Position numbers and translations under genes: made by a program. Below the pieces are notes generated by a model that saw only the letters and a list, made by a program, of their open reading frames with translations, was not told the DNA's origin and did no database searches. Shown here piece by piece: positions 1-64,000 of a stretch of 64,000 nucleotides of DNA; the stretch's first letter is position 1; the number at the start of each line of letters is the position of its first letter. Source of the stretch: Bacteroidota bacterium (GTDB taxonomy: Bacteria > Bacteroidota > Bacteroidia > M30B66); assembly GCA_027490225.1 (NCBI GenBank), contig JAIXYK010000008.1:1-64000 (forward strand), read 5' to 3'.

Positions 1-132
1 AAAAACGGATTTACTTATGTGCTTTCTTATGCCCGTGGAGGCGGAATCTGGTACGCAGAATCCAAATTAGACATTACCGCTGATATGCTTAAAATTTTAA
101 ATGAGCAATATGCCAATAAAAAAACCGAATGA
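1..132 (+). CDS. OmpH/Skp-family periplasmic chaperone, C-terminal end only
   Basis: Reading frame 1 is open from the first base to a TGA at 130-132 and gives 43 residues; the start lies outside the window. The visible end reads YVLSYARGGGIWYAESKLDI and continues with a D-M-L-K-x-L-N-E-x-Y pattern. That resembles the C-terminus of Bacteroidota OmpH/Skp proteins, which typically have a GGG-I-x-(F/Y)-A segment followed by D-I-T and L-N-x-x-Y. Skp-type chaperones hold unfolded outer-membrane proteins in the periplasm. The assignment rests on this short tail only. The stop codon lies inside the stem of an inverted repeat that probably ends transcription. Confidence 0.6.
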   Translation, partial: KNGFTYVLSYARGGGIWYAESKLDITADMLKILNEQYANKKTE

Positions 133-148
133 TATTTTCATTCGGTTT
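122..148 (+). terminator. Stem-loop terminator overlapping the OmpH-like stop codon
   Basis: A perfect 11-bp inverted repeat, AAACCGAATGA at 122-132 and TCATTCGGTTT at 138-148, encloses a 5-nt loop. The right arm ends in TTT. It lies between the OmpH-like gene and the oppositely oriented tRNA, so it could serve both strands. Confidence 0.6.
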
Positions 149-153
149 AAAAT

Positions 154-238
154 TGGTGCCCAGAACAAGACTCGAACTTGCACAACTTGCGTCACTACCA
201 CCTCAAAGTAGCGTGTATACCAATTTCACCACCTGGGC
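154..238 (-). tRNA. tRNA-Leu (anticodon GAG)
   Basis: The minus strand gives an 85-nt class II tRNA. The acceptor arm GCCCAGG pairs with TCTGGGC with one G-T wobble, followed by discriminator A and an encoded CCA at 156-154. The D-arm region reads GTGGTGAAATTGGTATACAC. The anticodon arm CTACT-TTGAGGT-GGTAG places GAG at the anticodon. A long variable arm and a T-loop containing GTTCGAGTC follow. The overall form closely matches bacterial tRNA-Leu(GAG), which reads CUU/CUC codons. Confidence 0.95.
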
Positions 239-275
239 TCATTTTGGGCAAAAATAGCAAAAAATAGAATTCAAT

Positions 276-788
276 ATGCCAAGTATCGTTTTCTTATGTG
301 GAATGCCTGGCTGCGGAAAAACATCTACTGCAAAAAAAGTATCTAAACAGCTTCAATGGAAGTGTATAGACTTGGATAATTATATCTCTGAAATTACTTC
401 GAAATCGCCAAGTAAATGGATAGTGGAGCATGGGGAAGAAGCTTTCAGAAAGGTTGAATCTGAAACTTTGCAGCACTTGGTTTTTAATGAAAATACAATT
501 GTTTCTGTTGGTGGAGGTACACCATGTTTTTACAATAACTTGGATTGGATGCAACGACTTGGAACCTGCATTTACATAAATTTACCTGTTAAAGCTTTGT
601 GGAACCGTGTTGCCGCAAAAGGCTTTGAAACCAGACCATTGCTGGGCAATGAGCAAGAAGCCTTACAAAAGCTCACTGATTTATTTGAAATTAGAAAGCC
701 TTTTTATGAGCAAATTACCTGGAAAGAATCGGGCTTAAGTTTAGATGTGAAGTTGCTTGCCAAAAAAATTAAAGCATCATTTTATTAA
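276..788 (+). CDS. aroK: Shikimate kinase
   Basis: A 170-residue cytoplasmic kinase of normal family length. It phosphorylates the 3-OH of shikimate with ATP, the fifth step of the chorismate pathway. The Walker A loop GMPGCGKT is at residues 9-16. The shikimate-binding D-x-D (IDLDNY) is at 32-34, Arg58 in AFRKVE, the GGG substrate loop at 79-81, and the lid arginine in FETRPLL. The ATG at 276 directly precedes the expected hydrophobic first strand. It runs towards the DUF4143 ATPase gene, and the two stop regions overlap by four bases. It appears to be a single gene rather than part of an aro cluster. Confidence 0.93.
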   Translation: MPSIVFLCGMPGCGKTSTAKKVSKQLQWKCIDLDNYISEITSKSPSKWIVEHGEEAFRKVESETLQHLVFNENTIVSVGGGTPCFYNNLDWMQRLGTCIYINLPVKALWNRVAAKGFETRPLLGNEQEALQKLTDLFEIRKPFYEQITWKESGLSLDVKLLAKKIKASFY

Positions 789-2074
789 CCTAACAGTGCA
801 GAAATACTATATAAAGGTAGATTGGTCATCCAAGTTTCTTTTCTAAATGAACTCATGGAGGTTCTTACAACAGTTTTAGGTGCATATTTTTCGAAATACA
901 CTTTTAAACTTTTCGATTTTAGGTTTTCTTCAGCTTTTACTTCTACCGGAATTATTTCATTTTGATATTGCAATAAAAAGTCTACTTCAGCAGTTGCGTT
1001 TTCGGCCGTCCAATAAAATAAATCTGTTTGTGCAATTAACTGCTGACAAACATATTGCTCTGTTGAAGCTCCTTTGAATTCAGTAAGAATGGTATTTTTT
1101 TCAAGAAGTATTTTAGCATCTATTTTCCCCATTGCATTCAATAAACCTATGTCGAGGAGATATAATTTAAAGGAATCAAATTCGGCATAAGCACTTAAGG
1201 GAATTGTTGGTTTTTTGACGTTGGTAACTTTCAAAACTAAACCTGCGTCTTGTAACCAGTTGATGGCATTTTCAAAATCTTTTGCTCTTGCGCCATGTTT
1301 GACTTGACCGTAAATAAACTTTCTGTTTTCTTTTGCCAATTGACTAATAATTGACCGCCAAACCAATCTGATCTTTGGAACTACTTCGTTCGGAGCATAT
1401 TTTGCAAAATCATTCTCATATCCAATTAGTAATTTTTCTTGAAGGTTTCTAACTTCTTGCAGGTTTTTTGTTTCGATATACGTGGAAACCACTTCGGGCA
1501 TTCCTCCAATAAAATAATATAGTCTTAGTTGTTCTACTAATTTATCGTGAAAAGAATGAAGTACTTCCCAGTTTTTATTTTTTAGCTGTTCTGCAATTTT
1601 TTGTTCGTTGTTATTTTCAAGAAATTCCAGGAAACTCAAGGGATATAGTTTTAGGAAATCTACTTTTCCAACAGGGAAAGAATTGTTTTTTTGAATAGAA
1701 ACTCCCAATAATGAACCTGCAGCAACGATATAATATTCTGGATTTTGTTCGAAGAAGTATTTTAGCGCTGTAAGTCCTTTTTCTGCTTCTTGAATTTCAT
1801 CGAAAATGAGTAAGGTGTCTTTTGCATTAATTGTTTGATTGGTTTCAATTTCTATTACAGAGATAATTCTTTGGATATTGAAATCAGCTGCAAATAAGTT
1901 TTTTAATCTTTCACTGCTTTCAAAATTTAAATACACAGTTTGTTTAAATGCTATTCTCCCAAATTCCTTTAATATCCATGTTTTGCCAACTTGTCGAGCA
2001 CCTTGTAAAATGAGTGGTTTTCGGTTTTTACCGTTTTTCCAATGGATTAATTGGTCTACAAGAATTCTTTTCAT
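785..2074 (-). CDS. AAA_14/DUF4143 family ATPase
   Basis: A 429-residue ATPase of the two-domain AAA_14 plus DUF4143 family. Walker A GARQVGKT is at residues 25-32 and Walker B LLIFDEIQEA near 88-97. The C-terminal part has the DUF4143 pattern, with a nuclease-like Y-W-x-x-x-x-A-E-V-D-F-L and I-P-V-E-V-K segment. Family members are common, often present in several copies, and have no agreed function; some are discussed as DNA-associated or stress-related ATPases. It is a lone gene between aroK and a phosphoribosyltransferase, and its end overlaps aroK. Its promoter region holds four evenly spaced 25-bp repeats, which suggests autoregulation. A second, only distantly similar member lies at 41244-42431. 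Confidence 0.88.
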   Translation of the reverse strand: MKRILVDQLIHWKNGKNRKPLILQGARQVGKTWILKEFGRIAFKQTVYLNFESSERLKNLFAADFNIQRIISVIEIETNQTINAKDTLLIFDEIQEAEKGLTALKYFFEQNPEYYIVAAGSLLGVSIQKNNSFPVGKVDFLKLYPLSFLEFLENNNEQKIAEQLKNKNWEVLHSFHDKLVEQLRLYYFIGGMPEVVSTYIETKNLQEVRNLQEKLLIGYENDFAKYAPNEVVPKIRLVWRSIISQLAKENRKFIYGQVKHGARAKDFENAINWLQDAGLVLKVTNVKKPTIPLSAYAEFDSFKLYLLDIGLLNAMGKIDAKILLEKNTILTEFKGASTEQYVCQQLIAQTDLFYWTAENATAEVDFLLQYQNEIIPVEVKAEENLKSKSLKVYFEKYAPKTVVRTSMSSFRKETWMTNLPLYSISALLG

Positions 2075-2100
2075 GGAGCTGACTTTCTTATTTTAAGTTG

Positions 2101-2108
2101 CAAATATA
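2101..2108 (-). promoter_or_regulatory. Bacteroidota -7 box for the DUF4143 ATPase gene
   Basis: On the minus strand this reads TATATTTG, a match to the TAnnTTTG consensus, 26 nt before the ATG at 2074. Its upstream edge touches the first of four direct repeats. Confidence 0.55.
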
Positions 2109-2228
2109 CATAAATTCAAACGAATAAATGTTAATTACAACATAAATTCAAATGAATAAATGTTATGATTAACATAAAATCAAATGAATAAATGCGGATG
2201 TTAACATAAATTCAAATGAATAAATGTT
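2108..2228. repeat. Four phased 25-bp direct repeats, 32-bp period, in a promoter
   Basis: Copies begin at 2108, 2140, 2172 and 2204, exactly 32 bp apart. The shared unit is ACATAAATTC-AAAT-GAATAAATGTT with one to three changes per copy, separated by seven unrelated bases. Each unit is itself an imperfect palindrome: ACATaaATTC is opposed to GAATaaATGT. A 32-bp period is close to three helical turns, so all copies would face the same side of the DNA. The array sits just upstream of the -7 box of the DUF4143 ATPase gene, where a repressor or activator would bind. Confidence 0.85.
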
Positions 2229-2288
2229 GTATAATTCAAATTTAAAGGTCGAATAAAATGCAAACAAGGCAAAGGCGCGCCCTAGAAT

Positions 2289-2783
2289 TTAACTTAATGT
2301 TACACTTACAACTGTATCTTGAACTGTTACTGTAACGTGTTCTTTAAGGGTAGTGCTGAGCGAAAGTCCAACGTAATCTGCACGTACAGGGAAAAGGTTG
2401 TGCAACCTGTCAACTAAAACGCAGGTTTGAATAGCATAAACAGGGAACTTTAAAAAATATTGCACCGCATAAATCATGGTGCGACCAGAATTTTGAACAT
2501 CGTCAACGAGTATTACGGTACTATTGAGCAACTTTTCTTCGGCAATGGAGCAAACTACAGGTTCAGTTAGCGGATCAGGTTTATTGACTTTGATAGAAAA
2601 AATTTCTACTTCGCTATCATTTTGATGAAGTATCTTAGCAATAATATGCGCTAACTGCAAACCACTTTCGGCAATACCAACCAATATAATTTTATCGTGA
2701 CCAAAGGTTTTCTCTTTGATTTCGAGTGCAATACGTTGCAACTTTTGGTTTACTTGGGTCGGAGAAAGTAGTAGCGTGCTCAT
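2289..2783 (-). CDS. PyrR-like phosphoribosyltransferase
   Basis: A 164-residue type I phosphoribosyltransferase. The PRPP loop VILVDDVQNSGRT is clear, and the later LVDRLHNLFPVRADYVGLSL resembles the C-terminal part of PyrR (VDR-x-H-x-x-x-P-x-R-A-D-Y-V-G). PyrR proteins regulate pyrimidine genes and may have uracil phosphoribosyltransferase activity; which role applies here cannot be read from the sequence. I chose the second ATG (2783, MSTLLLSPTQV), because it aligns with the usual PyrR start, over the upstream one at 2807. It is divergent from the secreted protein gene at 2852. No other pyr genes are nearby. Confidence 0.8.
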   Translation of the reverse strand: MSTLLLSPTQVNQKLQRIALEIKEKTFGHDKIILVGIAESGLQLAHIIAKILHQNDSEVEIFSIKVNKPDPLTEPVVCSIAEEKLLNSTVILVDDVQNSGRTMIYAVQYFLKFPVYAIQTCVLVDRLHNLFPVRADYVGLSLSTTLKEHVTVTVQDTVVSVTLS

Positions 2784-2826
2784 AATTTGATAATGCCGAA
2801 AGTACAAACTCTTTGGAAACTACGTT

Positions 2827-2834
2827 TACCTTTG
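2827..2834 (+). promoter_or_regulatory. -7 box for the secreted protein gene
   Basis: TACCTTTG matches TAnnTTTG exactly. Its position means that the in-frame TTG at 2813 would lie upstream of the transcript, which favours the TTG at 2852 as the translation start. Confidence 0.5.
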
Positions 2835-2851
2835 CAAAAACCTTTGAGATT

Positions 2852-3553
2852 TTGTTTTTCAAAAAACTAATATTTTTAATCTTACTGAATGCGCTGTGTT
2901 TAGTTTTAAATGCACAGGATCAGGTGTTTTTGAGAAGCGATGAAGGAATGCTCGATTGCTACATTATCAATATTAATGATACAGTAATAGTTTTTAGAAC
3001 ATTAGACCCAAGTGACACAACAGAATATGAAATTCCTATTCGCGATACTTATGGTTATGTTTTGGAAGATGGTAATAAACACAAGCAATTAGCATCAAAG
3101 GAGCAAGAATATTATATAAAAAGTTGGAATGAGAAAAAAAGAAGGCAGGTTATTTTGAAGGAAGAAAAAGGAATTTACTTTAGAATGAAATCGGACACTT
3201 CTTTGTTTCCTCGGCGTGGTAAAATAGTGCAACTGCATCCTGATACTGTTTGGATAGAACAAAAGAAAAAAGGGAAACTAGAAAGGAATCCATACTTGTT
3301 CGCTAATTTTGAAATGCTAGGTTACACAACATTTTGGACAGAATTGGCAACGTTGATAGTAATTCCAACTTCTACAGTAAAAGAAGGAAGTTTGCAGTTT
3401 TACCGTAAAATGCACTTAAGCAAAGGCTGGAAATGGAAAATAGAAGAGGTGAACGAGGCGATAGATGAAAAGAAGATTAAACGAAGGTATAGGCCTGGGA
3501 AATCTTTTAAACTTCCAAAGTCAGTAAAAAAGAAATCGCGAAATAGAGGTTAA
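2852..3553 (+). CDS. Unknown secreted protein with signal peptide
   Basis: I do not recognise this protein. With the TTG at 2852 as start it has 233 residues, beginning MFFKKLIFLILLNALCLVLN followed by A-Q, a clear signal peptide with a signal peptidase I-like site. A longer frame begins at TTG 2813. No in-frame ATG precedes the signal peptide. The mature part has two similar beta-rich stretches (D-C-Y-I-I-N-I-N-D-T-V-I and V-Q-L-H-P-D-T-V-W-I) and a very basic tail ending KKKSRNRG. It could be a periplasmic or surface protein. Its stop overlaps that of the convergent FAD oxidase gene by four bases. Confidence 0.6.
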   Translation: MFFKKLIFLILLNALCLVLNAQDQVFLRSDEGMLDCYIININDTVIVFRTLDPSDTTEYEIPIRDTYGYVLEDGNKHKQLASKEQEYYIKSWNEKKRRQVILKEEKGIYFRMKSDTSLFPRRGKIVQLHPDTVWIEQKKKGKLERNPYLFANFEMLGYTTFWTELATLIVIPTSTVKEGSLQFYRKMHLSKGWKWKIEEVNEAIDEKKIKRRYRPGKSFKLPKSVKKKSRNRG

Positions 3554-4974
3554 TTGACTTTTTCTTGTTTAGTAAAAATCTTCCCCGGATTCAGTATTCC
3601 ATTAGGGTCGAAGGCATGTTTAATTCCCCGCATTAAATTGAGCTGCACTTCAGAAAAAGCAATGTCCATGTAAGGTTGTTGTACCAAGCCAATACCATGT
3701 TCTCCGCTTAATGTGCCGCCTAAACTTACAACTAATTCAAAGATTTCCCGAATTCCTTTGCTCACATCGCGTTTCCAAACTTCTTCTGAAAGGTCTCCTT
3801 TTATAATGTTTACGTGCAGGTTCCCGTCGCCAGCATGCCCATAACAAACTGATTTAAAGCCATATTTATTCCCAATTTCTTTTACGCCCGCCAGCAGTTG
3901 AGGTAAGGATGCGCGCGGCACTACTGTATCTTCTTCTTTATAAACAGAGTTAGATTTTACAGCTTCAGCTACACTTCTGCGCAATCTCCATAAATCTGTT
4001 TTCTGTGCATCAGATTCTGCAAAAAGCACTTCGCCACATTCAAAATTTTCTACAACAGCAAGTACTTTTTCGAGTTCTTGCATAATGTATTCTTCATCAT
4101 TACCGTCTACTTCAACTAATAAATGCGCTTTGTCATTTTCGCCAATTTGTATGTTGATGTCGCTGCGAAATTTTAATGTCCAGTCGATGGCATCGCGTTC
4201 CATAAATTCTAAGGCTGAGGGAATAATTCCGGCTCTGAATATTGCAGATACTGCTTCACAAGCTTTTTGAGCCGATGCAAATGGAATTAAAATAACCTTG
4301 TTTAATCTTGGATAAGGCAACAATTTAAAAACTACTTTGGTAATTATTCCCAATGTACCTTCACTGCCCACCATGAGTTGTGTGATGTTATAACCAGTGG
4401 AGTTTTTAAGCACTTTAGCGCCAGTTTGAATAATGTCTCCCGAAGGCAACACCATTTCTAAATCGAGCACATAATCTCGTGTTACCCCATATTTTACAGC
4501 ACGAGGACCACCTGAACAATGCGCTAAATTGCCGCCAATAAAACAAGTGCCACGTGAAGAAGGGTCAGGAGGATAAAAAAGTCCTTCTGCAATTACTGCT
4601 TCCTGGAAAACTTGAGTTATTACGCCAGGTTCAACTGTTGCTTGCAGGTTTTGCTTATCGATTTCTATAATTTTATTGAACCTGTCCATCGCTATAACCA
4701 ATCCGCCATAAACTGGCAAAGCTCCTCCACTCAATCCTGTTCCGCCCCCTCGCGTAGTAACTGGAATATGGTTTTCATTACAATATTTTAATAAATAACT
4801 AATTTGATGTGCCGTGTCTGGTCGAACAACTACTTCGGGGAAATATTTTAAATCTTCAGTTTCATCATGAGCATAAGTATTGATGCTTTCTTCGTCTTGT
4901 AAAACATACTTTTCTTCTACAATGGTTTTAAAGTAAGCAATTGCTTCGTTGGTAATGCGTTGAAAGGATATCAT
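3550..4974 (-). CDS. FAD-linked oxidase, GlcD / D-lactate dehydrogenase type
   Basis: A 474-residue flavoprotein of the vanillyl-alcohol oxidase superfamily. The FAD_binding_4 domain covers about residues 45-185, with the hallmark TTRGGGTGLSGGA and the later PDPSSRGTCFIGGNLAHCSG. The C-terminal FAD-oxidase domain contains CYGHAGDGNLHVN and SGEHGIGLVQQPYM and ends DPNGILNPGKIF. Relatives oxidise glycolate (GlcD), D-lactate or D-2-hydroxyglutarate and pass electrons to quinone or cytochrome. No GlcE/GlcF partner is adjacent, so a single-subunit D-lactate or 2-hydroxyacid dehydrogenase is more likely, but the substrate is not determined. Confidence 0.88.
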   Translation of the reverse strand: MISFQRITNEAIAYFKTIVEEKYVLQDEESINTYAHDETEDLKYFPEVVVRPDTAHQISYLLKYCNENHIPVTTRGGGTGLSGGALPVYGGLVIAMDRFNKIIEIDKQNLQATVEPGVITQVFQEAVIAEGLFYPPDPSSRGTCFIGGNLAHCSGGPRAVKYGVTRDYVLDLEMVLPSGDIIQTGAKVLKNSTGYNITQLMVGSEGTLGIITKVVFKLLPYPRLNKVILIPFASAQKACEAVSAIFRAGIIPSALEFMERDAIDWTLKFRSDINIQIGENDKAHLLVEVDGNDEEYIMQELEKVLAVVENFECGEVLFAESDAQKTDLWRLRRSVAEAVKSNSVYKEEDTVVPRASLPQLLAGVKEIGNKYGFKSVCYGHAGDGNLHVNIIKGDLSEEVWKRDVSKGIREIFELVVSLGGTLSGEHGIGLVQQPYMDIAFSEVQLNLMRGIKHAFDPNGILNPGKIFTKQEKVN

Positions 4975-5098
4975 ATGGCAAAATTATGTTATTAAGATAA
5001 TACTGTAAATAATGTTTAATCTAGTTGTGAACTACATTTTTTAACAAATCACATTAAACAAAAAGAATCCTATTACTTTAGCCCCTCAAAATTTATCT

Positions 5099-7279
5099 AT
5101 GAAAACCATTTTTGCGTTTATTTCATTTGTTCTGTTTATTCAAAGTTCATATTCTCAGGGAACTAAAGAACTAACCTTGAAAGAGATTTGGGCCAGCCCA
5201 ACATTCAGACCTGAATATATTTTTGGAATTGCATCCATGAAAGATGGTATTCATTACAGCACATTGAGCACTAATGAAGGTGGTTTGAAAATCGAGAAAC
5301 ATGGATACGCAACATCTCAAAAAGTTGCCGATATATTAGTTGCAAGTGAGGTTAAATTACCAAATGGAGCTACTTTAGAATTTGATGATTATGTTTTCAA
5401 TGAAGATGAAACTATGATTTTAGTTGCCACAGAATCAGAACCAATTTACAGGTATTCAACAAGGAGCAGATATGTAGTTATAGATTTAAAATCAAAAAAA
5501 GCAACTTATTTAAGTGCAGGAAAACAACAGTATGCTGGATTTTCTCCAAATGGAAAACATGTTGCATTCGTGAAAGAGAATAATTTGTTTATCAAAGATT
5601 TAAGCAGCGAAAAGGAAACACAAGTTACAACTGATGGACTAAGTAATAACATTATAAACGGAGCCAGCGATTGGGTTTACGAAGAAGAATTTGCTTTGAA
5701 AGAAGCATTCTTTTGGTCGCCAGATAACTCAAAAGTCGCTTTTTTACGTTTTGATGAAAGCAAAGTAAAAGAATTCAGCATGAACACTTATGGAGAATTG
5801 TATCCTGGAGTTTATAAGTTTAAATATCCCAAAGCAGGAGAAGATAATTCTTCAGTCTCTTTAAAAGTGTATGATTTGCCTACTAATAAAACTATTACCA
5901 TGGAAGTAGGAAATGATATGAATCAGTATTTACCACGCGTTAAATGGACATATTCTGGTGCTGAACTTTCTGTAGTAAGATTGAACAGACACCAAAACCA
6001 CTTAGAACTTCTTTTGTGCAATCCGTTAAATGGTGAAGTTAAAACATTATTAGAGGAGAAATGCGAAACTTATATTGATATAAACGATAACCTTACTTTT
6101 TTAAAAGACGGAAAACGTTTCATTTGGTCAAGTGAATTAGGTGGCTTCAATCATTTGTATTTGTATGGAATGGATGGAAAAAAAATTAATGCCATTTCAA
6201 GTGGAAATATGGATGTAACTGAATTTTATGGGGTTGATGAAAAGAAAGGATTGGTTTATTTTCAAAGTGCAGCTCCAACACCGATGGATAGAAGCATTTA
6301 TGTAAGTAATTTGAATGGAAAAAGTCAGAAAGTTTTAATCAAAGGAACAGGACATCATGCTCCCGAATTCAGTAAAACATTCGATTATTTTGTATTAAGT
6401 AAAAGCTCAGCAAATACACCAGTAAGTTTTGAAATGTATGGTGGCGATGGTAAGCTTATAAGAACATTGGAATCTAATGAAAAACTCAAATCAACCTTAA
6501 GCGGATATGCTACAGCACCAAAAGAATTCTTCAATTTTACTACCAGCGCTCAAATCGTATTAAATGGTTGGATGATTAAACCCCCAAATTTTGATGCTAA
6601 AAAGAAGTATCCGGTTTTTATGACTGTTTATGGAGGACCGGGTCATAACACTGTTGAAAATCAATGGGAAGGTGCAAATTATCTTTGGTACCAAATGCTG
6701 GCACAAAAAGGATACATAGTTGTTTCTGTAGATAACAGAGGTACTCAATATAGGGGTGAAGCTTTTAAGAAATCTACTTACAAACAACTTGGTAAATTAG
6801 AAACCGAAGACCAAATTGAAGCAGCAAAATACTTGGCAGGCTTAACTTATGTAGATGGAAGTAGAATTGGCATTCAAGGCTGGAGTTATGGTGGATATAT
6901 GTCGAGTTTATGCATAACGAAAGGTGCTGATTTATTTAAAATGGCAATTGCAGTTGCGCCAGTTACAAATTGGAGATACTATGACAATATTTATACAGAA
7001 CGCTTTATGCAAACTCCTAAAGAAAACGCATCAGGTTATGACGAAAATTCTCCTATAAATCATGTTGCAAGATTAAAAGGGAAATATTTGCTGATTCATG
7101 GAACTGCTGATGATAACGTTCATTTTCAAAATTCAGCAGAGATGGTTACTGCATTAGTTAAAGCAAATAAGCAATTCGATGTTTTTTATTATCCAGATAA
7201 AAATCATGGAATATATGGAGGGAATACGAGATTGCATTTATATACTTTAATGACTGATTATATTCTTAAAAATCTGTAA
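5099..7279 (+). CDS. Secreted dipeptidyl peptidase IV (S9B serine peptidase)
   Basis: A 726-residue exopeptidase that removes X-Pro or X-Ala dipeptides from peptide N-termini. A signal peptide (MKTIFAFISFVLFIQSSYSQ) sends it to the periplasm or surface. Residues about 100-450 form the DPPIV N-terminal beta-propeller, including DWVYEEEF, which carries the paired glutamates that hold the substrate amino terminus. The alpha/beta hydrolase domain holds the triad: Ser596 in GWSYGGYMS, Asp671 or 672 in GTADDNVHF and His703 in DKNHGIYGG. Length and motif order are normal. A box TACTTTAG at 5074-5081 is a plausible -7 element. Functionally it would supply dipeptides to the POT symporters at 15.4-20.2 kb. 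Confidence 0.95.
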   Translation: MKTIFAFISFVLFIQSSYSQGTKELTLKEIWASPTFRPEYIFGIASMKDGIHYSTLSTNEGGLKIEKHGYATSQKVADILVASEVKLPNGATLEFDDYVFNEDETMILVATESEPIYRYSTRSRYVVIDLKSKKATYLSAGKQQYAGFSPNGKHVAFVKENNLFIKDLSSEKETQVTTDGLSNNIINGASDWVYEEEFALKEAFFWSPDNSKVAFLRFDESKVKEFSMNTYGELYPGVYKFKYPKAGEDNSSVSLKVYDLPTNKTITMEVGNDMNQYLPRVKWTYSGAELSVVRLNRHQNHLELLLCNPLNGEVKTLLEEKCETYIDINDNLTFLKDGKRFIWSSELGGFNHLYLYGMDGKKINAISSGNMDVTEFYGVDEKKGLVYFQSAAPTPMDRSIYVSNLNGKSQKVLIKGTGHHAPEFSKTFDYFVLSKSSANTPVSFEMYGGDGKLIRTLESNEKLKSTLSGYATAPKEFFNFTTSAQIVLNGWMIKPPNFDAKKKYPVFMTVYGGPGHNTVENQWEGANYLWYQMLAQKGYIVVSVDNRGTQYRGEAFKKSTYKQLGKLETEDQIEAAKYLAGLTYVDGSRIGIQGWSYGGYMSSLCITKGADLFKMAIAVAPVTNWRYYDNIYTERFMQTPKENASGYDENSPINHVARLKGKYLLIHGTADDNVHFQNSAEMVTALVKANKQFDVFYYPDKNHGIYGGNTRLHLYTLMTDYILKNL

Positions 7280-7334
7280 ATCAAAACTGTGACTTTTTGA
7301 TTGATTGTGTTAATTGTATTTTGAGAAATTTTAT

Positions 7335-7342
7335 TAGCTTTG
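7335..7342 (+). promoter_or_regulatory. -7 box for the small secreted protein / CUB protein pair
   Basis: TAGCTTTG matches TAnnTTTG. It lies 21 nt before the ATG at 7363 and is the only strong promoter candidate for both this gene and the coupled giant gene. Confidence 0.55.
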
Positions 7343-7362
7343 TGGATTGTAAAAAATCCATC

Positions 7363-7746
7363 ATGAAAATACTTCTTTCAATTTTCTGTTTTTGCATTGC
7401 TATTCAGTTAAATGCACAACAAAATAACCTTTCAGAAATTGATCCTCGGATTAAACTTCATTACTCAGAAGCTCAATTAGCATCAATGGATGCTGTAAAG
7501 TTGGCTCAAGTAAAGTTTATTTATACGCAATCATATAAGATTAATCAAGACAAGCCTTGTCCTGAATGTCCAGCAATTGACCATAGTAAAATTGATGTTT
7601 CAACTATGAAGAGAAATGCAAAAACAACAGCAAGGTTTTACCAAACTGTTCCAGGACATCCAATAGATTTGATGTCTTATGAGCAGTTAGATGCAGAGCT
7701 GCTAAGGATTTCACAAGAATTATCTACTAACAACAATCAACATTAA
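7363..7746 (+). CDS. Small secreted protein coupled to the CUB-repeat gene
   Basis: I do not recognise a family. The ATG at 7363, after the promoter box, gives 127 residues: a signal peptide (MKILLSIFCFCIAIQLNA), then a mature part with a C-P-E-C-P pair of cysteines and a helical, polar C-terminus. An upstream in-frame ATG at 7297 lies before the -7 box and is unlikely. Its TAA (7744-7746) shares its last base with the first possible ATG of the giant CUB protein gene, which suggests translational coupling. It may be a partner or accessory for that protein; this is inference from position. Confidence 0.7.
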   Translation: MKILLSIFCFCIAIQLNAQQNNLSEIDPRIKLHYSEAQLASMDAVKLAQVKFIYTQSYKINQDKPCPECPAIDHSKIDVSTMKRNAKTTARFYQTVPGHPIDLMSYEQLDAELLRISQELSTNNNQH

Positions 7747-7751
7747 TGATA

Positions 7752-10700
7752 ATGAAGAATTTAAGAATCATTTTTACTGTTGTTGCTTTCTTAGTACTTT
7801 CAGCAAGCACTTTTGCTCAAACTTATGTTTTAGGGCAAGGTGGAGCAACAATTAATAACGCATGTTCTGGAAATATTTTAGACCCAGGAGGAGCAGGAGA
7901 TTATACGAATAGCAATAACGTAACACAAACTTTCTGTTCGGGCACAGCAGATTGTATACAGTTAACAATAAATAGCTTTACAACTGAGGCTAGTTTTGAC
8001 TTTTTACGTGTATACGATGGAATAAACAATACCGCAGAGCCTCTATTAGAATATGCGGGTAACACTCCCCCAAGCGCTACAATAACTAGTACAACAGCAT
8101 CTGGAGGTTGTATTACCTTAAATTTCACTTCTGATGGTTCTGTAACAAATCCAGGTTTTGACTTAGGTATTCAATGTGTGCCATGTCCTATTGCACCAAC
8201 AGTTTTTGTTTTAGGCCAAGGCGCCCCTACAATTAATACTTGTAACGCAATAGTTAGAGATCCAGGTGGAGGAGCAAATTATCCAGATAATCAAAATGTT
8301 ACTCAAACTTTTTGTTCAGACAATGGGCAATGTGTTCAGTTTGCATTTGAGCAATTTCAAACGGAGACGGGTGCTGATATAGTTCGATTTTTTGATGGCC
8401 CTTCAGTTGCTTCACCTTTAATTGATGAACTATCAGGCTTTTTAGTTCCTGCTCCTATTACAAGTTCTATAGCATCTGGAGGTTGTTTAACAGTTCAGTT
8501 TAATTCTAACGCGTTTAATAATAATTCAGGTTTCAAAGCAAATTTAACTTGTGTTCCTTGCCCGGCTCCAGCTGAACCTTATATTATACTTGGTCAAGGG
8601 GGGGCAACTATTAATACATGCGGAGCAACAATAACTGACCCAGGAGGAGCTCTTGATTATCCCAATTCATCATTAATAACTCAAACCTTTTGTTCGGGTG
8701 ACTTCCAATGTGTTAGATTTACATTTGATGAGTTTGAAACTGAAAGTGGAGTTGATTTGGTTAGGTTTTATGATGGTCCAACCACAGCTTCCCAATTATT
8801 AGCTGAATCTTCAGGATTTGCGGTTCCAAATGCCGTTACAAGTTCAACGGCTTCTGGAGGTTGTTTAACTGTTCAATTTTCTTCCAATGCATTTACCCAA
8901 GGAGCTGGATTTAGGGCTTCAATATCTTGCGTACCATGTCCACCACCACCACCGCCAGCAATTATTCTTGGTCAAGGTGGCGCAACAGTACAAACATGCG
9001 GAGATATTCTTCAAGACCCAGGAGGGTTAGGTAATTATGGAGATGATTTAAATATTACTCAAACTATATGTTCAGGTAATGCGCAGTGTATAAAGTTAAC
9101 ATTTACCGAGTTTCAAACTGAAACAGCATTAGACCGACTAACAATATATGATGGCCCCAATACCTCAGCCGATTTGTTAGGAATATTTTCAGGCTTTAAT
9201 TTACCTGTCCCAATAAGCAGCTCAACAGCATCTGGAGGTTGTATGACATTGGTTTTTACTTCGAATAATTCGTTTAATGATATAGGATTTCAGGCTACTA
9301 TTTCATGTGTTACTTGTGAAGAGCCAATTGAAATACCAACTGGATTATGCGGAGACGCTCAGCCTTTTTGTACTGACGCGCAGGGAGGACTTACTTTTCC
9401 AGCTGCAACTAATACAACTTCAGAGTTCTTTGATCCAGCTGATGGATCTAGTAATATTTGCTGCTTAGGAAGTACACCAAATCCGGCATGGTACTTTTTA
9501 AGAATAGAAGAAGCGGGTCCAATCGATTTGTTAATTACTTCAGGTTTTGATGTTGATTTTGCATGTTGGGGACCATTTACTGAAGCTCAATGGCAAGCAG
9601 GAGTTTGCGCAGAAGCAATGGATCCAAACCAATTGTGTAATGGTGGTTTAATGATTGATTGTAGCTATTCTGGCGCAGCAGTAGAAAATTGTAATATTCC
9701 TAATGGACAGGTTGGTGAATATTACATGTTGTTGTTGACAAATTTCTCAAATCAGGTTACCAATATTAATTTTACTCAGGATGGAGGAACAGGTTCTACA
9801 GATTGTAGTATTTTCTGCCAAGTAGATGCTCCTGCTTTACCAACTGTATGCGACCCTGTAACAAATACTTATACATTATCGGGTACTATTGAGCTTACTA
9901 ATCCTCCTACAACAGGAACGCTTACTTTAGCAAATTCATCGGGTGGCTTTACTATATTTAATGCACCATTTGCTAATTCAATTCCATACAATTATATAAA
10001 TTTATCTTCAAATGGAAATGCAGAGAATTTAAGTGTAGTGTTTTCTGATGATAATACATGTGCCGCAATTAGTAATTACATTGCACCGGTTTCTTGTTCA
10101 ACATGCCCTGTTACAGCAAGTGTTTCTGGCCCAGCTTGTATTGGTCAAAATGTAACTTTAACTGCTACAAATGTGGCTGGTGCTACATATTCTTGGTCGG
10201 GCCCTAATGGTTATACATCTAATGTTCAAAATCCGACACTTACTAATGTTGATTTAACAATGGCTGGAGTTTATACTGTAACAGCAAGTAATGCCGTTAA
10301 CGGATGTTCGAGTTTGGCATCTGCGAACGTATTTGTATTTGATACTCCTTTAACCCCTGTTGTTTCAAATAGTGGTCCTGTTTGTGAGGGAACTCCGTTG
10401 AATTTAACATGTCCTGCAGTGCCAGGTGCAATTTATGGATGGACAGGGCCTAATGGTTTTGTATCATCTCTTCAAAACCCAACAATTGCCGCGGCTTCTG
10501 CTGCCGCTGGTGGTGACTATCTCTGCACAGTAACAGTAAATTCTTGTCCAAGTTTAGAAGGAACGACTACCGCTATTGTTAATCCTTATCCAGCAAGTCC
10601 TGTTCCTGTAAGTAATGCACCTTTTTGTGCTGGCGGTGATTTAACAATTTCTATTGCTAATGTGCCAACAGCAACTTATGAATGGACTGGTCCTTTGGCC

Positions 10701-12377
10701 TATACATCAACAAATGAAGACATTACAATAACAGCAGCAACAGCAGCTAATTCTGGGAATTATTCTGTGCGTTTACTCTTAAACGGTTGCTACAGTTTGC
10801 CTGCTAATATTGCAGTAGTAATTCATCCGATACCAGCAGCACCGGTTATTACTTCTAATACACCTGTTTGCGAAAATGCATTGTTACAATTAACTGGACC
10901 TTCACCAACTCCAATTATAGGAACAACTTACAACTGGACAGGTATTAACTCATTTACTTCAACACTTCAATCCCCAAGTATTGCCTCAGCACAACTTGTA
11001 AACGATGGAGATTATTCTTTAACAGTAACTGAGAATAATTGCACATCAGCGCCTACTACTCTAACAATGGTAGTTATTCCATTGCCAACACCCAATGCTG
11101 GATTAGATGTTACAACCTGCTCAAATCAACCTATAACTATTGGTTCTGCAGCAATACCTGGTCTGTCTTATTCCTGGACTCCCGCTGATGTAGGAATTGA
11201 AACAGCTTTATTAAATACTTCTAATCCAATATCTCTTATATCTAACTTATCTGACATTCCTAGAATTGATACTTACATATTAACAGTTTCAGACCAGGGG
11301 TGTAGTAGAAAAGATACAGTTAATGTCACTACAAATCCACAACCAATTGCTTCTTTTATAGTTCCTGATCCACAATGTTTTAAAGGAAATTCTTTTGATT
11401 TTGAAGCAGATGGAACATACGGTGCCAATGCAACTTTTGAATGGAGATTTGGTGCTTGGGCTAGTCCAGATACTTCAATTTTGGAGAATCAGTCGGGTGT
11501 TAGTTTTAATTCTACAGGATTGCAAATGGTTTCGCTCACAATTACTGAAAACGGGTGTGAAAGCAATACTTACATAGCTCCTGTAACTGTCTATAAAATG
11601 CCGGTAGCTAACTTTACTGCTGACTATTTTGTTGGTTGTGATCCTAAAGTTATCAATTTTACAAACCTTACGGAATCTGATGATCCTATTAAATCTCGTG
11701 TTTGGGACTTTGGTAATGAAAAAACTTCTAATCTCCAGAATCCTGGTGTTTTATATAATGATCCAGGTGTATTTGATGTTTCTTTAACAGTAACTACAGA
11801 AAGAGGTTGTCAAGATGTTTATTTGATACCAGAGATGATTTTAATTCATCCAACCCCAACTGCAGATTTTCAGATAGATCCTCCTTTAGTAAATATCGTT
11901 AAACCGATTACAAACTTTAATGACCTTTCAACAGGAGGAGATGAAGTGAGTTATATCATTATTGGTTATGATACAATATTCCAAACCAATCCAAGAGTAA
12001 CGTTACCTGACAGTGGAGTTTATGATGTACGTCAAATAGTTACCACTGCATTAGGTTGTCGCGATTCTGTAGTGAAACAAGTTGTAGTAGAGCTAGGATA
12101 TAAACTATATTTACCTACAGCCTTTACTCCTAATAATGATGGATATAATGACAGATTTCAAGTGTATGGAGAAGACGTTTCAGAAATCACCATTTTAATT
12201 TATAACAGATGGGGACAATTGATGTACACATCTTATGATATGGATAATGGTTGGGATGGAAAAGTAAGGTTAAAAGAAGAACCTGCTCCAGGTGGAGTTT
12301 ATGTTTATAAAATTAAAGCCATTCATAAAGATGGTTTGAATACTAATTATGAAGGCATTGTAACCTTGTTAAGATAG
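7752..12377 (+). CDS. Giant secreted CUB/Ig/PKD protein with T9SS-type C-terminus
   Basis: A 1,541-residue cell-surface or secreted protein. ATG 7752 begins a typical signal peptide (MKNLRIIFTVVAFLVLSAST); ATG 7746 would add two residues. Four tandem CUB-like modules of about 127 residues start near nucleotides 7820, 8200, 8578 and 8960. Each has LGQG-x-x-T, a DPGG motif, TFCS, a Y/F-DGP segment and an ASGGC motif, with paired cysteines. A cysteine-rich segment follows, then several Ig-like modules with the pattern Y-x-W-(S/T)-G-P-N-G-(F/Y), PKD domains with FGN, and the gliding-motility C-terminal module (YLPTAFTPNNDGYNDRF ... YNRWGQLMYTS). The C-terminal signal implies export by the type IX system. 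Adhesion or polymer binding is likely but not shown. A strong terminator follows. Confidence 0.9.
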   Translation: MKNLRIIFTVVAFLVLSASTFAQTYVLGQGGATINNACSGNILDPGGAGDYTNSNNVTQTFCSGTADCIQLTINSFTTEASFDFLRVYDGINNTAEPLLEYAGNTPPSATITSTTASGGCITLNFTSDGSVTNPGFDLGIQCVPCPIAPTVFVLGQGAPTINTCNAIVRDPGGGANYPDNQNVTQTFCSDNGQCVQFAFEQFQTETGADIVRFFDGPSVASPLIDELSGFLVPAPITSSIASGGCLTVQFNSNAFNNNSGFKANLTCVPCPAPAEPYIILGQGGATINTCGATITDPGGALDYPNSSLITQTFCSGDFQCVRFTFDEFETESGVDLVRFYDGPTTASQLLAESSGFAVPNAVTSSTASGGCLTVQFSSNAFTQGAGFRASISCVPCPPPPPPAIILGQGGATVQTCGDILQDPGGLGNYGDDLNITQTICSGNAQCIKLTFTEFQTETALDRLTIYDGPNTSADLLGIFSGFNLPVPISSSTASGGCMTLVFTSNNSFNDIGFQATISCVTCEEPIEIPTGLCGDAQPFCTDAQGGLTFPAATNTTSEFFDPADGSSNICCLGSTPNPAWYFLRIEEAGPIDLLITSGFDVDFACWGPFTEAQWQAGVCAEAMDPNQLCNGGLMIDCSYSGAAVENCNIPNGQVGEYYMLLLTNFSNQVTNINFTQDGGTGSTDCSIFCQVDAPALPTVCDPVTNTYTLSGTIELTNPPTTGTLTLANSSGGFTIFNAPFANSIPYNYINLSSNGNAENLSVVFSDDNTCAAISNYIAPVSCSTCPVTASVSGPACIGQNVTLTATNVAGATYSWSGPNGYTSNVQNPTLTNVDLTMAGVYTVTASNAVNGCSSLASANVFVFDTPLTPVVSNSGPVCEGTPLNLTCPAVPGAIYGWTGPNGFVSSLQNPTIAAASAAAGGDYLCTVTVNSCPSLEGTTTAIVNPYPASPVPVSNAPFCAGGDLTISIANVPTATYEWTGPLAYTSTNEDITITAATAANSGNYSVRLLLNGCYSLPANIAVVIHPIPAAPVITSNTPVCENALLQLTGPSPTPIIGTTYNWTGINSFTSTLQSPSIASAQLVNDGDYSLTVTENNCTSAPTTLTMVVIPLPTPNAGLDVTTCSNQPITIGSAAIPGLSYSWTPADVGIETALLNTSNPISLISNLSDIPRIDTYILTVSDQGCSRKDTVNVTTNPQPIASFIVPDPQCFKGNSFDFEADGTYGANATFEWRFGAWASPDTSILENQSGVSFNSTGLQMVSLTITENGCESNTYIAPVTVYKMPVANFTADYFVGCDPKVINFTNLTESDDPIKSRVWDFGNEKTSNLQNPGVLYNDPGVFDVSLTVTTERGCQDVYLIPEMILIHPTPTADFQIDPPLVNIVKPITNFNDLSTGGDEVSYIIIGYDTIFQTNPRVTLPDSGVYDVRQIVTTALGCRDSVVKQVVVELGYKLYLPTAFTPNNDGYNDRFQVYGEDVSEITILIYNRWGQLMYTSYDMDNGWDGKVRLKEEPAPGGVYVYKIKAIHKDGLNTNYEGIVTLLR

Positions 12378-12396
12378 TAAACATTAAAAGAAGAAT

Positions 12397-12431
12397 AAAG
12401 CCCTGTAAACTTCATTGATTTACAGGGCTTT
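12397..12431. terminator. Bidirectional terminator
   Basis: A perfect 13-bp stem, AAAGCCCTGTAAA at 12397-12409 and TTTACAGGGCTTT at 12419-12431, with a 9-nt loop and T-rich flanks on both sides. It separates the converging CUB protein and gpmI genes. Confidence 0.85.
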
Positions 12432-12433
12432 AT

Positions 12434-13939
12434 TTATATCAGAATATTCCCATTCATTATTGTAGGAACCTTAATTCCCATGAGCGTGAGAATAGTAGGG
12501 GCTAAGTCAGCCAGTTTTCCTTCTTTAATTTTATTGTAAGTATCATCAATTAAAATACAAGGGACAGGATTAGTAGTATGTGCAGTATTAGGAGTGCCAT
12601 CTTCATTAATTGCAAAATCGGCATTTCCATGATCTGCAATAATAATGGCAGAGTAATTCTTCGTTTTAAGTGCATTAAGTACACTTCCTAAGCAAGAATC
12701 TACTGTTTCTACTGCTTTAACTATTGCAGGAAAAACGCCTGTATGGCCAACCATATCAGCATTTGCGAAATTCAAACAAATAAAATCAGGTGTATTTTCT
12801 TTTATATCATTTATTACAGCATCTTTAATTCCTATTGCACTCATTTCAGGTTGTAAGTCATAAGTTGCAACTTTAGGCGAAGAAATCATGATGCGTCTTT
12901 CTCCTTCAAATGGTTGTTCATTTCCTCCCGAAAAGAAAAAAGTAACATGTGGATACTTTTCAGTTTCGGCAATTCTGAGTTGGGTTTTACCCGCTTTCGA
13001 TACAATTTCTCCTAATGTATCTGTAAGGTCATCTTTATGAAAAATTACATTAATGTTATGATAACTTTCATCATAAGTAGTCATAGTAACATAACGAAGA
13101 GGAATTGTATGCATTCCTTGTTCTTGCATATCTACTTGTGTTAAGACTTCTGTAATTTCTCTGCATCGGTCTGTTCTGTAATTGAAGCTTATAACAGCAT
13201 CTCCTTCTTTTATTTTCCCCTTTTCTTCTAAAGATATAGGCTGAATAAATTCATCTGTTTCTCCAATTTCATATCTATCTTGAATTGTAGAAATAATGTT
13301 GTTAGACTTTTCACCGTTTCCATATACCAATAAGTTATAAGCTACTTTTACTCTCTCCCAGCGTTTATCACGGTCCATGGCATAATATCTTCCAACAACA
13401 CTAGCTAGTTTACCTTTTGTCTTTTTTAAATGCTCCTGAAGCTGTTTAATAAAACCTAATCCACTCTTAGGGTCAGTATCTCTTCCGTCAGTGAAAGCAT
13501 GTACATAAAATTCGTTAATTCCATTTTCATTTGCCAATTCAATCAATCGGAACAGGTGTTTCTCAGAAGAATGAATGCAACCATCAGAAAGTAAGCCCAT
13601 TAAGTGGAGCGCCTTTCCGTTCTTTTTGCAGTATTCAAAAGTTTCAAGTAAGGTTGAATTTGAATCTAAAGTATGTTCTGAAATGGCAAGGTTTATTTTA
13701 ACGAGTTCCTGAAAAATTACTCTTCCTGCACCAATGTTTAGGTGGCCAACCTCTGAATTTCCCATTTGACCTTCAGGTAAACCGACTTCTAAACCAGAGG
13801 TTTTTAATGTGGAATATGGCTTACTCCTGTAAAGGTTATCCATTACAGGAGTATTTGCTGCAGCTATAGCATCTGAAGCTGTTCCATTTCCAATTCCCCA
13901 ACCGTCTAGAATTAGCAGGGCTACTTTTTTAGTTGACAT
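12434..13939 (-). CDS. gpmI: 2,3-bisphosphoglycerate-independent phosphoglycerate mutase
   Basis: A 501-residue metalloenzyme that interconverts 3- and 2-phosphoglycerate in glycolysis and gluconeogenesis using two Mn ions. The N-terminal LLILDGWGIG supplies a metal-binding Asp (residue 12). The phosphoserine nucleophile is Ser62 in GQMGNSEVGHLNIGAGR. HAFTDGRDTDP, YYAMDRD and the C-terminal ADHGN with TAHT complete the alkaline-phosphatase-fold site. Length is standard. It is the last gene of a six-gene leftward operon, and its start overlaps the upstream histidine kinase gene by 11 bases. Confidence 0.96.
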   Translation of the reverse strand: MSTKKVALLILDGWGIGNGTASDAIAAANTPVMDNLYRSKPYSTLKTSGLEVGLPEGQMGNSEVGHLNIGAGRVIFQELVKINLAISEHTLDSNSTLLETFEYCKKNGKALHLMGLLSDGCIHSSEKHLFRLIELANENGINEFYVHAFTDGRDTDPKSGLGFIKQLQEHLKKTKGKLASVVGRYYAMDRDKRWERVKVAYNLLVYGNGEKSNNIISTIQDRYEIGETDEFIQPISLEEKGKIKEGDAVISFNYRTDRCREITEVLTQVDMQEQGMHTIPLRYVTMTTYDESYHNINVIFHKDDLTDTLGEIVSKAGKTQLRIAETEKYPHVTFFFSGGNEQPFEGERRIMISSPKVATYDLQPEMSAIGIKDAVINDIKENTPDFICLNFANADMVGHTGVFPAIVKAVETVDSCLGSVLNALKTKNYSAIIIADHGNADFAINEDGTPNTAHTTNPVPCILIDDTYNKIKEGKLADLAPTILTLMGIKVPTIMNGNILI

Positions 13940-14897
13940 TCCAGTTGTTTTTAAATTTTATTTCAAAGATACTACCCTTTGGTTGATTATCGTAGATTGA
14001 TATTTTTCCGAAATGTTGATTCACAAGATATTTCACAATAAATAATCCAAGACCTGTTCCTTTTGTTTTTCTTGTTTCCTCGTTTCCTGAGCGATAAAAT
14101 TTATTGAAGACCATCTCTTTTTCTTCATCGGAAATACCAATGCCTTTATCAGAAATATTTATTAAAATCTGATGTTGGTCTGAACTAAGTTGTATGGCTA
14201 TTTCAGGATTTTCATCAGAGTATTTTATTGCATTTTCAAGTAAATTTAAAACAATAGATTTCATGGCTATTTCATCACAATTGAACATTACATTTTTTTG
14301 TATAGATTGATGAAATTTAATAGTTGGATGTATCGTATTTTGTTGTTCAGTTATATGAGAAATTAACTCAGAAATGTTGGTTTGATTTGCATGAATCGAA
14401 TAAATATGATTTTCAATTTGAGTAGCAATCAAAATATTTTCTACCATTTGATCTAAGCGAGTGGCCTCATTTTCGGCTCTTGAAATTAATTCAAGTTGCT
14501 TGTCTTTTGTTAATTCCCGCTTAATTAATGTTTGAAGCAACAATTTAACAGAAGCGATAGGTGATTTTAATTCGTGGGTAACTGATAAAAGGAAGTTTTT
14601 TTGTTGCATTGCAAGTTGAGTTTCCTTTTTAAATGATTTTCTTGTTTGAATCATTCCCCATGCAAGTAGAGAAAGGAAAACAACACCTTCACCCAAAATC
14701 ATTATTTTCTTTTTATTGAGCCGATCGATGTCGTTAGGAGTCTTTGAAATATAACTCCTCTCTGGTGAGGCGTTTTTTAAATTATAAAGTTCTGTGTTTA
14801 AATCATATAATAAATACGACCACCAACAAAACTGAAGCAGCACATAAATTACAAGAATATAAAAAATGAGCAAAGATTTAGGAATCTTTTGCGACAT
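13929..14897 (-). CDS. Membrane sensor histidine kinase, no adjacent response regulator
   Basis: A 322-residue sensor kinase. Two membrane segments (about residues 9-31 and 64-84) flank a short extracytoplasmic loop of some 30 residues. The HisKA domain has the phospho-acceptor His108 in LLSVTHELKSPIAS. The ATPase domain carries an N-box NLLENAIKY, G1 box DKGIGI and G2 box GTGLGLFIVKYL. The sensing loop is small, so it may sense within the membrane. No receiver protein is in the operon; the nearest is 40 kb away. It sits between a thioredoxin-like gene and gpmI and overlaps the latter, so it is presumably co-transcribed with the peptide transporters. The signal is unknown. Confidence 0.88.
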   Translation of the reverse strand: MSQKIPKSLLIFYILVIYVLLQFCWWSYLLYDLNTELYNLKNASPERSYISKTPNDIDRLNKKKIMILGEGVVFLSLLAWGMIQTRKSFKKETQLAMQQKNFLLSVTHELKSPIASVKLLLQTLIKRELTKDKQLELISRAENEATRLDQMVENILIATQIENHIYSIHANQTNISELISHITEQQNTIHPTIKFHQSIQKNVMFNCDEIAMKSIVLNLLENAIKYSDENPEIAIQLSSDQHQILINISDKGIGISDEEKEMVFNKFYRSGNEETRKTKGTGLGLFIVKYLVNQHFGKISIYDNQPKGSIFEIKFKNNWNVN

Positions 14898-14912
14898 GGC
14901 GAGAGAATTTAA

Positions 14913-15434
14913 CTAAAATGTGCTTACAAATTTAGTTTGATATTCCTGCCAAGAAAGGGAAGGATATGCCTTATCTCCAAAATATTTTAAAACAGGTTCT
15001 AATTCTTTTGCAGTTCTGTATCCTGGCACAGGACTAAGCATATTGAAATTTTCATCCAGAATTACAAAAGTTGGATAAGATAGTTTTCCTTGAAGCAGCT
15101 CAAAAGCAAGGTCGTGAGTACCGTTTCTTCCCCTGCTTGGATTCATATTATATGTAGTATCTGCTATTTTTATTGGACCTTCTTTTTCGGTGTTGAATTT
15201 TATACAATGGTAATTTTTGTTCATGTATTCCACCAATTTAGGCTCTAAGAAAGTGGAAACATCCATTTTTTTGCACCAGCCACACCAATCTGTGTATAAG
15301 TCAATAAAGATTTTCTTCTTCTCCACCTTATTCTTTGCAATGGCTTCTTCAAAACTTAACCATTTAATTTTATTGTCTTGAGATTTACACTCAGTAAATA
15401 AAAGGATAATGCATATAAAAAGTAGATTTTTCAT
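14913..15434 (-). CDS. Exported thioredoxin-like protein
   Basis: A 173-residue protein with a signal sequence (MKNLLFICIILLFTECKSQD). Cys16 could be a lipoprotein cysteine, though the preceding LFTE is not a classical lipobox. The thioredoxin fold has the active site DWCGWCKKMD (Cys51 and Cys54), followed by a region with YPTFVILDE that holds the cis-proline. The form is that of the thioredoxin_7/DUF255-like group. A role in periplasmic disulfide reduction or repair is likely. The start codon overlaps the last codon of the upstream POT transporter gene by four bases. Confidence 0.85.
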   Translation of the reverse strand: MKNLLFICIILLFTECKSQDNKIKWLSFEEAIAKNKVEKKKIFIDLYTDWCGWCKKMDVSTFLEPKLVEYMNKNYHCIKFNTEKEGPIKIADTTYNMNPSRGRNGTHDLAFELLQGKLSYPTFVILDENFNMLSPVPGYRTAKELEPVLKYFGDKAYPSLSWQEYQTKFVSTF

Positions 15435-16930
15435 TTTACGTCGCCCATTAATTTTTTAATAAGTGGAGTAAATATAATCAAAATTAATCCAGAGATTAGG
15501 GCATAAACAGCCAATTGATAATATCCTTCGGTATAGCCTTGCAATTTAGTTGTTAATGAGGCATTCTCATCGGGTGAAGACATTCCTGCTCCTAATAAAC
15601 CTGCAGCATATTGTCCATAAGCACTTGCCAAAAACCACATACCCATCATCATTCCAGAAAGACGTTTTGGAGACAATTTTGTCATGATTGATAAACCAAT
15701 GGGTGATAAGCAAAGCTCCCCGAAAGTGATGATTAAATAAGCTAAAGTGAAAATATTAAGTGAGGTTAATCCTTCTGAATTAGCGAAAAATTTAGTGTAA
15801 TAAAAAGTGTAAAAAGCTGCTGCTAAAAACAGAAAGCCCAAACCAAATTTAATTACAGTATTTGATTCTAATTTTCTCTTGGCCAATGCTAACCAAAGCA
15901 ATCCTAAAATTGGACTAAAAACTATTACAAATAAAGAGTTTGCGGTGTTATTTATTATATTCGGATTTATTTCAAAAAATAATAAGTTATGGAGCAAGTT
16001 ATCTTGTGCAAAAAGTGCTAATGAACCGCCACTTTGCTCAAAGAATGCCCAAAAAATAATGGAAAAAATAATGAAGACAAATGCAGCAAATAGTTTTTTC
16101 TGTGCTTTAAAGTCTTTTTCAAGAAAGGTTTCGTATAAGAAATAAAGTATTGCTAGGGGCCCGATTGTATACATGAAATAATCTGTATAATCGGTATTTT
16201 TAATCATTATAAAAATTAGAGGAATGCTAATTAATGATCCAATATAAACGGCAATTTCTCTTGCATTTCTTTTTGGTTTTGGGAGTTCAATTAAAGGCGA
16301 GTCTCCAATTGGGCCTAATGATTTTTTGGTTAACATAAAAGTTATTAATCCAATTATCATCACTATTGCAGCAGACAGGAATGAATAGCTCCAGCCAAAA
16401 TCTTTGCTGGTTCCTAAGTAAACACAAATAGCACCTCCCAAGAGTGCGCCTATGTTAATTCCTGAGTAAAATAAACCAAATCCAGCATCTCTTCTGCTAT
16501 CTCCTTCGTTGTATAATTCTCCAACCATTGAAGAAATATTAGGCTTAAAGAATCCTGTTCCAATAATTGATAATGTAATTCCTAAATAAAACATTTCTTG
16601 AGGGGAGAATGCAATTAACAAGTTGCCTAAAATCATTACGATTCCTCCGAAAACTAATGATTTTTTAAACCCTAAAATTTTATCTGCAAAAATTCCTCCT
16701 ATAAATGTAAAAGCGTACACAAAAGCTTGAATTGCGCCATATTTTAAATTTGCATCTTTATCAGATAAGGAAAGTCCTAAAACCTGGTCTGCCATAAAAA
16801 TGGTTAAAACACCGCGCATTCCATAGAAACAAAATCGCTCCCACATTTCTACTAAGAACAAATACCAAAGTTGTTTAGGGTATTTCCCTTCGAAGTTTCT
16901 TATTGAATCTAGCGTGATGTTTTGTTCCAT
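15431..16930 (-). CDS. POT/PTR family peptide:H+ symporter (third of three)
   Basis: A 499-residue inner-membrane protein with about 12 or more hydrophobic segments. The POT signature E-x-x-E-R-F reads EMWERFCFYGMRG in helix 1. The conserved helix-4 lysine region is GTGFFKPNISSMVGELY, and the helix-10 glutamate motif is FGELCLSPIGLS. POT transporters import di- and tripeptides with protons. It is 10 bases downstream of the second POT gene. The three copies differ clearly in sequence, so they are old paralogues and may divide peptide preferences. Confidence 0.93.
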   Translation of the reverse strand: MEQNITLDSIRNFEGKYPKQLWYLFLVEMWERFCFYGMRGVLTIFMADQVLGLSLSDKDANLKYGAIQAFVYAFTFIGGIFADKILGFKKSLVFGGIVMILGNLLIAFSPQEMFYLGITLSIIGTGFFKPNISSMVGELYNEGDSRRDAGFGLFYSGINIGALLGGAICVYLGTSKDFGWSYSFLSAAIVMIIGLITFMLTKKSLGPIGDSPLIELPKPKRNAREIAVYIGSLISIPLIFIMIKNTDYTDYFMYTIGPLAILYFLYETFLEKDFKAQKKLFAAFVFIIFSIIFWAFFEQSGGSLALFAQDNLLHNLLFFEINPNIINNTANSLFVIVFSPILGLLWLALAKRKLESNTVIKFGLGFLFLAAAFYTFYYTKFFANSEGLTSLNIFTLAYLIITFGELCLSPIGLSIMTKLSPKRLSGMMMGMWFLASAYGQYAAGLLGAGMSSPDENASLTTKLQGYTEGYYQLAVYALISGLILIIFTPLIKKLMGDVK

Positions 16931-16940
16931 GGTTCTAAGT

Positions 16941-18599
16941 TTATTTAATTCCTTTTTCCAGCATTACCTTGTTAAGTCTTTTAAGTAAAACAAACATCAA
17001 AGCAGTTGCAAATAGTAATAAAGAAAAGTTAACCCAAAAGAAATCTGTTTTATCTTCGTAAGTATCCCACAAACTGGCAAGAACGCCACTTAGTTTGTTT
17101 CCGATTGAAGTCGATAGAAACCAGCCGCCCATCATTAATGAAGTTATATTTGTTGGGCTCAATTTCGAGACTACCGATAGTCCCATTGGACTGAGAAATA
17201 GTTCCCCAATTGTAATGATTCCATAATTGGCAACTAACCACCAAACGCTTACCTTTTCAGTGCCATTGGCCCCAATTTTTACAGCAGCTACCATTACCAA
17301 AACAGACAAGGCTGAAATCAACAATCCGAAGGCAATTTTGGTTGGCGTTGAGGGTTCTTTTCTTCTTCCGCGTAGGAATGTGAAAAATGCTACAACGAGT
17401 GGCGTTAATATTATTACCCATCCAGGGTTAATGGATTGACTTAGATTCGTTGCCCAAATAGTTATTTTAGTATTTTCTTGAGGACGTTTCTCTAAAGCTA
17501 CATTTCTAAAATAGATGGGATAGTCAACTACTTTCATTACACGACCATTTTCTTTTTGTAAACGAAAACTAGCATCATATAGCTCTACAGAATCTTTCTT
17601 AAACTCTATCTCTTTAGATAGTTTTAATCCATTGAAAACAGTTTTCGTTGTTCCTGTAATCTCTCTGTCAGTATAACGATCGGCCCAAGTGTTAAGCGCA
17701 GAACCATTCAACTTAAAAACAGCCCAGAATAAGATTACAACAGCAAAAATCGACAATAAAGCACCTATTGGCCTTTTATCTGCTGGTTTCGCTTTAAAAT
17801 ACAAACTTGAATAAAAGAAAATAACAGGAATGCAAGCAAAAATAAAGGCATCTGTGCTGTCTGAGCCGAAAATGTAGCTATCTGGATTAGTAGCTGAAGT
17901 AACACCTTTTAGCAACCAGCCAATTATTCCAAAAACAACCGAAGGAACTAAAATGAAAAGCACAATTTTATAGAAAGGCATGTCGCCTTCTTGCGTTCCT
18001 TTTTTCTCATCATAACCTTTGTAATATTTGGTACCGAGAATAAAAACCAAAACGCCCACAAACATTCCCACACCAGCAGCCATAAATGCATATTGCCAGC
18101 CTAAGAGGATTTGAAGTGCAGCCCCAAAGAAGTTACAGATAAATGCACCAATATTAATTCCCATGTAGAAAATATTGTAGCCTTCATCTTTCTTGTCTTT
18201 GTATTCTTCTTTGGAGTAAAAATTTCCGAGTAAGGTAGAAATGTTTGGTTTAAAGAAGCCATTTCCAACAATTACTAGGGTCATTGCTATGTAGAGAATT
18301 GTTGTATTGTGAATGCCCATCATGAAATACCCGACTCCCATGAACAGTCCACCAATTATGATAGATGTTCTGTAACCCCAGTATCGATCGGCAACAAGCC
18401 CACCAATAAATGGAGTTAAAAATACCAATGCAATGAAAGTTCCGTATAAATCGGAAGCTTCCTTTTCTGTCATTGCAAAGCCAGCTTCCACATCTTTAAG
18501 ATAAAGTGTGAAAATTCCAATCATTAGGTAATATCCGAAACGTTCCCACATTTCAGATAAAAACAAATAAGGCAATGCTTTGGGATGTTTATTCCACAT
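16941..18599 (-). CDS. POT/PTR family peptide:H+ symporter with an extra loop domain (second of three)
   Basis: A 552-residue transporter, longer than its two neighbours. Helix 1 has EMWERFGYYLMIG, with Leu-Met in place of the usual Gly-Met after the tyrosines. Helix 4 has GNGFFKPNISTLLGNFY and the late motif IGELFLSPMGLS is present. A hydrophilic insert of roughly 80-90 residues, beginning near NTWADRYTDREI and ending near KITIWATNLS, separates two membrane segments where the other two copies have a short loop. The insert probably lies in the periplasm and may bind substrate or a partner; that is inference. Spacing to its neighbours is 10-11 bases. Confidence 0.92.
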   Translation of the reverse strand: MWNKHPKALPYLFLSEMWERFGYYLMIGIFTLYLKDVEAGFAMTEKEASDLYGTFIALVFLTPFIGGLVADRYWGYRTSIIIGGLFMGVGYFMMGIHNTTILYIAMTLVIVGNGFFKPNISTLLGNFYSKEEYKDKKDEGYNIFYMGINIGAFICNFFGAALQILLGWQYAFMAAGVGMFVGVLVFILGTKYYKGYDEKKGTQEGDMPFYKIVLFILVPSVVFGIIGWLLKGVTSATNPDSYIFGSDSTDAFIFACIPVIFFYSSLYFKAKPADKRPIGALLSIFAVVILFWAVFKLNGSALNTWADRYTDREITGTTKTVFNGLKLSKEIEFKKDSVELYDASFRLQKENGRVMKVVDYPIYFRNVALEKRPQENTKITIWATNLSQSINPGWVIILTPLVVAFFTFLRGRRKEPSTPTKIAFGLLISALSVLVMVAAVKIGANGTEKVSVWWLVANYGIITIGELFLSPMGLSVVSKLSPTNITSLMMGGWFLSTSIGNKLSGVLASLWDTYEDKTDFFWVNFSLLLFATALMFVLLKRLNKVMLEKGIK

Positions 18600-18610
18600 G
18601 AATCGAAGGT

Positions 18611-20173
18611 TTAATTATCTAGAACTGTTGAATCTTCTCCTGCAATTTTAGTGGGAGTAACTCCTTCCACATGGTCGTTGTGCATCATTTTTTGCAGCCA
18701 AGAACTCAACACAAACAATATTGCAGCTGCAGTTCCAGTCATAATTATAAACAGCATAAAGAACTCAAATAAATTGGTGATTTCGAATCCTAAGAATGAT
18801 GGATAAGCTGTAGGTCCTGCGCTAACTTCTGCATTTGGGTCGGGAGGAATCAATGCACTTAAAGTTCCTGCAAATTTATTGGCAGCCGCATTACCTAAAA
18901 ACCAAGTTCCCATCATTAATGAAGATAAACGCAAAGGTGCTAATTTAGAAACCATAGATAAACCTATTGGAGATAAGCACAATTCGCCCATTGTGTGAAT
19001 GATATATAATGCGATTAACCACCACATAGAAACTTTGCCTTCTAAGCCTAAGCCTTTTACCGCAATGGCAATAACAACATAACCTAGTGCAACCAAGGCA
19101 AGACCAATCGCCATTTTTTTAGGAGACGATGGTTCAAGTTTTCTGACATATAAGAATCCCCAGATTAATGTAAAAATTGGAGCAAGTGTTATAACTGATA
19201 AAGGGTTTACAGATTGAAAATAAGAAGCGGGCATTTCCCATCCAAATATATTTCTATCAGTTTGTCTTTCTGCGAACAAAGTTAAAGAAGCCCCAGCCTG
19301 TTCAAATGCTCCCCAGAAAAATATTACGAAAAACACAAGAATGAAAATTACTATTATTCGTTGCGTTTCAATTTTACTTAAGCTTTTATCGCTAAAAATA
19401 ATGATTGGCATTATAACCATTGCTCCATAAATGAGGTAGCTAATAATGTCAATATCACTTTTGAACATTTGCTTAAAATTCAACATGAAAAAGATGATTC
19501 CGATAGAACCAACAATAGTGGCGATACTTTGTGCATCTAATTTTTTTACCATCAACCCGATTTCTTTTCCTTCTTCAGAAATTAAGTATTTTTTTTGAAA
19601 CAAAATGAAGGTCACTAAACCTAATAACATTCCAATACAAGCCGCTAAAAATCCCCATTTAAAATCAAAAGAGCCACAAACGAGTGGTGAAAAGAAGGCT
19701 CCAAGATTAATTCCCATATAGAAAATGGTAAAAGCGCTGTCTATTCTGCGGTCATTTGCCGGATACAATTGTCCAACCATTGTGGAAATATTTGGCTTAA
19801 AAAAACCGTTTCCAATAATGATTGCAGTAAGTCCGGCCCACATCAACGAAATACCTCCATCAGCTCCTGCAGAAGCACTTAGGAACATAAAAAATTGACC
19901 AAGGGCCATGAGCAAACCGCCAATAATAATACTTCTTCTGTTTCCTAAATATTTATCGCAAAGATATCCTCCTAAAAGTGGCGTTAAATATACTAAGCCA
20001 GTGTAGCTTCCATAAATTTGTGAAGCATCAGCATCGTTCATAGATAATCCGATTGCTTTATCAGTCATAAAAAGAATGAAAATAGCCCTCATCCCATAAT
20101 AACTAAAACGTTCCCACATTTCAGTAAAGAATAAGAAATAAAGACCTTTAGGATGATTTGTACTGTTACTCAT
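18611..20173 (-). CDS. POT/PTR family peptide:H+ symporter (first of three)
   Basis: A 520-residue transporter with the motif EMWERFSYYGMRA in helix 1, GNGFFKPNISTMVGQLY in helix 4 and MGELCLSPIGLS in helix 10. It is the first gene of the leftward operon POT-POT-POT-thioredoxin-kinase-gpmI; the gaps are 11, 10, -4, 15 and -11 bases. A TACATTG element on the minus strand at 20201-20207 is a possible -7 box 28 bases before the ATG. Uptake of di- and tripeptides with protons is the family function; the exact substrate is unknown. Confidence 0.93.
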   Translation of the reverse strand: MSNSTNHPKGLYFLFFTEMWERFSYYGMRAIFILFMTDKAIGLSMNDADASQIYGSYTGLVYLTPLLGGYLCDKYLGNRRSIIIGGLLMALGQFFMFLSASAGADGGISLMWAGLTAIIIGNGFFKPNISTMVGQLYPANDRRIDSAFTIFYMGINLGAFFSPLVCGSFDFKWGFLAACIGMLLGLVTFILFQKKYLISEEGKEIGLMVKKLDAQSIATIVGSIGIIFFMLNFKQMFKSDIDIISYLIYGAMVIMPIIIFSDKSLSKIETQRIIVIFILVFFVIFFWGAFEQAGASLTLFAERQTDRNIFGWEMPASYFQSVNPLSVITLAPIFTLIWGFLYVRKLEPSSPKKMAIGLALVALGYVVIAIAVKGLGLEGKVSMWWLIALYIIHTMGELCLSPIGLSMVSKLAPLRLSSLMMGTWFLGNAAANKFAGTLSALIPPDPNAEVSAGPTAYPSFLGFEITNLFEFFMLFIIMTGTAAAILFVLSSWLQKMMHNDHVEGVTPTKIAGEDSTVLDN

Positions 20174-20271
20174 TTGGTTCAGAATTTACTTTTAGCGTCG
20201 CAATGTACCAAAAGTTCAATCTAAATCAATCAACTCTTAGATAAACTGTTTTTTTCTGCTTGATATTCTTT

Positions 20272-20279
20272 TACATTTG
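20272..20279 (+). promoter_or_regulatory. -7 box immediately before the HisF-like gene
   Basis: TACATTTG matches TAnnTTTG and ends only eight bases before the ATG at 20288. Transcription would therefore start at or within a few bases of the start codon, giving a leaderless or near-leaderless mRNA. Confidence 0.6.
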
Positions 20280-20287
20280 TTTTTAGA

Positions 20288-21058
20288 ATGGAGCATATAC
20301 AGAAGAAATTAATTGTACCGAGTATATTTACTACTGATGGGCAAATACAAAGTTTAGAATCGAAAAACGTATTTGATTATTCTAAAGCTTTAGAGAAAGC
20401 TTTAAGGTACGAAGCAGATGGTGCAGATGAAATTATCTTCATGGATGTTACATCAATTGCCGAAAAGAGAAGAAATTTGCCAAGATTTATAAAAGATGTA
20501 TCGAATACTATTAAGATTCCTTTTGTTTTCGGAGGAGGAGTTAATTCTACCAAAGAAGTAGAGGAATTACTTTCTTATGGTGCGAATAAAATTTATGTTA
20601 ATTCTGCAGCAGTTCGAAATCCTGAGTTGATAAATAAAATAGTAAATGAGTACGGTAAGAAGTCCCTTCTTGTGGCAATAGATACACGACAAAGTTTTGG
20701 TAACTGGAAGGTGTATTTAAATGGTGGGAAATCTAGAACAGAAATCGATTTATTAAATTGGGTTAAAATGGTTGAAGTTAGGGGAGCCGGAGAAATTCTT
20801 GTGTCAACAATAGCCAGAAATCACGACGAAAATGTCGAAATAAATAATATCATAAAGAAAATTACTGATTCAACCAAAATTCCAATAATGGCATCAATAG
20901 GCGTAAAGTCGCATGAAGACTTTGCCGACCTGTTCTCAAATACAGGAATTGCAGGTGTTGTTTCAGCTCACTTTTTCAATTCTGAAGAACATTCAATTCA
21001 ACAAACAAAAACATACTTGAAAGAGTATTTCTCCGAGAAAGAAAATTATGAATTTTAG
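20288..21058 (+). CDS. HisF homologue lacking two catalytic aspartates
   Basis: A 256-residue (beta/alpha)8 protein clearly related to HisF, the cyclase subunit of imidazole glycerol phosphate synthase: ADEIIFMDVT, VFGGGVNS, KIYVNSAAVRNPELI, LLVAIDTR and RGAGEIL all align. Asp132 (HisF Asp130) is kept. The two acids needed for cyclisation are not: the first-strand CLDV-K-DG is SIFTTDG here, with Phe14 at the Asp11 position, and S-I-D-R-D-G is T-I-A-R-N-H, with Ala176 at the Asp176 position. No other his gene is near. HisF-like relatives such as WbuZ act with amidotransferases in sugar modification, but no such partner is visible. Its true reaction is unknown. Confidence 0.85.
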   Translation: MEHIQKKLIVPSIFTTDGQIQSLESKNVFDYSKALEKALRYEADGADEIIFMDVTSIAEKRRNLPRFIKDVSNTIKIPFVFGGGVNSTKEVEELLSYGANKIYVNSAAVRNPELINKIVNEYGKKSLLVAIDTRQSFGNWKVYLNGGKSRTEIDLLNWVKMVEVRGAGEILVSTIARNHDENVEINNIIKKITDSTKIPIMASIGVKSHEDFADLFSNTGIAGVVSAHFFNSEEHSIQQTKTYLKEYFSEKENYEF

Positions 21059-21060
21059 GT

Positions 21061-24000
21061 CTACTTTAACAAAGTAACCGTTCCGTCGTAGTCGAATTTA
21101 TTTCCTAACCTGTCTTTAAGAGAAATAGAATATACATAGGTTCCTCCAACTACAGGATTATTATTAGTTCTAATAGTTCCGTCCCAGCCGTTTTCCATGT
21201 CATAAGATGTGTATAGCAATTGACCCCATCTGTTGAAAATCATGATTTCGCATTCGTAAATGTCTTCACCATAAATTCTAAATCTGTCGTTAATGCCATC
21301 ATTATTTGGCGAAAACGCAGTAGGAATATATACTTTATACCCTAAGTCAATACGAACTGTTTGAAAAGAAGAGTCCATGCATCCAAATTGATTTTTTAAG
21401 ACTTGGGTAATGTTGTATGTGCCTGTATCAGCGAATACATAATCTTTATCAAAGGAGAAAATTGTATCAATGTTGCCAATTAAGTACATACATTCCGTAG
21501 CATTATTTGATAAATCTTCAATAATTACCAATGGATTAGTGATGGTTGTTTGTAGTGGTGAAACGACAAAATTAGACGAAGGAGAAGGATTAACAGTAAT
21601 CATATCTTTTATTTCGTAGGTATCTGAGCAATTATCCAAATCTGTTACAGTAAGTGAAACATCAAAAATTCCGCTATTATTATAAAGGATAGATGGTGAT
21701 TCTAGATTGCTGATTTTTCCATTTCCGAAATTCCAAGAATAATTTAGAATGCCATTTTCATTTTCAGAAATATTACTGAATGTAATGAGACTTGGTTCGC
21801 AAGTTTCAACTCTGTTAGCGCCAAAATTTGCCACTGGCATTTTTAAAACATTAACTGGAACTACATATGTATTGCTATTGCATCCTCTGTCAATAACAAC
21901 AAGCCTTACTAGTTGTTGGCCCGTAGAGTTAAATGTTACGCCTTGAGGTTCTGCCGATGCCGATGAATCTGGCATTGCTTGAGATCCAAAGCTCCATACA
22001 AATCTTGCAAGGTCTGAATATTCTCCCTCTGCCTTAAAGTTGAAACTATTGCCTTTAAAACATTGTGGTTGAGGTGTGTCGAAACTTGCTATTGGTTGAG
22101 GATTTAGCTCAACTTTAACAGTATCGTTATCTTGACATCCCGAGGAAGTTACTGTTAAAATGTATTGTTTGGGAATAACAAGCCCTGAAAGATTTATTTG
22201 ATTAAACGTTGGATTAGAAACATTGGTAGCATTTAATCCTTCTGATTGTGACCAAGAATAAGAATAATTCGGCTGCGCAGCTTCCCCTATAGTTACATCA
22301 TTTTCAGAACAAACTTGTACGTCTAAGCCAGCGTTTGCAACGGGTATTGGATTAATTATTCCTGTAAAAGTGTTAGTAGCTGTTGTACAACTTCCTATAA
22401 CTAAATAAAGAGAATAAATACCTTCGTTTAATTCTGTTGAATTATTGATTTCAACATTTTGAAGTGTAGAAAGAAAACCATTTGGTCCAGACCAATGATA
22501 AGTTGCATTGTTTACCAAAGGGGTATTTAAAGTAAGCGTATTGTTTTCGCAAATTGGAGAATTGCTGCCGATGGTTGGTAAAAATGAAGCATCAACTACA
22601 AGAACATTTATTGGTGTAGGTGGCGATGTGCAATTGTTTATTGTAACACTAAATGCATAAGTTCCTCCTTGCGTATTATTTATTGCGGTTCTTGTCGCAT
22701 CTTGGGTATTGGCTGTCCATGCTCCTGGTCCTGTCCATAAATAGCTGTTTCCAATAGAAGTGCTGGTTAAATTTAAATCGAAGCCAGAACAAACAGGTGA
22801 GTTTGAAGTTGCATTTGGAGCATCAGGTGTGTCATTTATTACAACTAGAGTGCTGCCGGCAGCAGTTGCAACACAGCCATTTAATTCAGCAGTAGCAGCA
22901 TAAAGACCTGCAGCTGTTAATGTTACAGCTGCAATAGATTGCGAAGATCCTGTAGCTGCAAAACTATTTGGACCTGTCCATGTTATAACTGAAGTAGCAG
23001 GAGTAGTAATGGCAGTAAGACTTAACGTTGTTCCTTCGCATGCAGGTGAGTTAGAACCTAATTGAGGAGGTGTTGGTCTTGGTTTTACCAAAACGTTGAT
23101 GTTAGCAGGTTGGCTATCACAACCAGTAAGAGAAGCAAAAACAGAGTAATTTCCTGAATTTGCTACAGTTGAATTGGGAATTGATACTGTAGTTCCTGTA
23201 TAGAGAAAAGAATTGGGGCCACTCCAAACTAAAGAAGCTCCAGGTGTTGTTGTAGAGGCTGTAATTGAAATGGTTTCATTTTCACAATAAGGCCCAACTG
23301 GCTGCTGTATAATTGGAACTTCCGGGGTTGTACCAACAGGAACTGTGACCGTACCATTTGAAATTGTGCCACAATAATCTGTTGCTGTTAATGTGTAAGT
23401 TGTTGTTGCAAATGGATTAACGCTGGCAGATAGTGCAGAGCCTAAGCTATTAGACCAACTATAGGTTAGTGGAGCTACACCTCCAGTAACAGAAGCAGAA
23501 ATTGTAACAGGCCCTTGTCCTCCGCATAACGAAGGTGCCGGATCTGGAGTAACAATTAATAATGGTTTATTTCGTATAAAAATTACCAATGTGTCGAACA
23601 ACCCGCATCCAACAGGATAAGAAATAATAACACTTTCAGTAGATTCAGCAATTCCATCTTGGATTGCAGATAAAGATAAATTAGCAGTTAAAGAACCTGC
23701 AGGAATTGTAATGGTAGTTGGCAAACCTGTATAATCTACTCCATTAGTTGCTGTTCCTTGAATGGTGAGGTCAACAGATACATCTGAGTTTAAAAGACCT
23801 GGATCATTCTTCGTAACAACAATGCTTGCAGGGGCGCATCCTTCATAAGTAGTAGAATCATTATTTAGGGTTAGGGTATTAATTGAAACGGGCGTGGAAC
23901 CGAAGCTGTTTGCTTGCAGAAATACAGCAGAGCCAAGTGAACCATCACAACCATCTGCAATCATTAAACGAATAGTATAATTTTGGCAAGGAATTACATT

Positions 24001-24690
24001 AGCTACAGCAGTTAATGGTAAGGTGAAACCGTTAAAGTTAATACCTGTTCCAACATCTGTTGCAGTAGCATTATAAAATGCAGAATTTGTTAGAATACAC
24101 AGGTTTCCGCCTGATCCATCGGAAACTCCGTCGTTAATAGTAGAAATTGTGATTGGATCGTTTGTACCTGGAACAACAGCTAAATTTTGCTCTCCAACAA
24201 TACCTGGCCCACTAATTAAAAACGCAAAAGCATCATTATACTGGCTGCAAACAAAAGCATCATATTCTTGTGAAGCAAAAACATAGTTAAATGATACTGG
24301 GGTAGATTGCGGAACAAAATCAAATTGAAGTATAAGCCCATCGTTTAAAGGGGAAAAACAATTTGATACAAAAGGAACTAATTCAGGTAAGCTTGTTTGG
24401 TCTAACCCAGTTGCAATTGTGTTTAAAGGATTATTAACCAAATCTGCATTTTGAACGGCATCTGAAGATAAAATTACCCCATTAGTAAAACCTAAAACAG
24501 GATTTGTTGTGGTAAAAAAACCTACTCCATTTGGATCTCCTGAATATTGAACATTTGAAAAGGTAATCCCGTTTCCAACCAAATTATTCACATAATTTAA
24601 AGGCGTAGCACCCGAATTTATTGTTATTTGAGCGTTTAAACAAAATGATGTGAAAAGCAACAAAATGATGGTTTGTAATAGTTTTCTCAT
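21061..24690 (-). CDS. Giant secreted choice-of-anchor-L protein with gliding-motility C-terminus
   Basis: A 1,209-residue protein from the ATG at 24690 (signal peptide MRKLLQTIILLLFTSFCLNA). The longer frame from 24708 adds six residues. The first 260 residues form a choice-of-anchor-L domain: N-N-L-V-G-N-G-I, GVILSSD, FDFVPQS, NYVFASQEYDAFVCS and FLISGPG. A Calx-beta-like segment follows, then a chain of Ig-like/PKD-like modules with W-(S/T)-G-P-N-S-F, and finally a module starting PQCFKGNSFNF, two FGNGK PKD domains and the C-terminal YIPTAFSPNNDGINDRFRIY. This is a T9SS cargo architecture; adhesion or matrix function is likely. The last 400 residues closely resemble those of the CUB protein at 7.7 kb. 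Confidence 0.9.
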   Translation of the reverse strand: MRKLLQTIILLLFTSFCLNAQITINSGATPLNYVNNLVGNGITFSNVQYSGDPNGVGFFTTTNPVLGFTNGVILSSDAVQNADLVNNPLNTIATGLDQTSLPELVPFVSNCFSPLNDGLILQFDFVPQSTPVSFNYVFASQEYDAFVCSQYNDAFAFLISGPGIVGEQNLAVVPGTNDPITISTINDGVSDGSGGNLCILTNSAFYNATATDVGTGINFNGFTLPLTAVANVIPCQNYTIRLMIADGCDGSLGSAVFLQANSFGSTPVSINTLTLNNDSTTYEGCAPASIVVTKNDPGLLNSDVSVDLTIQGTATNGVDYTGLPTTITIPAGSLTANLSLSAIQDGIAESTESVIISYPVGCGLFDTLVIFIRNKPLLIVTPDPAPSLCGGQGPVTISASVTGGVAPLTYSWSNSLGSALSASVNPFATTTYTLTATDYCGTISNGTVTVPVGTTPEVPIIQQPVGPYCENETISITASTTTPGASLVWSGPNSFLYTGTTVSIPNSTVANSGNYSVFASLTGCDSQPANINVLVKPRPTPPQLGSNSPACEGTTLSLTAITTPATSVITWTGPNSFAATGSSQSIAAVTLTAAGLYAATAELNGCVATAAGSTLVVINDTPDAPNATSNSPVCSGFDLNLTSTSIGNSYLWTGPGAWTANTQDATRTAINNTQGGTYAFSVTINNCTSPPTPINVLVVDASFLPTIGSNSPICENNTLTLNTPLVNNATYHWSGPNGFLSTLQNVEINNSTELNEGIYSLYLVIGSCTTATNTFTGIINPIPVANAGLDVQVCSENDVTIGEAAQPNYSYSWSQSEGLNATNVSNPTFNQINLSGLVIPKQYILTVTSSGCQDNDTVKVELNPQPIASFDTPQPQCFKGNSFNFKAEGEYSDLARFVWSFGSQAMPDSSASAEPQGVTFNSTGQQLVRLVVIDRGCNSNTYVVPVNVLKMPVANFGANRVETCEPSLITFSNISENENGILNYSWNFGNGKISNLESPSILYNNSGIFDVSLTVTDLDNCSDTYEIKDMITVNPSPSSNFVVSPLQTTITNPLVIIEDLSNNATECMYLIGNIDTIFSFDKDYVFADTGTYNITQVLKNQFGCMDSSFQTVRIDLGYKVYIPTAFSPNNDGINDRFRIYGEDIYECEIMIFNRWGQLLYTSYDMENGWDGTIRTNNNPVVGGTYVYSISLKDRLGNKFDYDGTVTLLK

Positions 24691-24772
24691 GGAGGATGGT
24701 ATAATCAATCAAAAATACGAATAATTTCGAACTGAAAAACAAGTTGATTGTAATGAAGGAAAATAAGGGCTT

Positions 24773-25363
24773 ATGAATAGTTATATTTTTGAAAATCAAT
24801 ATAATAAGATAATTGGAGCGTCCTTAGACTTGAGTAAAATTAATAGGGGATCTTCGCAAATGGAGGCTATGAAACTACGATTGTTACAATCTGTTTTTAA
24901 AGATTTAGATGTTTCCATAGAAAATGAAGTAAACGGGAAGCCAATATTAAAAGGAACAAATTGGAATGTATCTGTAAGTCATTCAAATAGCTGGTTGTTT
25001 ATACAAACTACACCGCTTTTTCAACCCGGTATTGACATAGAACCATTGAGAGAGAAAATTTTAAAAATAGCTCCACGTTTTATTAATGAAACAGATGCTG
25101 AACATCTACCTAATTGGCCAGAATTACTTGGTTTGCATGTAATCTGGGGTGCCAAAGAGGCTATTTATAAGAGCTACTCTTTTAAAGGATTAGATTTTAA
25201 GAAAGAAATATTTATTGAGTTAACTCCAAATCACACAGAAAGCAACCAAGTAAATGGTTGGATACTAAAGCATGGAAAAAAACAACAATTTGAATTAGAA
25301 TGGCAGCTTTTAGATAATAATGAGCTGCTAATTTTTATTACCAATGCTGGTAATTCTATCTAA
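24773..25363 (+). CDS. 4'-phosphopantetheinyl transferase superfamily protein
   Basis: A 196-residue enzyme that transfers the 4'-phosphopantetheine arm of CoA to a serine of a carrier protein. Metal-binding PGIDIE is at residues 85-90, WGAKEAIYKSY at 125-135, and the earlier NWNVSVSHS matches the substrate-binding region. Size and pattern suit the Sfp/AcpT-like group. No polyketide, peptide synthetase or carrier-protein gene is in the window, so it probably serves the fatty-acid acyl carrier protein or a distant cluster. It lies between two giant choice-of-anchor-L genes and overlaps the 3' end of the second by eight bases. Confidence 0.9.
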   Translation: MNSYIFENQYNKIIGASLDLSKINRGSSQMEAMKLRLLQSVFKDLDVSIENEVNGKPILKGTNWNVSVSHSNSWLFIQTTPLFQPGIDIEPLREKILKIAPRFINETDAEHLPNWPELLGLHVIWGAKEAIYKSYSFKGLDFKKEIFIELTPNHTESNQVNGWILKHGKKQQFELEWQLLDNNELLIFITNAGNSI

Positions 25364-28300
25364 CAAGCGTTACCCTGTGGTCGATTCTTTTTGGAGGTAA
25401 ATCGAAGGTGTCTCTCACGTAAACAACTACAGCATAAACATCTTGCTGAGACATTACCCTATCTTTCTCATTGAATTTTTTACCATTCCAGCCTACATCT
25501 ATATCATTTGATTCAAACACCAATTCACCCCAGCGTGTATAAATCTCCATTCTAAAATCAACGATATTTAAACCATAACATTTGAAAATTTCATTGTTCC
25601 CATCTCCGTCTGGAGTGAATGCATTTGGTAAGTAGAATGTTATAATAGGTTCTACTTTCAATTGATAAGTAGCAACGTCTACACAACCGTATTGATTTAC
25701 AACTCTTTGTGACAAAGTGTAATCTCCAGGTTCATAGTAGTTATGTGTTAAATTTCTCATATAAGAAGTATCTCCATCACCCAAAGTATAGAACCATGAT
25801 ATTGCTCCTGATGATTCATCAATAATATTCGCGAGTGGTTGCGCAGTTGTGAGCACATTGGGATTCACATTAAAACCTGCCTGAGGTTCTGGATAAACAG
25901 TAATCATTGAGTGAGAAATATATTCAGCTGCACATCCATTTTCTGTTGTAACAGTTAGTGTTACGGAGAAATTTCCTGATTCCTCGTAGCTGTAGTCTGG
26001 ATCAAATCCACTTTGAGTATTTCCATTACCAAAATTCCATTGGTACGTTTGGTTCCCATAATCTGAAGAAAGATTTTGAAAGTCAACATTTAAAGGAGGG
26101 CATCCTTCTACATTGTCGCCAGTGAAATTAGCAATAGGCATTTCAAATATTTCAATAGAATCAGTATATGCTGGACTTGAGCAAGTTCCATCTGTTACAG
26201 TTAAGGTTACAACATGAATTCCAGTAGAAGTAAAGTTAACGTTTTGTGGTGCACTTAAATTTGATGTCTGAGGATTTGAGAATTGACCAAAGTCCCAATT
26301 GAAAACTGCATTGTTACTTAAATTTCCAGTCATATTGAAATCAAAGGAATTCCCCTGGAAGCATTGTCCTTCCGGAGATTGCCATAATACTTGAGGTAAA
26401 GGGTATACACTTACTGTCGCGGTATCGTACGCCGTGCAATTGCCCAATGTTGTTACAACAATGTATTCATTTGTTTGAATTTCGTTGGTGAAATTTGTAA
26501 GTGTAACAGTAGGATTTCCAATTGTTGGATTGTTAAGTCCTGTGGCTGGAATCCATTGATAGGCATAACCATTTATAGGCATAACACCCAATTGCCCAGA
26601 TTGTCCTGGACAAATTAATAAATCATTTCCAGCATCTGAAACAGGCGTTGGTGCTACGTTTAAAGTAACTTCACTAGGTGCAGAAGAGCATCCATATTGA
26701 TCAACTGTAAGTGTAATGGTCTTTATTCCTGTTACATCCCATGAAATTTGATAAGGTCCAGCTCCAGCTCCAGAAACTATTGTTCCTCCGTTAAAATCCC
26801 AATCAAAATTGGCATTTGACAGACTTGTTCCTGTATAAGTTACAGTTGTGGCGTAGCCTTCACATGCAAGTGGATTTGCAATAAAATCTGAGGTTGGGTA
26901 AGGAATAACTTCAACTTGTGCGTTAGAAATTGGGGATGGGCAACCATTGTCAACAACCGACAAAGATATATTTTTGATACCCGGAGTATTCCAGAAAACT
27001 TCATAAGGACCTTGACCAGAGCCACTAACAATTGTTCCTCCATTGAAATCCCAATTGTAGTTTCCTAAAACAGATGCAACACCAGTATAAGTTATAGTTG
27101 CAGAAATTCCAACACAAACTCTTTCATCTGCAATAAATGGAGAGTCGGGCAAAGGATTCACCTGTACTGTTTGCACAGATTGAGGTCCTGGGCAACCAAA
27201 TTGACTTAAGTCTAAAGTGATTGTTTTGAGACCAGGTGTAGACCATACAATTTGAAAAGGCCCGTTACCAGCTCCAGATTGAACTGTTCCATCACCAAAA
27301 TTCCAGTTATACTGGGCACTTGGGAAGGCATTTCCAGTATAAACTACTGCAGAAGGGTCTCCAATACAAACGGGTGATGTTGCTGTAAATGAATTTGTAG
27401 GAATTGGATTTACCAGTACTATTTGAGTTTCTTGGATAGAAGTGCATCCATCTTCTGTAACCATTAATCTAACAGTTTTGGGCCCCGCATTTTCCCAATA
27501 CACTTGTATAGGGCCAGGTCCTGTTCCAGAAACAACTGTTCCATTATCGAAATCCCAACTGAAAAACGCTGCTCCTGAAGCACTTCCAGAATAAACTATA
27601 CTTGTGGTACTAAATGCGCAAACTGGCGACTGAGCTGTAAAAAATCCTGATGGTAGTGGTTTTACATTTACTTGTTGGCTGATAGTTGGAGATATACATC
27701 CATTTTCAGAAACAGAAACGCTCACAGTTTTTATTCCAGGTGTTCCCCATTGTACTTCAAATGGTCCTTGACCACCTCCTGAAACAATGTTTCCTCCATT
27801 AAAATTCCAGGTATATTGTGCGCTTGGGTTTCCTGTTCCTGTATATGCAATTGTTGAAGTCTCATTTAAGCAAATGGGTGTTTCAACGGTAAAAGTTGCA
27901 GTTGGTGTTGGGTTTACAATTACTGGTAAAACAGCTGGTTGTGAAGGACAACCGGCAGGAGACGTAATTGAAAGTGAAATCTGTTTGGTTCCTTGTGTTT
28001 CCCAATACACTTCATAAGGACCACCTAAAGAACCAGATGTAACTAAGCCACCTGAAAAATCCCAGGTAAAAACTGTTCCTTGTGCTTGTGTACCTGTAAA
28101 TTGAATGGTTGATGGTTGCCCTTGACAAACAGGAGATTCTACTGTAAAAGGTGCAGCTGGAATTGCATTTACAACTACAGGCAAAGTGAATGGGGGAGAG
28201 GCGCAACCATTTCGAACAACAGACAGTGAAATATTGTAAGTGCCTGCATTGGGCCAAGAAACAGTATAAGGGCCTTGTCCAATACCTGAAATTACAGTTG

Positions 28301-30524
28301 CCACTCCAAAATTCCAGTTATAAGTTGCCGAAGCTCCCGCATTTCCAGAATAAGTTACAGTTGTGGGTTGACCAGCACAAATAGGTGTTCCAACAGTAAA
28401 ACTGGCAGTTGGAATAGAATTTACAACAACTGGGTGAGTTGTGATATTTCCAGTACAACCAGCTTCTGTTACTGAAAGAAATACATCTTTGGTACCGGGT
28501 GTATTCCAAATTACTTCATATGGACCTACACCAGCGCCACTTTGAACGGTTCCTCCTGCAAAATTCCAATTGTATGTTGCTGTTGAACTTGCATTTCCGT
28601 TGTAGGTAATAGTTGATGGCTGCCCGACACATACTGGTGTTTCAACAGTAAAAGTTGAAGTTGGAGTAGGTTGTATTGTAACGAAAACTTCATTTCCGGG
28701 TGAGGTACATCCATTTTCAGTTACAGTTAAAGTTACACCAAAAACACCAATCGAATCCCAGCGTATTTCAAATGGGCCGCGTCTGCCACCCGTAATAATT
28801 ACTCCGCCAGGAAATCCCCAGCCATAATCGCCTCCGTCTGTTCCTGTTCCGGTATATGTAATAGTTACAGTTTGACCAGAACATGCTATTGGATCAATAA
28901 CAAAGTCAGCTGTTGGTGTTGGGTTCACTAAAACTTGCGTGCTTACTACATTTGATGAACAACCAGCTGCTATAACTTGTAGCGTAATTGTTTTGATACC
29001 AGATGAGTCCCATGAGATTTGATAAGGACCTTGTGAAGAGCCACTGCTTTGACTAGAAGGATTGTCAAAATCCCAAATATAAGTAGCAGCAGGAGTTGCA
29101 GTTCCTGTATAAGTTACCGTTACTGGCACTCCACTGCAAACAAATGGAGGTGCTGAAATTGAAGCAGTTGGTAAATCGGCAATCGCAACAGTAGGCTGTC
29201 CAACGCCTGTGGTTCCGCAAAAATCGGTTACAGTGACCGTATAAGTTGTTGTTATAGATGGGTTTACACTTATACTTGCGCTTGTTTCCCCTGTGTTCCA
29301 ACTGTAAGTAAATGGCTGAATTCCCCCGCTACCATTTGCACTTACTGTAACGGGGCCTAAACCATTGCAGATGCTAACGTCTGGTGCGAATACAGTAACA
29401 GGAGGTTTTTCTCTTAAGAAAATAATTTGAGGAATGGTTCCACAAGGAGTGTTTGCATTGATAACTATTGTTTCTGTTCCTTCATTTATACCATCTGCAA
29501 TAGCATTGATATCTATGGTTATGGAAGTTTGACCTGCTGGAATTGTTGCAGAACCCGGCAATGTATTATAATCAGTGCCAGGAGTAGCTGTACCGCTTAC
29601 TGAATAAGTTACAGTTAAAGGGGCTGGGTCAGCATCGGGTCTGCTAAATGTTAATTGAGCATTGGTACATCCTTCATACATAGAAGAGTCTCCAAACATT
29701 GTAGATACTGAAAAGGCATAAGTCTCAGCACTGAAAGAATTCTCTTCTAAAAATACAGCCGAATCGAAAATGTCATCAGCTCCATCAGCTATCATTAAAC
29801 GAATATGGTATGTTTGACAGGGAATAACATTTCTTTGAGCAGTTAATACTGTTGTAAAACCATCGTATTGAACTGTATTTAAACTGTTTCCAACAAAATA
29901 ACCTGAATTTGTTAGTACACATGGCGAGTTTGCAATACTTCCCAAACTTCCAACTGAACCATTGTTAATAGTATTGATGGTTACAGGTGTAGTTGTAGCA
30001 GGAACAACAGCGAGGTTTTCTGCACCTGTTATGCCAGGACCAGTAATATAGAATGCAAATGCATCGTTAAATTCTGAACATACATATTCGTTGTATTCTT
30101 CAGAAGCAAAAACATATCGGAAACTAATAAAGTTTGATTGAGGAACAAAGTCGAATTCCAGTATGGCTCCATCAAAAGTTGTTGATTGAGCCAAAGTTTG
30201 AAGTTCGGGAATGCTTGGCCCATTATTGCTAAAAGTAGCTCCTCCATTATTGTTTGGACCTGGAGCAACATTTATATGACCAGTTGTAATGATAACTCCT
30301 GAATTGATACCAATATTTGAATTTACTCCATTGAAAGTTCCAGTAGCTACTGGCCTTCCGGTGTATTGAGCATTAGAGAATGTAATACCAGTTCCAATAA
30401 TATTATTTACCAAAGCATTTGCTGAAACAGTTCCACTGCCTGTAGTAACAAGCTGGGCCCATAGCTCACTTTGAGCTAAGAATAGCAGCATGGCAAAGAC
30501 GATATTTTTCCCTTTAATTTTCAT
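25356..30524 (-). CDS. Giant secreted choice-of-anchor-L protein with ten PKD-like repeats
   Basis: A 1,722-residue protein from the ATG at 30524, which begins a clean signal peptide (MKIKGKNIVFAMLLFLAQS). An upstream ATG at 30581 would put 19 polar residues in front of it. The first 260 residues are a choice-of-anchor-L domain (IIGTGITFSNAQYTGR, FDFVPQSNFISFRYVFASEE, YNEYVCSEFNDAFAF). A Calx-beta-like part follows, then ten tandem modules of about 84 residues with Y-T-G, Y-x-W-(D/N)-F-x-G-G, G-x-G-P-Y-x-x-x-W and G-x-K-x-I. Two further PKD domains and a C-terminal module (FYLPNAFTPDGDGNNEIF) close it. It is a likely type IX secreted surface protein. It contains very few charged residues in the repeats. 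Confidence 0.9.
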   Translation of the reverse strand: MKIKGKNIVFAMLLFLAQSELWAQLVTTGSGTVSANALVNNIIGTGITFSNAQYTGRPVATGTFNGVNSNIGINSGVIITTGHINVAPGPNNNGGATFSNNGPSIPELQTLAQSTTFDGAILEFDFVPQSNFISFRYVFASEEYNEYVCSEFNDAFAFYITGPGITGAENLAVVPATTTPVTINTINNGSVGSLGSIANSPCVLTNSGYFVGNSLNTVQYDGFTTVLTAQRNVIPCQTYHIRLMIADGADDIFDSAVFLEENSFSAETYAFSVSTMFGDSSMYEGCTNAQLTFSRPDADPAPLTVTYSVSGTATPGTDYNTLPGSATIPAGQTSITIDINAIADGINEGTETIVINANTPCGTIPQIIFLREKPPVTVFAPDVSICNGLGPVTVSANGSGGIQPFTYSWNTGETSASISVNPSITTTYTVTVTDFCGTTGVGQPTVAIADLPTASISAPPFVCSGVPVTVTYTGTATPAATYIWDFDNPSSQSSGSSQGPYQISWDSSGIKTITLQVIAAGCSSNVVSTQVLVNPTPTADFVIDPIACSGQTVTITYTGTGTDGGDYGWGFPGGVIITGGRRGPFEIRWDSIGVFGVTLTVTENGCTSPGNEVFVTIQPTPTSTFTVETPVCVGQPSTITYNGNASSTATYNWNFAGGTVQSGAGVGPYEVIWNTPGTKDVFLSVTEAGCTGNITTHPVVVNSIPTASFTVGTPICAGQPTTVTYSGNAGASATYNWNFGVATVISGIGQGPYTVSWPNAGTYNISLSVVRNGCASPPFTLPVVVNAIPAAPFTVESPVCQGQPSTIQFTGTQAQGTVFTWDFSGGLVTSGSLGGPYEVYWETQGTKQISLSITSPAGCPSQPAVLPVIVNPTPTATFTVETPICLNETSTIAYTGTGNPSAQYTWNFNGGNIVSGGGQGPFEVQWGTPGIKTVSVSVSENGCISPTISQQVNVKPLPSGFFTAQSPVCAFSTTSIVYSGSASGAAFFSWDFDNGTVVSGTGPGPIQVYWENAGPKTVRLMVTEDGCTSIQETQIVLVNPIPTNSFTATSPVCIGDPSAVVYTGNAFPSAQYNWNFGDGTVQSGAGNGPFQIVWSTPGLKTITLDLSQFGCPGPQSVQTVQVNPLPDSPFIADERVCVGISATITYTGVASVLGNYNWDFNGGTIVSGSGQGPYEVFWNTPGIKNISLSVVDNGCPSPISNAQVEVIPYPTSDFIANPLACEGYATTVTYTGTSLSNANFDWDFNGGTIVSGAGAGPYQISWDVTGIKTITLTVDQYGCSSAPSEVTLNVAPTPVSDAGNDLLICPGQSGQLGVMPINGYAYQWIPATGLNNPTIGNPTVTLTNFTNEIQTNEYIVVTTLGNCTAYDTATVSVYPLPQVLWQSPEGQCFQGNSFDFNMTGNLSNNAVFNWDFGQFSNPQTSNLSAPQNVNFTSTGIHVVTLTVTDGTCSSPAYTDSIEIFEMPIANFTGDNVEGCPPLNVDFQNLSSDYGNQTYQWNFGNGNTQSGFDPDYSYEESGNFSVTLTVTTENGCAAEYISHSMITVYPEPQAGFNVNPNVLTTAQPLANIIDESSGAISWFYTLGDGDTSYMRNLTHNYYEPGDYTLSQRVVNQYGCVDVATYQLKVEPIITFYLPNAFTPDGDGNNEIFKCYGLNIVDFRMEIYTRWGELVFESNDIDVGWNGKKFNEKDRVMSQQDVYAVVVYVRDTFDLPPKRIDHRVTLVR
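26650..29180 (-). repeat. Ten tandem ~250-bp coding repeats (PKD-like modules)
   Basis: Within the 1,722-residue protein, ten consecutive modules of about 250 bp can be counted. Landmarks on the protein are the Y-x-W-(D/N)-F motif and the following W-(D/N)-x-x-G-(I/T)-K motif. They are similar but not identical at DNA level, so the array is not a recent expansion. Boundaries are approximate. Confidence 0.8.
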
Positions 30525-30811
30525 TTTGTTGGGTTTTCTTATCGTAGTTGTTACTTCAACATTATGTGTTTTTGTTTTCAATTAGTTCGTATACACCTTT
30601 TGGCAGATACAAAGTAAAATCATCGAAAAGCCCTGTAGATAATGTATTCCAGCATTACCTTTCGGCTGTAAGGTATTTTTCGAAAATTCAACAATAACGT
30701 ATTTGGAGAATCAGATATATCACGAAATCAGATACATATGATTCTATAAAACAGGAAGCGTTAAAATTATCTATGTAAGTTTCAAAGCATTGATAAGTTT
30801 GTGAACCAAGG

Positions 30812-30831
30812 TTTCAATTAAATAATTGAAA
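30812..30831. promoter_or_regulatory. Perfect palindrome in the mltG promoter
   Basis: TTTCAATTA-AA-TAATTGAAA is a perfect 9-bp dyad with a 2-bp centre. It ends five bases before the mltG -7 box, so it covers the region where the -33 element should lie. It is a good operator candidate; the regulator is unknown. Confidence 0.5.
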
Positions 30832-30836
30832 ACTTC

Positions 30837-30844
30837 TATTTTTG
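30837..30844 (+). promoter_or_regulatory. -7 box for mltG
   Basis: TATTTTTG matches TAnnTTTG. It ends ten bases before the ATG at 30855, so the untranslated leader would be only a few bases. Confidence 0.55.
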
Positions 30845-30854
30845 ACAATTCTAC

Positions 30855-31937
30855 ATGCCACCTAAACGACGAACCTCCTCAAAAAAGCAAGGGAAAAAGA
30901 GCTCCGGTTCTTTCAAAAAGATACTGATTGCTTTGGCAATATTGCTTTTAGTTTCTTTGGGCAGTTCTTTTTTCTTTTATTATGGAAAGATTTTCAAGCC
31001 AAACCTTAATTTAAATGGGCAAAAAACAGGTTTTATATATATAAAAACCACTGATAAATTTGAAGATGTAGTAAATCAGCTTTCAGAAAAAAAGATGCTT
31101 CAAAATCGCGAATCATTTGTTTGGATGGCAGAATTTTTAAAGTATAAAGACCATGTTTTACCAGGCAGGTATAAGGTAAAAGATGGGATGAATAATAAGA
31201 ACTTAGTTGCATTGTTAAAATCTGGCAAGCAGGATCCTATTCGAATTACCATTCAAAGTATTAGAACAAAAGAACAATTGGCAGGAAAGATTGGGAAATT
31301 GTTAGAAGCCGATTCTATTTCATTGATTCAGTATTTTAATGATGAAAGTAAAATGGAACAGCTTGGTTTAACTCCTGAAACGGCTTTGACTTATTTTATG
31401 CCCGATACTTATGAATTTTATTGGAATACGCCTACCCCCAAATTTATTGAGAGAATGGGAAAAGCTTATGATAAGTTCTGGAATGATGATCGACGAAAAC
31501 TTGCAGCTGATATGAATTTGAGTCCAGCTCAAGTATCTATTTTAGCTTCAATTGTAATTCAAGAATCGAATAAGAGCGATGAATGGCCCGTAATTGCTGG
31601 AGTTTATTACAACAGGTTCAATCAAGGAATGAAACTTCAGGCAGATCCAACAGTTAAGTATGCAGTAAATGACCCAACCATCAGGAGAATTAGAAGCAAT
31701 CATTTGCAAGTAGCATCACCTTACAATACATATAAGTATGTTGGTTTGCCTCCAGGTCCTATATATATGGCCAGCCAAAAGTGCATAGATGCAGTTTTAC
31801 GTTATCAGCATCATAATTACATTTACTTTTGCGCCAAACCTGATGGTTCTGGATACCATGCATTTGCTGTAACGTATGAGCAACATTTGCAAAACGCCAG
31901 AAAATATCAGAAAAACTTAAATAAACGAGGAATATAA
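30855..31937 (+). CDS. mltG: Endolytic murein transglycosylase
   Basis: A 360-residue inner-membrane enzyme that cuts nascent glycan strands and sets their length. A basic cytoplasmic tail (residues 1-20) precedes one membrane helix at about 23-43. A LysM-like segment follows (IKTTDKFEDVVNQL). The YceG/MltG catalytic region has the predicted catalytic Glu237 in ASIVIQESNKSDE, then GVYYNRFNQGMKLQADPTVKY and PYNTYKYVGLPPGPI. Length and motifs are normal. It is 18 bases upstream of the phosphohexomutase gene, so the two are probably co-transcribed. Confidence 0.95.
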   Translation: MPPKRRTSSKKQGKKSSGSFKKILIALAILLLVSLGSSFFFYYGKIFKPNLNLNGQKTGFIYIKTTDKFEDVVNQLSEKKMLQNRESFVWMAEFLKYKDHVLPGRYKVKDGMNNKNLVALLKSGKQDPIRITIQSIRTKEQLAGKIGKLLEADSISLIQYFNDESKMEQLGLTPETALTYFMPDTYEFYWNTPTPKFIERMGKAYDKFWNDDRRKLAADMNLSPAQVSILASIVIQESNKSDEWPVIAGVYYNRFNQGMKLQADPTVKYAVNDPTIRRIRSNHLQVASPYNTYKYVGLPPGPIYMASQKCIDAVLRYQHHNYIYFCAKPDGSGYHAFAVTYEQHLQNARKYQKNLNKRGI

Positions 31938-31955
31938 CTTTTTAAAAAATATACT

Positions 31956-33365
31956 ATGATTAGTCCTATAAAATTTGGTACAGATGGCTGGAGAGCTATT
32001 ATTGCAGAAGAATTTACTGTAGATAATGTTGCCCGTGTTTCAGCTGCAACGGCAATGTGGTTAAAAGCTAATTTCGAAAATCCTTCAGTTGTAATTGGTC
32101 ATGATTGCCGTTTTGCAGGCAAACTTTTTTCAGAAACTACTGCAAAAGTTATGTTGCAACATGGCGTTAAAGTGTATTTGGCAAAAGGATTTGTGAGTAC
32201 ACCAATGGTTTCGTTGGGTAATGTAAATTACAAATCTAGTCTAGGTGTAGTTATAACGGCGAGTCATAATCCTCCAGATTACAACGGTTTTAAATTGAAA
32301 GGAAGTTACGGTGGGCCATTGCTTCCAGAGAAAATTGAAGAAATAGAGGCAATTATTCCAGATGCACCAGACAAAGCATATTTAGAAGTTGATTTAGAAA
32401 AAGCAGCTTCAGCAGGAACATTAGTTTGGGTTAATTTAGAAGATGATTATTGTAAACATGCAGAAAACAACTTTGATTTAGAAGCAATACGCAATGCCCC
32501 AATGGAATGGGCATATGATGCAATGTTTGGCGCTGGTCAAAATGTGATGCGTCGTTTATTACCAGAAATTACTTTTCTTCATTGCGACTATAATCCTTCT
32601 TTTGAGGGGCAAGCACCAGAGCCAATTGCAAAGAATTTAACAGAATTCTCAGAAATGATTCGAATTGCAGAAAACATTGATTGTGGATTAGCTACAGATG
32701 GTGACGCAGATAGAATTGGACTATTTGATAGTAAAGGAAATTTTGTGGATTCTCACCACATTATTTTGTTATTGATTCATTATCTGTATAAATACAAAGG
32801 CTTAAGAGGGAAGGTGTGCACTGCATTTTCATCTACTGTGAAGATTAAAAAACTCTGCGATTATTATGGTCTTGAATTAGAAACAGTAAAAATTGGTTTC
32901 AAATACATTGCAGCTATCATGATAAGTGAAGATGTATTGTTGGGTGGAGAAGAATCAGGAGGAATAGCTATAAAAGGACATATTCCTGAGCGAGATGGTA
33001 TTTGGATGGGCTTGGTAATTTGGGAATTCATGGCAAAATCTGGTAAATCTTTAGACGAACTTATTGAAGAAGTTTATGCTATTACTGGTCCATTTAGCTT
33101 TGAAAGAAACGATGTTCACTTGCCAGAGCAACAAAAACAAGACATTATTGCCAATTGCAAAGCAAGAAAATATACCTCATTTGGCGCACATAAAGTTACC
33201 GAAGTGCAAGATTTAGATGGCTATAAATTCTTTTTTAATGCAGATGAATGGGTAATGATTCGTCCTTCTGGAACCGAACCTTTATTACGCGTTTATGCAG
33301 AAGGGACTTCGAAAGAAAGAGCTTTGGAATTGATTAAAGCAACCCGTGCAACCATAGGCGCATAA
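31956..33365 (+). CDS. Phosphoglucomutase/phosphomannomutase family protein
   Basis: A 469-residue alpha-D-phosphohexomutase. The phosphoserine loop is VVITASHNPPDYNGFK, the Mg-binding loop ATDGDADRIGLFD, the sugar-binding loop GGEESGGIAIKGH and the phosphate-binding loop RPSGTEPLLRVYAEG. All four are complete. The family moves phosphate between C1 and C6 of glucose, mannose or glucosamine. The sequence does not by itself settle which sugar, so I assign no symbol. It follows mltG closely. Confidence 0.93.
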   Translation: MISPIKFGTDGWRAIIAEEFTVDNVARVSAATAMWLKANFENPSVVIGHDCRFAGKLFSETTAKVMLQHGVKVYLAKGFVSTPMVSLGNVNYKSSLGVVITASHNPPDYNGFKLKGSYGGPLLPEKIEEIEAIIPDAPDKAYLEVDLEKAASAGTLVWVNLEDDYCKHAENNFDLEAIRNAPMEWAYDAMFGAGQNVMRRLLPEITFLHCDYNPSFEGQAPEPIAKNLTEFSEMIRIAENIDCGLATDGDADRIGLFDSKGNFVDSHHIILLLIHYLYKYKGLRGKVCTAFSSTVKIKKLCDYYGLELETVKIGFKYIAAIMISEDVLLGGEESGGIAIKGHIPERDGIWMGLVIWEFMAKSGKSLDELIEEVYAITGPFSFERNDVHLPEQQKQDIIANCKARKYTSFGAHKVTEVQDLDGYKFFFNADEWVMIRPSGTEPLLRVYAEGTSKERALELIKATRATIGA

Positions 33366-33428
33366 GCTGATTTTAAAAGGAAATCTTATTTACCTTACTA
33401 CTTGGTTTTCAGGCCTCAATAAAATTGC

Positions 33429-33436
33429 TACCTTTG
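33429..33436 (+). promoter_or_regulatory. -7 box for era
   Basis: TACCTTTG matches TAnnTTTG exactly, with a possible -33 TTGG about 23 bases upstream. It shows that era starts at 33461 rather than at the upstream in-frame start at 33425. Confidence 0.6.
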
Positions 33437-33460
33437 CGGGCTGCAAAAAAATGTAATAGA

Positions 33461-34342
33461 ATGGGCTTTAAATCTGGATTTGTGAATATTATTGGGAAAC
33501 CCAATGCAGGGAAATCGACCTTGATGAATGCTTTGGTGGGAGAAAGATTGTCTATTATTACGCCCAAAGCACAGACAACGCGACATAGAATTATTGGAAT
33601 CTTAAATGGACCAGAATTTCAGATAGTATTTTCTGACACTCCTGGAATTATTAAGAATCCAGCTTATAAGTTGCAGGAATCAATGAATCATTTTATTGAA
33701 GGTACTTTTCAGGATGCAGATGTGTTTTTATATTTGGCTGAAATAGGTCAAATACCTAGTGTAGAAGATTTACCTGAACAGGTTATTAATGCAAACGTTC
33801 CTATCATCATTGCGTTAAACAAGATTGATTTGAGTAACCAGCAGATTGTTGAGAAAAGAGTGAGTGAATGGCATGCAATATTGCCTACTGCAGAAGTCTA
33901 TCCAATTTCTGCATTGGCTAAGTTTAACTTGGATTCTATTCGTTTACGCATTTTGCACCATTTGAAAGAAGGTGAGCCTTATTACGATAAAGATGCATTG
34001 ACAGACCGTTCAGAACGTTTTTTTGTTACTGAGATTATTCGTGAGAAGATTCTGATGAATTATCAAAAGGAGATTCCTTATTCGGTAGAAGTTGTGGTAG
34101 ACGAATTCAAAGATGAGCCAACTATTGTGCGCATTCAGGCTATTATATTTGTATCAAGAGAATCGCAAAAAGGAATTATAATTGGACATTTAGGTAGTTC
34201 ATTAAAGAAAACAGCAACCGAAGCACGGATGGCAATTGAAGCGTTTTTAGGGAAAAAAGTATTCCTTGCAACGCAAGTAAAAGTGAGTAAAGATTGGCGA
34301 GATAGTGACCGTCAGCTCAAACGTTTTGGTTACATAGAGTAA
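33461..34342 (+). CDS. era: Ribosome-assembly GTPase Era
   Basis: A 293-residue GTPase that binds the 3' end of 16S rRNA during 30S maturation. G1 GKPNAGKST, the G2-region TTRHR, G3 DTPG, G4 NKID and the G5-region ISA are all present. The C-terminal KH domain is marked by [20 protein letters not shown] and KVSKDWR. The chosen ATG follows the promoter box and gives the usual length; the frame extends upstream to 33425 but that part precedes the box. der follows after seven bases. Confidence 0.95.
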
Positions 34343-34349
34343 AAATATT

Positions 34350-35657
34350 ATGGGAAGTATAGTTGCAATTATTGGTCGGCCTAATGTTGGTAAGTCTACA
34401 TTATTCAATCGTATTACGGAAACACGTGATGCCATTGTAAATGAAACTGCTGGTGTAACGCGCGACAGGCATTACGGAAAAGGTGAATGGACAGGTAGAG
34501 AATTTACCATTATAGATACTGGTGGGTATATAACAGGTTCTGACGATGTTTTTGAAGAGGAAATTCGCAACCAAGTTAAAGTTGCCATTGAAGAGGCAGA
34601 TATTTTATTGTTTGTGGTAGATGTGGTAATTGGCGTAACTGATTTAGATGAGGATGTAGCTCACATCATTAGAAAATCAGGTAAAAAGACTTTTGTTGTT
34701 GTAAATAAGGTAGATAATAATGAAAGAATATCTGAAGCTGGCGTTTTTTATAGCTTAGGCTTAGGTGAATTGTATTGTTTGTCATCCATAAATGGCTCTG
34801 GAACTGGTGAATTGTTAGATGATCTTGTAAAAGTTCTACCCGAAGATGTTGAACCAGATGTTGAATTAGATATTCCGAAAATTGCTATTGTGGGAAGACC
34901 GAATGTAGGGAAATCGAGTTTCGTAAATGCATTACTTGGAAGAGATAGAAATATTGTAACCAATATCGCAGGCACAACGCGAGATACAATTCATACGAGA
35001 TATCAAGCTTTTGGTCACGATTTTTACTTAGTAGATACTGCTGGATTGCGCAAAAAAGGAAAAGTTCGTGATGATGTAGAGTTTTACTCTGTAATGCGCA
35101 CTGTTAGAGCCATTGAAAGTTGCGATGTATGTGTGTTAATGCTCGATGCGCAAGATGGAATAGAAGCTCAAGACATTAATATAATGTGGCTGGCAATTCG
35201 AAATAATCGTGGTTTGGTAATTCTCATCAATAAATGGGATTTGATAGAGAAGGACACACAAACCATGAAAAAATATGAGGAATTAATTCTTGAACGTATT
35301 TCTCCATTTAAAGATGTTCCTATTTTATTTACATCAACGGTAAGTAAACAAAGGTTATTAAAGGCTGTAGAAGCTTCTATTGAAGTGTTTGAAAATAGAA
35401 AAAGAAATATTCCAACACATAAACTAAATGAAGTGTTATTGCCTATTATTGAGGCCTCTCCACCTCCAACCGTTAAAGGAAAATACCTTAAAATAAAATA
35501 TATTACCCAATTAAAAACGCATTATCCTGCTTTTGCATTTTTCTGCAATCTTCCTCAGTATTTTAGAGATGATTATAAGCGCTTTTTAGAGAATAAAATA
35601 AGGGAGAATTTCGATTTTAAAGGAGTGCCAATTACTATTTTCTTTAGACAGAAATAA
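34350..35657 (+). CDS. der: Double-domain ribosome GTPase Der
   Basis: A 435-residue GTPase with two G domains, essential for 50S assembly in most bacteria. Domain 1 has [13 protein letters not shown] and NKVD; domain 2 has [19 protein letters not shown] and NKWD. A KH-like C-terminal domain ends in [12 protein letters not shown]. All parts and the length are normal. It lies seven bases after era, so the two ribosome GTPases are one operon. Confidence 0.96.
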
Positions 35658-35659
35658 CA

Positions 35660-37237
35660 TTATTTCTTTTTCTTCTTGATGACAAATGCTTCATTGGGTT
35701 TTAAGTAATTCCCTTCATTGTCAATGAAGATAGTGTTTTCCATTCCTTTCCAAGTAACAGAGTAGCTGTGAGGAGACTGGTCTAATTTAATAATTCCATT
35801 AATCGCATCTTTTGGAAATCGATTTACAAAAATTGTATTTTGTAACATAGAATCTAATTCAGTAACAGGACAGAATCGGTATTGCATTGGTTTGTAATCA
35901 ACATTGTTTCTTTGTAATTGAAGTAATTGAGTGCCAGTTTGAATTGCCAAACTGTCGAAATCATAATGAGTTGGTAGTACTTCTCCTGGTTTTATGTACA
36001 CTTTATTATAGGCAAATGGATATTCACATGGGTAGTATTTATGATGTTCTTTATAGTAACAACTAGACGTATACACCCAAATTAATGCATGCTGCTTGGT
36101 GTTATTATGGATAAAAACATTACTGTCGCTTCCTACAATTGTCCAATCAAACATTCCGTTTTTTTGAAGATTAGCTCCTGTTTTCAGATCAATTTTCGAG
36201 GAAATATCAAAAGATTTTTTTTGTAATCGTGGTTCATAATGACCGAAGATTCTGGGACCCAATATCATACTATCGCAATTTTCACCATTATATACTCGAG
36301 ATTCTTTTTTTCTATGAATGACGTGGTTTTTAAAATTTCTCTTGTCGTGTTCTCGGAAAAATTCATCTTGAGGCGTTACATATTTTCTAGGTGTTTTTGA
36401 AAAACTGGCAGGAGAGCTTAAATAAAATATTAGAATAACAAGGAAGAAAAATCCAAAAATACAAGCAATGGCAATAGCAGCAACTCTATTACTACCAGCA
36501 AACTTATAACTTGTGGCAAAAATGCTACTTTGCAACCTTTGGTCATTAGGTTTGTATTTATACATGGCATGCAATAAAGCATCTGTAAAGTCTCTTCCTA
36601 CTGTATAGTTTTTGTTTTGACTATAAAATCCTAAAATTCCATAAATGATTTTATCACATTCAATATCTTCTCTTTCATTTAGTAATTTATAAAAATCAGC
36701 TTTTTTTGCATAAGGTATTTTCGAATGTAAAACCCAATTATTCGGTTTTTTTTTTAATATTTCATGAATGTAAATTAATTTATCTTTTAAGAATAAATGG
36801 AAATTAATTTTAAATGATAATGGAAGCAGGTTATTTATTTGCTGCCATTTTAAAAGCATTTTAAATTTATTTTGATTAAAAAGCGCTTTAAATTCTGTTA
36901 ATAAATCTTCTTCAACATACTTATTAAGAAAGCTTTGCATTTTAATAAATGCTTCATCTTTTAAATAGTATATTGTTAAAAAATCATTTTCTTTAAATTT
37001 AATTCTATGAAAAAGATGATATAATAAATCATCTGAATAACAAACTTTAATTTCTTGTAAATTATTTTTAAGTGCATTTATTGTTTTTTCAACGGCATCT
37101 AAACTTAACTCATTATTTAACTTTTGCGCCGCTTTTAATTTTTTTTCAATCCTGATTATTTCTTTTTCATCTATTAATGGAGTATCTTCTCTCTTAATAT
37201 CTGCATATTTTAGAATATCGAAAATGGTTAGAGACAT
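35660..37237 (-). CDS. Unknown single-pass membrane protein, divergent from Hsp70-like gene
   Basis: I do not recognise a family. The 525-residue protein has an N-terminal half of about 250 residues that is helical, rich in Lys, Leu and Asn and without a signal peptide. One membrane helix at about 252-273 (AAIAIACIFGFFFLVILIFY) follows, then a C-terminal half of about 250 residues with aromatic and proline residues and a C-Y-Y-K-E-H-H-K-Y-Y-P-C cysteine pair. The likely topology is cytoplasmic N-half and periplasmic C-half, by the charge pattern. The tail is KKKKK. It is divergent from an Hsp70-like gene with only about 100 bases between, so a shared regulation or function is possible. Codon use is more AT-rich at the N-terminal part than in neighbours. 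Confidence 0.6.
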   Translation of the reverse strand: MSLTIFDILKYADIKREDTPLIDEKEIIRIEKKLKAAQKLNNELSLDAVEKTINALKNNLQEIKVCYSDDLLYHLFHRIKFKENDFLTIYYLKDEAFIKMQSFLNKYVEEDLLTEFKALFNQNKFKMLLKWQQINNLLPLSFKINFHLFLKDKLIYIHEILKKKPNNWVLHSKIPYAKKADFYKLLNEREDIECDKIIYGILGFYSQNKNYTVGRDFTDALLHAMYKYKPNDQRLQSSIFATSYKFAGSNRVAAIAIACIFGFFFLVILIFYLSSPASFSKTPRKYVTPQDEFFREHDKRNFKNHVIHRKKESRVYNGENCDSMILGPRIFGHYEPRLQKKSFDISSKIDLKTGANLQKNGMFDWTIVGSDSNVFIHNNTKQHALIWVYTSSCYYKEHHKYYPCEYPFAYNKVYIKPGEVLPTHYDFDSLAIQTGTQLLQLQRNNVDYKPMQYRFCPVTELDSMLQNTIFVNRFPKDAINGIIKLDQSPHSYSVTWKGMENTIFIDNEGNYLKPNEAFVIKKKKK

Positions 37238-37340
37238 TTATGGTATTTTTGAAAAAAATTATTCTGCTAAAATCATATTTATTCACTGAATTTGCTTCAA
37301 GAGATTAAAAGTTTTAGCAAAGTTTATAATTATTAATGAA

Positions 37341-39794
37341 ATGCAAGAAAACATAAATTTTGGAATTGACTTAGGGACTACAAATTCTGCCATTGGTTTT
37401 TACAAAGACGGAAAAGTAATTGTGCTGAAAAATCCAAAGGGTTTTAGAGAAACTTTGCCTTCTGCGGTTGCCTTTAGAAAAGGGCGAATACTTATTGGGG
37501 ATAAGGCTATTGAGCAATTGTCGAATGGTTTCGAGCATGTTTTTACTTCATTTAAACGCAACATGGGAACTGATTGCTTATATAATGTTGAAGAACAGAG
37601 CTATACTCCAACAGATTTGTCAGCGCTTGTATTAAAAGAGGTATTGGGTTTTGTGCAGGATAATAACATAACTTCAGCTGTAATTACTATTCCTGCAGCT
37701 TTTGATACAGTTCAGTCGAATGCGACTAAGAAAGCTGGTTTTGAAGCTGGATTAAAAGAAGTTGTATTATTGCAGGAACCAGTTGCTGCTTGTTTGGCTT
37801 ACGCAAATGAAAATAGTATATCTTTAGATACTAAGCAAACTTGGCTTGTTTATGATTTTGGAGGCGGCACTTTTGATAGTGCTTTGGTGGAAATTGACTA
37901 CCGAGAAATGAAAGTGGTAGATCACCTTGGGAATAATTTCTTAGGTGGTGTGGACATCGATGAAGCCGTTTTGAAGCATTTTGTTTTGCCCGAAATTTCA
38001 ATTAAATCGGGAGTAGAATTGAAATACGAAGAAGTGAGTAATTCAAGTAAATATGCCGCGCTGAAACAACACCTCATTCACCTTATTGAAGAAGCAAAGA
38101 AAGATTTATCTCTTTCTGAAAATACTATTGTTGAGGTAGATTTTCCTTCTTTGGATATTTTGATTGACCTTGATTTTCAACGAAGTGCATTTAATGCAAT
38201 CGCTTCGCCCATAATTGATGTTTCGTTTGATTTATTAAGGGAACTATTACAAACTAATAACCTATCGTTTTCTAATATCCATAGAATTGTTTTGGTTGGA
38301 GGAACGACATATATTCCTTTGATTAGAGAGAAGCTTGTAGAATTAAGCAAAACAATAGTTGATAACAGTATTGATCCTACAACTGCTATTGTAAAAGGTG
38401 CTGCGTATTTCGCTGGTACTAAAGAAAAAAAGGTTAATGCTACAGAAAATGAAGAAGTTACAGAGATTAATGATTTATCTGTGCAACTTGCTTATGAACC
38501 AGCAACGAATGATGAAGAGGAATTGGTAGCTTTTAAATGCAATATAAGTTTTAAAGGAGTATATCGAATAATTAGTAATGTTAGCGGTTTTGCAACAGCA
38601 TGGATTGATTTTAAAGATGAAGCAGCGGTTTTTGTGCCTTTACAATTGAAACAAATCAATTATTTTACAATTGAAATTGCCGACCAGAAAAAGAAATTGG
38701 TTTTTACAAATCAAGTTTCAATTTCACAGGGTCTTTACAGCATTTCAGGACAAACATTACCTTTAGATATTTGTTTGGAAGTAGATACTGAAGATGGAGC
38801 TTCTTATTTAGAGCCTATTTTTAAAAAGAACAGCATATTACCATTGCGAAAATCGGTTAGTAAAACCTTAACCAAATCTATTTCTGCGGGTGAAGATGAT
38901 AGCATTTTTATAAATGTTTTAGAAGGCAGACAAGGAACCTTACCAGGTTCAAATTTGAGCATTGGTTTTGTTTCGATTAATGGAAAGGATTTGAATAGCG
39001 ATTTAGTAAAAGGAACCAATGTTGAACTTAAATTCTCTATTTCAGAATCAAGAGATTTAGAATTAGATGTGTATGTGCCTTCTATTGATTTGACTTTGAA
39101 AGAGAAATTTAATCCTCAAAATAAGGTGGTTGTTTACGAAAAAATTAAATCTGACATTTTTCAGGCATTAGAAATAGCTAAAATTGAAATGCAGCTTGCA
39201 GCTTCTGAAGAACAATATGAGTTGAGCGCTAAATTCAATAAGATTGAAAAGCAATTGTTAGTATTGGCTAATGAATTAGCTCAGTTTTCGGGTGAAGCCC
39301 TATTTAAAATTGATGAGAATAAAAGAGCACTTTTAAAGGAACTGGATGGGGTAAATCGTGCTAAAAATATTTATGCAGAAATAGAAAGTTACAAAAGTGA
39401 AAAGGAATCTTTATTGGAATTATTGCCTCAAGCTGCTTTTGAATATAAAGAAGAGGCTCGGAAGATATTTGCAGAAGAAAAAGAGGTATTGAATTCCGGA
39501 GACAAACAATTGATAAAAGAAACAACGCAAAAAATCAAAAACCTTAATCATACCTTGTTTTATCAAAAGCCAGAGAATTTTGCATTGGTATATTTTCAGC
39601 TTAAAACTATTCCAGAGGCAAACTATAAAGATTACAGTATTGTTGAAAAATTAATTGCCGATGGTGATGCAGCGATGCATGCTAAGAATTATGAATTATT
39701 GAAACAGATTTGTTATTTGATGGCAGCTCAATTGTTACCTAATCAGAAAGAAGGTAAATCTGAGATTTTCAAATCTATAACTGGATTGAAATAG
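37341..39794 (+). CDS. Atypical Hsp70-family protein with coiled-coil tail
   Basis: An 817-residue protein, about 180 longer than DnaK. Residues about 5-375 form the Hsp70 ATPase domain: GIDLGTTNSAIG, AVITIPAAF, WLVYDFGGGTFD and RIVLVGGTTYIPLIREK are all present. After a linker of weak similarity, a DnaK-like beta substrate-binding part can be seen (SIFINVLEGRQGTLPGSNLS, LVKGTNVELKFSISESRDLE). The last 200 residues are mostly charged helix. It lacks a canonical EEVD-like tail and no dnaJ or grpE is nearby. It is not the housekeeping DnaK. The divergent membrane protein is its only close neighbour and could be a partner; that is inference. Confidence 0.85.
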   Translation: MQENINFGIDLGTTNSAIGFYKDGKVIVLKNPKGFRETLPSAVAFRKGRILIGDKAIEQLSNGFEHVFTSFKRNMGTDCLYNVEEQSYTPTDLSALVLKEVLGFVQDNNITSAVITIPAAFDTVQSNATKKAGFEAGLKEVVLLQEPVAACLAYANENSISLDTKQTWLVYDFGGGTFDSALVEIDYREMKVVDHLGNNFLGGVDIDEAVLKHFVLPEISIKSGVELKYEEVSNSSKYAALKQHLIHLIEEAKKDLSLSENTIVEVDFPSLDILIDLDFQRSAFNAIASPIIDVSFDLLRELLQTNNLSFSNIHRIVLVGGTTYIPLIREKLVELSKTIVDNSIDPTTAIVKGAAYFAGTKEKKVNATENEEVTEINDLSVQLAYEPATNDEEELVAFKCNISFKGVYRIISNVSGFATAWIDFKDEAAVFVPLQLKQINYFTIEIADQKKKLVFTNQVSISQGLYSISGQTLPLDICLEVDTEDGASYLEPIFKKNSILPLRKSVSKTLTKSISAGEDDSIFINVLEGRQGTLPGSNLSIGFVSINGKDLNSDLVKGTNVELKFSISESRDLELDVYVPSIDLTLKEKFNPQNKVVVYEKIKSDIFQALEIAKIEMQLAASEEQYELSAKFNKIEKQLLVLANELAQFSGEALFKIDENKRALLKELDGVNRAKNIYAEIESYKSEKESLLELLPQAAFEYKEEARKIFAEEKEVLNSGDKQLIKETTQKIKNLNHTLFYQKPENFALVYFQLKTIPEANYKDYSIVEKLIADGDAAMHAKNYELLKQICYLMAAQLLPNQKEGKSEIFKSITGLK

Positions 39795-39808
39795 AAACCT
39801 TGAAAAAT

Positions 39809-39847
39809 AAAAAAGCCTCGAAAAAATCAATTTCCCGAGGCTTTTTT
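39809..39847. terminator. Bidirectional terminator between Hsp70-like gene and recA
   Basis: AAAAAAGCCTCG at 39809-39820 and CGAGGCTTTTTT at 39836-39847 form a perfect 12-bp stem with a 15-nt loop. Both strands end in a run of T, so it can stop transcription from either side. Confidence 0.85.
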
Positions 39848-39862
39848 GTTTAATGATAAATA

Positions 39863-40873
39863 TTATGCAGGAATTGCTGCTGCTATCGCATCAATAATTC
39901 TTTTTTCGATTGTTTCTGCTAATTCAGGATTATCGCCTAAAAGAGATTTAACAGCATCGCGTCCCTGACCTAACTTGGTGTCTTCGTAGCTGAACCAAGA
40001 ACCACTTTTCTTGATGATATTTTTTTCTACACCAAGGTCAATGATTTCTCCGATTTTCGAAATTCCTTCACCATAAATGATGTCGAATTCGGCAGTACGG
40101 AATGGAGGAGCAACTTTATTTTTTACAACTTTAACGCGGGTACGATTTCCTACGACAGTTTCTCCGTCTTTTATTTGGCCAACTCGACGGATATCTAGTC
40201 GGATTGAAGCGTAGAATTTAAGGGCGTTTCCACCAGTAGTAGTTTCAGGGTTACCAAACATAACTCCGATTTTTTCACGTAACTGATTGATGAATATGCA
40301 TGTAGAGCCTGTTCTGCTAATTGTTGCAGTTAGTTTTCTAAGAGCTTGAGACATTAAACGAGCTTGTAAACCCATTTTAGAATCACCCATTTCGCCTTCT
40401 ATTTCGCTTTTAGGTGTAAGTGCAGCCACAGAGTCGATAACAATAATGTCAATTGCACCTGAACGGATAAGATTGTCAGCAATTTCTAGGGCTTGCTCAC
40501 CATTGTCGGGTTGGGAGATTAATAAATTTTCCACGTCTACACCAAGTTTTTCGGCATAATATCGGTCGAACGCATGTTCCGCATCAATAATGGCTGCAAT
40601 GCCTCCGTTTTTTTGTGACTCTGCTATTGCGTGAATTGCTAATGTTGTTTTACCAGAAGATTCCGGACCGTATATTTCTATGATTCTTCCTTTTGGAAAT
40701 CCATGAACTCCAAGAGCAATGTCAAGATTGATAGAGCCTGTAGAGATTACCTCCATGGCTTCTACGGCTTGATCGCCCATTTTCATGATGGTTCCTTTTC
40801 CGTAGGTCTTATCAATCTTGTCAATAATTACCTGAAGCGCTTTTAGTTTTTCTGTATTTAAATCTTTGCTCAT
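39863..40873 (-). CDS. recA: Recombinase RecA
   Basis: A 336-residue recombinase that forms ATP-dependent filaments on single-stranded DNA and catalyses strand exchange. Walker [11 protein letters not shown], the ATP-cap region DAEHAFD, Walker [11 protein letters not shown] and the L2-region [16 protein letters not shown] are intact. The C-terminal tail is short and less acidic than in E. coli. It is a single gene with a terminator after it and a dyad-symmetric element 23 bases before its start. Confidence 0.98.
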
Positions 40874-40895
40874 TTCTGATGGGTTTGAAATTTAT

Positions 40896-40914
40896 TGACG
40901 CAAATTACGTCAAA
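40896..40914. promoter_or_regulatory. Palindrome over the recA promoter
   Basis: TTGACG-N7-CGTCAA is a perfect 6-bp dyad. Its centre contains TAATTTGC on the minus strand, a near match to the -7 box, so a protein bound here would block recA transcription. It is a candidate damage-response operator. Confidence 0.45.
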
Positions 40915-40947
40915 AAAATAATTGCAGTTTAAAATATCTGAAAGTGT

Positions 40948-41038
40948 TTTCAACAATGCGTGTTGAAATATAGTTTACATATAGAAATATTTGTTTTGAA
41001 TTTTCTTTATGCAGATGTAAAAACACCTTACTTTACAT
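40948..41038. repeat. Two further inverted repeats upstream of recA
   Basis: TTTCAACA-ATGCG-TGTTGAAA (40948-40968) is an 8-bp perfect hairpin with a 5-nt loop. ATGTAAA at 41015-41021 and TTTACAT at 41032-41038 form a 7-bp stem with a 10-nt loop. Neither is followed by a T-run, so they are more likely protein sites than terminators. Confidence 0.5.
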
Positions 41039-41135
41039 TGTTGTGTATTAAAATATCTTGATAATTACCTGTTTTTAGTGCTTAAAATTATTTTGTAACT
41101 AACAGATAAACATATATTTATAGCTTTAAATTTAA

Positions 41136-41210
41136 ATTACTCAATGTAATGAGATAAATTACTCAATAAGAATAGTAAAATAAATTAGTATGTTGAGTAA
41201 AATATCTCAT
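41136..41210. repeat. Large inverted repeat in the promoter of the second DUF4143 gene
   Basis: Left arm 41149-41166 (ATGAGATAAATTACTCAA) and right arm 41193-41210 (TTGAGTAAAATATCTCAT) pair at 16 of 18 positions across a 26-nt spacer. The motif TTACTCAA occurs three times: at 41137 and 41159 on the plus strand and at 41193 on the minus strand. A small ATTAC/GTAAT hairpin (41136-41150) sits at the left edge. The right arm ends nine bases before the -7 box, so the whole set covers the upstream promoter. Confidence 0.8.
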
Positions 41211-41219
41211 GCAAATGCG

Positions 41220-41227
41220 TAAATTTG
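41220..41227 (+). promoter_or_regulatory. -7 box for the second DUF4143 ATPase gene
   Basis: TAAATTTG matches TAnnTTTG, 16 bases before the ATG at 41244. Confidence 0.55.
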
Positions 41228-41243
41228 TTTTTTCTATTTATTA

Positions 41244-42431
41244 ATGAGAATACAAAGAGAACAATTAACAGAATTTAGCCAAAGAATACTGGAGCCTAGA
41301 AGGTTTATTCAGGTACTGTATGGTCCAAGACAAGTAGGGAAAACAACATTGATTTTACAACTGTTAAAAGAATACAAACTACCTTCTCTTTTTGTAACTG
41401 GAGATGATGTAGGTGAAAACGATAGCACTTGGATTGCGACCCAATGGCAAAATGCAAAGCATCTCTTTGAACAGTCAGGAGCTAATGAATTTTTATTGGT
41501 AATTGATGAGGTGCAAAAACTTGCCAATTGGAGCGAGACCATAAAAAAATTATGGGATGCAGACACCCGAAACGAAGTAAATATAAAACTGATTCTTTTA
41601 GGTTCTTCGCGTTTAATGATTCAGCAAGGTTTAACTGAGTCTTTGGCTGGTCGTTTTGAAAGTACCTATTTGGGGCATTGGACTTTTACTGAAATGGAGC
41701 AAGCATTTGACTGGAGTGTGCAACAATACATTTGGTTTGGCGGTTACCCTGGTTCAGCTGATTTAATTAGTGATGAAAAAAGGTGGCGAGAATACGTGTT
41801 AAACTCCTTAATAGAAACAAGTATTTCGAAAGATATTTTAATGCTTACGCGTGTAGACAAGCCTGCATTGATGAAACGCTTGTTTGAGCTTGGAAGCATC
41901 TATTCAGGTCAAATACTTTCGTTTAACAAAATACTAGGGCAATTGACTGATGCGGGGAATACAACTACACTCACACATTACTTACAACTATTGCATTCTG
42001 CGGGCTTGTTAGGTGGAATAGAAAAATTTTCGCCGGCATTGATAAGGCAAAGAGCAGCTAGTCCAAAGTTTCAGGTGCACAATGCAGCAATAATTAGTGC
42101 CCAACAGAATAGAAACATGAGTGAAGTAAAAAACGTTCCTAAAGATTGGGGGAGATGGGCAGAATCAGCCGTGGGCGCGCATTTGATGAATCATTCTATA
42201 AAGGCAAACTACAAACTACACTATTGGCGAGAAAATAATTATGAGGTAGATTATGTACTGGCCAACAGAGAAAGCGTAGTTGCGCTTGAAGTAAAAAGTG
42301 GGGTAAAACAAAGAATATCAGGACTTAGCGAGTTTAAAAAACGCTTCCCTGAAGCAAAAATTTACTTAATAGGAGACGAGGGAATTCCGATTGAGAATTT
42401 CTTGAGGACGAAGCCTTCAGAGTTTTTGTGA
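41244..42431 (+). CDS. AAA_14/DUF4143 family ATPase (second copy)
   Basis: A 395-residue protein of the same two-domain family as the one at 785-2074, but only distantly similar. Walker A GPRQVGKT is at residues 27-34 and Walker B LLVIDEVQKL near 89-98. LGSSRLMIQQGLTESLAGRF is the family segment after Walker B. The DUF4143 part shows YIWFGGYPG, SKDIL and the C-terminal YWRENNYEVDYVL with VVALEVKSG, a nuclease-like E-V-D and E-V-K pair. It is a single gene between recA and bcp, with its own repeat-bearing promoter, and ends two bases before the convergent bcp stop. Confidence 0.88.
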   Translation: MRIQREQLTEFSQRILEPRRFIQVLYGPRQVGKTTLILQLLKEYKLPSLFVTGDDVGENDSTWIATQWQNAKHLFEQSGANEFLLVIDEVQKLANWSETIKKLWDADTRNEVNIKLILLGSSRLMIQQGLTESLAGRFESTYLGHWTFTEMEQAFDWSVQQYIWFGGYPGSADLISDEKRWREYVLNSLIETSISKDILMLTRVDKPALMKRLFELGSIYSGQILSFNKILGQLTDAGNTTTLTHYLQLLHSAGLLGGIEKFSPALIRQRAASPKFQVHNAAIISAQQNRNMSEVKNVPKDWGRWAESAVGAHLMNHSIKANYKLHYWRENNYEVDYVLANRESVVALEVKSGVKQRISGLSEFKKRFPEAKIYLIGDEGIPIENFLRTKPSEFL

Positions 42432-42433
42432 AA

Positions 42434-42883
42434 TCAAAGAATCTGCGAAATATGATTCTTTGTATCTACCTTTTCTATCACTTTTTCAATATTGCCGTTT
42501 TCGTCTATTAAGAACGTTGTGCGGTTAATGCCCATATATTCTTTGCCCATGAATTTTTTAAGGCCCCAAACGCCATAGTCGTTGCTTACTTTTTGGTCGG
42601 TGTCGGAAATTAGGCGAAAAGGAAGGCTGTATTTTGTGATGAATTTTTGATGGGATTTTTCGTTGTCGCTACTTACACCTATAACATCAAAACCAGCATT
42701 TAGAAGGCTATCGTAATTGTCGCGAAGGTTGCAGGCTTCTGCGGTGCAGCCCGGTGTGTCATCCTTTGGATAAAAATACAATACTACTTTTTTGCCTGCG
42801 TAATCGTTTAATGAAATGATGTTGCCCAATTGATCTTTTGCATTGATTGCAGGTGCTTTATCGCCTTGTTTAAGTGTTGACAT
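42434..42883 (-). CDS. bcp: Thiol peroxidase, Bcp/PrxQ type
   Basis: A 149-residue peroxiredoxin that reduces hydrogen and organic peroxides with thioredoxin as donor. The peroxidatic Cys46 lies in DDTPGCTAEACNLRD and the resolving Cys51 five residues later, the arrangement of atypical two-cysteine PrxQ enzymes. LYFYPKDDTPG and GINRTTFLIDENG fit the family. The start overlaps the end of nth by 14 bases, so bcp is translated from the same message. Confidence 0.95.
   Translation of the reverse strand: MSTLKQGDKAPAINAKDQLGNIISLNDYAGKKVVLYFYPKDDTPGCTAEACNLRDNYDSLLNAGFDVIGVSSDNEKSHQKFITKYSLPFRLISDTDQKVSNDYGVWGLKKFMGKEYMGINRTTFLIDENGNIEKVIEKVDTKNHISQIL
42435..42462. terminator. Possible terminator hairpin between DUF4143 gene and bcp
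   Basis: CAAAGAATC (42435-42443) and GATTCTTTG (42454-42462) form a perfect 9-bp stem with a 10-nt loop, covering the last codons of bcp. No T-run follows on either strand, so its function is uncertain. Confidence 0.4.
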
Positions 42884-43565
42884 GTGTTCGTTTTTTGGAA
42901 GTGTTTATAGAAACAAGATTTTTCTTTTTTTGTTTTGTTTGGAAAAATTTGCAGGCTTCGGTTAAACCGCATTCAGCGCATTTGGGAGTTCTTGCCAGGC
43001 AAATGTAACGGCCGTGAAGGATTAACCAATGGTGTGCAAGCGGAATGATTGCATCAGGTAGAAATTTTACCAACTGTAACTCGGCCTGCAGTGGATTTTT
43101 AGCATTGGTGGTAAGTCCTATGCGGGCAGAAACGCGAAAAACATGCGTATCTACTGCCATGGTAGGCTGGTTAAAAATTACGGATGCAATAACATTGGCA
43201 GTTTTGCGACCAACACCAGGTAATTTTACCAAATCGTCTACCTTAGAAGGTACTTCATTGTTAAATTCTGAAATGAGCTTTTGAGCCATTCCAACCAAAT
43301 GTTTTGCTTTATTGTTGGGATATGAAATTGAACGGATGTAAGAAAAAACCTCGTCGGAAGTTGCTGCTGCTAAAGTTATTGCATCGGGAAAGCGTGCAAA
43401 CAATTTAGGAGTGGTTAGGTTTACCCGCTTATCTGTGCATTGAGCAGAAAGGATAACAGCAACAAGCAGCTCAAAAGGATTGGAATACTGAAGTTCGGTT
43501 TCTGCAATTGGATTGTGCTCTGAAAAATAGGAGATAATTTTTTCATACCGGGCTTGCTTGTTCAT
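42870..43565 (-). CDS. nth: Endonuclease III
   Basis: A 231-residue DNA glycosylase/AP lyase for oxidised pyrimidines. The helix-hairpin-helix LPGVGRKTANV contains the catalytic lysine, and the catalytic aspartate lies in VDTHVFRVSARIG. Four cysteines for the 4Fe-4S cluster read C-x6-C-x2-C-x5-C (CLARTPKCAECGLTEACKFF). The ATG at 43565 gives the usual start MNKQARYEKI. The frame stays open to 43685, but the extra part runs through a terminator hairpin and does not look like protein. A basic tail of about 20 residues follows the cluster. bcp overlaps its end. Confidence 0.94.
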   Translation of the reverse strand: MNKQARYEKIISYFSEHNPIAETELQYSNPFELLVAVILSAQCTDKRVNLTTPKLFARFPDAITLAAATSDEVFSYIRSISYPNNKAKHLVGMAQKLISEFNNEVPSKVDDLVKLPGVGRKTANVIASVIFNQPTMAVDTHVFRVSARIGLTTNAKNPLQAELQLVKFLPDAIIPLAHHWLILHGRYICLARTPKCAECGLTEACKFFQTKQKKKNLVSINTSKKRTHVNT

Positions 43566-43584
43566 AATGCAAAAAAACAAAAAA

Positions 43585-43616
43585 TCCCGATACGGCAGTG
43601 AACAGACGTATCGGGA
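43585..43616 (-). terminator. Intrinsic terminator directly before nth
   Basis: On the minus strand the stem TCCCGATACG/CGTATCGGGA (10 bp, 12-nt loop) is followed by TTTTTTGTTTTTTT, a textbook intrinsic terminator. The T-run ends five bases before the nth ATG. It would end transcripts of the small upstream gene and let only read-through reach nth. Confidence 0.8.
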
Positions 43617-43636
43617 GGTGTGAAAAACAAACCCAC

Positions 43637-43906
43637 TTAATTTAACACCACCTCTACAGAAAATTCTGTTTGAGGTAACTTGCAAACGTGCAGCGACTTT
43701 GAATAATTTAAAAGTGCTGTTACGCGTCCGGATTGGGGAACGAGTGCTGTTTTGTTGAGCAGGGAACGGGTATCTATGATTTGTTGAAATTCAGCTGAAA
43801 GGTCTTCGCATTCGGCTAATTCATAAGAAAGTTCCAAGGCTTCGTCTTTTGGCATTTCGTTGTAGGCAAAGCGGATAAGATCGTTAGTTGTAAAAAGTTT
43901 ATGCAT
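43637..43906 (-). CDS. Small unknown protein upstream of nth
   Basis: An 89-residue protein starting MHKLFTTNDLIRFAYNEMPK, acidic and helical in its first half, with no signal peptide or membrane segment. I do not recognise a named family. The N-terminal layout recalls the start of small anti-sigma-like proteins, but no zinc-binding residues are present, so I do not assign one. It is followed by an intrinsic terminator and then nth and bcp on the same strand. Confidence 0.6.
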   Translation of the reverse strand: MHKLFTTNDLIRFAYNEMPKDEALELSYELAECEDLSAEFQQIIDTRSLLNKTALVPQSGRVTALLNYSKSLHVCKLPQTEFSVEVVLN

Positions 43907-44177
43907 AGGCTTTTTTAGAAATTACACGAGGAAAACGCGTTGAGTTATGGCTTATTGTATTAACTGTTATTATTCTTCATAATTTTCTGATTGTATTGAT
44001 TATGAATGATATAAAGCTAAATGCCGCGCAAAGGATAGCGCCAAGTAGCGCTGAGGCAGAGCCGAGGCCTACGGGCAATAGCCTGGTCTTTATGGAGCTT
44101 GCGGAATAAAGATGCGCCACAAAGAATAGATGTAAGTTGGAACGTATAAATGTTTGAATTTGGGAATGGCATTTTTT
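43907..44177. other. Intergenic region with a GC-rich dispersed-repeat patch
   Basis: The first part is AT-rich and contains a TTCATAAT/ATTATGAA inverted repeat (43976-44006). From about 44017 to 44110 the base composition jumps to GC-rich, unlike the flanks, and part of this patch resembles one at 56266-56327. A 73-residue frame on the minus strand covers it but does not look like a real protein. Confidence 0.5.
44020..44046 (+). repeat. Dispersed GC-rich repeat, copy 1
   Basis: AATGCCGCGC at 44020-44029 and ATAGCGCCAAGT at 44035-44046 match, with one change each, AATACCGCGC and ATAGAGCCAAGT on the minus strand at 56326-56298. The surrounding 80 bases are also GC-rich in both places. It is probably a copy of a dispersed non-coding element. 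Confidence 0.5.
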
Positions 44178-44185
44178 TAACTTGC
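44178..44185 (+). promoter_or_regulatory. -7 box for the hybrid sensor kinase
   Basis: TAACTTGC is a near match to TAnnTTTG. It lies 12 bases before the ATG at 44198 and downstream of an earlier in-frame ATG at 44150, supporting the later start. Confidence 0.4.
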
Positions 44186-44197
44186 GGCAAATCTCCA

Positions 44198-47100
44198 ATG
44201 AATAATTCTTATAAAAATTTAGTAACCAGGAGTATTGTCTCTTTACTCTTGCTGTTTGGGTTGTTGAAGGCTCAAAACACTAATATATCGCTAGAGAGGA
44301 TTGCCGCCCAAAAGTGGTTGAACCAGCGAAATATTACATGCATTGCTCAGGACGGTATTGGGTACATTTGGTTTGGAACGAACAATGGTTTGTATCGTTT
44401 TGATGGCTATGAGGTAACCGAATACAGACACGATCCATACAATTTAAATACAATTGCTCATAATAATGTGAATTGCATATATGCTGATAAGCAAAATGTG
44501 CTTTGGATTGGAACCTGGGGTGGTCTTACTAAATTTGAAACAGCAACAGGGCGATTTACGAGATTTACACATGACCCAAGAAATTTAAATTCTATTTCGA
44601 GCAGTGATGTGCGTGCAATTGTTGAAGATGGGTCTGGGAATTTATGGATTGGAACGTTTGGCGGAGGTTTGAATAAATTGAATAAACTAACTGGAAAAAG
44701 TAAATCGTTTCAGTATTCGTCTCGAAACGCAAATAGTATTTCGAGTAACTATATTAATGTTCTGATTAGAGATAAGGGTGGTGATATTTGGTTAGGAACC
44801 CGTCGTGGAATAAATAAATTGGAACCGGAAAATTCCCGTTTTACTCAGTTTCAGGAGTTGAAAAAAGAACAAGAAGCACAATTGGTTGCAAATGTGAGTT
44901 GTATTTTGGAAGATGCAGCTGGGAAAATTTTGTTTGGAACATTTGGTGGTGGTTTAATGCAATTGGACAGGCGCACGGGAAAGATGAAGTCGTTTATAGC
45001 CGGTGAAAATTCAATAAGCAATAATACAGTAAACGCTTTGGTGGAAGAAGAACCGGGAACGCTTTGGATTGCGACGGGTGAAGGATTGAATATAATGGGT
45101 GCTGATGGTGCTGTTACTGTTATACAGAATAACCCAAATGTTGATAATAGTTTGATGAATAATGATGTGAAGCACTTGCTCCGAGATAGATCTGGCGTTA
45201 TGTGGATTGTATCTGCTGACGGGGTGAATGTTTACAGTAAATTGAGCAGAAGATTTACAAAGTTTCAAAGAAATTTAAAAGAGAAAAGTAGTTTGTCTAA
45301 TAATAACGTTACGTGTTTTGTAGAGGATACTACAGGTATGGTTTGGATTGGTACAAAAGAAGGGCTCAATAAATTTGATAGAAGAACCAAGCAGTTTGAA
45401 AAAGTTGTATTGGAAGGAGAAGACAAAAAACAAATTTTGAGCAATGAAATTAAATCATTGCACATAGATAAAAAGGGAAGATTTTGGGTAGGAAGTTCAA
45501 ATGCATTAAGTAAAGTAAATCCTACAACAGGAAAAGCCACGGTTTACAGATTCGACGAATTTAATCCTAACAGCCTTAACAACGAGATATTTACAATTTA
45601 CGAATCTCGAAATGGAGATTTATGGGTGGGCTTGAGAAAAGGATTGGCAAAATTTTATGCAGATTCTGGTAAATTTCAATTGTACAAACCTGATCCTACC
45701 GTGTCGGAAACGCAAATAAGTAATTCTGTTTATTCTATTTTGGAAGATCGTTTTGGCAGGTTTTGGGTGGGAACTTTAGGAGGAGGTTTGAGTGAGTTTG
45801 ACAGAACCGACAAGAAATTTAAAAAATACAAATACAATCCAAACGATAGTACAACTTTGTCTAACAATAGCGTAATATCTATGTATGAGGATAGATTTGG
45901 ATTCTTTTGGGTTGGAACATACGGCGGAGGGTTGAATAGAATGGACCGTAAGAAAGGAAATTTTATAAATTATGCTGCAAGAAATGGTTTGCCAGATGAT
46001 ATGATTTATGGCTTACAGGAAGATAATAAAGGGAATTTATGGATTAGCACTAATTCAGGTTTGGTAAAGTTTGATACTAAAACCAAAACATTTAGAAATT
46101 ATGATGCTTTAGATGGTTTGCAAGGAAACGAGTTTAATATAGGAGCTTCTTACAGGTGCAAAAATGGTGAAATGCTTTTTGGCGGAGTTGCAGGATTTAA
46201 TTTGTTTTTTCCTGATAGTATTTCGGAGAATAATTATGTGCCTCCCACAGTAATTACCAGTTTCAAAGTATTAGATAAACCGACAGTTTTAATTGATAAT
46301 TTAAAATTAGCCTATAATCAGAACTACATTACATTCGAATTTTCGTCATTGAGTTATGCGTTGGCTGATAAAAATCAGTTTGCTTATAAACTAGATGGTT
46401 TTGATGAAGACTGGATTTATTGCGGGTCTAGAAAATTTGCTTCGTATTCTAATTTAGGTCCAGGAGAATATGTATTTCATGTTAAGAGTTCTAACAGCGA
46501 TGGATTGTGGAATGAAAAAGGTACAGAAGTTACAATATTAATTGAACGACCTTATTGGAAAACTTGGTGGTTTATTTCTATTGGAGTCATCATAATTATT
46601 GCGTTCTTATATTTTGGATATTGGTACAGGATTAGAAACTTTAACAAGGTAAATTTACTGTTGGAGGCAAAAGTGAAGCGACGCACAGCAGAACTTGAAA
46701 AAGCAACTGAGGAGGCCGAAACTGCAAGAGTTGCAGCAGAAAAAGCAAGTCAATCTAAATCTGGATTTTTGGCCAACATGAGTCACGAGATTCGTACGCC
46801 TCTCAATGGGATTTTGGGTTTTACCGATTTACTTATTAAAAGTAATCCTAAAGTAGAAGACAAAAAGTACCTTGAGTTAATTCGTTCATCTGGAGATACT
46901 TTGCTTAAATTACTAAGTGATATTTTAGATTTAAATAAAATAGAACAAGGAAAATTGACTATTGAGAACATCAGATTTAACTTTATTGATGCTGTAACTC
47001 AAACATTAATTCCTTACCAATACAGGGCAAATGAGAAAGGACTTCAGTTTATGCTGAATTTCGACCCACGAATACCTGAGTATGTGAATGGCGACCCAAC

Positions 47101-47899
47101 AAGGATTAAGCAGTTGATAATAAATTTGGTTTCAAACTCACTTAAATTTACTGAAAGTGGTGGAATTGCAATAAGTTTTGAAGCTGAATCAGACCCTAGG
47201 GTAAGTGATGATTATTTTTATGTTAGAGGTATTGTAAGTGATACTGGAATTGGTGTTCCAGAAGATAAACAGAAACTAATCTTTGATAGTTTTACGCAAG
47301 CCGATGGCTCATTTACAAGAAAATATGGGGGAAGTGGTTTGGGACTTTCTATTGTGAAACAATTGTTAAGATTGATGCATGGAGAAATTCGATTGATTAG
47401 CCCCGCTTTGGAAAAACCTTTTAAGTCGGATAATCAAGGTGCATCTTTTGTTTTTAGATTTAGATTAAAAGCCGAAACGGTTAATGAAGAAGATAAGGAT
47501 GTAAAATTTGTGGAAGCGCCTAAGGCAATGAAGTTTACAGAGCAATATACAGTATTGTTGGTAGAAGATAATAAGATAAACCAATTGCTGGCGAGTACAG
47601 TATTAGAAAATTTCGGAATAAAAGTGATTACTGCTGATGATGGATTGCAAGGAGTAGAAAAAGTAAAAGCAGAAGACGTAGATTTGATTTTAATGGATGT
47701 ACAAATGCCTGTTATGAACGGATATGAAAGTACAGCAGCAATTAGAACAATGGGCATGAATTTACCAATAATTGGGCTAACTGCCAATGTTTACAAGGAA
47801 GACATAGATAAATGCATAGAATCTGGAATGAATGCACATTTAGGAAAACCTTTTAATGAAATGGATTTGTTTAACGAATTAAAGAAATGGCTTTCGTAG
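44198..47899 (+). CDS. Hybrid two-component sensor with double beta-propeller, no DNA-binding domain
   Basis: A 1,233-residue one-piece signalling protein. A signal peptide or N-terminal helix is followed by 14 propeller strands of the type (I/L/F/M)-W-x-G-T-x-x-G-L-x-x-(F/L), which I counted from IWFGTNNGLYRFD to MLFGGVAGFNLFF. These would make two seven-bladed propellers in the periplasm. A Y_Y_Y domain, one membrane helix (TWWFISIGVIIIIAFLYFGY), a coiled coil, a HisKA domain (FLANMSHEIRTPLNG), an ATPase domain (DTGIGV, GSGLGLSIV) and a receiver domain (LLVEDNKINQLL ... LILMDVQMPVMNG) follow. Typical Bacteroidota hybrids end in an AraC-type domain; this one ends after the receiver, so its output must pass to another protein. 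Confidence 0.92.
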   Translation: MNNSYKNLVTRSIVSLLLLFGLLKAQNTNISLERIAAQKWLNQRNITCIAQDGIGYIWFGTNNGLYRFDGYEVTEYRHDPYNLNTIAHNNVNCIYADKQNVLWIGTWGGLTKFETATGRFTRFTHDPRNLNSISSSDVRAIVEDGSGNLWIGTFGGGLNKLNKLTGKSKSFQYSSRNANSISSNYINVLIRDKGGDIWLGTRRGINKLEPENSRFTQFQELKKEQEAQLVANVSCILEDAAGKILFGTFGGGLMQLDRRTGKMKSFIAGENSISNNTVNALVEEEPGTLWIATGEGLNIMGADGAVTVIQNNPNVDNSLMNNDVKHLLRDRSGVMWIVSADGVNVYSKLSRRFTKFQRNLKEKSSLSNNNVTCFVEDTTGMVWIGTKEGLNKFDRRTKQFEKVVLEGEDKKQILSNEIKSLHIDKKGRFWVGSSNALSKVNPTTGKATVYRFDEFNPNSLNNEIFTIYESRNGDLWVGLRKGLAKFYADSGKFQLYKPDPTVSETQISNSVYSILEDRFGRFWVGTLGGGLSEFDRTDKKFKKYKYNPNDSTTLSNNSVISMYEDRFGFFWVGTYGGGLNRMDRKKGNFINYAARNGLPDDMIYGLQEDNKGNLWISTNSGLVKFDTKTKTFRNYDALDGLQGNEFNIGASYRCKNGEMLFGGVAGFNLFFPDSISENNYVPPTVITSFKVLDKPTVLIDNLKLAYNQNYITFEFSSLSYALADKNQFAYKLDGFDEDWIYCGSRKFASYSNLGPGEYVFHVKSSNSDGLWNEKGTEVTILIERPYWKTWWFISIGVIIIIAFLYFGYWYRIRNFNKVNLLLEAKVKRRTAELEKATEEAETARVAAEKASQSKSGFLANMSHEIRTPLNGILGFTDLLIKSNPKVEDKKYLELIRSSGDTLLKLLSDILDLNKIEQGKLTIENIRFNFIDAVTQTLIPYQYRANEKGLQFMLNFDPRIPEYVNGDPTRIKQLIINLVSNSLKFTESGGIAISFEAESDPRVSDDYFYVRGIVSDTGIGVPEDKQKLIFDSFTQADGSFTRKYGGSGLGLSIVKQLLRLMHGEIRLISPALEKPFKSDNQGASFVFRFRLKAETVNEEDKDVKFVEAPKAMKFTEQYTVLLVEDNKINQLLASTVLENFGIKVITADDGLQGVEKVKAEDVDLILMDVQMPVMNGYESTAAIRTMGMNLPIIGLTANVYKEDIDKCIESGMNAHLGKPFNEMDLFNELKKWLS

Positions 47900-47993
47900 T
47901 AAAGACGTTGCTTTGCGGAGGTTTGGGGTTTTAAAATTCAAACAAATATTAACTTAACAATACCTTAATGCACTGTAACTCATTTTAAATGAC

Positions 47994-48001
47994 TAATTTC
48001 G
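47994..48001 (+). promoter_or_regulatory. -7 box for typA
   Basis: TAATTTCG is close to TAnnTTTG and lies 19 bases before the ATG at 48021. Confidence 0.4.
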
Positions 48002-48020
48002 CGCCGCCAAAAAGCGCCCT

Positions 48021-49826
48021 ATGCAGCAAATAAGAAACATTGCAATTATTGCCCACGTTGACCACGGTAAAACTACTCTAGTTGACAAAATTTTATTACA
48101 AACGAAACTCTTTCGCGACAATCAAGTTGCCGGAGAGTTGATTTTGGATAACAACGACCTTGAGCGGGAAAGAGGTATTACCATTTTATCAAAGAACGTT
48201 TCTGTTCGATATAAAGATGTAAAGATTAACATTATTGATACTCCAGGCCACGCGGATTTTGGAGGAGAAGTAGAGCGTGTATTGAACATGGCCGATGGAG
48301 TACTGCTTTTAGTAGATGCTTTTGAAGGTCCAATGCCTCAAACACGTTTTGTGTTACAAAAAGCACTTGAATTGGGATTGAAACCAATCGTGGTAATTAA
48401 CAAAGTTGATAAACCGAATTGTCGTCCGGATGAAGTGCACGATCAAGTATTTGAATTGTTCTTCAATTTAGATGCAACTGAAGAACAGCTTGAATTTAAA
48501 ACTGTTTTCGGTTCTTCTAAGCAAGGTTGGATGGGCCCAGATTACAAAGAGCCAACAGATGGTTTTACCTATTTGTTAGATACAATTGTAAAAGAAATTC
48601 CAGCTCCATTACAACCAGCAGGAACGCCACAAATGATGATTACTTCATTAGATTTTTCTACATACATTGGTAGAATCTGTGTAGGAAGGTTGTTGAGAGG
48701 AGAATTAAAAGAAAACATGCCAGTAAGTTTGGTAAAACGCGATGGTTCTGCAGTAAAATCTAGAATTCGCGAATTATATACTTTTGAAGGTTTAGGTAAA
48801 GTAAAAGTAGCTTCAGTTGTTGCTGGAGACATTTGTGCTTTAACAGGAATTGAAGGTTTTGAAATTGGCGATACCATTGCAGATTTCGAAAATCCTGAAG
48901 GCTTAAAACCAATTAATGTGGATGAGCCAACCATGAGCATGTTGTTTACCATTAACAACTCTCCTTTTTATGGAAAGGATGGTAAATTCGTTACTTCTCG
49001 CCACTTGAAAGAAAGGTTAGAAAAAGAATTGGAGAAAAACTTGGCGCTTCGTTTAGAACCAACTAATTCTGCTGATTCATTTTTGGTTTTTGGTCGTGGT
49101 ATTTTGCATTTGTCTATCTTAATTGAAACAATGCGCCGCGAAGGGTACGAATTACAAGTTGGTCAACCACAAGTTATTATTCGCGAAATTGATGGTCAAA
49201 AAAATGAGCCGATTGAGGTTTTAACGGTTGATGTGCCTGAGTCATATTCAGGAAAAGTGATTGAATTGGTGAGTCAGCGTAAAGGTGAATTGTTGATTAT
49301 GGAACCGAAAGGAGATATGCAACACTTAGAATTTACAATTCCTGCGCGTGGAATTATTGGTTTACGTAATCACTTGCTTACAGCATCTGCTGGTGAGGCA
49401 ATTATTGCGCACCGTTTTAAAGGTTTCGAACCTTGGAAAGGCGAAATTCCACAACGCGTGAATGGTGTAATTATAGCGAAAGACCCAGGAAAATCTATTG
49501 CTTATTCAATTGATAAATTACAAGACAGAGGTTACTTCTTTGTTGATCCGGGAGAAGATGTGTATACAGGAATGATTATCGGCGAACAGAATAAATCTGG
49601 CGATATGGTGGTAAACATTACGCAAGAGAAAAAACTCACAAACATGCGTGCTTCTGGTTCTGACGATAAAATGCGTATAGCACCTGCTATTAAATTTTCT
49701 TTGGAAGAAGCCATGGAATACATCCAGAAAGATGAGTATGTGGAAATTACACCCAATGCATTGCGCATTCGTAAAATTCACTTAGATGAAAATGAAAGAA
49801 AAAGAAATGCTTCACAGTATTCTTAA
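48021..49826 (+). CDS. typA: Ribosome-binding GTPase TypA/BipA
   Basis: A 601-residue translational GTPase related to EF-G that binds 70S ribosomes and helps large-subunit assembly under stress or cold. G1 [10 protein letters not shown], the switch region RERGITI, G3 [15 protein letters not shown] and G4 NKVDKP are present. Domains II-V follow, including the TypA-specific C-terminal part with [20 protein letters not shown]. Length is standard. It has its own promoter and a strong terminator. Confidence 0.96.
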
Positions 49827-49843
49827 ACTTAAATAAATTTTTG

Positions 49844-49880
49844 AAAAGGGCAGTTACCAAATGGTGGCTGCCCTTTTTTT
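49844..49880 (+). terminator. Terminator after typA
   Basis: AAAAGGGCAG (49844-49853) and CTGCCCTTTT (49868-49877) form a 10-bp stem, extended inside by an ACC/GGT pairing, and a run of seven T follows. Confidence 0.85.
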
Positions 49881-50022
49881 AATAGTATATTTTGTAAAAT
49901 GTATGAGTAATAAGGCCCAAAAAGTTTTTAAGGTTGTAAAATGATGTTTCGTTTGCCAATGATTAAATTAAATGAATTAATTTTTTACTTTCACCCTTTT
50001 AATTTTAATCCTAAATTTTGGC

Positions 50023-51516
50023 ATGAGGTTTTTATCAATTTCTTTTTTAAATAGTATTACAACAAGGGCAACAATTCTTATTGGAATTGCTTTGGTATTT
50101 CTTCAGTTTTTTTACAATAGAAGTTTATGGGGAGATGAAGCTACATTAGCTATAAACTTTGTAGAAAGAGATTTTCTAGGATTACTTGAGCCTCTTTCAT
50201 ACAAACAAACGGCTCCTTTTTTATTTTTATTTACCGAAGAATTTTTCTCTTTAATTATTCCGAATTCTGAATTAGGATTACGAATTTTCCCATTAATTTG
50301 TTATTTAGGCAGTATTTATTTCTTTCTAAAAATAATAAAAGAAATTTTTAAAAGTGAAGCCCTTGTATTAATTGCGATTTCCTTATTTGTTTTTAATTAT
50401 TTTTTAATATACTATTCTAATGAAGTAAAGCAATACATGGTAGATGTTTTATTCAGTACCTACTTTTTACACATGATGGTAAGAAAGGATCAAAAAATCC
50501 ATAATAATTTATTGAAACTTTTTATTTCTGGTACTTTGGCTATTTTGTATTCCAATATAGCTGTTGTTCTGCTAGCAACAGTCGGAGCAAGAATGTTATT
50601 GAATTTTTCTGAGTGGAAAAATAACTTAAAAGGAGTATTTATTTGTATTGCTTCTCTTTTAATTGTTTTTATTGGTTATTACTTTTTATTTATATCTAAA
50701 ATACAATCTCAAGAATTTTTAATTGATTACTGGACGAATAAAGAGCCTGCATTTATGCCTTTAAACCCATTAAGCGCTGACTTCTGGGATTTTATGTATG
50801 CAAAATATATTATGCTATTTAAATATTTATTTAAATTTGGAAATATAGCAGCTGTTTTTTTACAGCTATTTATGGTTGCAGGTTTAATACAATTATTCCG
50901 AAAAAAGGAATCAAGTTTATTATTGATTATTTTTTTACCCGTTTTTATTCACTTGATTTTATCTGGATTAAAGCTCTACCCATTTCATATTAGATTTTGC
51001 CTTTACTTGATACCGGGGTTTATCTTGTTAATCGTAAAAGGTTTAGAATTATTAATTGAGCCAATTAAAAATAGATTTAATAAACTTCAATTTCCAATTG
51101 CAGTTTTTCCACTTTTAGCATTTCTACTTTTCCTGAATTTTAAAATTAACGGTTTTCCTTTAGTTAAAGAAGAGTATAAAAAGACATTAAAACATGTTTC
51201 AAGCAAATTAAAAAAAGAGGATAAAGTATTTGTTTTTGCTGAATCAAATGTAATTTACAAATATTATGAGAAAATAGGAGTCGTAAAAATTCCTGATAGT
51301 AAAATTATAATGGGACAAAAATTTCAGGTGTCTTCAGTAAATAATCAATTCAGTGTTATTAAAAATCCAGTATGGTTATTATTATCTGGAGTTGACAAGA
51401 AATTTGTTGATGAGGTAAATGCATTTTTATTAAACAATAATTTTGAATTAAAAGATGACTATCAAGTAGTTGGAGCAACTGCTAGCTATTACGTCCCAAA
51501 AGTAGTTACAGAGTAA
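50023..51516 (+). CDS. Multi-pass membrane protein, probable GT-C glycosyltransferase
   Basis: A 497-residue protein with about ten hydrophobic segments and a C-terminal soluble part of about 110 residues. After the first helix comes SLWGDEATLAINFVER, an acidic loop like the metal-binding D-E loop of GT-C (family 39-like) enzymes. YKQTAPFLFLF and YYSNEVKQYMVDV also fit that pattern. GT-C enzymes use lipid-phosphate sugars and act on the periplasmic side. No sugar or acceptor can be named. The gene is notably AT-rich compared with polA and typA. It ends 21 bases before polA. Confidence 0.65.
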   Translation: MRFLSISFLNSITTRATILIGIALVFLQFFYNRSLWGDEATLAINFVERDFLGLLEPLSYKQTAPFLFLFTEEFFSLIIPNSELGLRIFPLICYLGSIYFFLKIIKEIFKSEALVLIAISLFVFNYFLIYYSNEVKQYMVDVLFSTYFLHMMVRKDQKIHNNLLKLFISGTLAILYSNIAVVLLATVGARMLLNFSEWKNNLKGVFICIASLLIVFIGYYFLFISKIQSQEFLIDYWTNKEPAFMPLNPLSADFWDFMYAKYIMLFKYLFKFGNIAAVFLQLFMVAGLIQLFRKKESSLLLIIFLPVFIHLILSGLKLYPFHIRFCLYLIPGFILLIVKGLELLIEPIKNRFNKLQFPIAVFPLLAFLLFLNFKINGFPLVKEEYKKTLKHVSSKLKKEDKVFVFAESNVIYKYYEKIGVVKIPDSKIIMGQKFQVSSVNNQFSVIKNPVWLLLSGVDKKFVDEVNAFLLNNNFELKDDYQVVGATASYYVPKVVTE

Positions 51517-51525
51517 TTTTCTATT

Positions 51526-51533
51526 TATCTTCG
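51526..51533 (+). promoter_or_regulatory. -7-like box directly before polA
   Basis: TATCTTCG resembles TAnnTTTG and ends four bases before the ATG at 51538. If used, it would give a leaderless polA message. Confidence 0.4.
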
Positions 51534-51537
51534 TCGC

Positions 51538-54375
51538 ATGAACATCAATCCGCACGACGATAAACGCCTTTTCTTACTCGACGCATTTGCACTTATTTAT
51601 AGGGCTTACTTTGCCTTTAGCAGAAATCCTTTAATGAATTCTAAAGGGATGAATGTGAGCGCCATTTCGGGCTTCACCAGCACCCTGGTTGACTTAATGT
51701 TGAAGGAGAAGCCAACGCATTTGGCAGTTGTTTTTGATTCAGCTGAAGAAACTACACGTGCCACAGAACATAGTTTTTATAAGGCACACCGGGAAGCAAT
51801 GCCCGAAGACATTCAAAACAGCATTCCTTGGATAAAATCCATCATTGAAGCATTTCATATTCCCATGCTGGAACTTGCAGGTTATGAAGCTGACGATATT
51901 ATTGGAACCATTGCCAAACAAAAAGCTGCCGAAGGTCACGTTGTTTACATGGTTACGCCCGATAAGGATTTTGGTCAATTGGTAGATTACAATATTTTTA
52001 TTTACAAACCCGGAAGAATGGGCAGTGATGTCGAGATTATGGGCGTTCCAGAAATTTTAGCAAAATGGGAAATTGACCATCCTCACCAAGTAATAGATAT
52101 TTTAGGTATGTGGGGCGATGCCGTTGATAATATTCCCGGAATTCCATCTGTTGGAGAAAAAACTGCCAAGAAATTGGTAAAAGAATACGGCTCCATGGAA
52201 AATGTAATTCTCAATGCCGAAAAAGTAAAAGGTAAAGTAGGCGAAAATATTAAGAATTTTGCCGAACAAGGCCTTGTTTCGAAAATGCTGGCTACCATTA
52301 TCCTAGATGTTCCAATAGAAGTAAGCGACGACGATTTGCTTATTTCTGAACCCAATAGGGAAAAATTGGGTGAACTTTTCGCTGAACTCGAATTTCGTTC
52401 TATGGGCAGAAGAATTTTAGGTTCCGACTATTCGGTAAACAAGACTGTAGAGATTGAAACGCCCGCAAAACCATCACCCAAAAAAGTAAATAAAGACCAG
52501 ACTTCTTTGTTTGATGAACCCGATAACGATACTCCAGCAGATGAAGGAAGTACTGTTGAAAAAGGAAAAAACATTCAAAATACCGAGCATTCGTATATTT
52601 TGACAGATACTCCACAAGCCATGCAGGAATTGGCAAATTTGCTCTTGACCAAACAAGAAATTTGCTTCGATACAGAAACTTCTTCTTTAGATTATTTCAG
52701 CTTACAATTGGTTGGTTTGTCGTTTAGCTTCGAAGCAGGAAAAGCCTATTATGTTCCAACTCCTGAAAATAAAGTCGAAACCATTGCAATTCTTGAAATC
52801 TTTAAGCCAGTTTTAGAAAGTACTAGCATTCTTAAAATTGGCCAAAACGTAAAGTTCGATTTGCATGTATTAAAGCAGTTTGGCTTAGAAGTAAGTTTGC
52901 CTGTTTACGATACCATGCTTGCCCATTACCTCATTGAACCCGACATGAAACATGGGATGGATTATTTAAGTGAAACATATTTAGGTTATACACCTGTTTC
53001 TATTACAGAATTAATCGGAAAAAAAGGTAAAAACCAGGGAACCATGCGCGATGTGCCCATTGCTGATGTGGTAGAATATGCAGGTGAAGATGCAGATATT
53101 ACCTTGCAATTGAAGCAAGTTTTAGCACCAATGGTTGTTCAGCATGAAGTAGATGCTGTGTTAAACAATATTGAAATTCCATTGATTCCGGTTTTGGCCG
53201 ACATGGAGCACGAAGGAGTAAAGATTGATGAAGCATTTTTGAACGGATATTCCGTAGAATTACAAAACGATCTTATCCTGTTAAGAGATGATATCTGGAA
53301 AATGGCTGGGCAGGAGTTCAACATAGATTCTCCTAAGCAATTAGGCGATATTTTGTTTGTTAGCCTTGGAATTCCAGGAGGCGAAAAAACGAAAACAGGT
53401 CAATTTAGCACGGGCGAAGAGGTGTTGAGTAAACTAGAAAAAGATCATCCAATTGCTTCTAAACTGCTGGATTATCGTGAAATTGCTAAGCTCAAATCAA
53501 CTTATGTAGATTCTTTACCTAACTTGGTAAATGCTGCTACAGGTCGCATACACACTACATTTAATCAAACCATTGCTTCTACAGGTCGCTTAAGTTCGGT
53601 ACAACCGAATTTGCAAAACATTCCAATAAGAACAGATAGAGGTCAGCACATTAGAAAAGCTTTTATTGCACGCGATGCTGACCATGTGCTGGTTTCTGCC
53701 GATTACAGCCAGATTGAATTGCGCTTGGTAGCAGAAATAGCCCAAGAACAAGCTATGTTGGAAGCTTTTCAAAATGGATTAGATATTCACCAGGCAACCG
53801 CTGCGCGTGTATACGGAATTGCTTTAGATGAAGTAACCAAAGAGATGCGTAGCAAGGCTAAAATGGTAAATTTTGGTATTATTTATTCCATCAGTGCATT
53901 TGGTCTTTCTCAACGCTTGGGCGTTCCTAGAAAAGAAGCCGCAGAGTTGATAGAAAACTATTTTGCAACTTATCCAGGAATTAAAAAATACATGAGCGAT
54001 ACCCTTGAATTTGCACGTGCAAACGGTTATGTAAAAACTATGATGGGGCGTCGCCGATATTTAAAAGACATCAATAGCCGCAACTTTACTGTACGCGGTT
54101 TTGCTGAGCGTGAAGCCATAAATTCTCCAGTACAAGGTTCGGCTGCCGATATGATTAAAATCGCAATGATTAATATTCATAACGAGTTTAAAAAACAAAA
54201 TTTGCGTTCTAAAATGACCTTACAAGTGCACGATGAATTGGTTTTTGACGCCCATAAAGACGAGGTGGAAATCATTAAACCAATTATTTTAGAAAAAATG
54301 CGTACTGCAATTCCTACCAAAGTGCCCATTGAAGTTGAGATTGGCACTGGAGAAAACTGGTTGCAAGCGCATTAA
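51538..54375 (+). CDS. polA: DNA polymerase I with all three domains
   Basis: A 945-residue repair and Okazaki-fragment polymerase. The N-terminal 5' nuclease domain has LLDAFALIYRAYFAF, GYEADDIIGT and DAVDNIPGIPSVGEKTA. The 3'-5' proofreading domain appears active: CFDTETSSLD, GQNVKFDLHVL and YAGEDADITL supply the acidic residues. The polymerase domain has DYSQIELRLVAEIA (motif A), the O-helix RSKAKMVNFGIIYSISAFGL and QVHDELVFD (motif C). Between the nuclease and exonuclease domains is a charged linker with KPSPKKVNKDQ and acidic stretches. It is complete. Confidence 0.97.
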   Translation: MNINPHDDKRLFLLDAFALIYRAYFAFSRNPLMNSKGMNVSAISGFTSTLVDLMLKEKPTHLAVVFDSAEETTRATEHSFYKAHREAMPEDIQNSIPWIKSIIEAFHIPMLELAGYEADDIIGTIAKQKAAEGHVVYMVTPDKDFGQLVDYNIFIYKPGRMGSDVEIMGVPEILAKWEIDHPHQVIDILGMWGDAVDNIPGIPSVGEKTAKKLVKEYGSMENVILNAEKVKGKVGENIKNFAEQGLVSKMLATIILDVPIEVSDDDLLISEPNREKLGELFAELEFRSMGRRILGSDYSVNKTVEIETPAKPSPKKVNKDQTSLFDEPDNDTPADEGSTVEKGKNIQNTEHSYILTDTPQAMQELANLLLTKQEICFDTETSSLDYFSLQLVGLSFSFEAGKAYYVPTPENKVETIAILEIFKPVLESTSILKIGQNVKFDLHVLKQFGLEVSLPVYDTMLAHYLIEPDMKHGMDYLSETYLGYTPVSITELIGKKGKNQGTMRDVPIADVVEYAGEDADITLQLKQVLAPMVVQHEVDAVLNNIEIPLIPVLADMEHEGVKIDEAFLNGYSVELQNDLILLRDDIWKMAGQEFNIDSPKQLGDILFVSLGIPGGEKTKTGQFSTGEEVLSKLEKDHPIASKLLDYREIAKLKSTYVDSLPNLVNAATGRIHTTFNQTIASTGRLSSVQPNLQNIPIRTDRGQHIRKAFIARDADHVLVSADYSQIELRLVAEIAQEQAMLEAFQNGLDIHQATAARVYGIALDEVTKEMRSKAKMVNFGIIYSISAFGLSQRLGVPRKEAAELIENYFATYPGIKKYMSDTLEFARANGYVKTMMGRRRYLKDINSRNFTVRGFAEREAINSPVQGSAADMIKIAMINIHNEFKKQNLRSKMTLQVHDELVFDAHKDEVEIIKPIILEKMRTAIPTKVPIEVEIGTGENWLQAH

Positions 54376-54406
54376 AATCTAAGAAATAAACCTCACTCAA
54401 ATTAAC

Positions 54407-54414
54407 TACTTTTG
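54407..54414 (+). promoter_or_regulatory. -7 box for the two-component pair
   Basis: TACTTTTG matches TAnnTTTG and lies 88 bases before the ATG at 54503. A second, weaker candidate is TAGTTTCG at 54473-54480, nearer to the gene. Confidence 0.4.
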
Positions 54415-54502
54415 TGTTTCTTATTTTTAATTTGATAACCTGTACTTAACTTTCGGGTTTCATTAAGAGAATAGTTTCGCAATGTGAATGTAACATAGCT
54501 TT

Positions 54503-55186
54503 ATGAGTACTGAAAAAACAAAAATTTTATTGGTCGACGATGAACCAGATATCCTTGAATTTATCAGTTACAACCTGCTAAAAGAAGGATTTGAGGTTTT
54601 TACGTGTAACAATGGTAAAGAAGCCATAAAAATTGCGCAGCAAGAGCGTCCAACATTAATTATATTGGATGTAATGATGCCCGACTTAGATGGCATCGAA
54701 ACTTGCCATGTTATAAGAGAAACTCCTGAATTAAAAGACGTGTTAATTGCATTTCTTACTGCCCGTAATGAAGATTACAGTCAAATTGCAGGTTTTGATG
54801 CAGGTGCCGACGATTACATCAACAAACCAATAAAGCCAAGGGTTTTGGTAAGTCGAGTAAAGGCCTTGTTAAGAAGAAAAGGAGCAAATGTTCCTGAAAA
54901 TGAAATCATGGAAGTGAGCGGTTTTACTATTGACCGCGAAAAATACCTTATCATTAAAGATGGCGTAAATATTAATCTTCCAAAAAAGGAATTCGAATTA
55001 ATTGCGCTCATTGCATCTAAACCAGGCAAAGTATTCACCAGAGAAGATATCTTAAAAACTATCTGGGGCGAAGATGTAGTAGTTGGCGACAGAACCATTG
55101 ATGTTCATATCAGAAAGTTGAGAGAAAAGATAGGAGATGCTTATATTCGCACAATTAAAGGAGTAGGGTACAAGTTTGAGTTCTAA
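54503..55186 (+). CDS. OmpR/PhoB-family response regulator
   Basis: A 227-residue DNA-binding regulator. The receiver domain has the acidic pair Asp12-Asp13 in LLVDDEPDI, the phosphorylated Asp56 in LIILDVMMPD, and the conserved lysine in INKPIKP. A winged-helix trans_reg_C domain follows, with PKKEFELIALIASKPGKVFT and DVHIRKLREKIG. The kinase gene follows with an 11-base overlap, so the two form a pair. It resembles PhoB in layout; no phosphate gene is nearby, so the signal is not assigned. Confidence 0.93.
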   Translation: MSTEKTKILLVDDEPDILEFISYNLLKEGFEVFTCNNGKEAIKIAQQERPTLIILDVMMPDLDGIETCHVIRETPELKDVLIAFLTARNEDYSQIAGFDAGADDYINKPIKPRVLVSRVKALLRRKGANVPENEIMEVSGFTIDREKYLIIKDGVNINLPKKEFELIALIASKPGKVFTREDILKTIWGEDVVVGDRTIDVHIRKLREKIGDAYIRTIKGVGYKFEF

Positions 55187-56255
55187 AGTTCCATTCAGTC
55201 AAAGTTTAAATACTTCCACACCACGCAGTTTAGCAATGTTTCTATCTGTATGGGTGTCGGTGAGTGTTGGCGTAATTGTATCTCTTGCCGAATTTACTTT
55301 CCATAAGAATTTCAGCATTTGGGTTCCATTGGTGGTTATTACCGTTACGTTTTTACTCAGCTTTTTTCTTTTTCAATTTGCTGTAGAGCGCTTCATTTAT
55401 AGAAAAATCAAACTAATCTATAAAACCATTCACCAGTTAAAATTAAAAAAGGGTCAAAAACCAAAATCTGTCGATATAAATACCGATATTATTGCTGCTG
55501 TAAACAAAGACGTGGAAGCTTGGGCCAAAGACCAAAAGGAAGAAATAGAATACCTTAAAAATCTCGAAAATTACCGACGTGAGTTTTTGGGAAATGTGAG
55601 TCACGAACTTAAGACACCCATTTTTAACATTCAAGGTTACATCATGACCTTATTAGAAGGTGGCCTCGATGACCCTAAAATCAATAAAACTTACCTCGAA
55701 CGTGCCGAAAAAAGTGTTGAGCGCATGGTAAATATTGTAGAAGATTTAGAGATTATTACCCAGTTCGAATCTGGGCAGCTTATTCTTCACAAAGAGAAAT
55801 TCGATATTGTAGAATTGGCGCGCGACACCATGACGAGTATTCAGTATAGCGCAGAAAAGAGCAACGTAAAACTATTATTCAAAGACACTTACGACAAACC
55901 TATTTACGTAAAAGCCGACAAAGAAAGTATCCAAAAGGTAATTTCTAACCTGTTGGTCAATTCCATAAAATATAGCAAAGCAGTAGGAGAAACCAAGATT
56001 TCATTCTACGACATGGACGAAAATATCCTCATAGAAGTTTCCGATAATGGTATTGGCGTTGCCCAAGAACATATACCACGATTATTCGAGCGTTTTTACC
56101 GCGTAGACCGCAGCCGCAGCCGCGAAATTGGAGGCACCGGTTTAGGCCTTTCTATCGTAAAACACATCATTGAAGCCCACAACCAAACCATTAATGTGCG
56201 CAGTACGCTGGGCATAGGAACCACGTTTGGGTTCACACTTTCAAAATCGAAATAA
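55176..56255 (+). CDS. Sensor histidine kinase, partner of the OmpR-type regulator
   Basis: A 359-residue membrane kinase. Two membrane helices (about residues 20-40 and 49-68) are separated by a loop of fewer than ten residues, as in PhoR-type sensors. The HisKA site is His143 in FLGNVSHELKTPIF. N-box NLLVNSIKYS, G1 DNGIGV, F-box FERFYRVDRSRSRE and G2 GGTGLGLSIVKHI are complete. The start is taken as TTG 55176, because the segment STPRSLAMFLSVW looks coding; an ATG at 55236 would remove the first 20 residues. It overlaps the regulator gene by 11 bases. Nothing else follows in the operon. Confidence 0.9.
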   Translation: MSSKVPFSQSLNTSTPRSLAMFLSVWVSVSVGVIVSLAEFTFHKNFSIWVPLVVITVTFLLSFFLFQFAVERFIYRKIKLIYKTIHQLKLKKGQKPKSVDINTDIIAAVNKDVEAWAKDQKEEIEYLKNLENYRREFLGNVSHELKTPIFNIQGYIMTLLEGGLDDPKINKTYLERAEKSVERMVNIVEDLEIITQFESGQLILHKEKFDIVELARDTMTSIQYSAEKSNVKLLFKDTYDKPIYVKADKESIQKVISNLLVNSIKYSKAVGETKISFYDMDENILIEVSDNGIGVAQEHIPRLFERFYRVDRSRSREIGGTGLGLSIVKHIIEAHNQTINVRSTLGIGTTFGFTLSKSK

Positions 56256-56297
56256 ATAAAGTTAGGGCGGCTTTTCCCGCTATAGCCTGTGCACGGC

Positions 56298-56326
56298 ACT
56301 TGGCTCTATCGGGGCCGCGCGGTATT
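56298..56326 (-). repeat. Dispersed GC-rich repeat, copy 2
   Basis: On the minus strand AATACCGCGC (56326-56317) and ATAGAGCCAAGT (56309-56298) match the copy at 44020-44046 with one change in each part. The GC-rich context extends to about 56266. Confidence 0.5.
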
Positions 56327-56354
56327 GCTAAAATCATTTGTTTTAAAGTCAAAC

Positions 56355-56455
56355 ATTTTGTGGCAATTTATTTTAACCGAAAATATTTTGCCACAAGTTT
56401 GTGGCAAATTTTCCTGTGGCAAAAAAAAATGCCACAAAAAAAATTGCCACAAAAT
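56355..56455. repeat. Six-armed palindromic block A (GTGGCAA/TTGCCAC)
   Basis: Six copies of one 7-base arm occur: GTGGCAA at 56360, 56401 and 56416 and its complement TTGCCAC at 56388 and 56444, with TGCCAC at 56430. They form an outer 15-bp perfect stem (56355-56369 with 56441-56455). Inside it are two hairpins: TTGCCACAA-GT-TTGTGGCAA (56388-56407) and TGTGGCA-A8-TGCCACA (56415-56436). The result is a three-way-junction fold, possible as RNA or as extruded DNA. Confidence 0.9.
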
Positions 56456-56506
56456 TTTAAAAGTGATGCCATTTACAGGATAGCTCCGTTTATTTTTGTG
56501 TCTCAC

Positions 56507-56605
56507 ATTTTGTGTCAAAATATTTTGTGCGAAAAATTTTTGACACAAGTTTGTGTCAATTTTCTTTGTGTCAAAAAAAAATGACACAAACGTTTTTGAC
56601 ACAAA
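56507..56605. repeat. Six-armed palindromic block B (GTGTCAA/TTGACAC)
   Basis: This is a diverged tandem copy of block A, 152 bases downstream. The six arms start at 56512, 56540, 56553, 56568, 56582 and 56596, exactly the same offsets (0, 28, 41, 56, 70, 84) as in block A. All arms read GTGTCAA or TTGACAC instead of GTGGCAA or TTGCCAC. The outer stem is 12 bp perfect (56509-56520 with 56594-56605); the inner hairpins are TTGACACAA-GT-TTGTGTCAA and TGTGTCA-A8-TGACACA. Confidence 0.9.
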
Positions 56606-56681
56606 TTTTACAAGTGTTGGTTTTATTGGTTAGATGAAGTATAGGGCCTTTTTGTTGGTTGGCTAAGCACTTTAAATATTT

Positions 56682-57368
56682 TCAATCCTTATATTTATTG
56701 AAAATACTACTATCAAAAGGCGTCCAAAGGCAAGCTTTTAAATCTGCTGATTTGAGTCCGTTGTTTGCCCAAGTATTGCAAGTGTTAAATAAACTGTAGG
56801 TTCCATTTGCTTCATAAAATGAATCATTGTTATTGTAAGAGAACCCTTCAATTTTTTGGGTTAAACCTGAACTGTTTACCTTAAAACTACCTTTTACAAA
56901 ATTAACAAGCTTAACATAGTTAGATTTACTAATACATATTTTCTTGCATAATTCTGTTTCTTTTAATTCATCATGAAAAGTAACGTGCATTGCAGAAGTG
57001 CTCAAATAGAAGAGGGCATTAAAAGTTGTGCTGAATTTTATATCGTCCCAGGTTTTTGTTTGAAGAAAAAAACCTTTATCTCCCCAGCCAAATGCCGCAT
57101 ATTGGGTTGCGGTTTTACCTAATTTGGTATCTTCAGGTTTAACATATTTGCTCCAGTCCATGTATTGATTTTGAAAGGGAAGCACTAAATCGCAATGCAC
57201 ACCACTCGTTAAAATGTAAATTTCAACGGCGTCTTTATTACATTCTTTAAAATCTGAATTTACTGCAATAGAAGAAATTGAAAATGCAGATACAAAGTAT
57301 AAGATAATAATCAATACAAAATAACCAATTACCTTTAATGGAAGCAGTATGAGTTTTTTAAACTTCAT
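56682..57368 (-). CDS. DUF2459 family membrane-anchored protein
   Basis: A 228-residue protein with one N-terminal membrane helix (about residues 13-35). The remainder has the DUF2459 (TIGR02117) landmarks: EIYILTSGVHCDLVLPF, AAFGWGDKGFFLQTKTWDD, SAMHVTFH, and the terminal N-T-C-N-T-W-A-N-N-G-L-K-S-A-D-L-K-A with LWTPFD. The family is of unknown function, and the conserved histidine and cysteine suggest an enzyme. It stands alone in convergent orientation to the histidine kinase gene, with the palindromic blocks between them. Confidence 0.85.
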   Translation of the reverse strand: MKFKKLILLPLKVIGYFVLIIILYFVSAFSISSIAVNSDFKECNKDAVEIYILTSGVHCDLVLPFQNQYMDWSKYVKPEDTKLGKTATQYAAFGWGDKGFFLQTKTWDDIKFSTTFNALFYLSTSAMHVTFHDELKETELCKKICISKSNYVKLVNFVKGSFKVNSSGLTQKIEGFSYNNNDSFYEANGTYSLFNTCNTWANNGLKSADLKACLWTPFDSSIFNKYKD

Positions 57369-57425
57369 ATAATTATGTTTTTCTTTTAAAATTATTTTTC
57401 GTTAAAAAAAACACACACGAAATGT

Positions 57426-58223
57426 CTAACTATTATCACCCCTCAACAAACCTCCAAGTCCACCAAGAATACTGCCTTCTTCTTTTCCTCCGCTGAATGC
57501 GCCCGGTGCATTTTGCAAGATGCGCCCTGCTAATCGACTAAAAGGTAACGATTGTATCCAAACTTTGCCCGGACCGCTCAATTGCGCAAAGAACACTCCT
57601 TCACCACCAAATAGCGTGTTTTTTATTCCTCCAACAAATTGAATATCGTAGTCAACTGTTTGCGTGAATGCAACAATACAACCCGTATCAATGCGCAAAA
57701 CTTCGCCGGCTTTTAATTCACGTTCAATGATGGTTCCGCAACTGTGCACAAATGCCCAACCATCACCTTCTAATTTCTGCATAATGAAGCCTTCTCCACC
57801 GAACAAGCCGGTTCCTAATTTCTTTTGAAATTCAATTCCAATCGAAACGCCTTTTGCCGCGCATAAAAACGCATCTTTTTGACAAATCACTTTGCCACCA
57901 TATAGCGTTAAATCCATTGGAATAATTTTTCCAGGATATGGCGCAGCAAATGTAACTTGTTGCTTACCTACACCATAGTTTGTGTAAGAAGTCATAAATA
58001 AACTTTCACCTGTTAAAACGCGCTTACCGGCAGAAAGTAATTTTCCCATAAAACCTTGGTTTTGGGCTCTGCCATCACCAAATATGGTTTCCATCTTTAT
58101 ACCCATGTCCATCATCATAAATGAGCCAGCCTCGGCTACAACAGATTCTTGCGGGTCCAGTTCTATTTCTAGGCATTGCATTTCTTCGCCTATAATTCTG
58201 TAATCTATTTCGTGTGAATTCAT
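57426..58223 (-). CDS. AIM24 / TIGR00266 family protein
   Basis: A 265-residue soluble protein of the AIM24 family, which forms a compact beta-rich barrel and has no established biochemical role. Family marks are [28 protein letters not shown], the [14 protein letters not shown] segment and the [20 protein letters not shown] segment, with a Gly-rich C-terminus. It follows dnaN on the same strand but is separated by an intrinsic terminator, so it probably has its own promoter. Confidence 0.9.
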
Positions 58224-58241
58224 AATTTCTAGGGTATAAAA

Positions 58242-58263
58242 AAAGCCGAAATCAATCGGCTTT
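58242..58263 (-). terminator. Terminator after dnaN
   Basis: AAAGCCGA (58242-58249) and TCGGCTTT (58256-58263) make an 8-bp stem with a 6-nt loop. On the minus strand the stem is followed by a run of T. Confidence 0.8.
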
Positions 58264-58274
58264 GAGGTTTTTAA

Positions 58275-59399
58275 TTAGTTATTTAACATTACTGGCATTA
58301 CCAGCATTAATAAGTCTTCATCTTTGTCTTTTACAGATGCTTCTGGTAATAAAATACCTGCTCTGTTTGGAGCACTCATGTTGAGGTTTACACTTTCACT
58401 GTCCATATTGCTCAACATCTCAGTAATAAACTTAGAGTTAAATGCAATTTCCATGTCTTCACCTTCATACTGACAAGTTAAACGCTCAGCTGCTGAATTA
58501 GAAAAATCCAAATCTTCTGCAGTTAGTTGCAACTCGCTTCCTTGAATATTCAACTTTACTTGGTTAGTGCTTCTGCTTGAGAAAATTGCCACACGACGCA
58601 AAGATGAAATCAAATCCTGGCGATTCATGGTTAACTTAAATGGATTCTCCTTTGGAATTACGGCTTCATAATTTGGATATCTTCCTTCAATTAATCTGCA
58701 AATCAAGTTAAATTGATCGAAATCGAATGAGGCATTTTTTGAATTAAACTTAACTGTAACACTGCTATCAGCATAACCCAATAAACTTTTCAATAAGTTT
58801 AAAGGTTTCTTAGGAAGAATAAAAGAAGCATCAACTTCAGCTGTAATGTCAGTTCTGCGGTAACGCACCAAACGGTGAGAATCTGTAGCAACCATAGTCA
58901 TGTGCTCTGAACCAACTTGCATAAAAACGCCAGACATTACTGGTCTTAAATCATCGTTACCGGTAGCAAAGATGGTTTTGTTAATTCCGCTGTATAGAAT
59001 TGAAGCGTCAATCTTAAATTCATTCCCATCAGCAATTTCTGGTAAACGAGGGAAATCTTCAGGGTCGTGACCGGCCAATTTATATTTACCATAACCAGAT
59101 GCAATCTCAATTCCGAAATTCTCATCATTGATATTGAAAGTTAAAGGTTGGTCAGGAAAGCTTTTTAAAGATTCCAACAACATTTTAGCAGGAATTGCAA
59201 TTTTACCAGATTCTTGGGCTTCAACTGCAATATGCGTAATCATTGTATTGTCTAAATCTGAAGCCAACACGGTAAGTTGACCTTCTGATACGTCGAACAA
59301 AAAATCTTCTAATATGGGTAAGCTGCTGTTGGTAGACAAAACACCTGATATTGCTTGCAACTGCTTTAATAATGCACTACTTGAAATGATAAACTTCAT
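58275..59399 (-). CDS. dnaN: DNA polymerase III beta sliding clamp
   Basis: A 374-residue clamp that encircles DNA and tethers polymerase III and repair proteins. The start at 59399 gives the classical MKFIISSSALLKQLQAISG; the frame runs upstream to 59441 but those 14 residues are not family-like, and a TATATTTA box lies there on the minus strand (59420-59427). The three-fold clamp repeat is seen in FIISSSALL, FILPKKPLNLL and RQDLISSLRRVAIFSS. The C-terminal part that lines the protein-binding pocket ends MLVMPVMLNN. It is last in the run gldF-gldG-DUF4340-dnaN and is not beside dnaA. Confidence 0.96.
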   Translation of the reverse strand: MKFIISSSALLKQLQAISGVLSTNSSLPILEDFLFDVSEGQLTVLASDLDNTMITHIAVEAQESGKIAIPAKMLLESLKSFPDQPLTFNINDENFGIEIASGYGKYKLAGHDPEDFPRLPEIADGNEFKIDASILYSGINKTIFATGNDDLRPVMSGVFMQVGSEHMTMVATDSHRLVRYRRTDITAEVDASFILPKKPLNLLKSLLGYADSSVTVKFNSKNASFDFDQFNLICRLIEGRYPNYEAVIPKENPFKLTMNRQDLISSLRRVAIFSSRSTNQVKLNIQGSELQLTAEDLDFSNSAAERLTCQYEGEDMEIAFNSKFITEMLSNMDSESVNLNMSAPNRAGILLPEASVKDKDEDLLMLVMPVMLNN

Positions 59400-59492
59400 A
59401 GGGTCCTTTTTTGGGGGCGTAAATATAGCGGAATGAATCACAACATTACAAGAAGAATGTTGCTTTGTTGATAATCTGTTGAATGGTTGGTT

Positions 59493-60506
59493 TTACTGCT
59501 GTTTTAAGAAATAATCTAAGGGTTTTATTAATGGATTCATTTGAAAAAATTGCACCAATACGAAATCTTTTCCACCATTTACCAATGCATACATTCTGTC
59601 TGAATCATATTGAGAACCAGGAATAGAAGTATCAATCTCCTTTGCTGTATTGTATCTGTGGAACCCTTTAAAAGTCCTGATAGCTTTATTCTTGTCTGTA
59701 ATTGTTATTTCTACCCAGGGTTTTGAGCTTAAAATTGAATCTTTTTCAGCTTTGGGAAAAGATTCAGCCACAATAAACTCGTAATTAATTCTTTTGTAAC
59801 CCGCCAAATATTCTATAGCAGCAAGCGTATCCACAGCTTTCGCTACTTTCAATCCGTTTTGTGAAATCTCAATTCCTTTGGCTCCATCAAAACCTATTTC
59901 TACATTCACTTCCGGTCTTTCATTGTATTTTAAAACTACTTTCCTAATGTCGCGGTAATCGTAACTAAAAATAGAAGGGTCTCTCCACGATCTTGGATTT
60001 ACTATAAAACGAGTTTGTAAAAATCCATTATGACCAGGAATGTGCACTTCATAAGGCTGCTCGTCGCCCTCAAGCAACATGTATGTGCCTTTTTTATCCA
60101 TGCTTTCATTGGCCATGTAAATTGTTTTTATCAAATCACCATTTGAATACACCTCTACTTTTCTTTGGCTTGGGCCAGAAAGTTCCTTCAAAACCGTTTG
60201 TTCCATCGATTTTGCAACAGGAAACCTCACCTTCATTTTTTTCAAAGTCTCTAATACAGTTTTTATAGCATCGGCTCTTGCTAAAAATGTATCGTTAACC
60301 ATCCATACAGTCGCACTTTTTCTTGTTAGTGTTGCGGTATTTCCATTCTTGTCAGCGAAAAATAATTTGTCAACAGATGCAGTATCTTCAACAGTAAATA
60401 TTTTCAATTTGTCTTTTAATGTGCTATTCGATTGCGAATAATAAAACCAAGCCGCAACTCCAATTAGGAGAACCACCACAATTATCAAGATTCTGTTAAT
60501 TTTCAT
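59493..60506 (-). CDS. DUF4340 domain protein, downstream of gldG
   Basis: A 337-residue protein with an N-terminal membrane anchor (MKINRILIIVVVLLIGVAAW). The extracytoplasmic part shows the DUF4340 pattern: an alternating beta region with TLTRKSATVWMVNDT, RADAIKTVLETLKKMKV and FIVNPRSWRDPSIFSYDYRD. DUF4340 proteins often follow GldG-like ABC transporter components, as here, with an eight-base gap. Its role may be linked to that complex; no catalytic motif is seen. Confidence 0.85.
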   Translation of the reverse strand: MKINRILIIVVVLLIGVAAWFYYSQSNSTLKDKLKIFTVEDTASVDKLFFADKNGNTATLTRKSATVWMVNDTFLARADAIKTVLETLKKMKVRFPVAKSMEQTVLKELSGPSQRKVEVYSNGDLIKTIYMANESMDKKGTYMLLEGDEQPYEVHIPGHNGFLQTRFIVNPRSWRDPSIFSYDYRDIRKVVLKYNERPEVNVEIGFDGAKGIEISQNGLKVAKAVDTLAAIEYLAGYKRINYEFIVAESFPKAEKDSILSSKPWVEITITDKNKAIRTFKGFHRYNTAKEIDTSIPGSQYDSDRMYALVNGGKDFVLVQFFQMNPLIKPLDYFLKQQ

Positions 60507-60514
60507 ACAAACAT

Positions 60515-62257
60515 TTATTTTGATTTTCCGAATTTTCTTCTTCTTAAGAAATTCAGTATGAAGCCCATAAGCGCAATAATTAAAAGAGGTACCAAAACAT
60601 TTTTCAATTGAATATTGGTTCTTTCCCCTTTAATTTTTGTGTCATCCAACAACCTTGTTTTTATAATGCGAGACCTCACAGAAATCAATCCTGAATCGTC
60701 GCACAAGTAATTCAGACAATTTAAAACGAAATCTCGGTTTCCAAAAAGTTCTCCTGTGTATTTGTCATAACCCAATGGACTCAGCCTTCCTGTTGTTTTG
60801 CTTACACCATTTTTTATCACATCTCCATCAGAAACAACTATCATAGCTCCATCTTTCTCAGATTGTTCCAGAAAACCTATTTGTTTATTTTCTTTGATTG
60901 CAGGCGGGATTCTATTTTTGAAATTAGAAGTAAATCTCCCTTCCAACAGCACCGCCATTGGAATGTTCTGTAAATTGTAAAACCTAGGATCTGGTTGTTC
61001 TTTAAGGATGTTGAGAGAAATTCTTGCAGGTGTATTAATTAATTGTGTTCGCTTGGATGAAGAAAGCAAAACAGTTTTTTTGATGCCTTCTGCAGCAATG
61101 GTATCAATGCTTGATGCAAATTCAAATCGGGTTGCATTCAAGTTATTTACTATTGGGTGATTGCTCGGTGGCAAAGAAAGCGGAAAATAAGGCCATCTTT
61201 TTGGCTCATACCGGGGTTGATTTCCAACACGACCAACAATTATTGGGATTACAGATGAACGTAAATCCATAATCAAATTGGTATTTATCCGTGCACCGTA
61301 TTTAAATAATTGGTCATCCAAGTTTACGTCTTTGGGATATACTAATGATGCAGGATTGCGACTCAAACTATCCATTGAAGCTTCAACCCTGTCTATTATC
61401 CATAGCACCTTTCCACCACGCATGATGTATTGGTCAATAATGAATTTGTCTTTTTCAGAAAAAGCAGAATCAGGTTGAGCAATGATGATGGCCTTGAAAC
61501 GTGGTACAAATTTCACCAAAGAATCGCGCTCACCTCTATAAACCAAACTGGTTAAATTGCTATCAATCTTAACCCTAGAAACGCTGTAGTATTCTTCTAA
61601 AGAAAGCGAAATATCTTTTGTTTCCAATGAATCCAGCTCGCCGTGCCCTTCTATAAATGCAACGGTTGGTTTCTTATTAGCATATAACTTCCTTATGCTA
61701 TTGGTCATTTCATATTCAAGGTCGTTTACCGCCCTGTTTATCATTTTTTCTTCACTAGCATACGTCTCGCTCTTGAGCAATTGCAATGGAATAGATTGAC
61801 CACGATATGAGAAAATAGCACCTGGCCAAATTAACTTTTGAGAAATGCCCGATTCACTTTGCTCAACAGGATTTGTATAAGTTAGACCTTCTTTTGATAA
61901 CTGCTTGTATAACTTAATTCTTTCTTTTTCGTCAGCGCTTTCAGAAGGATTAATGAATTCATATTCCAGATAAGGTGTATAAGCCCTGAATTCATCCAGC
62001 ATTTCTCTGGTAGCATTGCGCAATTGCTTATAATTGGCAGGCAATTCACCTTCTAAATAAACCTTTACATACACGTAATCTTTTAATCCTTTCAGTAAAT
62101 CAATAGTAGGTTGACTTAATGTATATCGTTTCTCGCTCGTTAAATCAAGCCGCCCAAATTTAAATGAGCCAACCACATTTACTGCAATGATTACGATTAC
62201 TATTAAAAAGAGATTAATAATGGCTGAACGTTTCAGCGATGAAGTAACTTTTGCCAT
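60515..62257 (-). CDS. gldG: Gliding motility ABC transporter component GldG
   Basis: A 580-residue protein with an N-terminal membrane helix, a large extracytoplasmic domain and a C-terminal helix (VLVPLLIIALMGFILNFL). The RYTLSQPTIDLLKGL region, FIEGHGELDSLETKDISLSL and IDQYIMRGGKVLWIIDRVEA match GldG / ABC_transp_aux proteins. GldG works with GldF and the ATPase GldA in gliding Bacteroidota. The ATG at 62257 begins MAKVTSSLKR; the frame opens from TTG 62266, but gldF ends in between. The gldF stop and this ATG are two bases apart. gldA is not in the window. Confidence 0.9.
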   Translation of the reverse strand: MAKVTSSLKRSAIINLFLIVIVIIAVNVVGSFKFGRLDLTSEKRYTLSQPTIDLLKGLKDYVYVKVYLEGELPANYKQLRNATREMLDEFRAYTPYLEYEFINPSESADEKERIKLYKQLSKEGLTYTNPVEQSESGISQKLIWPGAIFSYRGQSIPLQLLKSETYASEEKMINRAVNDLEYEMTNSIRKLYANKKPTVAFIEGHGELDSLETKDISLSLEEYYSVSRVKIDSNLTSLVYRGERDSLVKFVPRFKAIIIAQPDSAFSEKDKFIIDQYIMRGGKVLWIIDRVEASMDSLSRNPASLVYPKDVNLDDQLFKYGARINTNLIMDLRSSVIPIIVGRVGNQPRYEPKRWPYFPLSLPPSNHPIVNNLNATRFEFASSIDTIAAEGIKKTVLLSSSKRTQLINTPARISLNILKEQPDPRFYNLQNIPMAVLLEGRFTSNFKNRIPPAIKENKQIGFLEQSEKDGAMIVVSDGDVIKNGVSKTTGRLSPLGYDKYTGELFGNRDFVLNCLNYLCDDSGLISVRSRIIKTRLLDDTKIKGERTNIQLKNVLVPLLIIALMGFILNFLRRRKFGKSK

Positions 62258-62259
62258 AT

Positions 62260-62991
62260 TTACCAAGAGCGACTCAACAACCTTAATCGGGTGATTGCCA
62301 TAAAAAATAAATTAAAACTGATAAAATAGATAACATCTCTGGAATCGATCACTCCTCTGCTCATAGATGCATAATGTGCATTGATGCCAAGGTTAAAAAT
62401 AAAACTATCGATAGGTCTGAAAAGTTCTAAGCCTCCTACTGCATCGAATCCAAAAAAGAAAAAGAAACAAAGAAAAAATCCTACAATAAATGCAACTACT
62501 TGGTTTTCAGTAAGCGATGAGGCAAACAAGCCAATAGAGACAAAAGATCCTCCTAAAAACAATAATCCAATAAATGAACCCCAGGTTCCTCCTGAATCTA
62601 TATTATTCGGTGGGTTTCCAAGCGATTGTATGCTGAAATAATAGAAAATGGTGGGTAACAAAGCGAAAATAACCACAACGAAGCCTGCAGCATATTTAGA
62701 AACAATAATTTGCCATTCAGTTAATGGTCGAGTAAGCAACAATTCAATGGTTCCATTGCGTTGTTCTTCTGCAAACGAACGCATCGTGATGGCAGGAATC
62801 AGAAACATAAACACCCAAGGAGCAATTACAAATAAACTTTCTAAGCTCGAAAATCCAGCATCTAGAATGTTAAAATTTCCTGGAAAGACCCACAGGAATA
62901 GTCCGATAGCCAATAAAAAGATACTTATTACAATATATCCGATCAAAGAGGTAAGGAAACTGCTGATTTCTTTGCGCAACAAGGCAATCAT
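62260..62991 (-). CDS. gldF: Gliding motility ABC transporter permease GldF
   Basis: A 243-residue membrane permease with about six helices. It starts MIALLRKEISSFLTSLIGYI at ATG 62991, the usual GldF beginning. The frame stays open up to 63129, but that part precedes the -7 box. Family marks are the cytoplasmic loop EEQRNGTIELLLTRPLTEWQ and the GLFASSLTENQVVAF segment. With GldG and an ATPase it makes the ABC complex needed for gliding in Flavobacterium. It is the first gene of gldF-gldG-DUF4340-dnaN. Confidence 0.9.
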   Translation of the reverse strand: MIALLRKEISSFLTSLIGYIVISIFLLAIGLFLWVFPGNFNILDAGFSSLESLFVIAPWVFMFLIPAITMRSFAEEQRNGTIELLLTRPLTEWQIIVSKYAAGFVVVIFALLPTIFYYFSIQSLGNPPNNIDSGGTWGSFIGLLFLGGSFVSIGLFASSLTENQVVAFIVGFFLCFFFFFGFDAVGGLELFRPIDSFIFNLGINAHYASMSRGVIDSRDVIYFISFNLFFMAITRLRLLSRSW

Positions 62992-63019
62992 ACGTTTTTG
63001 CAGGTTTTTTAATGTTGCG

Positions 63020-63027
63020 CAAAAATA
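63020..63027 (-). promoter_or_regulatory. -7 box for gldF operon
   Basis: On the minus strand TATTTTTG matches TAnnTTTG, 28 bases before the ATG at 62991. It supports that start. Confidence 0.6.
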
Positions 63028-63131
63028 CATTAATTTAAATGGCATTGGCAACAACATCGTAGAATGAATATCGGAAACATCAACATTTTTTCGGAAATTT
63101 GCGGCATTATTAAAAAAGCAAATTGCCAAAG

Positions 63132-64000
63132 ATGATTATTGAACAACTATACGATAAAGGATTAGCTCATGGAAGCTATGTGATTATAAGTCAAGGAAAA
63201 GCAGCCGTTATCGATCCTGCAAGAGATCCTCAGCCATATTTTGATTTTGTGAAGCAAAATAATGCCCAAATTGTCGCAGTTATTGAAACACACCCACATG
63301 CAGATTTTGTTTCAAGCCATTTGGAAATTGCACAAAAAACAGGGGCAACTATTTATGTGAGTCAATTGTTGGGTGCAGAATACAAACATGAATCTTTCGA
63401 TGATGGAGCTGTTATTTCTTTGGGCGAAATTACCTTGAAGGCCATGAATACTCCCGGACATTCTCCCGATAGTATTTGTGTTTTGTTAATAGATAAAGAT
63501 GGTAATGAACATGCGTTGTTTAGTGGCGATACTTTGTTTGTGGGTGATGTTGGAAGACCAGATTTACGTGAAAATGTTGGAAATAGCACAGCATTGAGAC
63601 AAGAACTTGCCAGAAGCATGTTTCACTCTGTAAATAACAAATTGAAGAAATTAAATGATGAAGTCCTGGTTTATCCAGCCCATGGCGCAGGTTCTTTGTG
63701 TGGAAAAAATCTTAGCAGCGATTTGTACAGCACAATTGGAAGAGAAAAACAAACAAACTATGCTTTTCAAATTAATTCAGAATCAGAGTTTATTGAGGCC
63801 CTCATTGCAGACCAGCCATTTATACCTAAGTATTTTGGTCATGATGTAACAATGAATAAAGCTGGTGCTAAAAACTTTGAAGAAAGTATCAGCAATGTTC
63901 CTAGAATTTCTGTAAATCAAATGGAAGATGGAATATTAATTATTGATGCACGACCACAAGTTGATTTCAGAAAAGGACATTTTGAAAATAGCATCAATTT
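63132..64000 (+). CDS. Metallo-beta-lactamase fold / rhodanese protein, 3' end missing
   Basis: The frame from ATG 63132 is open to the window edge and gives 289 residues; the end is cut off. The N-terminal metallo-beta-lactamase domain has ETHPHADFVSSH (metal ligands His54, His56, Asp58), GHSPDSIC, FSGDTLFVGDVGRPDL and YPAHGAGSLCG. This is the form found in persulfide dioxygenase-rhodanese fusions, which oxidise glutathione persulfide. After residue 240 a rhodanese domain begins (ILIIDARPQVDFRKGHFENS), but its catalytic cysteine lies beyond the edge. Sulfide detoxification is the likely role. It is divergent from gldF. Confidence 0.85.
   Translation, partial: MIIEQLYDKGLAHGSYVIISQGKAAVIDPARDPQPYFDFVKQNNAQIVAVIETHPHADFVSSHLEIAQKTGATIYVSQLLGAEYKHESFDDGAVISLGEITLKAMNTPGHSPDSICVLLIDKDGNEHALFSGDTLFVGDVGRPDLRENVGNSTALRQELARSMFHSVNNKLKKLNDEVLVYPAHGAGSLCGKNLSSDLYSTIGREKQTNYAFQINSESEFIEALIADQPFIPKYFGHDVTMNKAGAKNFEESISNVPRISVNQMEDGILIIDARPQVDFRKGHFENSIN

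Follow-up and report, generated by a model that had tools for sequence, protein, structure and literature searches.

Twin arrays of inverted seven-base arms in a Bacteroidota genome and their probable reading by an XRE-type DNA-binding protein

The DNA analysed here (the window) is a stretch of 64,000 nucleotides from a Bacteroidota bacterium, in which two tandem blocks of short inverted arms, A and B, lie between two convergent genes, as had been seen in the initial annotation; these are a histidine kinase gene whose end is at 56255 and, on the other side, a DUF2459 gene with its end at 56682. The features are listed below, F and R being the two orientations of an arm and the numbers between them distances in bp.

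55176–56255, plus strand: histidine kinase gene (HisKA/HATPase_c), left flank, outside the module described below, convergent with the right-hand gene
56337–56457, no strand: block A of the putative orphan array, layout F-x-R F-F-R-R
56359 F, 56389 R, 56400 F, 56415 F, 56430 R, 56445 R: arms of block A, TGTGGCA/TGCCACA
56358–56396, no strand: first unit of block A, a putative F30R half-site pair
56374–56382: degenerate site in the middle 15-bp slot of the first unit of block A
56399–56453, no strand: second unit of block A, F15F15R15R, which can be read as two F30R pairs, one interleaved with the other
56489–56609, no strand: block B of the putative orphan array, same layout as block A
56511 F, 56541 R, 56552 F, 56567 F, 56582 R, 56597 R: arms of block B, TGTGTCA/TGACACA
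56510–56548, no strand: first unit of block B, F30R
56551–56605, no strand: second unit of block B, F15F15R15R
56682–57368, minus strand: DUF2459 gene, right flank, outside the module

A gapless alignment of the two blocks covers 121 nt with 76% identity, their spacing being 152 bp; each carries six 7-bp arms at offsets identical in both, and 20,000 shuffles gave at most two arm sites against the six observed, so that the tandem design, arm number, offsets and period first described are real. The change of a single base in all six arms at once, reported at the same time, was likewise found: it is G in every arm of block A and T in every arm of block B, and at the remaining 36 arm positions (the arms minus this base) the blocks differ at 0 of 36, compared with 23 of 79 positions in the spacers (Fisher p=8e-5). 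The spelling given to the arms was correct for most of them, the fifth being ATGCCAC/ATGACAC rather than TTGCCAC/TTGACAC. The middle slot of the first unit is better kept in block B (TTGTGCGAA, 56525–56533) and in a further array of the same genome, on contig C55 (TTATAGCAA), than in block A. When the 672 tiles of the window were ranked by inverted-repeat array score, the array came out at the top. Fold prediction gives two side-by-side hairpins, the second with nested arms (z −7.3/−8.1 for A and −4.8/−5.5 for B), in place of the outer stem closing two hairpins that had been proposed. The sole other strong inverted repeat of the window is an ordinary GC-rich intrinsic terminator at 12385–12432 (AAAGCCCTGTAAA...TTTACAGGGCTTT) with convergent genes on both sides. 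The sequence from the kinase gene to block A (56256–56335) is GC-rich amid A/T-rich surroundings and present as a single copy in the genome.

Within its own genome the array has exactly one other place, at 11317–11430 of contig C55, where it runs in the opposite orientation and shares 80% identity with block A. Other members of the family (G003, G008 and G001) have arrays built to the same design. A degenerate array pattern searched over 395 genomes of the class matched seven, including members of distant families (G134, G191, G248), and its reversed control matched none in the same 395 genomes. A pattern match in G165 looks like chance, and BLAST matches in G014 and G056 (L023, L025) were discarded as chance since they are A/T-rich or coding. 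The arm letter differs among loci (TGTGGCA, TGTGTCA, TGTGACA) and the grid is constant, F15F15R15R with R11F between units; other genomes share the grid with entirely different arms, so the combination of fixed spacing and concerted arm change noticed in the window is general. Because the spacers are mostly unpaired across the dyad, the invariant of the array is a set of regularly spaced sites, not a duplex. A different dispersed hairpin repeat (GAGACGCA...TGCGTCTC) is found near several modules in the genus of G191 (L088 2850–2938, L090 2038–2129 and the L117 upstream region).

The convergent context of the window array, which is shared by the array of G001, and the A/T tracts adjoining the hairpins would suit a bidirectional intrinsic terminator that had been amplified by chance. 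This explanation is very unlikely: a terminator has no need of six identical arms or of a fixed 15/30/41-bp spacing, the ordinary GC-rich terminator of the window (12385–12432) looks different, and arrays of the same design stand upstream of genes elsewhere, both HTH genes and those next to two arrays of G191 (L144/L149).

Beside several of the arrays lies a small two-gene operon. On C55 and in G134 the array ends a few dozen bases before the start of an XRE-type HTH gene, whose product of 170–190 aa has a coiled-coil tail, and this is followed by a gene for a coiled-coil protein of ~137 aa starting with MxYSL (hereafter MSYSL). The array lies directly upstream of the HTH gene on C55 and in G134, G002, G006, G248 and G001, with some variation: in G002 the HTH and MSYSL genes are divergent and the array lies between them, G006 has both genes and a TGTGGCA array, G248 has the array with the HTH gene alone, and G001 has both genes and an array with a wholly different arm (CGTTGTCA), its 41-bp period kept. 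The half-sites of the C55 array are TGTG[G/T]CA, as in the window. The key step of the argument is provided by G001, where the same architecture is combined with different arms and a different HTH.

A DNA-binding domain of the XRE/HTH_3 fold, as would be found in an XRE autoregulator, is present in the first protein of the operon: the Pfam HTH_3 score is 30.6 for G134, above the cutoff of 23, and 21.2, just below it, for C55, and a profile of the HTH compared with the PDB matched C.BclI, HipB, PezA and C.AhdI. AlphaFold models from single sequences had a mean pLDDT of 74.6 for the HTH protein (the HTH part below 60, the long helix at 63–126 a confident coiled coil) and 65.1 for its partner; a fold search with the HTH model returned generic coiled coils only (best E 0.23) and is not taken as fold evidence. 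MSYSL had no usable match in PHROGs, NCBIfam or PADLOC, nor in Pfam where scanned, matched generic coiled coils only and no known toxin fold among solved structures, and was absent from the plasmid, phage and viral contig collections searched.

Several neighbours and variants of the operon were also recorded. On C55 (L036), where the HTH gene occupies 11471–12031, an AbiL-type pair at 8743–11125, consisting of an AAA ATPase (AbiLi model E 7e-83) and RloB/AbiLii, is located directly upstream of the cognate array and operon, and a third small coiled-coil ORF (122 aa, 12620–12988, no Pfam match) follows MSYSL. The module of G134 adjoins a Type IIG restriction enzyme gene. At L137 (G008:C49) there is an HTH-coiled-coil gene without MSYSL, with its own GTGTAAAC array built of F31R10 three times at a period of 41. 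Apparent HTH-MSYSL fusions at L098, L112, L118 and L120 are overlapping frames instead.

Alignment searches detected MSYSL in 11 of 395 genomes of the class and, within the genus to which G191 belongs, in 18 of 41, with up to 22 copies per genome; all matches in a sample of the phylum fell within the same class, and a two-row alignment searched against genome contigs gave one locus, in D1_MAG_00037. The family is patchy, multicopy and prone to expansion. In G419 the 22 copies include several truncated ones, and many of its congeners have none. The link between gene and array is independently confirmed, because G191 and G248 were first found by their arrays alone and only later shown to carry the gene. 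An HTH gene lies upstream in 41 of 51 distinct MSYSL loci, the other ten being without a recognised HTH. Inverted half-sites directly upstream of the module's own gene are the rule: within the 190 nt upstream of the HTH gene the inverted-repeat array beats composition shuffles in 38 of 40 cases, and array scores of at least 5 were obtained for 35 of 41 HTH upstream regions, compared with 115 of 659 control windows drawn from those loci. No arrays were found at other XRE genes of the same genomes, and the open-access literature searched contained no description of the array or the module.

A grid of ~15/30/41 bp is common to the arrays and the arms are private to each system (TTGTACCA, TTGTCTCC, CCTAACGG, TTGCAGC and others), the number of half-sites per array ranging from 4 to 14. 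When all systems are combined, the distances between sites of like orientation show maxima at 15 and 41 bp; the F-to-R distance falls at 26–34 bp in 57 of 74 cases (mode 29) and the R-to-F distance is broad (9–46), the difference in spread being non-significant in a Levene test, which is attributed to mis-picked arrays. The basic unit may thus be F30R, with F15F15R15R consisting of two interleaved units 1.5 turns apart. The 64-residue helix that follows the HTH in the model, ~95 angstrom in length, would span roughly 28–30 bp, which is suggestive only.

Arms are shared by systems whose predicted recognition helices are the same: SRPYVADIE is found with TTGCAGC (L087, L107, L114), SRHLVTKIE with TTGTCTCC (L084, L101), SRGQVAH with TGTAGCATTC (L094, L097) and LSRxMVSQVE with TTGCTYTC (L100, L102). 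TGTGNCA arms, or the one-base-shifted GTGNCAA, accompany HTHs of the pattern R-[SATQ]-x-x-[SA]-M (C55, G006, G002, G134, G248 and others; Fisher p=8e-4, with automatic arm calling). Across systems, similarity between arms goes with similarity at the four residues of the recognition helix that contact DNA (Mantel r 0.14–0.16, p 0.007–0.018; partial Mantel p 0.017–0.022, given MSYSL and the rest of the HTH), a dependence of half-site on helix that is small to modest in size and was measured on automatically picked arms. Mantel tests gave no correlation of arm similarity with the HTH outside helix 3 or with MSYSL, and a looser one that took in the whole helix (11 residues) gave p values of 0.13 and 0.016 in two runs.

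We therefore consider it likely that the arms are half-sites for an XRE-type reader (434/HipB/C-protein fold) whose coiled-coil tail is long, and that blocks A and B are an orphan, trans-located copy of the operator array that normally stands directly upstream of the reader's operon. All arms would change together because one protein reads all of them. A shared DNA-binding reader, which at cognate loci would be the adjacent XRE protein, can explain the concerted change, for which pairing alone is insufficient: it does not account for a common arm in the three separate hairpins of a block.

The causes suggested in the initial annotation fit less well. One was a structured RNA, such as a 5' leader or a 3' UTR element transcribed across the array, for which the strong folds on both strands and the frequent position of arrays just upstream of the HTH start codon may be cited. 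However, mismatches within arm pairs are strand-symmetric (72 G.T vs 68 A.C), in 33 of 41 cases the gene-sense strand has a poorer predicted fold than its complement (p=8e-5), the opposite of what is expected of an RNA, orphans occur in any orientation and context, and the best Rfam covariance-model score was 28.2 bits against a gathering threshold of 114, with only chance-level microRNA-like matches. An RNA is thus disfavoured and very unlikely.

Another was a DNA hairpin or cruciform, which remains a rival: inverted repeats with A/T-rich loops would extrude, the structure itself would be the signal, either for the HTH/MSYSL proteins or for mobility, and template switching would equalise the arms. 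The predicted folds are indeed very stable and the loops A/T-rich, several cognate arrays are perfect inverted repeats of 17–42 bp including spacers, longer than half-sites require, and two G191 arrays with TTGTGACAA arms keep their pairing despite spacer change. On the other hand, G134, G003, C55 and block B have paired arms but unpaired spacers, the 15-bp grid persists where an inner arm is degenerate, which is unnecessary for a hairpin, and the arms track the recognition helix. We regard the cruciform as unlikely; template switching may nevertheless be a route by which arms are copied. The helix correlation, together with the mismatch symmetry and the strand folding, favours double-stranded DNA read by a protein.

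Blocks A and B appear to be an orphan array, their arms matching that of the genome's one HTH-MSYSL operon, on C55, which makes binding in trans by the product of that operon plausible. Orphans that match a resident HTH are also found in G191, where those with TTGTACCA and TTGTCTCC arms occur only in the genome with the cognate HTH, searches of six or seven congeners having found none; both arrays (L144/L149) are close upstream of another gene. For the TTGTCTCC array (L149 1501–1650, G191:C1:2837216) this is a secreted-protein gene, a possible trans-regulated target. Elsewhere the match was not obtained: G003 has an orphan and no HTH of the family was detected in its assembly, the assembly of G008 has a TGTGGCA orphan, an MSYSL remnant and only an HTH with GTGTAAAC arms, and operon arrays matching the TGTGACA orphans of G001 and G191 were not found. 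Two TTGTGACAA F15F15R15R arrays of G191 (L065 5936–5988 and L066 5838–5890) are perfect hairpins with pairing spacers, 1.3 Mb apart, and a matching HTH operon was not found in that genome.

Orphans could also be decaying remnants of a mobile module, arrays that outlived the HTH-MSYSL genes and have no present function. The patchy and multicopy family, the MSYSL remnant of G008 and an orphan of G134 attached to a 22-codon remnant of the HTH gene are consistent with this; the last of these shows that an array and a gene start can be duplicated as a unit. Against it, no HTH or MSYSL sequence, remnants included, is present near blocks A and B, whose arms are intact (12 of 12) while their spacers differ at 29% of positions, and an orphan common to G003 and G008 has 92.9% identity, compared with 87.6% for the coding DNA beside it, between flanks that cannot be aligned, a pattern suggestive of constraint or recent movement. 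For the window array the remnant explanation is somewhat unlikely. At L064 a 343-bp duplicate (6718–7059 and 12381–12723, 89% identical, 5.7 kb apart) contains an array and the first 22 HTH codons, a direct trace of how an orphan array can originate.

Among known systems, the C proteins of restriction-modification systems (C.BclI, C.AhdI, C.Csp231I) resemble the predicted reader of the module: they are small, of XRE fold, and recognise half-sites paired in inverted orientation just in front of the gene encoding them, the half-site sequence varying between families. In C.Csp231I, C-terminal helices extend the dimer and the sites, CTAAG-N5-CTTAG, are separated by A/T tracts (PMC3115060). Unlike C proteins, the module has 4 to 14 half-sites on a 15/30/41-bp grid, a coiled-coil tail of ~110 aa, a coiled-coil partner in place of restriction-modification enzymes, many paralogues per genome and orphan arrays elsewhere. 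Assignment to the C proteins was rejected, the partner being the MSYSL coiled coil and the Type IIG gene merely a neighbour in G134. Autoregulators of the HipB/PezA/Xre antitoxin type likewise have an XRE HTH encoded first in a two-gene operon and expected autoregulation from upstream inverted repeats; the module differs in its many tandem half-sites, in arms diversified between paralogues and in its coiled-coil partner, and a type II toxin-antitoxin system was rejected on the grounds that MSYSL matches no toxin in Pfam, NCBIfam, PADLOC or PHROGs and only generic coiled coils among structures. REP/BIME palindromes with RAYT transposases share with the module intergenic palindromic units and copies away from the gene, whereas the module has an XRE regulator gene, no Y1 transposase, no GTAG/CGTC tag and one or few copies per genome; the array lies at two genome places, and next to the cognate one is a gene for an HTH regulator instead of a transposase, so this candidate was rejected as well.

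Binding, dimer geometry, autoregulation and any physiological role may be pictured from these sequences as follows. The HTH protein would bind inverted half-site pairs ~30 bp apart (F30R, about three helical turns), two of which would be interleaved on opposite helix faces in F15F15R15R; occupied arrays would autoregulate the operon, orphan arrays either would be occupied in trans, as regulatory or bridging sites at a distance, or would be what is left of lost module copies, and shifts in arm specificity would be matched by changes in the recognition helix. By analogy with C proteins, HipB and other autoregulated XRE repressors, the family would work in the same way, differing from them in site number, partner, diversification within a genome and orphans.

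In conclusion, and more tentatively, these loci may represent an undescribed Bacteroidota module family in which an XRE/coiled-coil reader, a coiled-coil partner and a private, co-diversifying array occur together in up to 22 copies per genome, with orphans serving as trans binding or bridging sites; we put this forward as possible rather than probable. The partner, MSYSL, belongs to no known family. If the proposal is true, the family would amount to a naturally occurring set of orthogonal specificity pairs, and it might also be a system for mobility or for tethering the chromosome. The puzzling concerted change of palindrome arms would be explained by co-evolution of a DNA-binding protein and its array, and the dozens of matched reader/array pairs would be usable for learning the XRE recognition code and as orthogonal parts.
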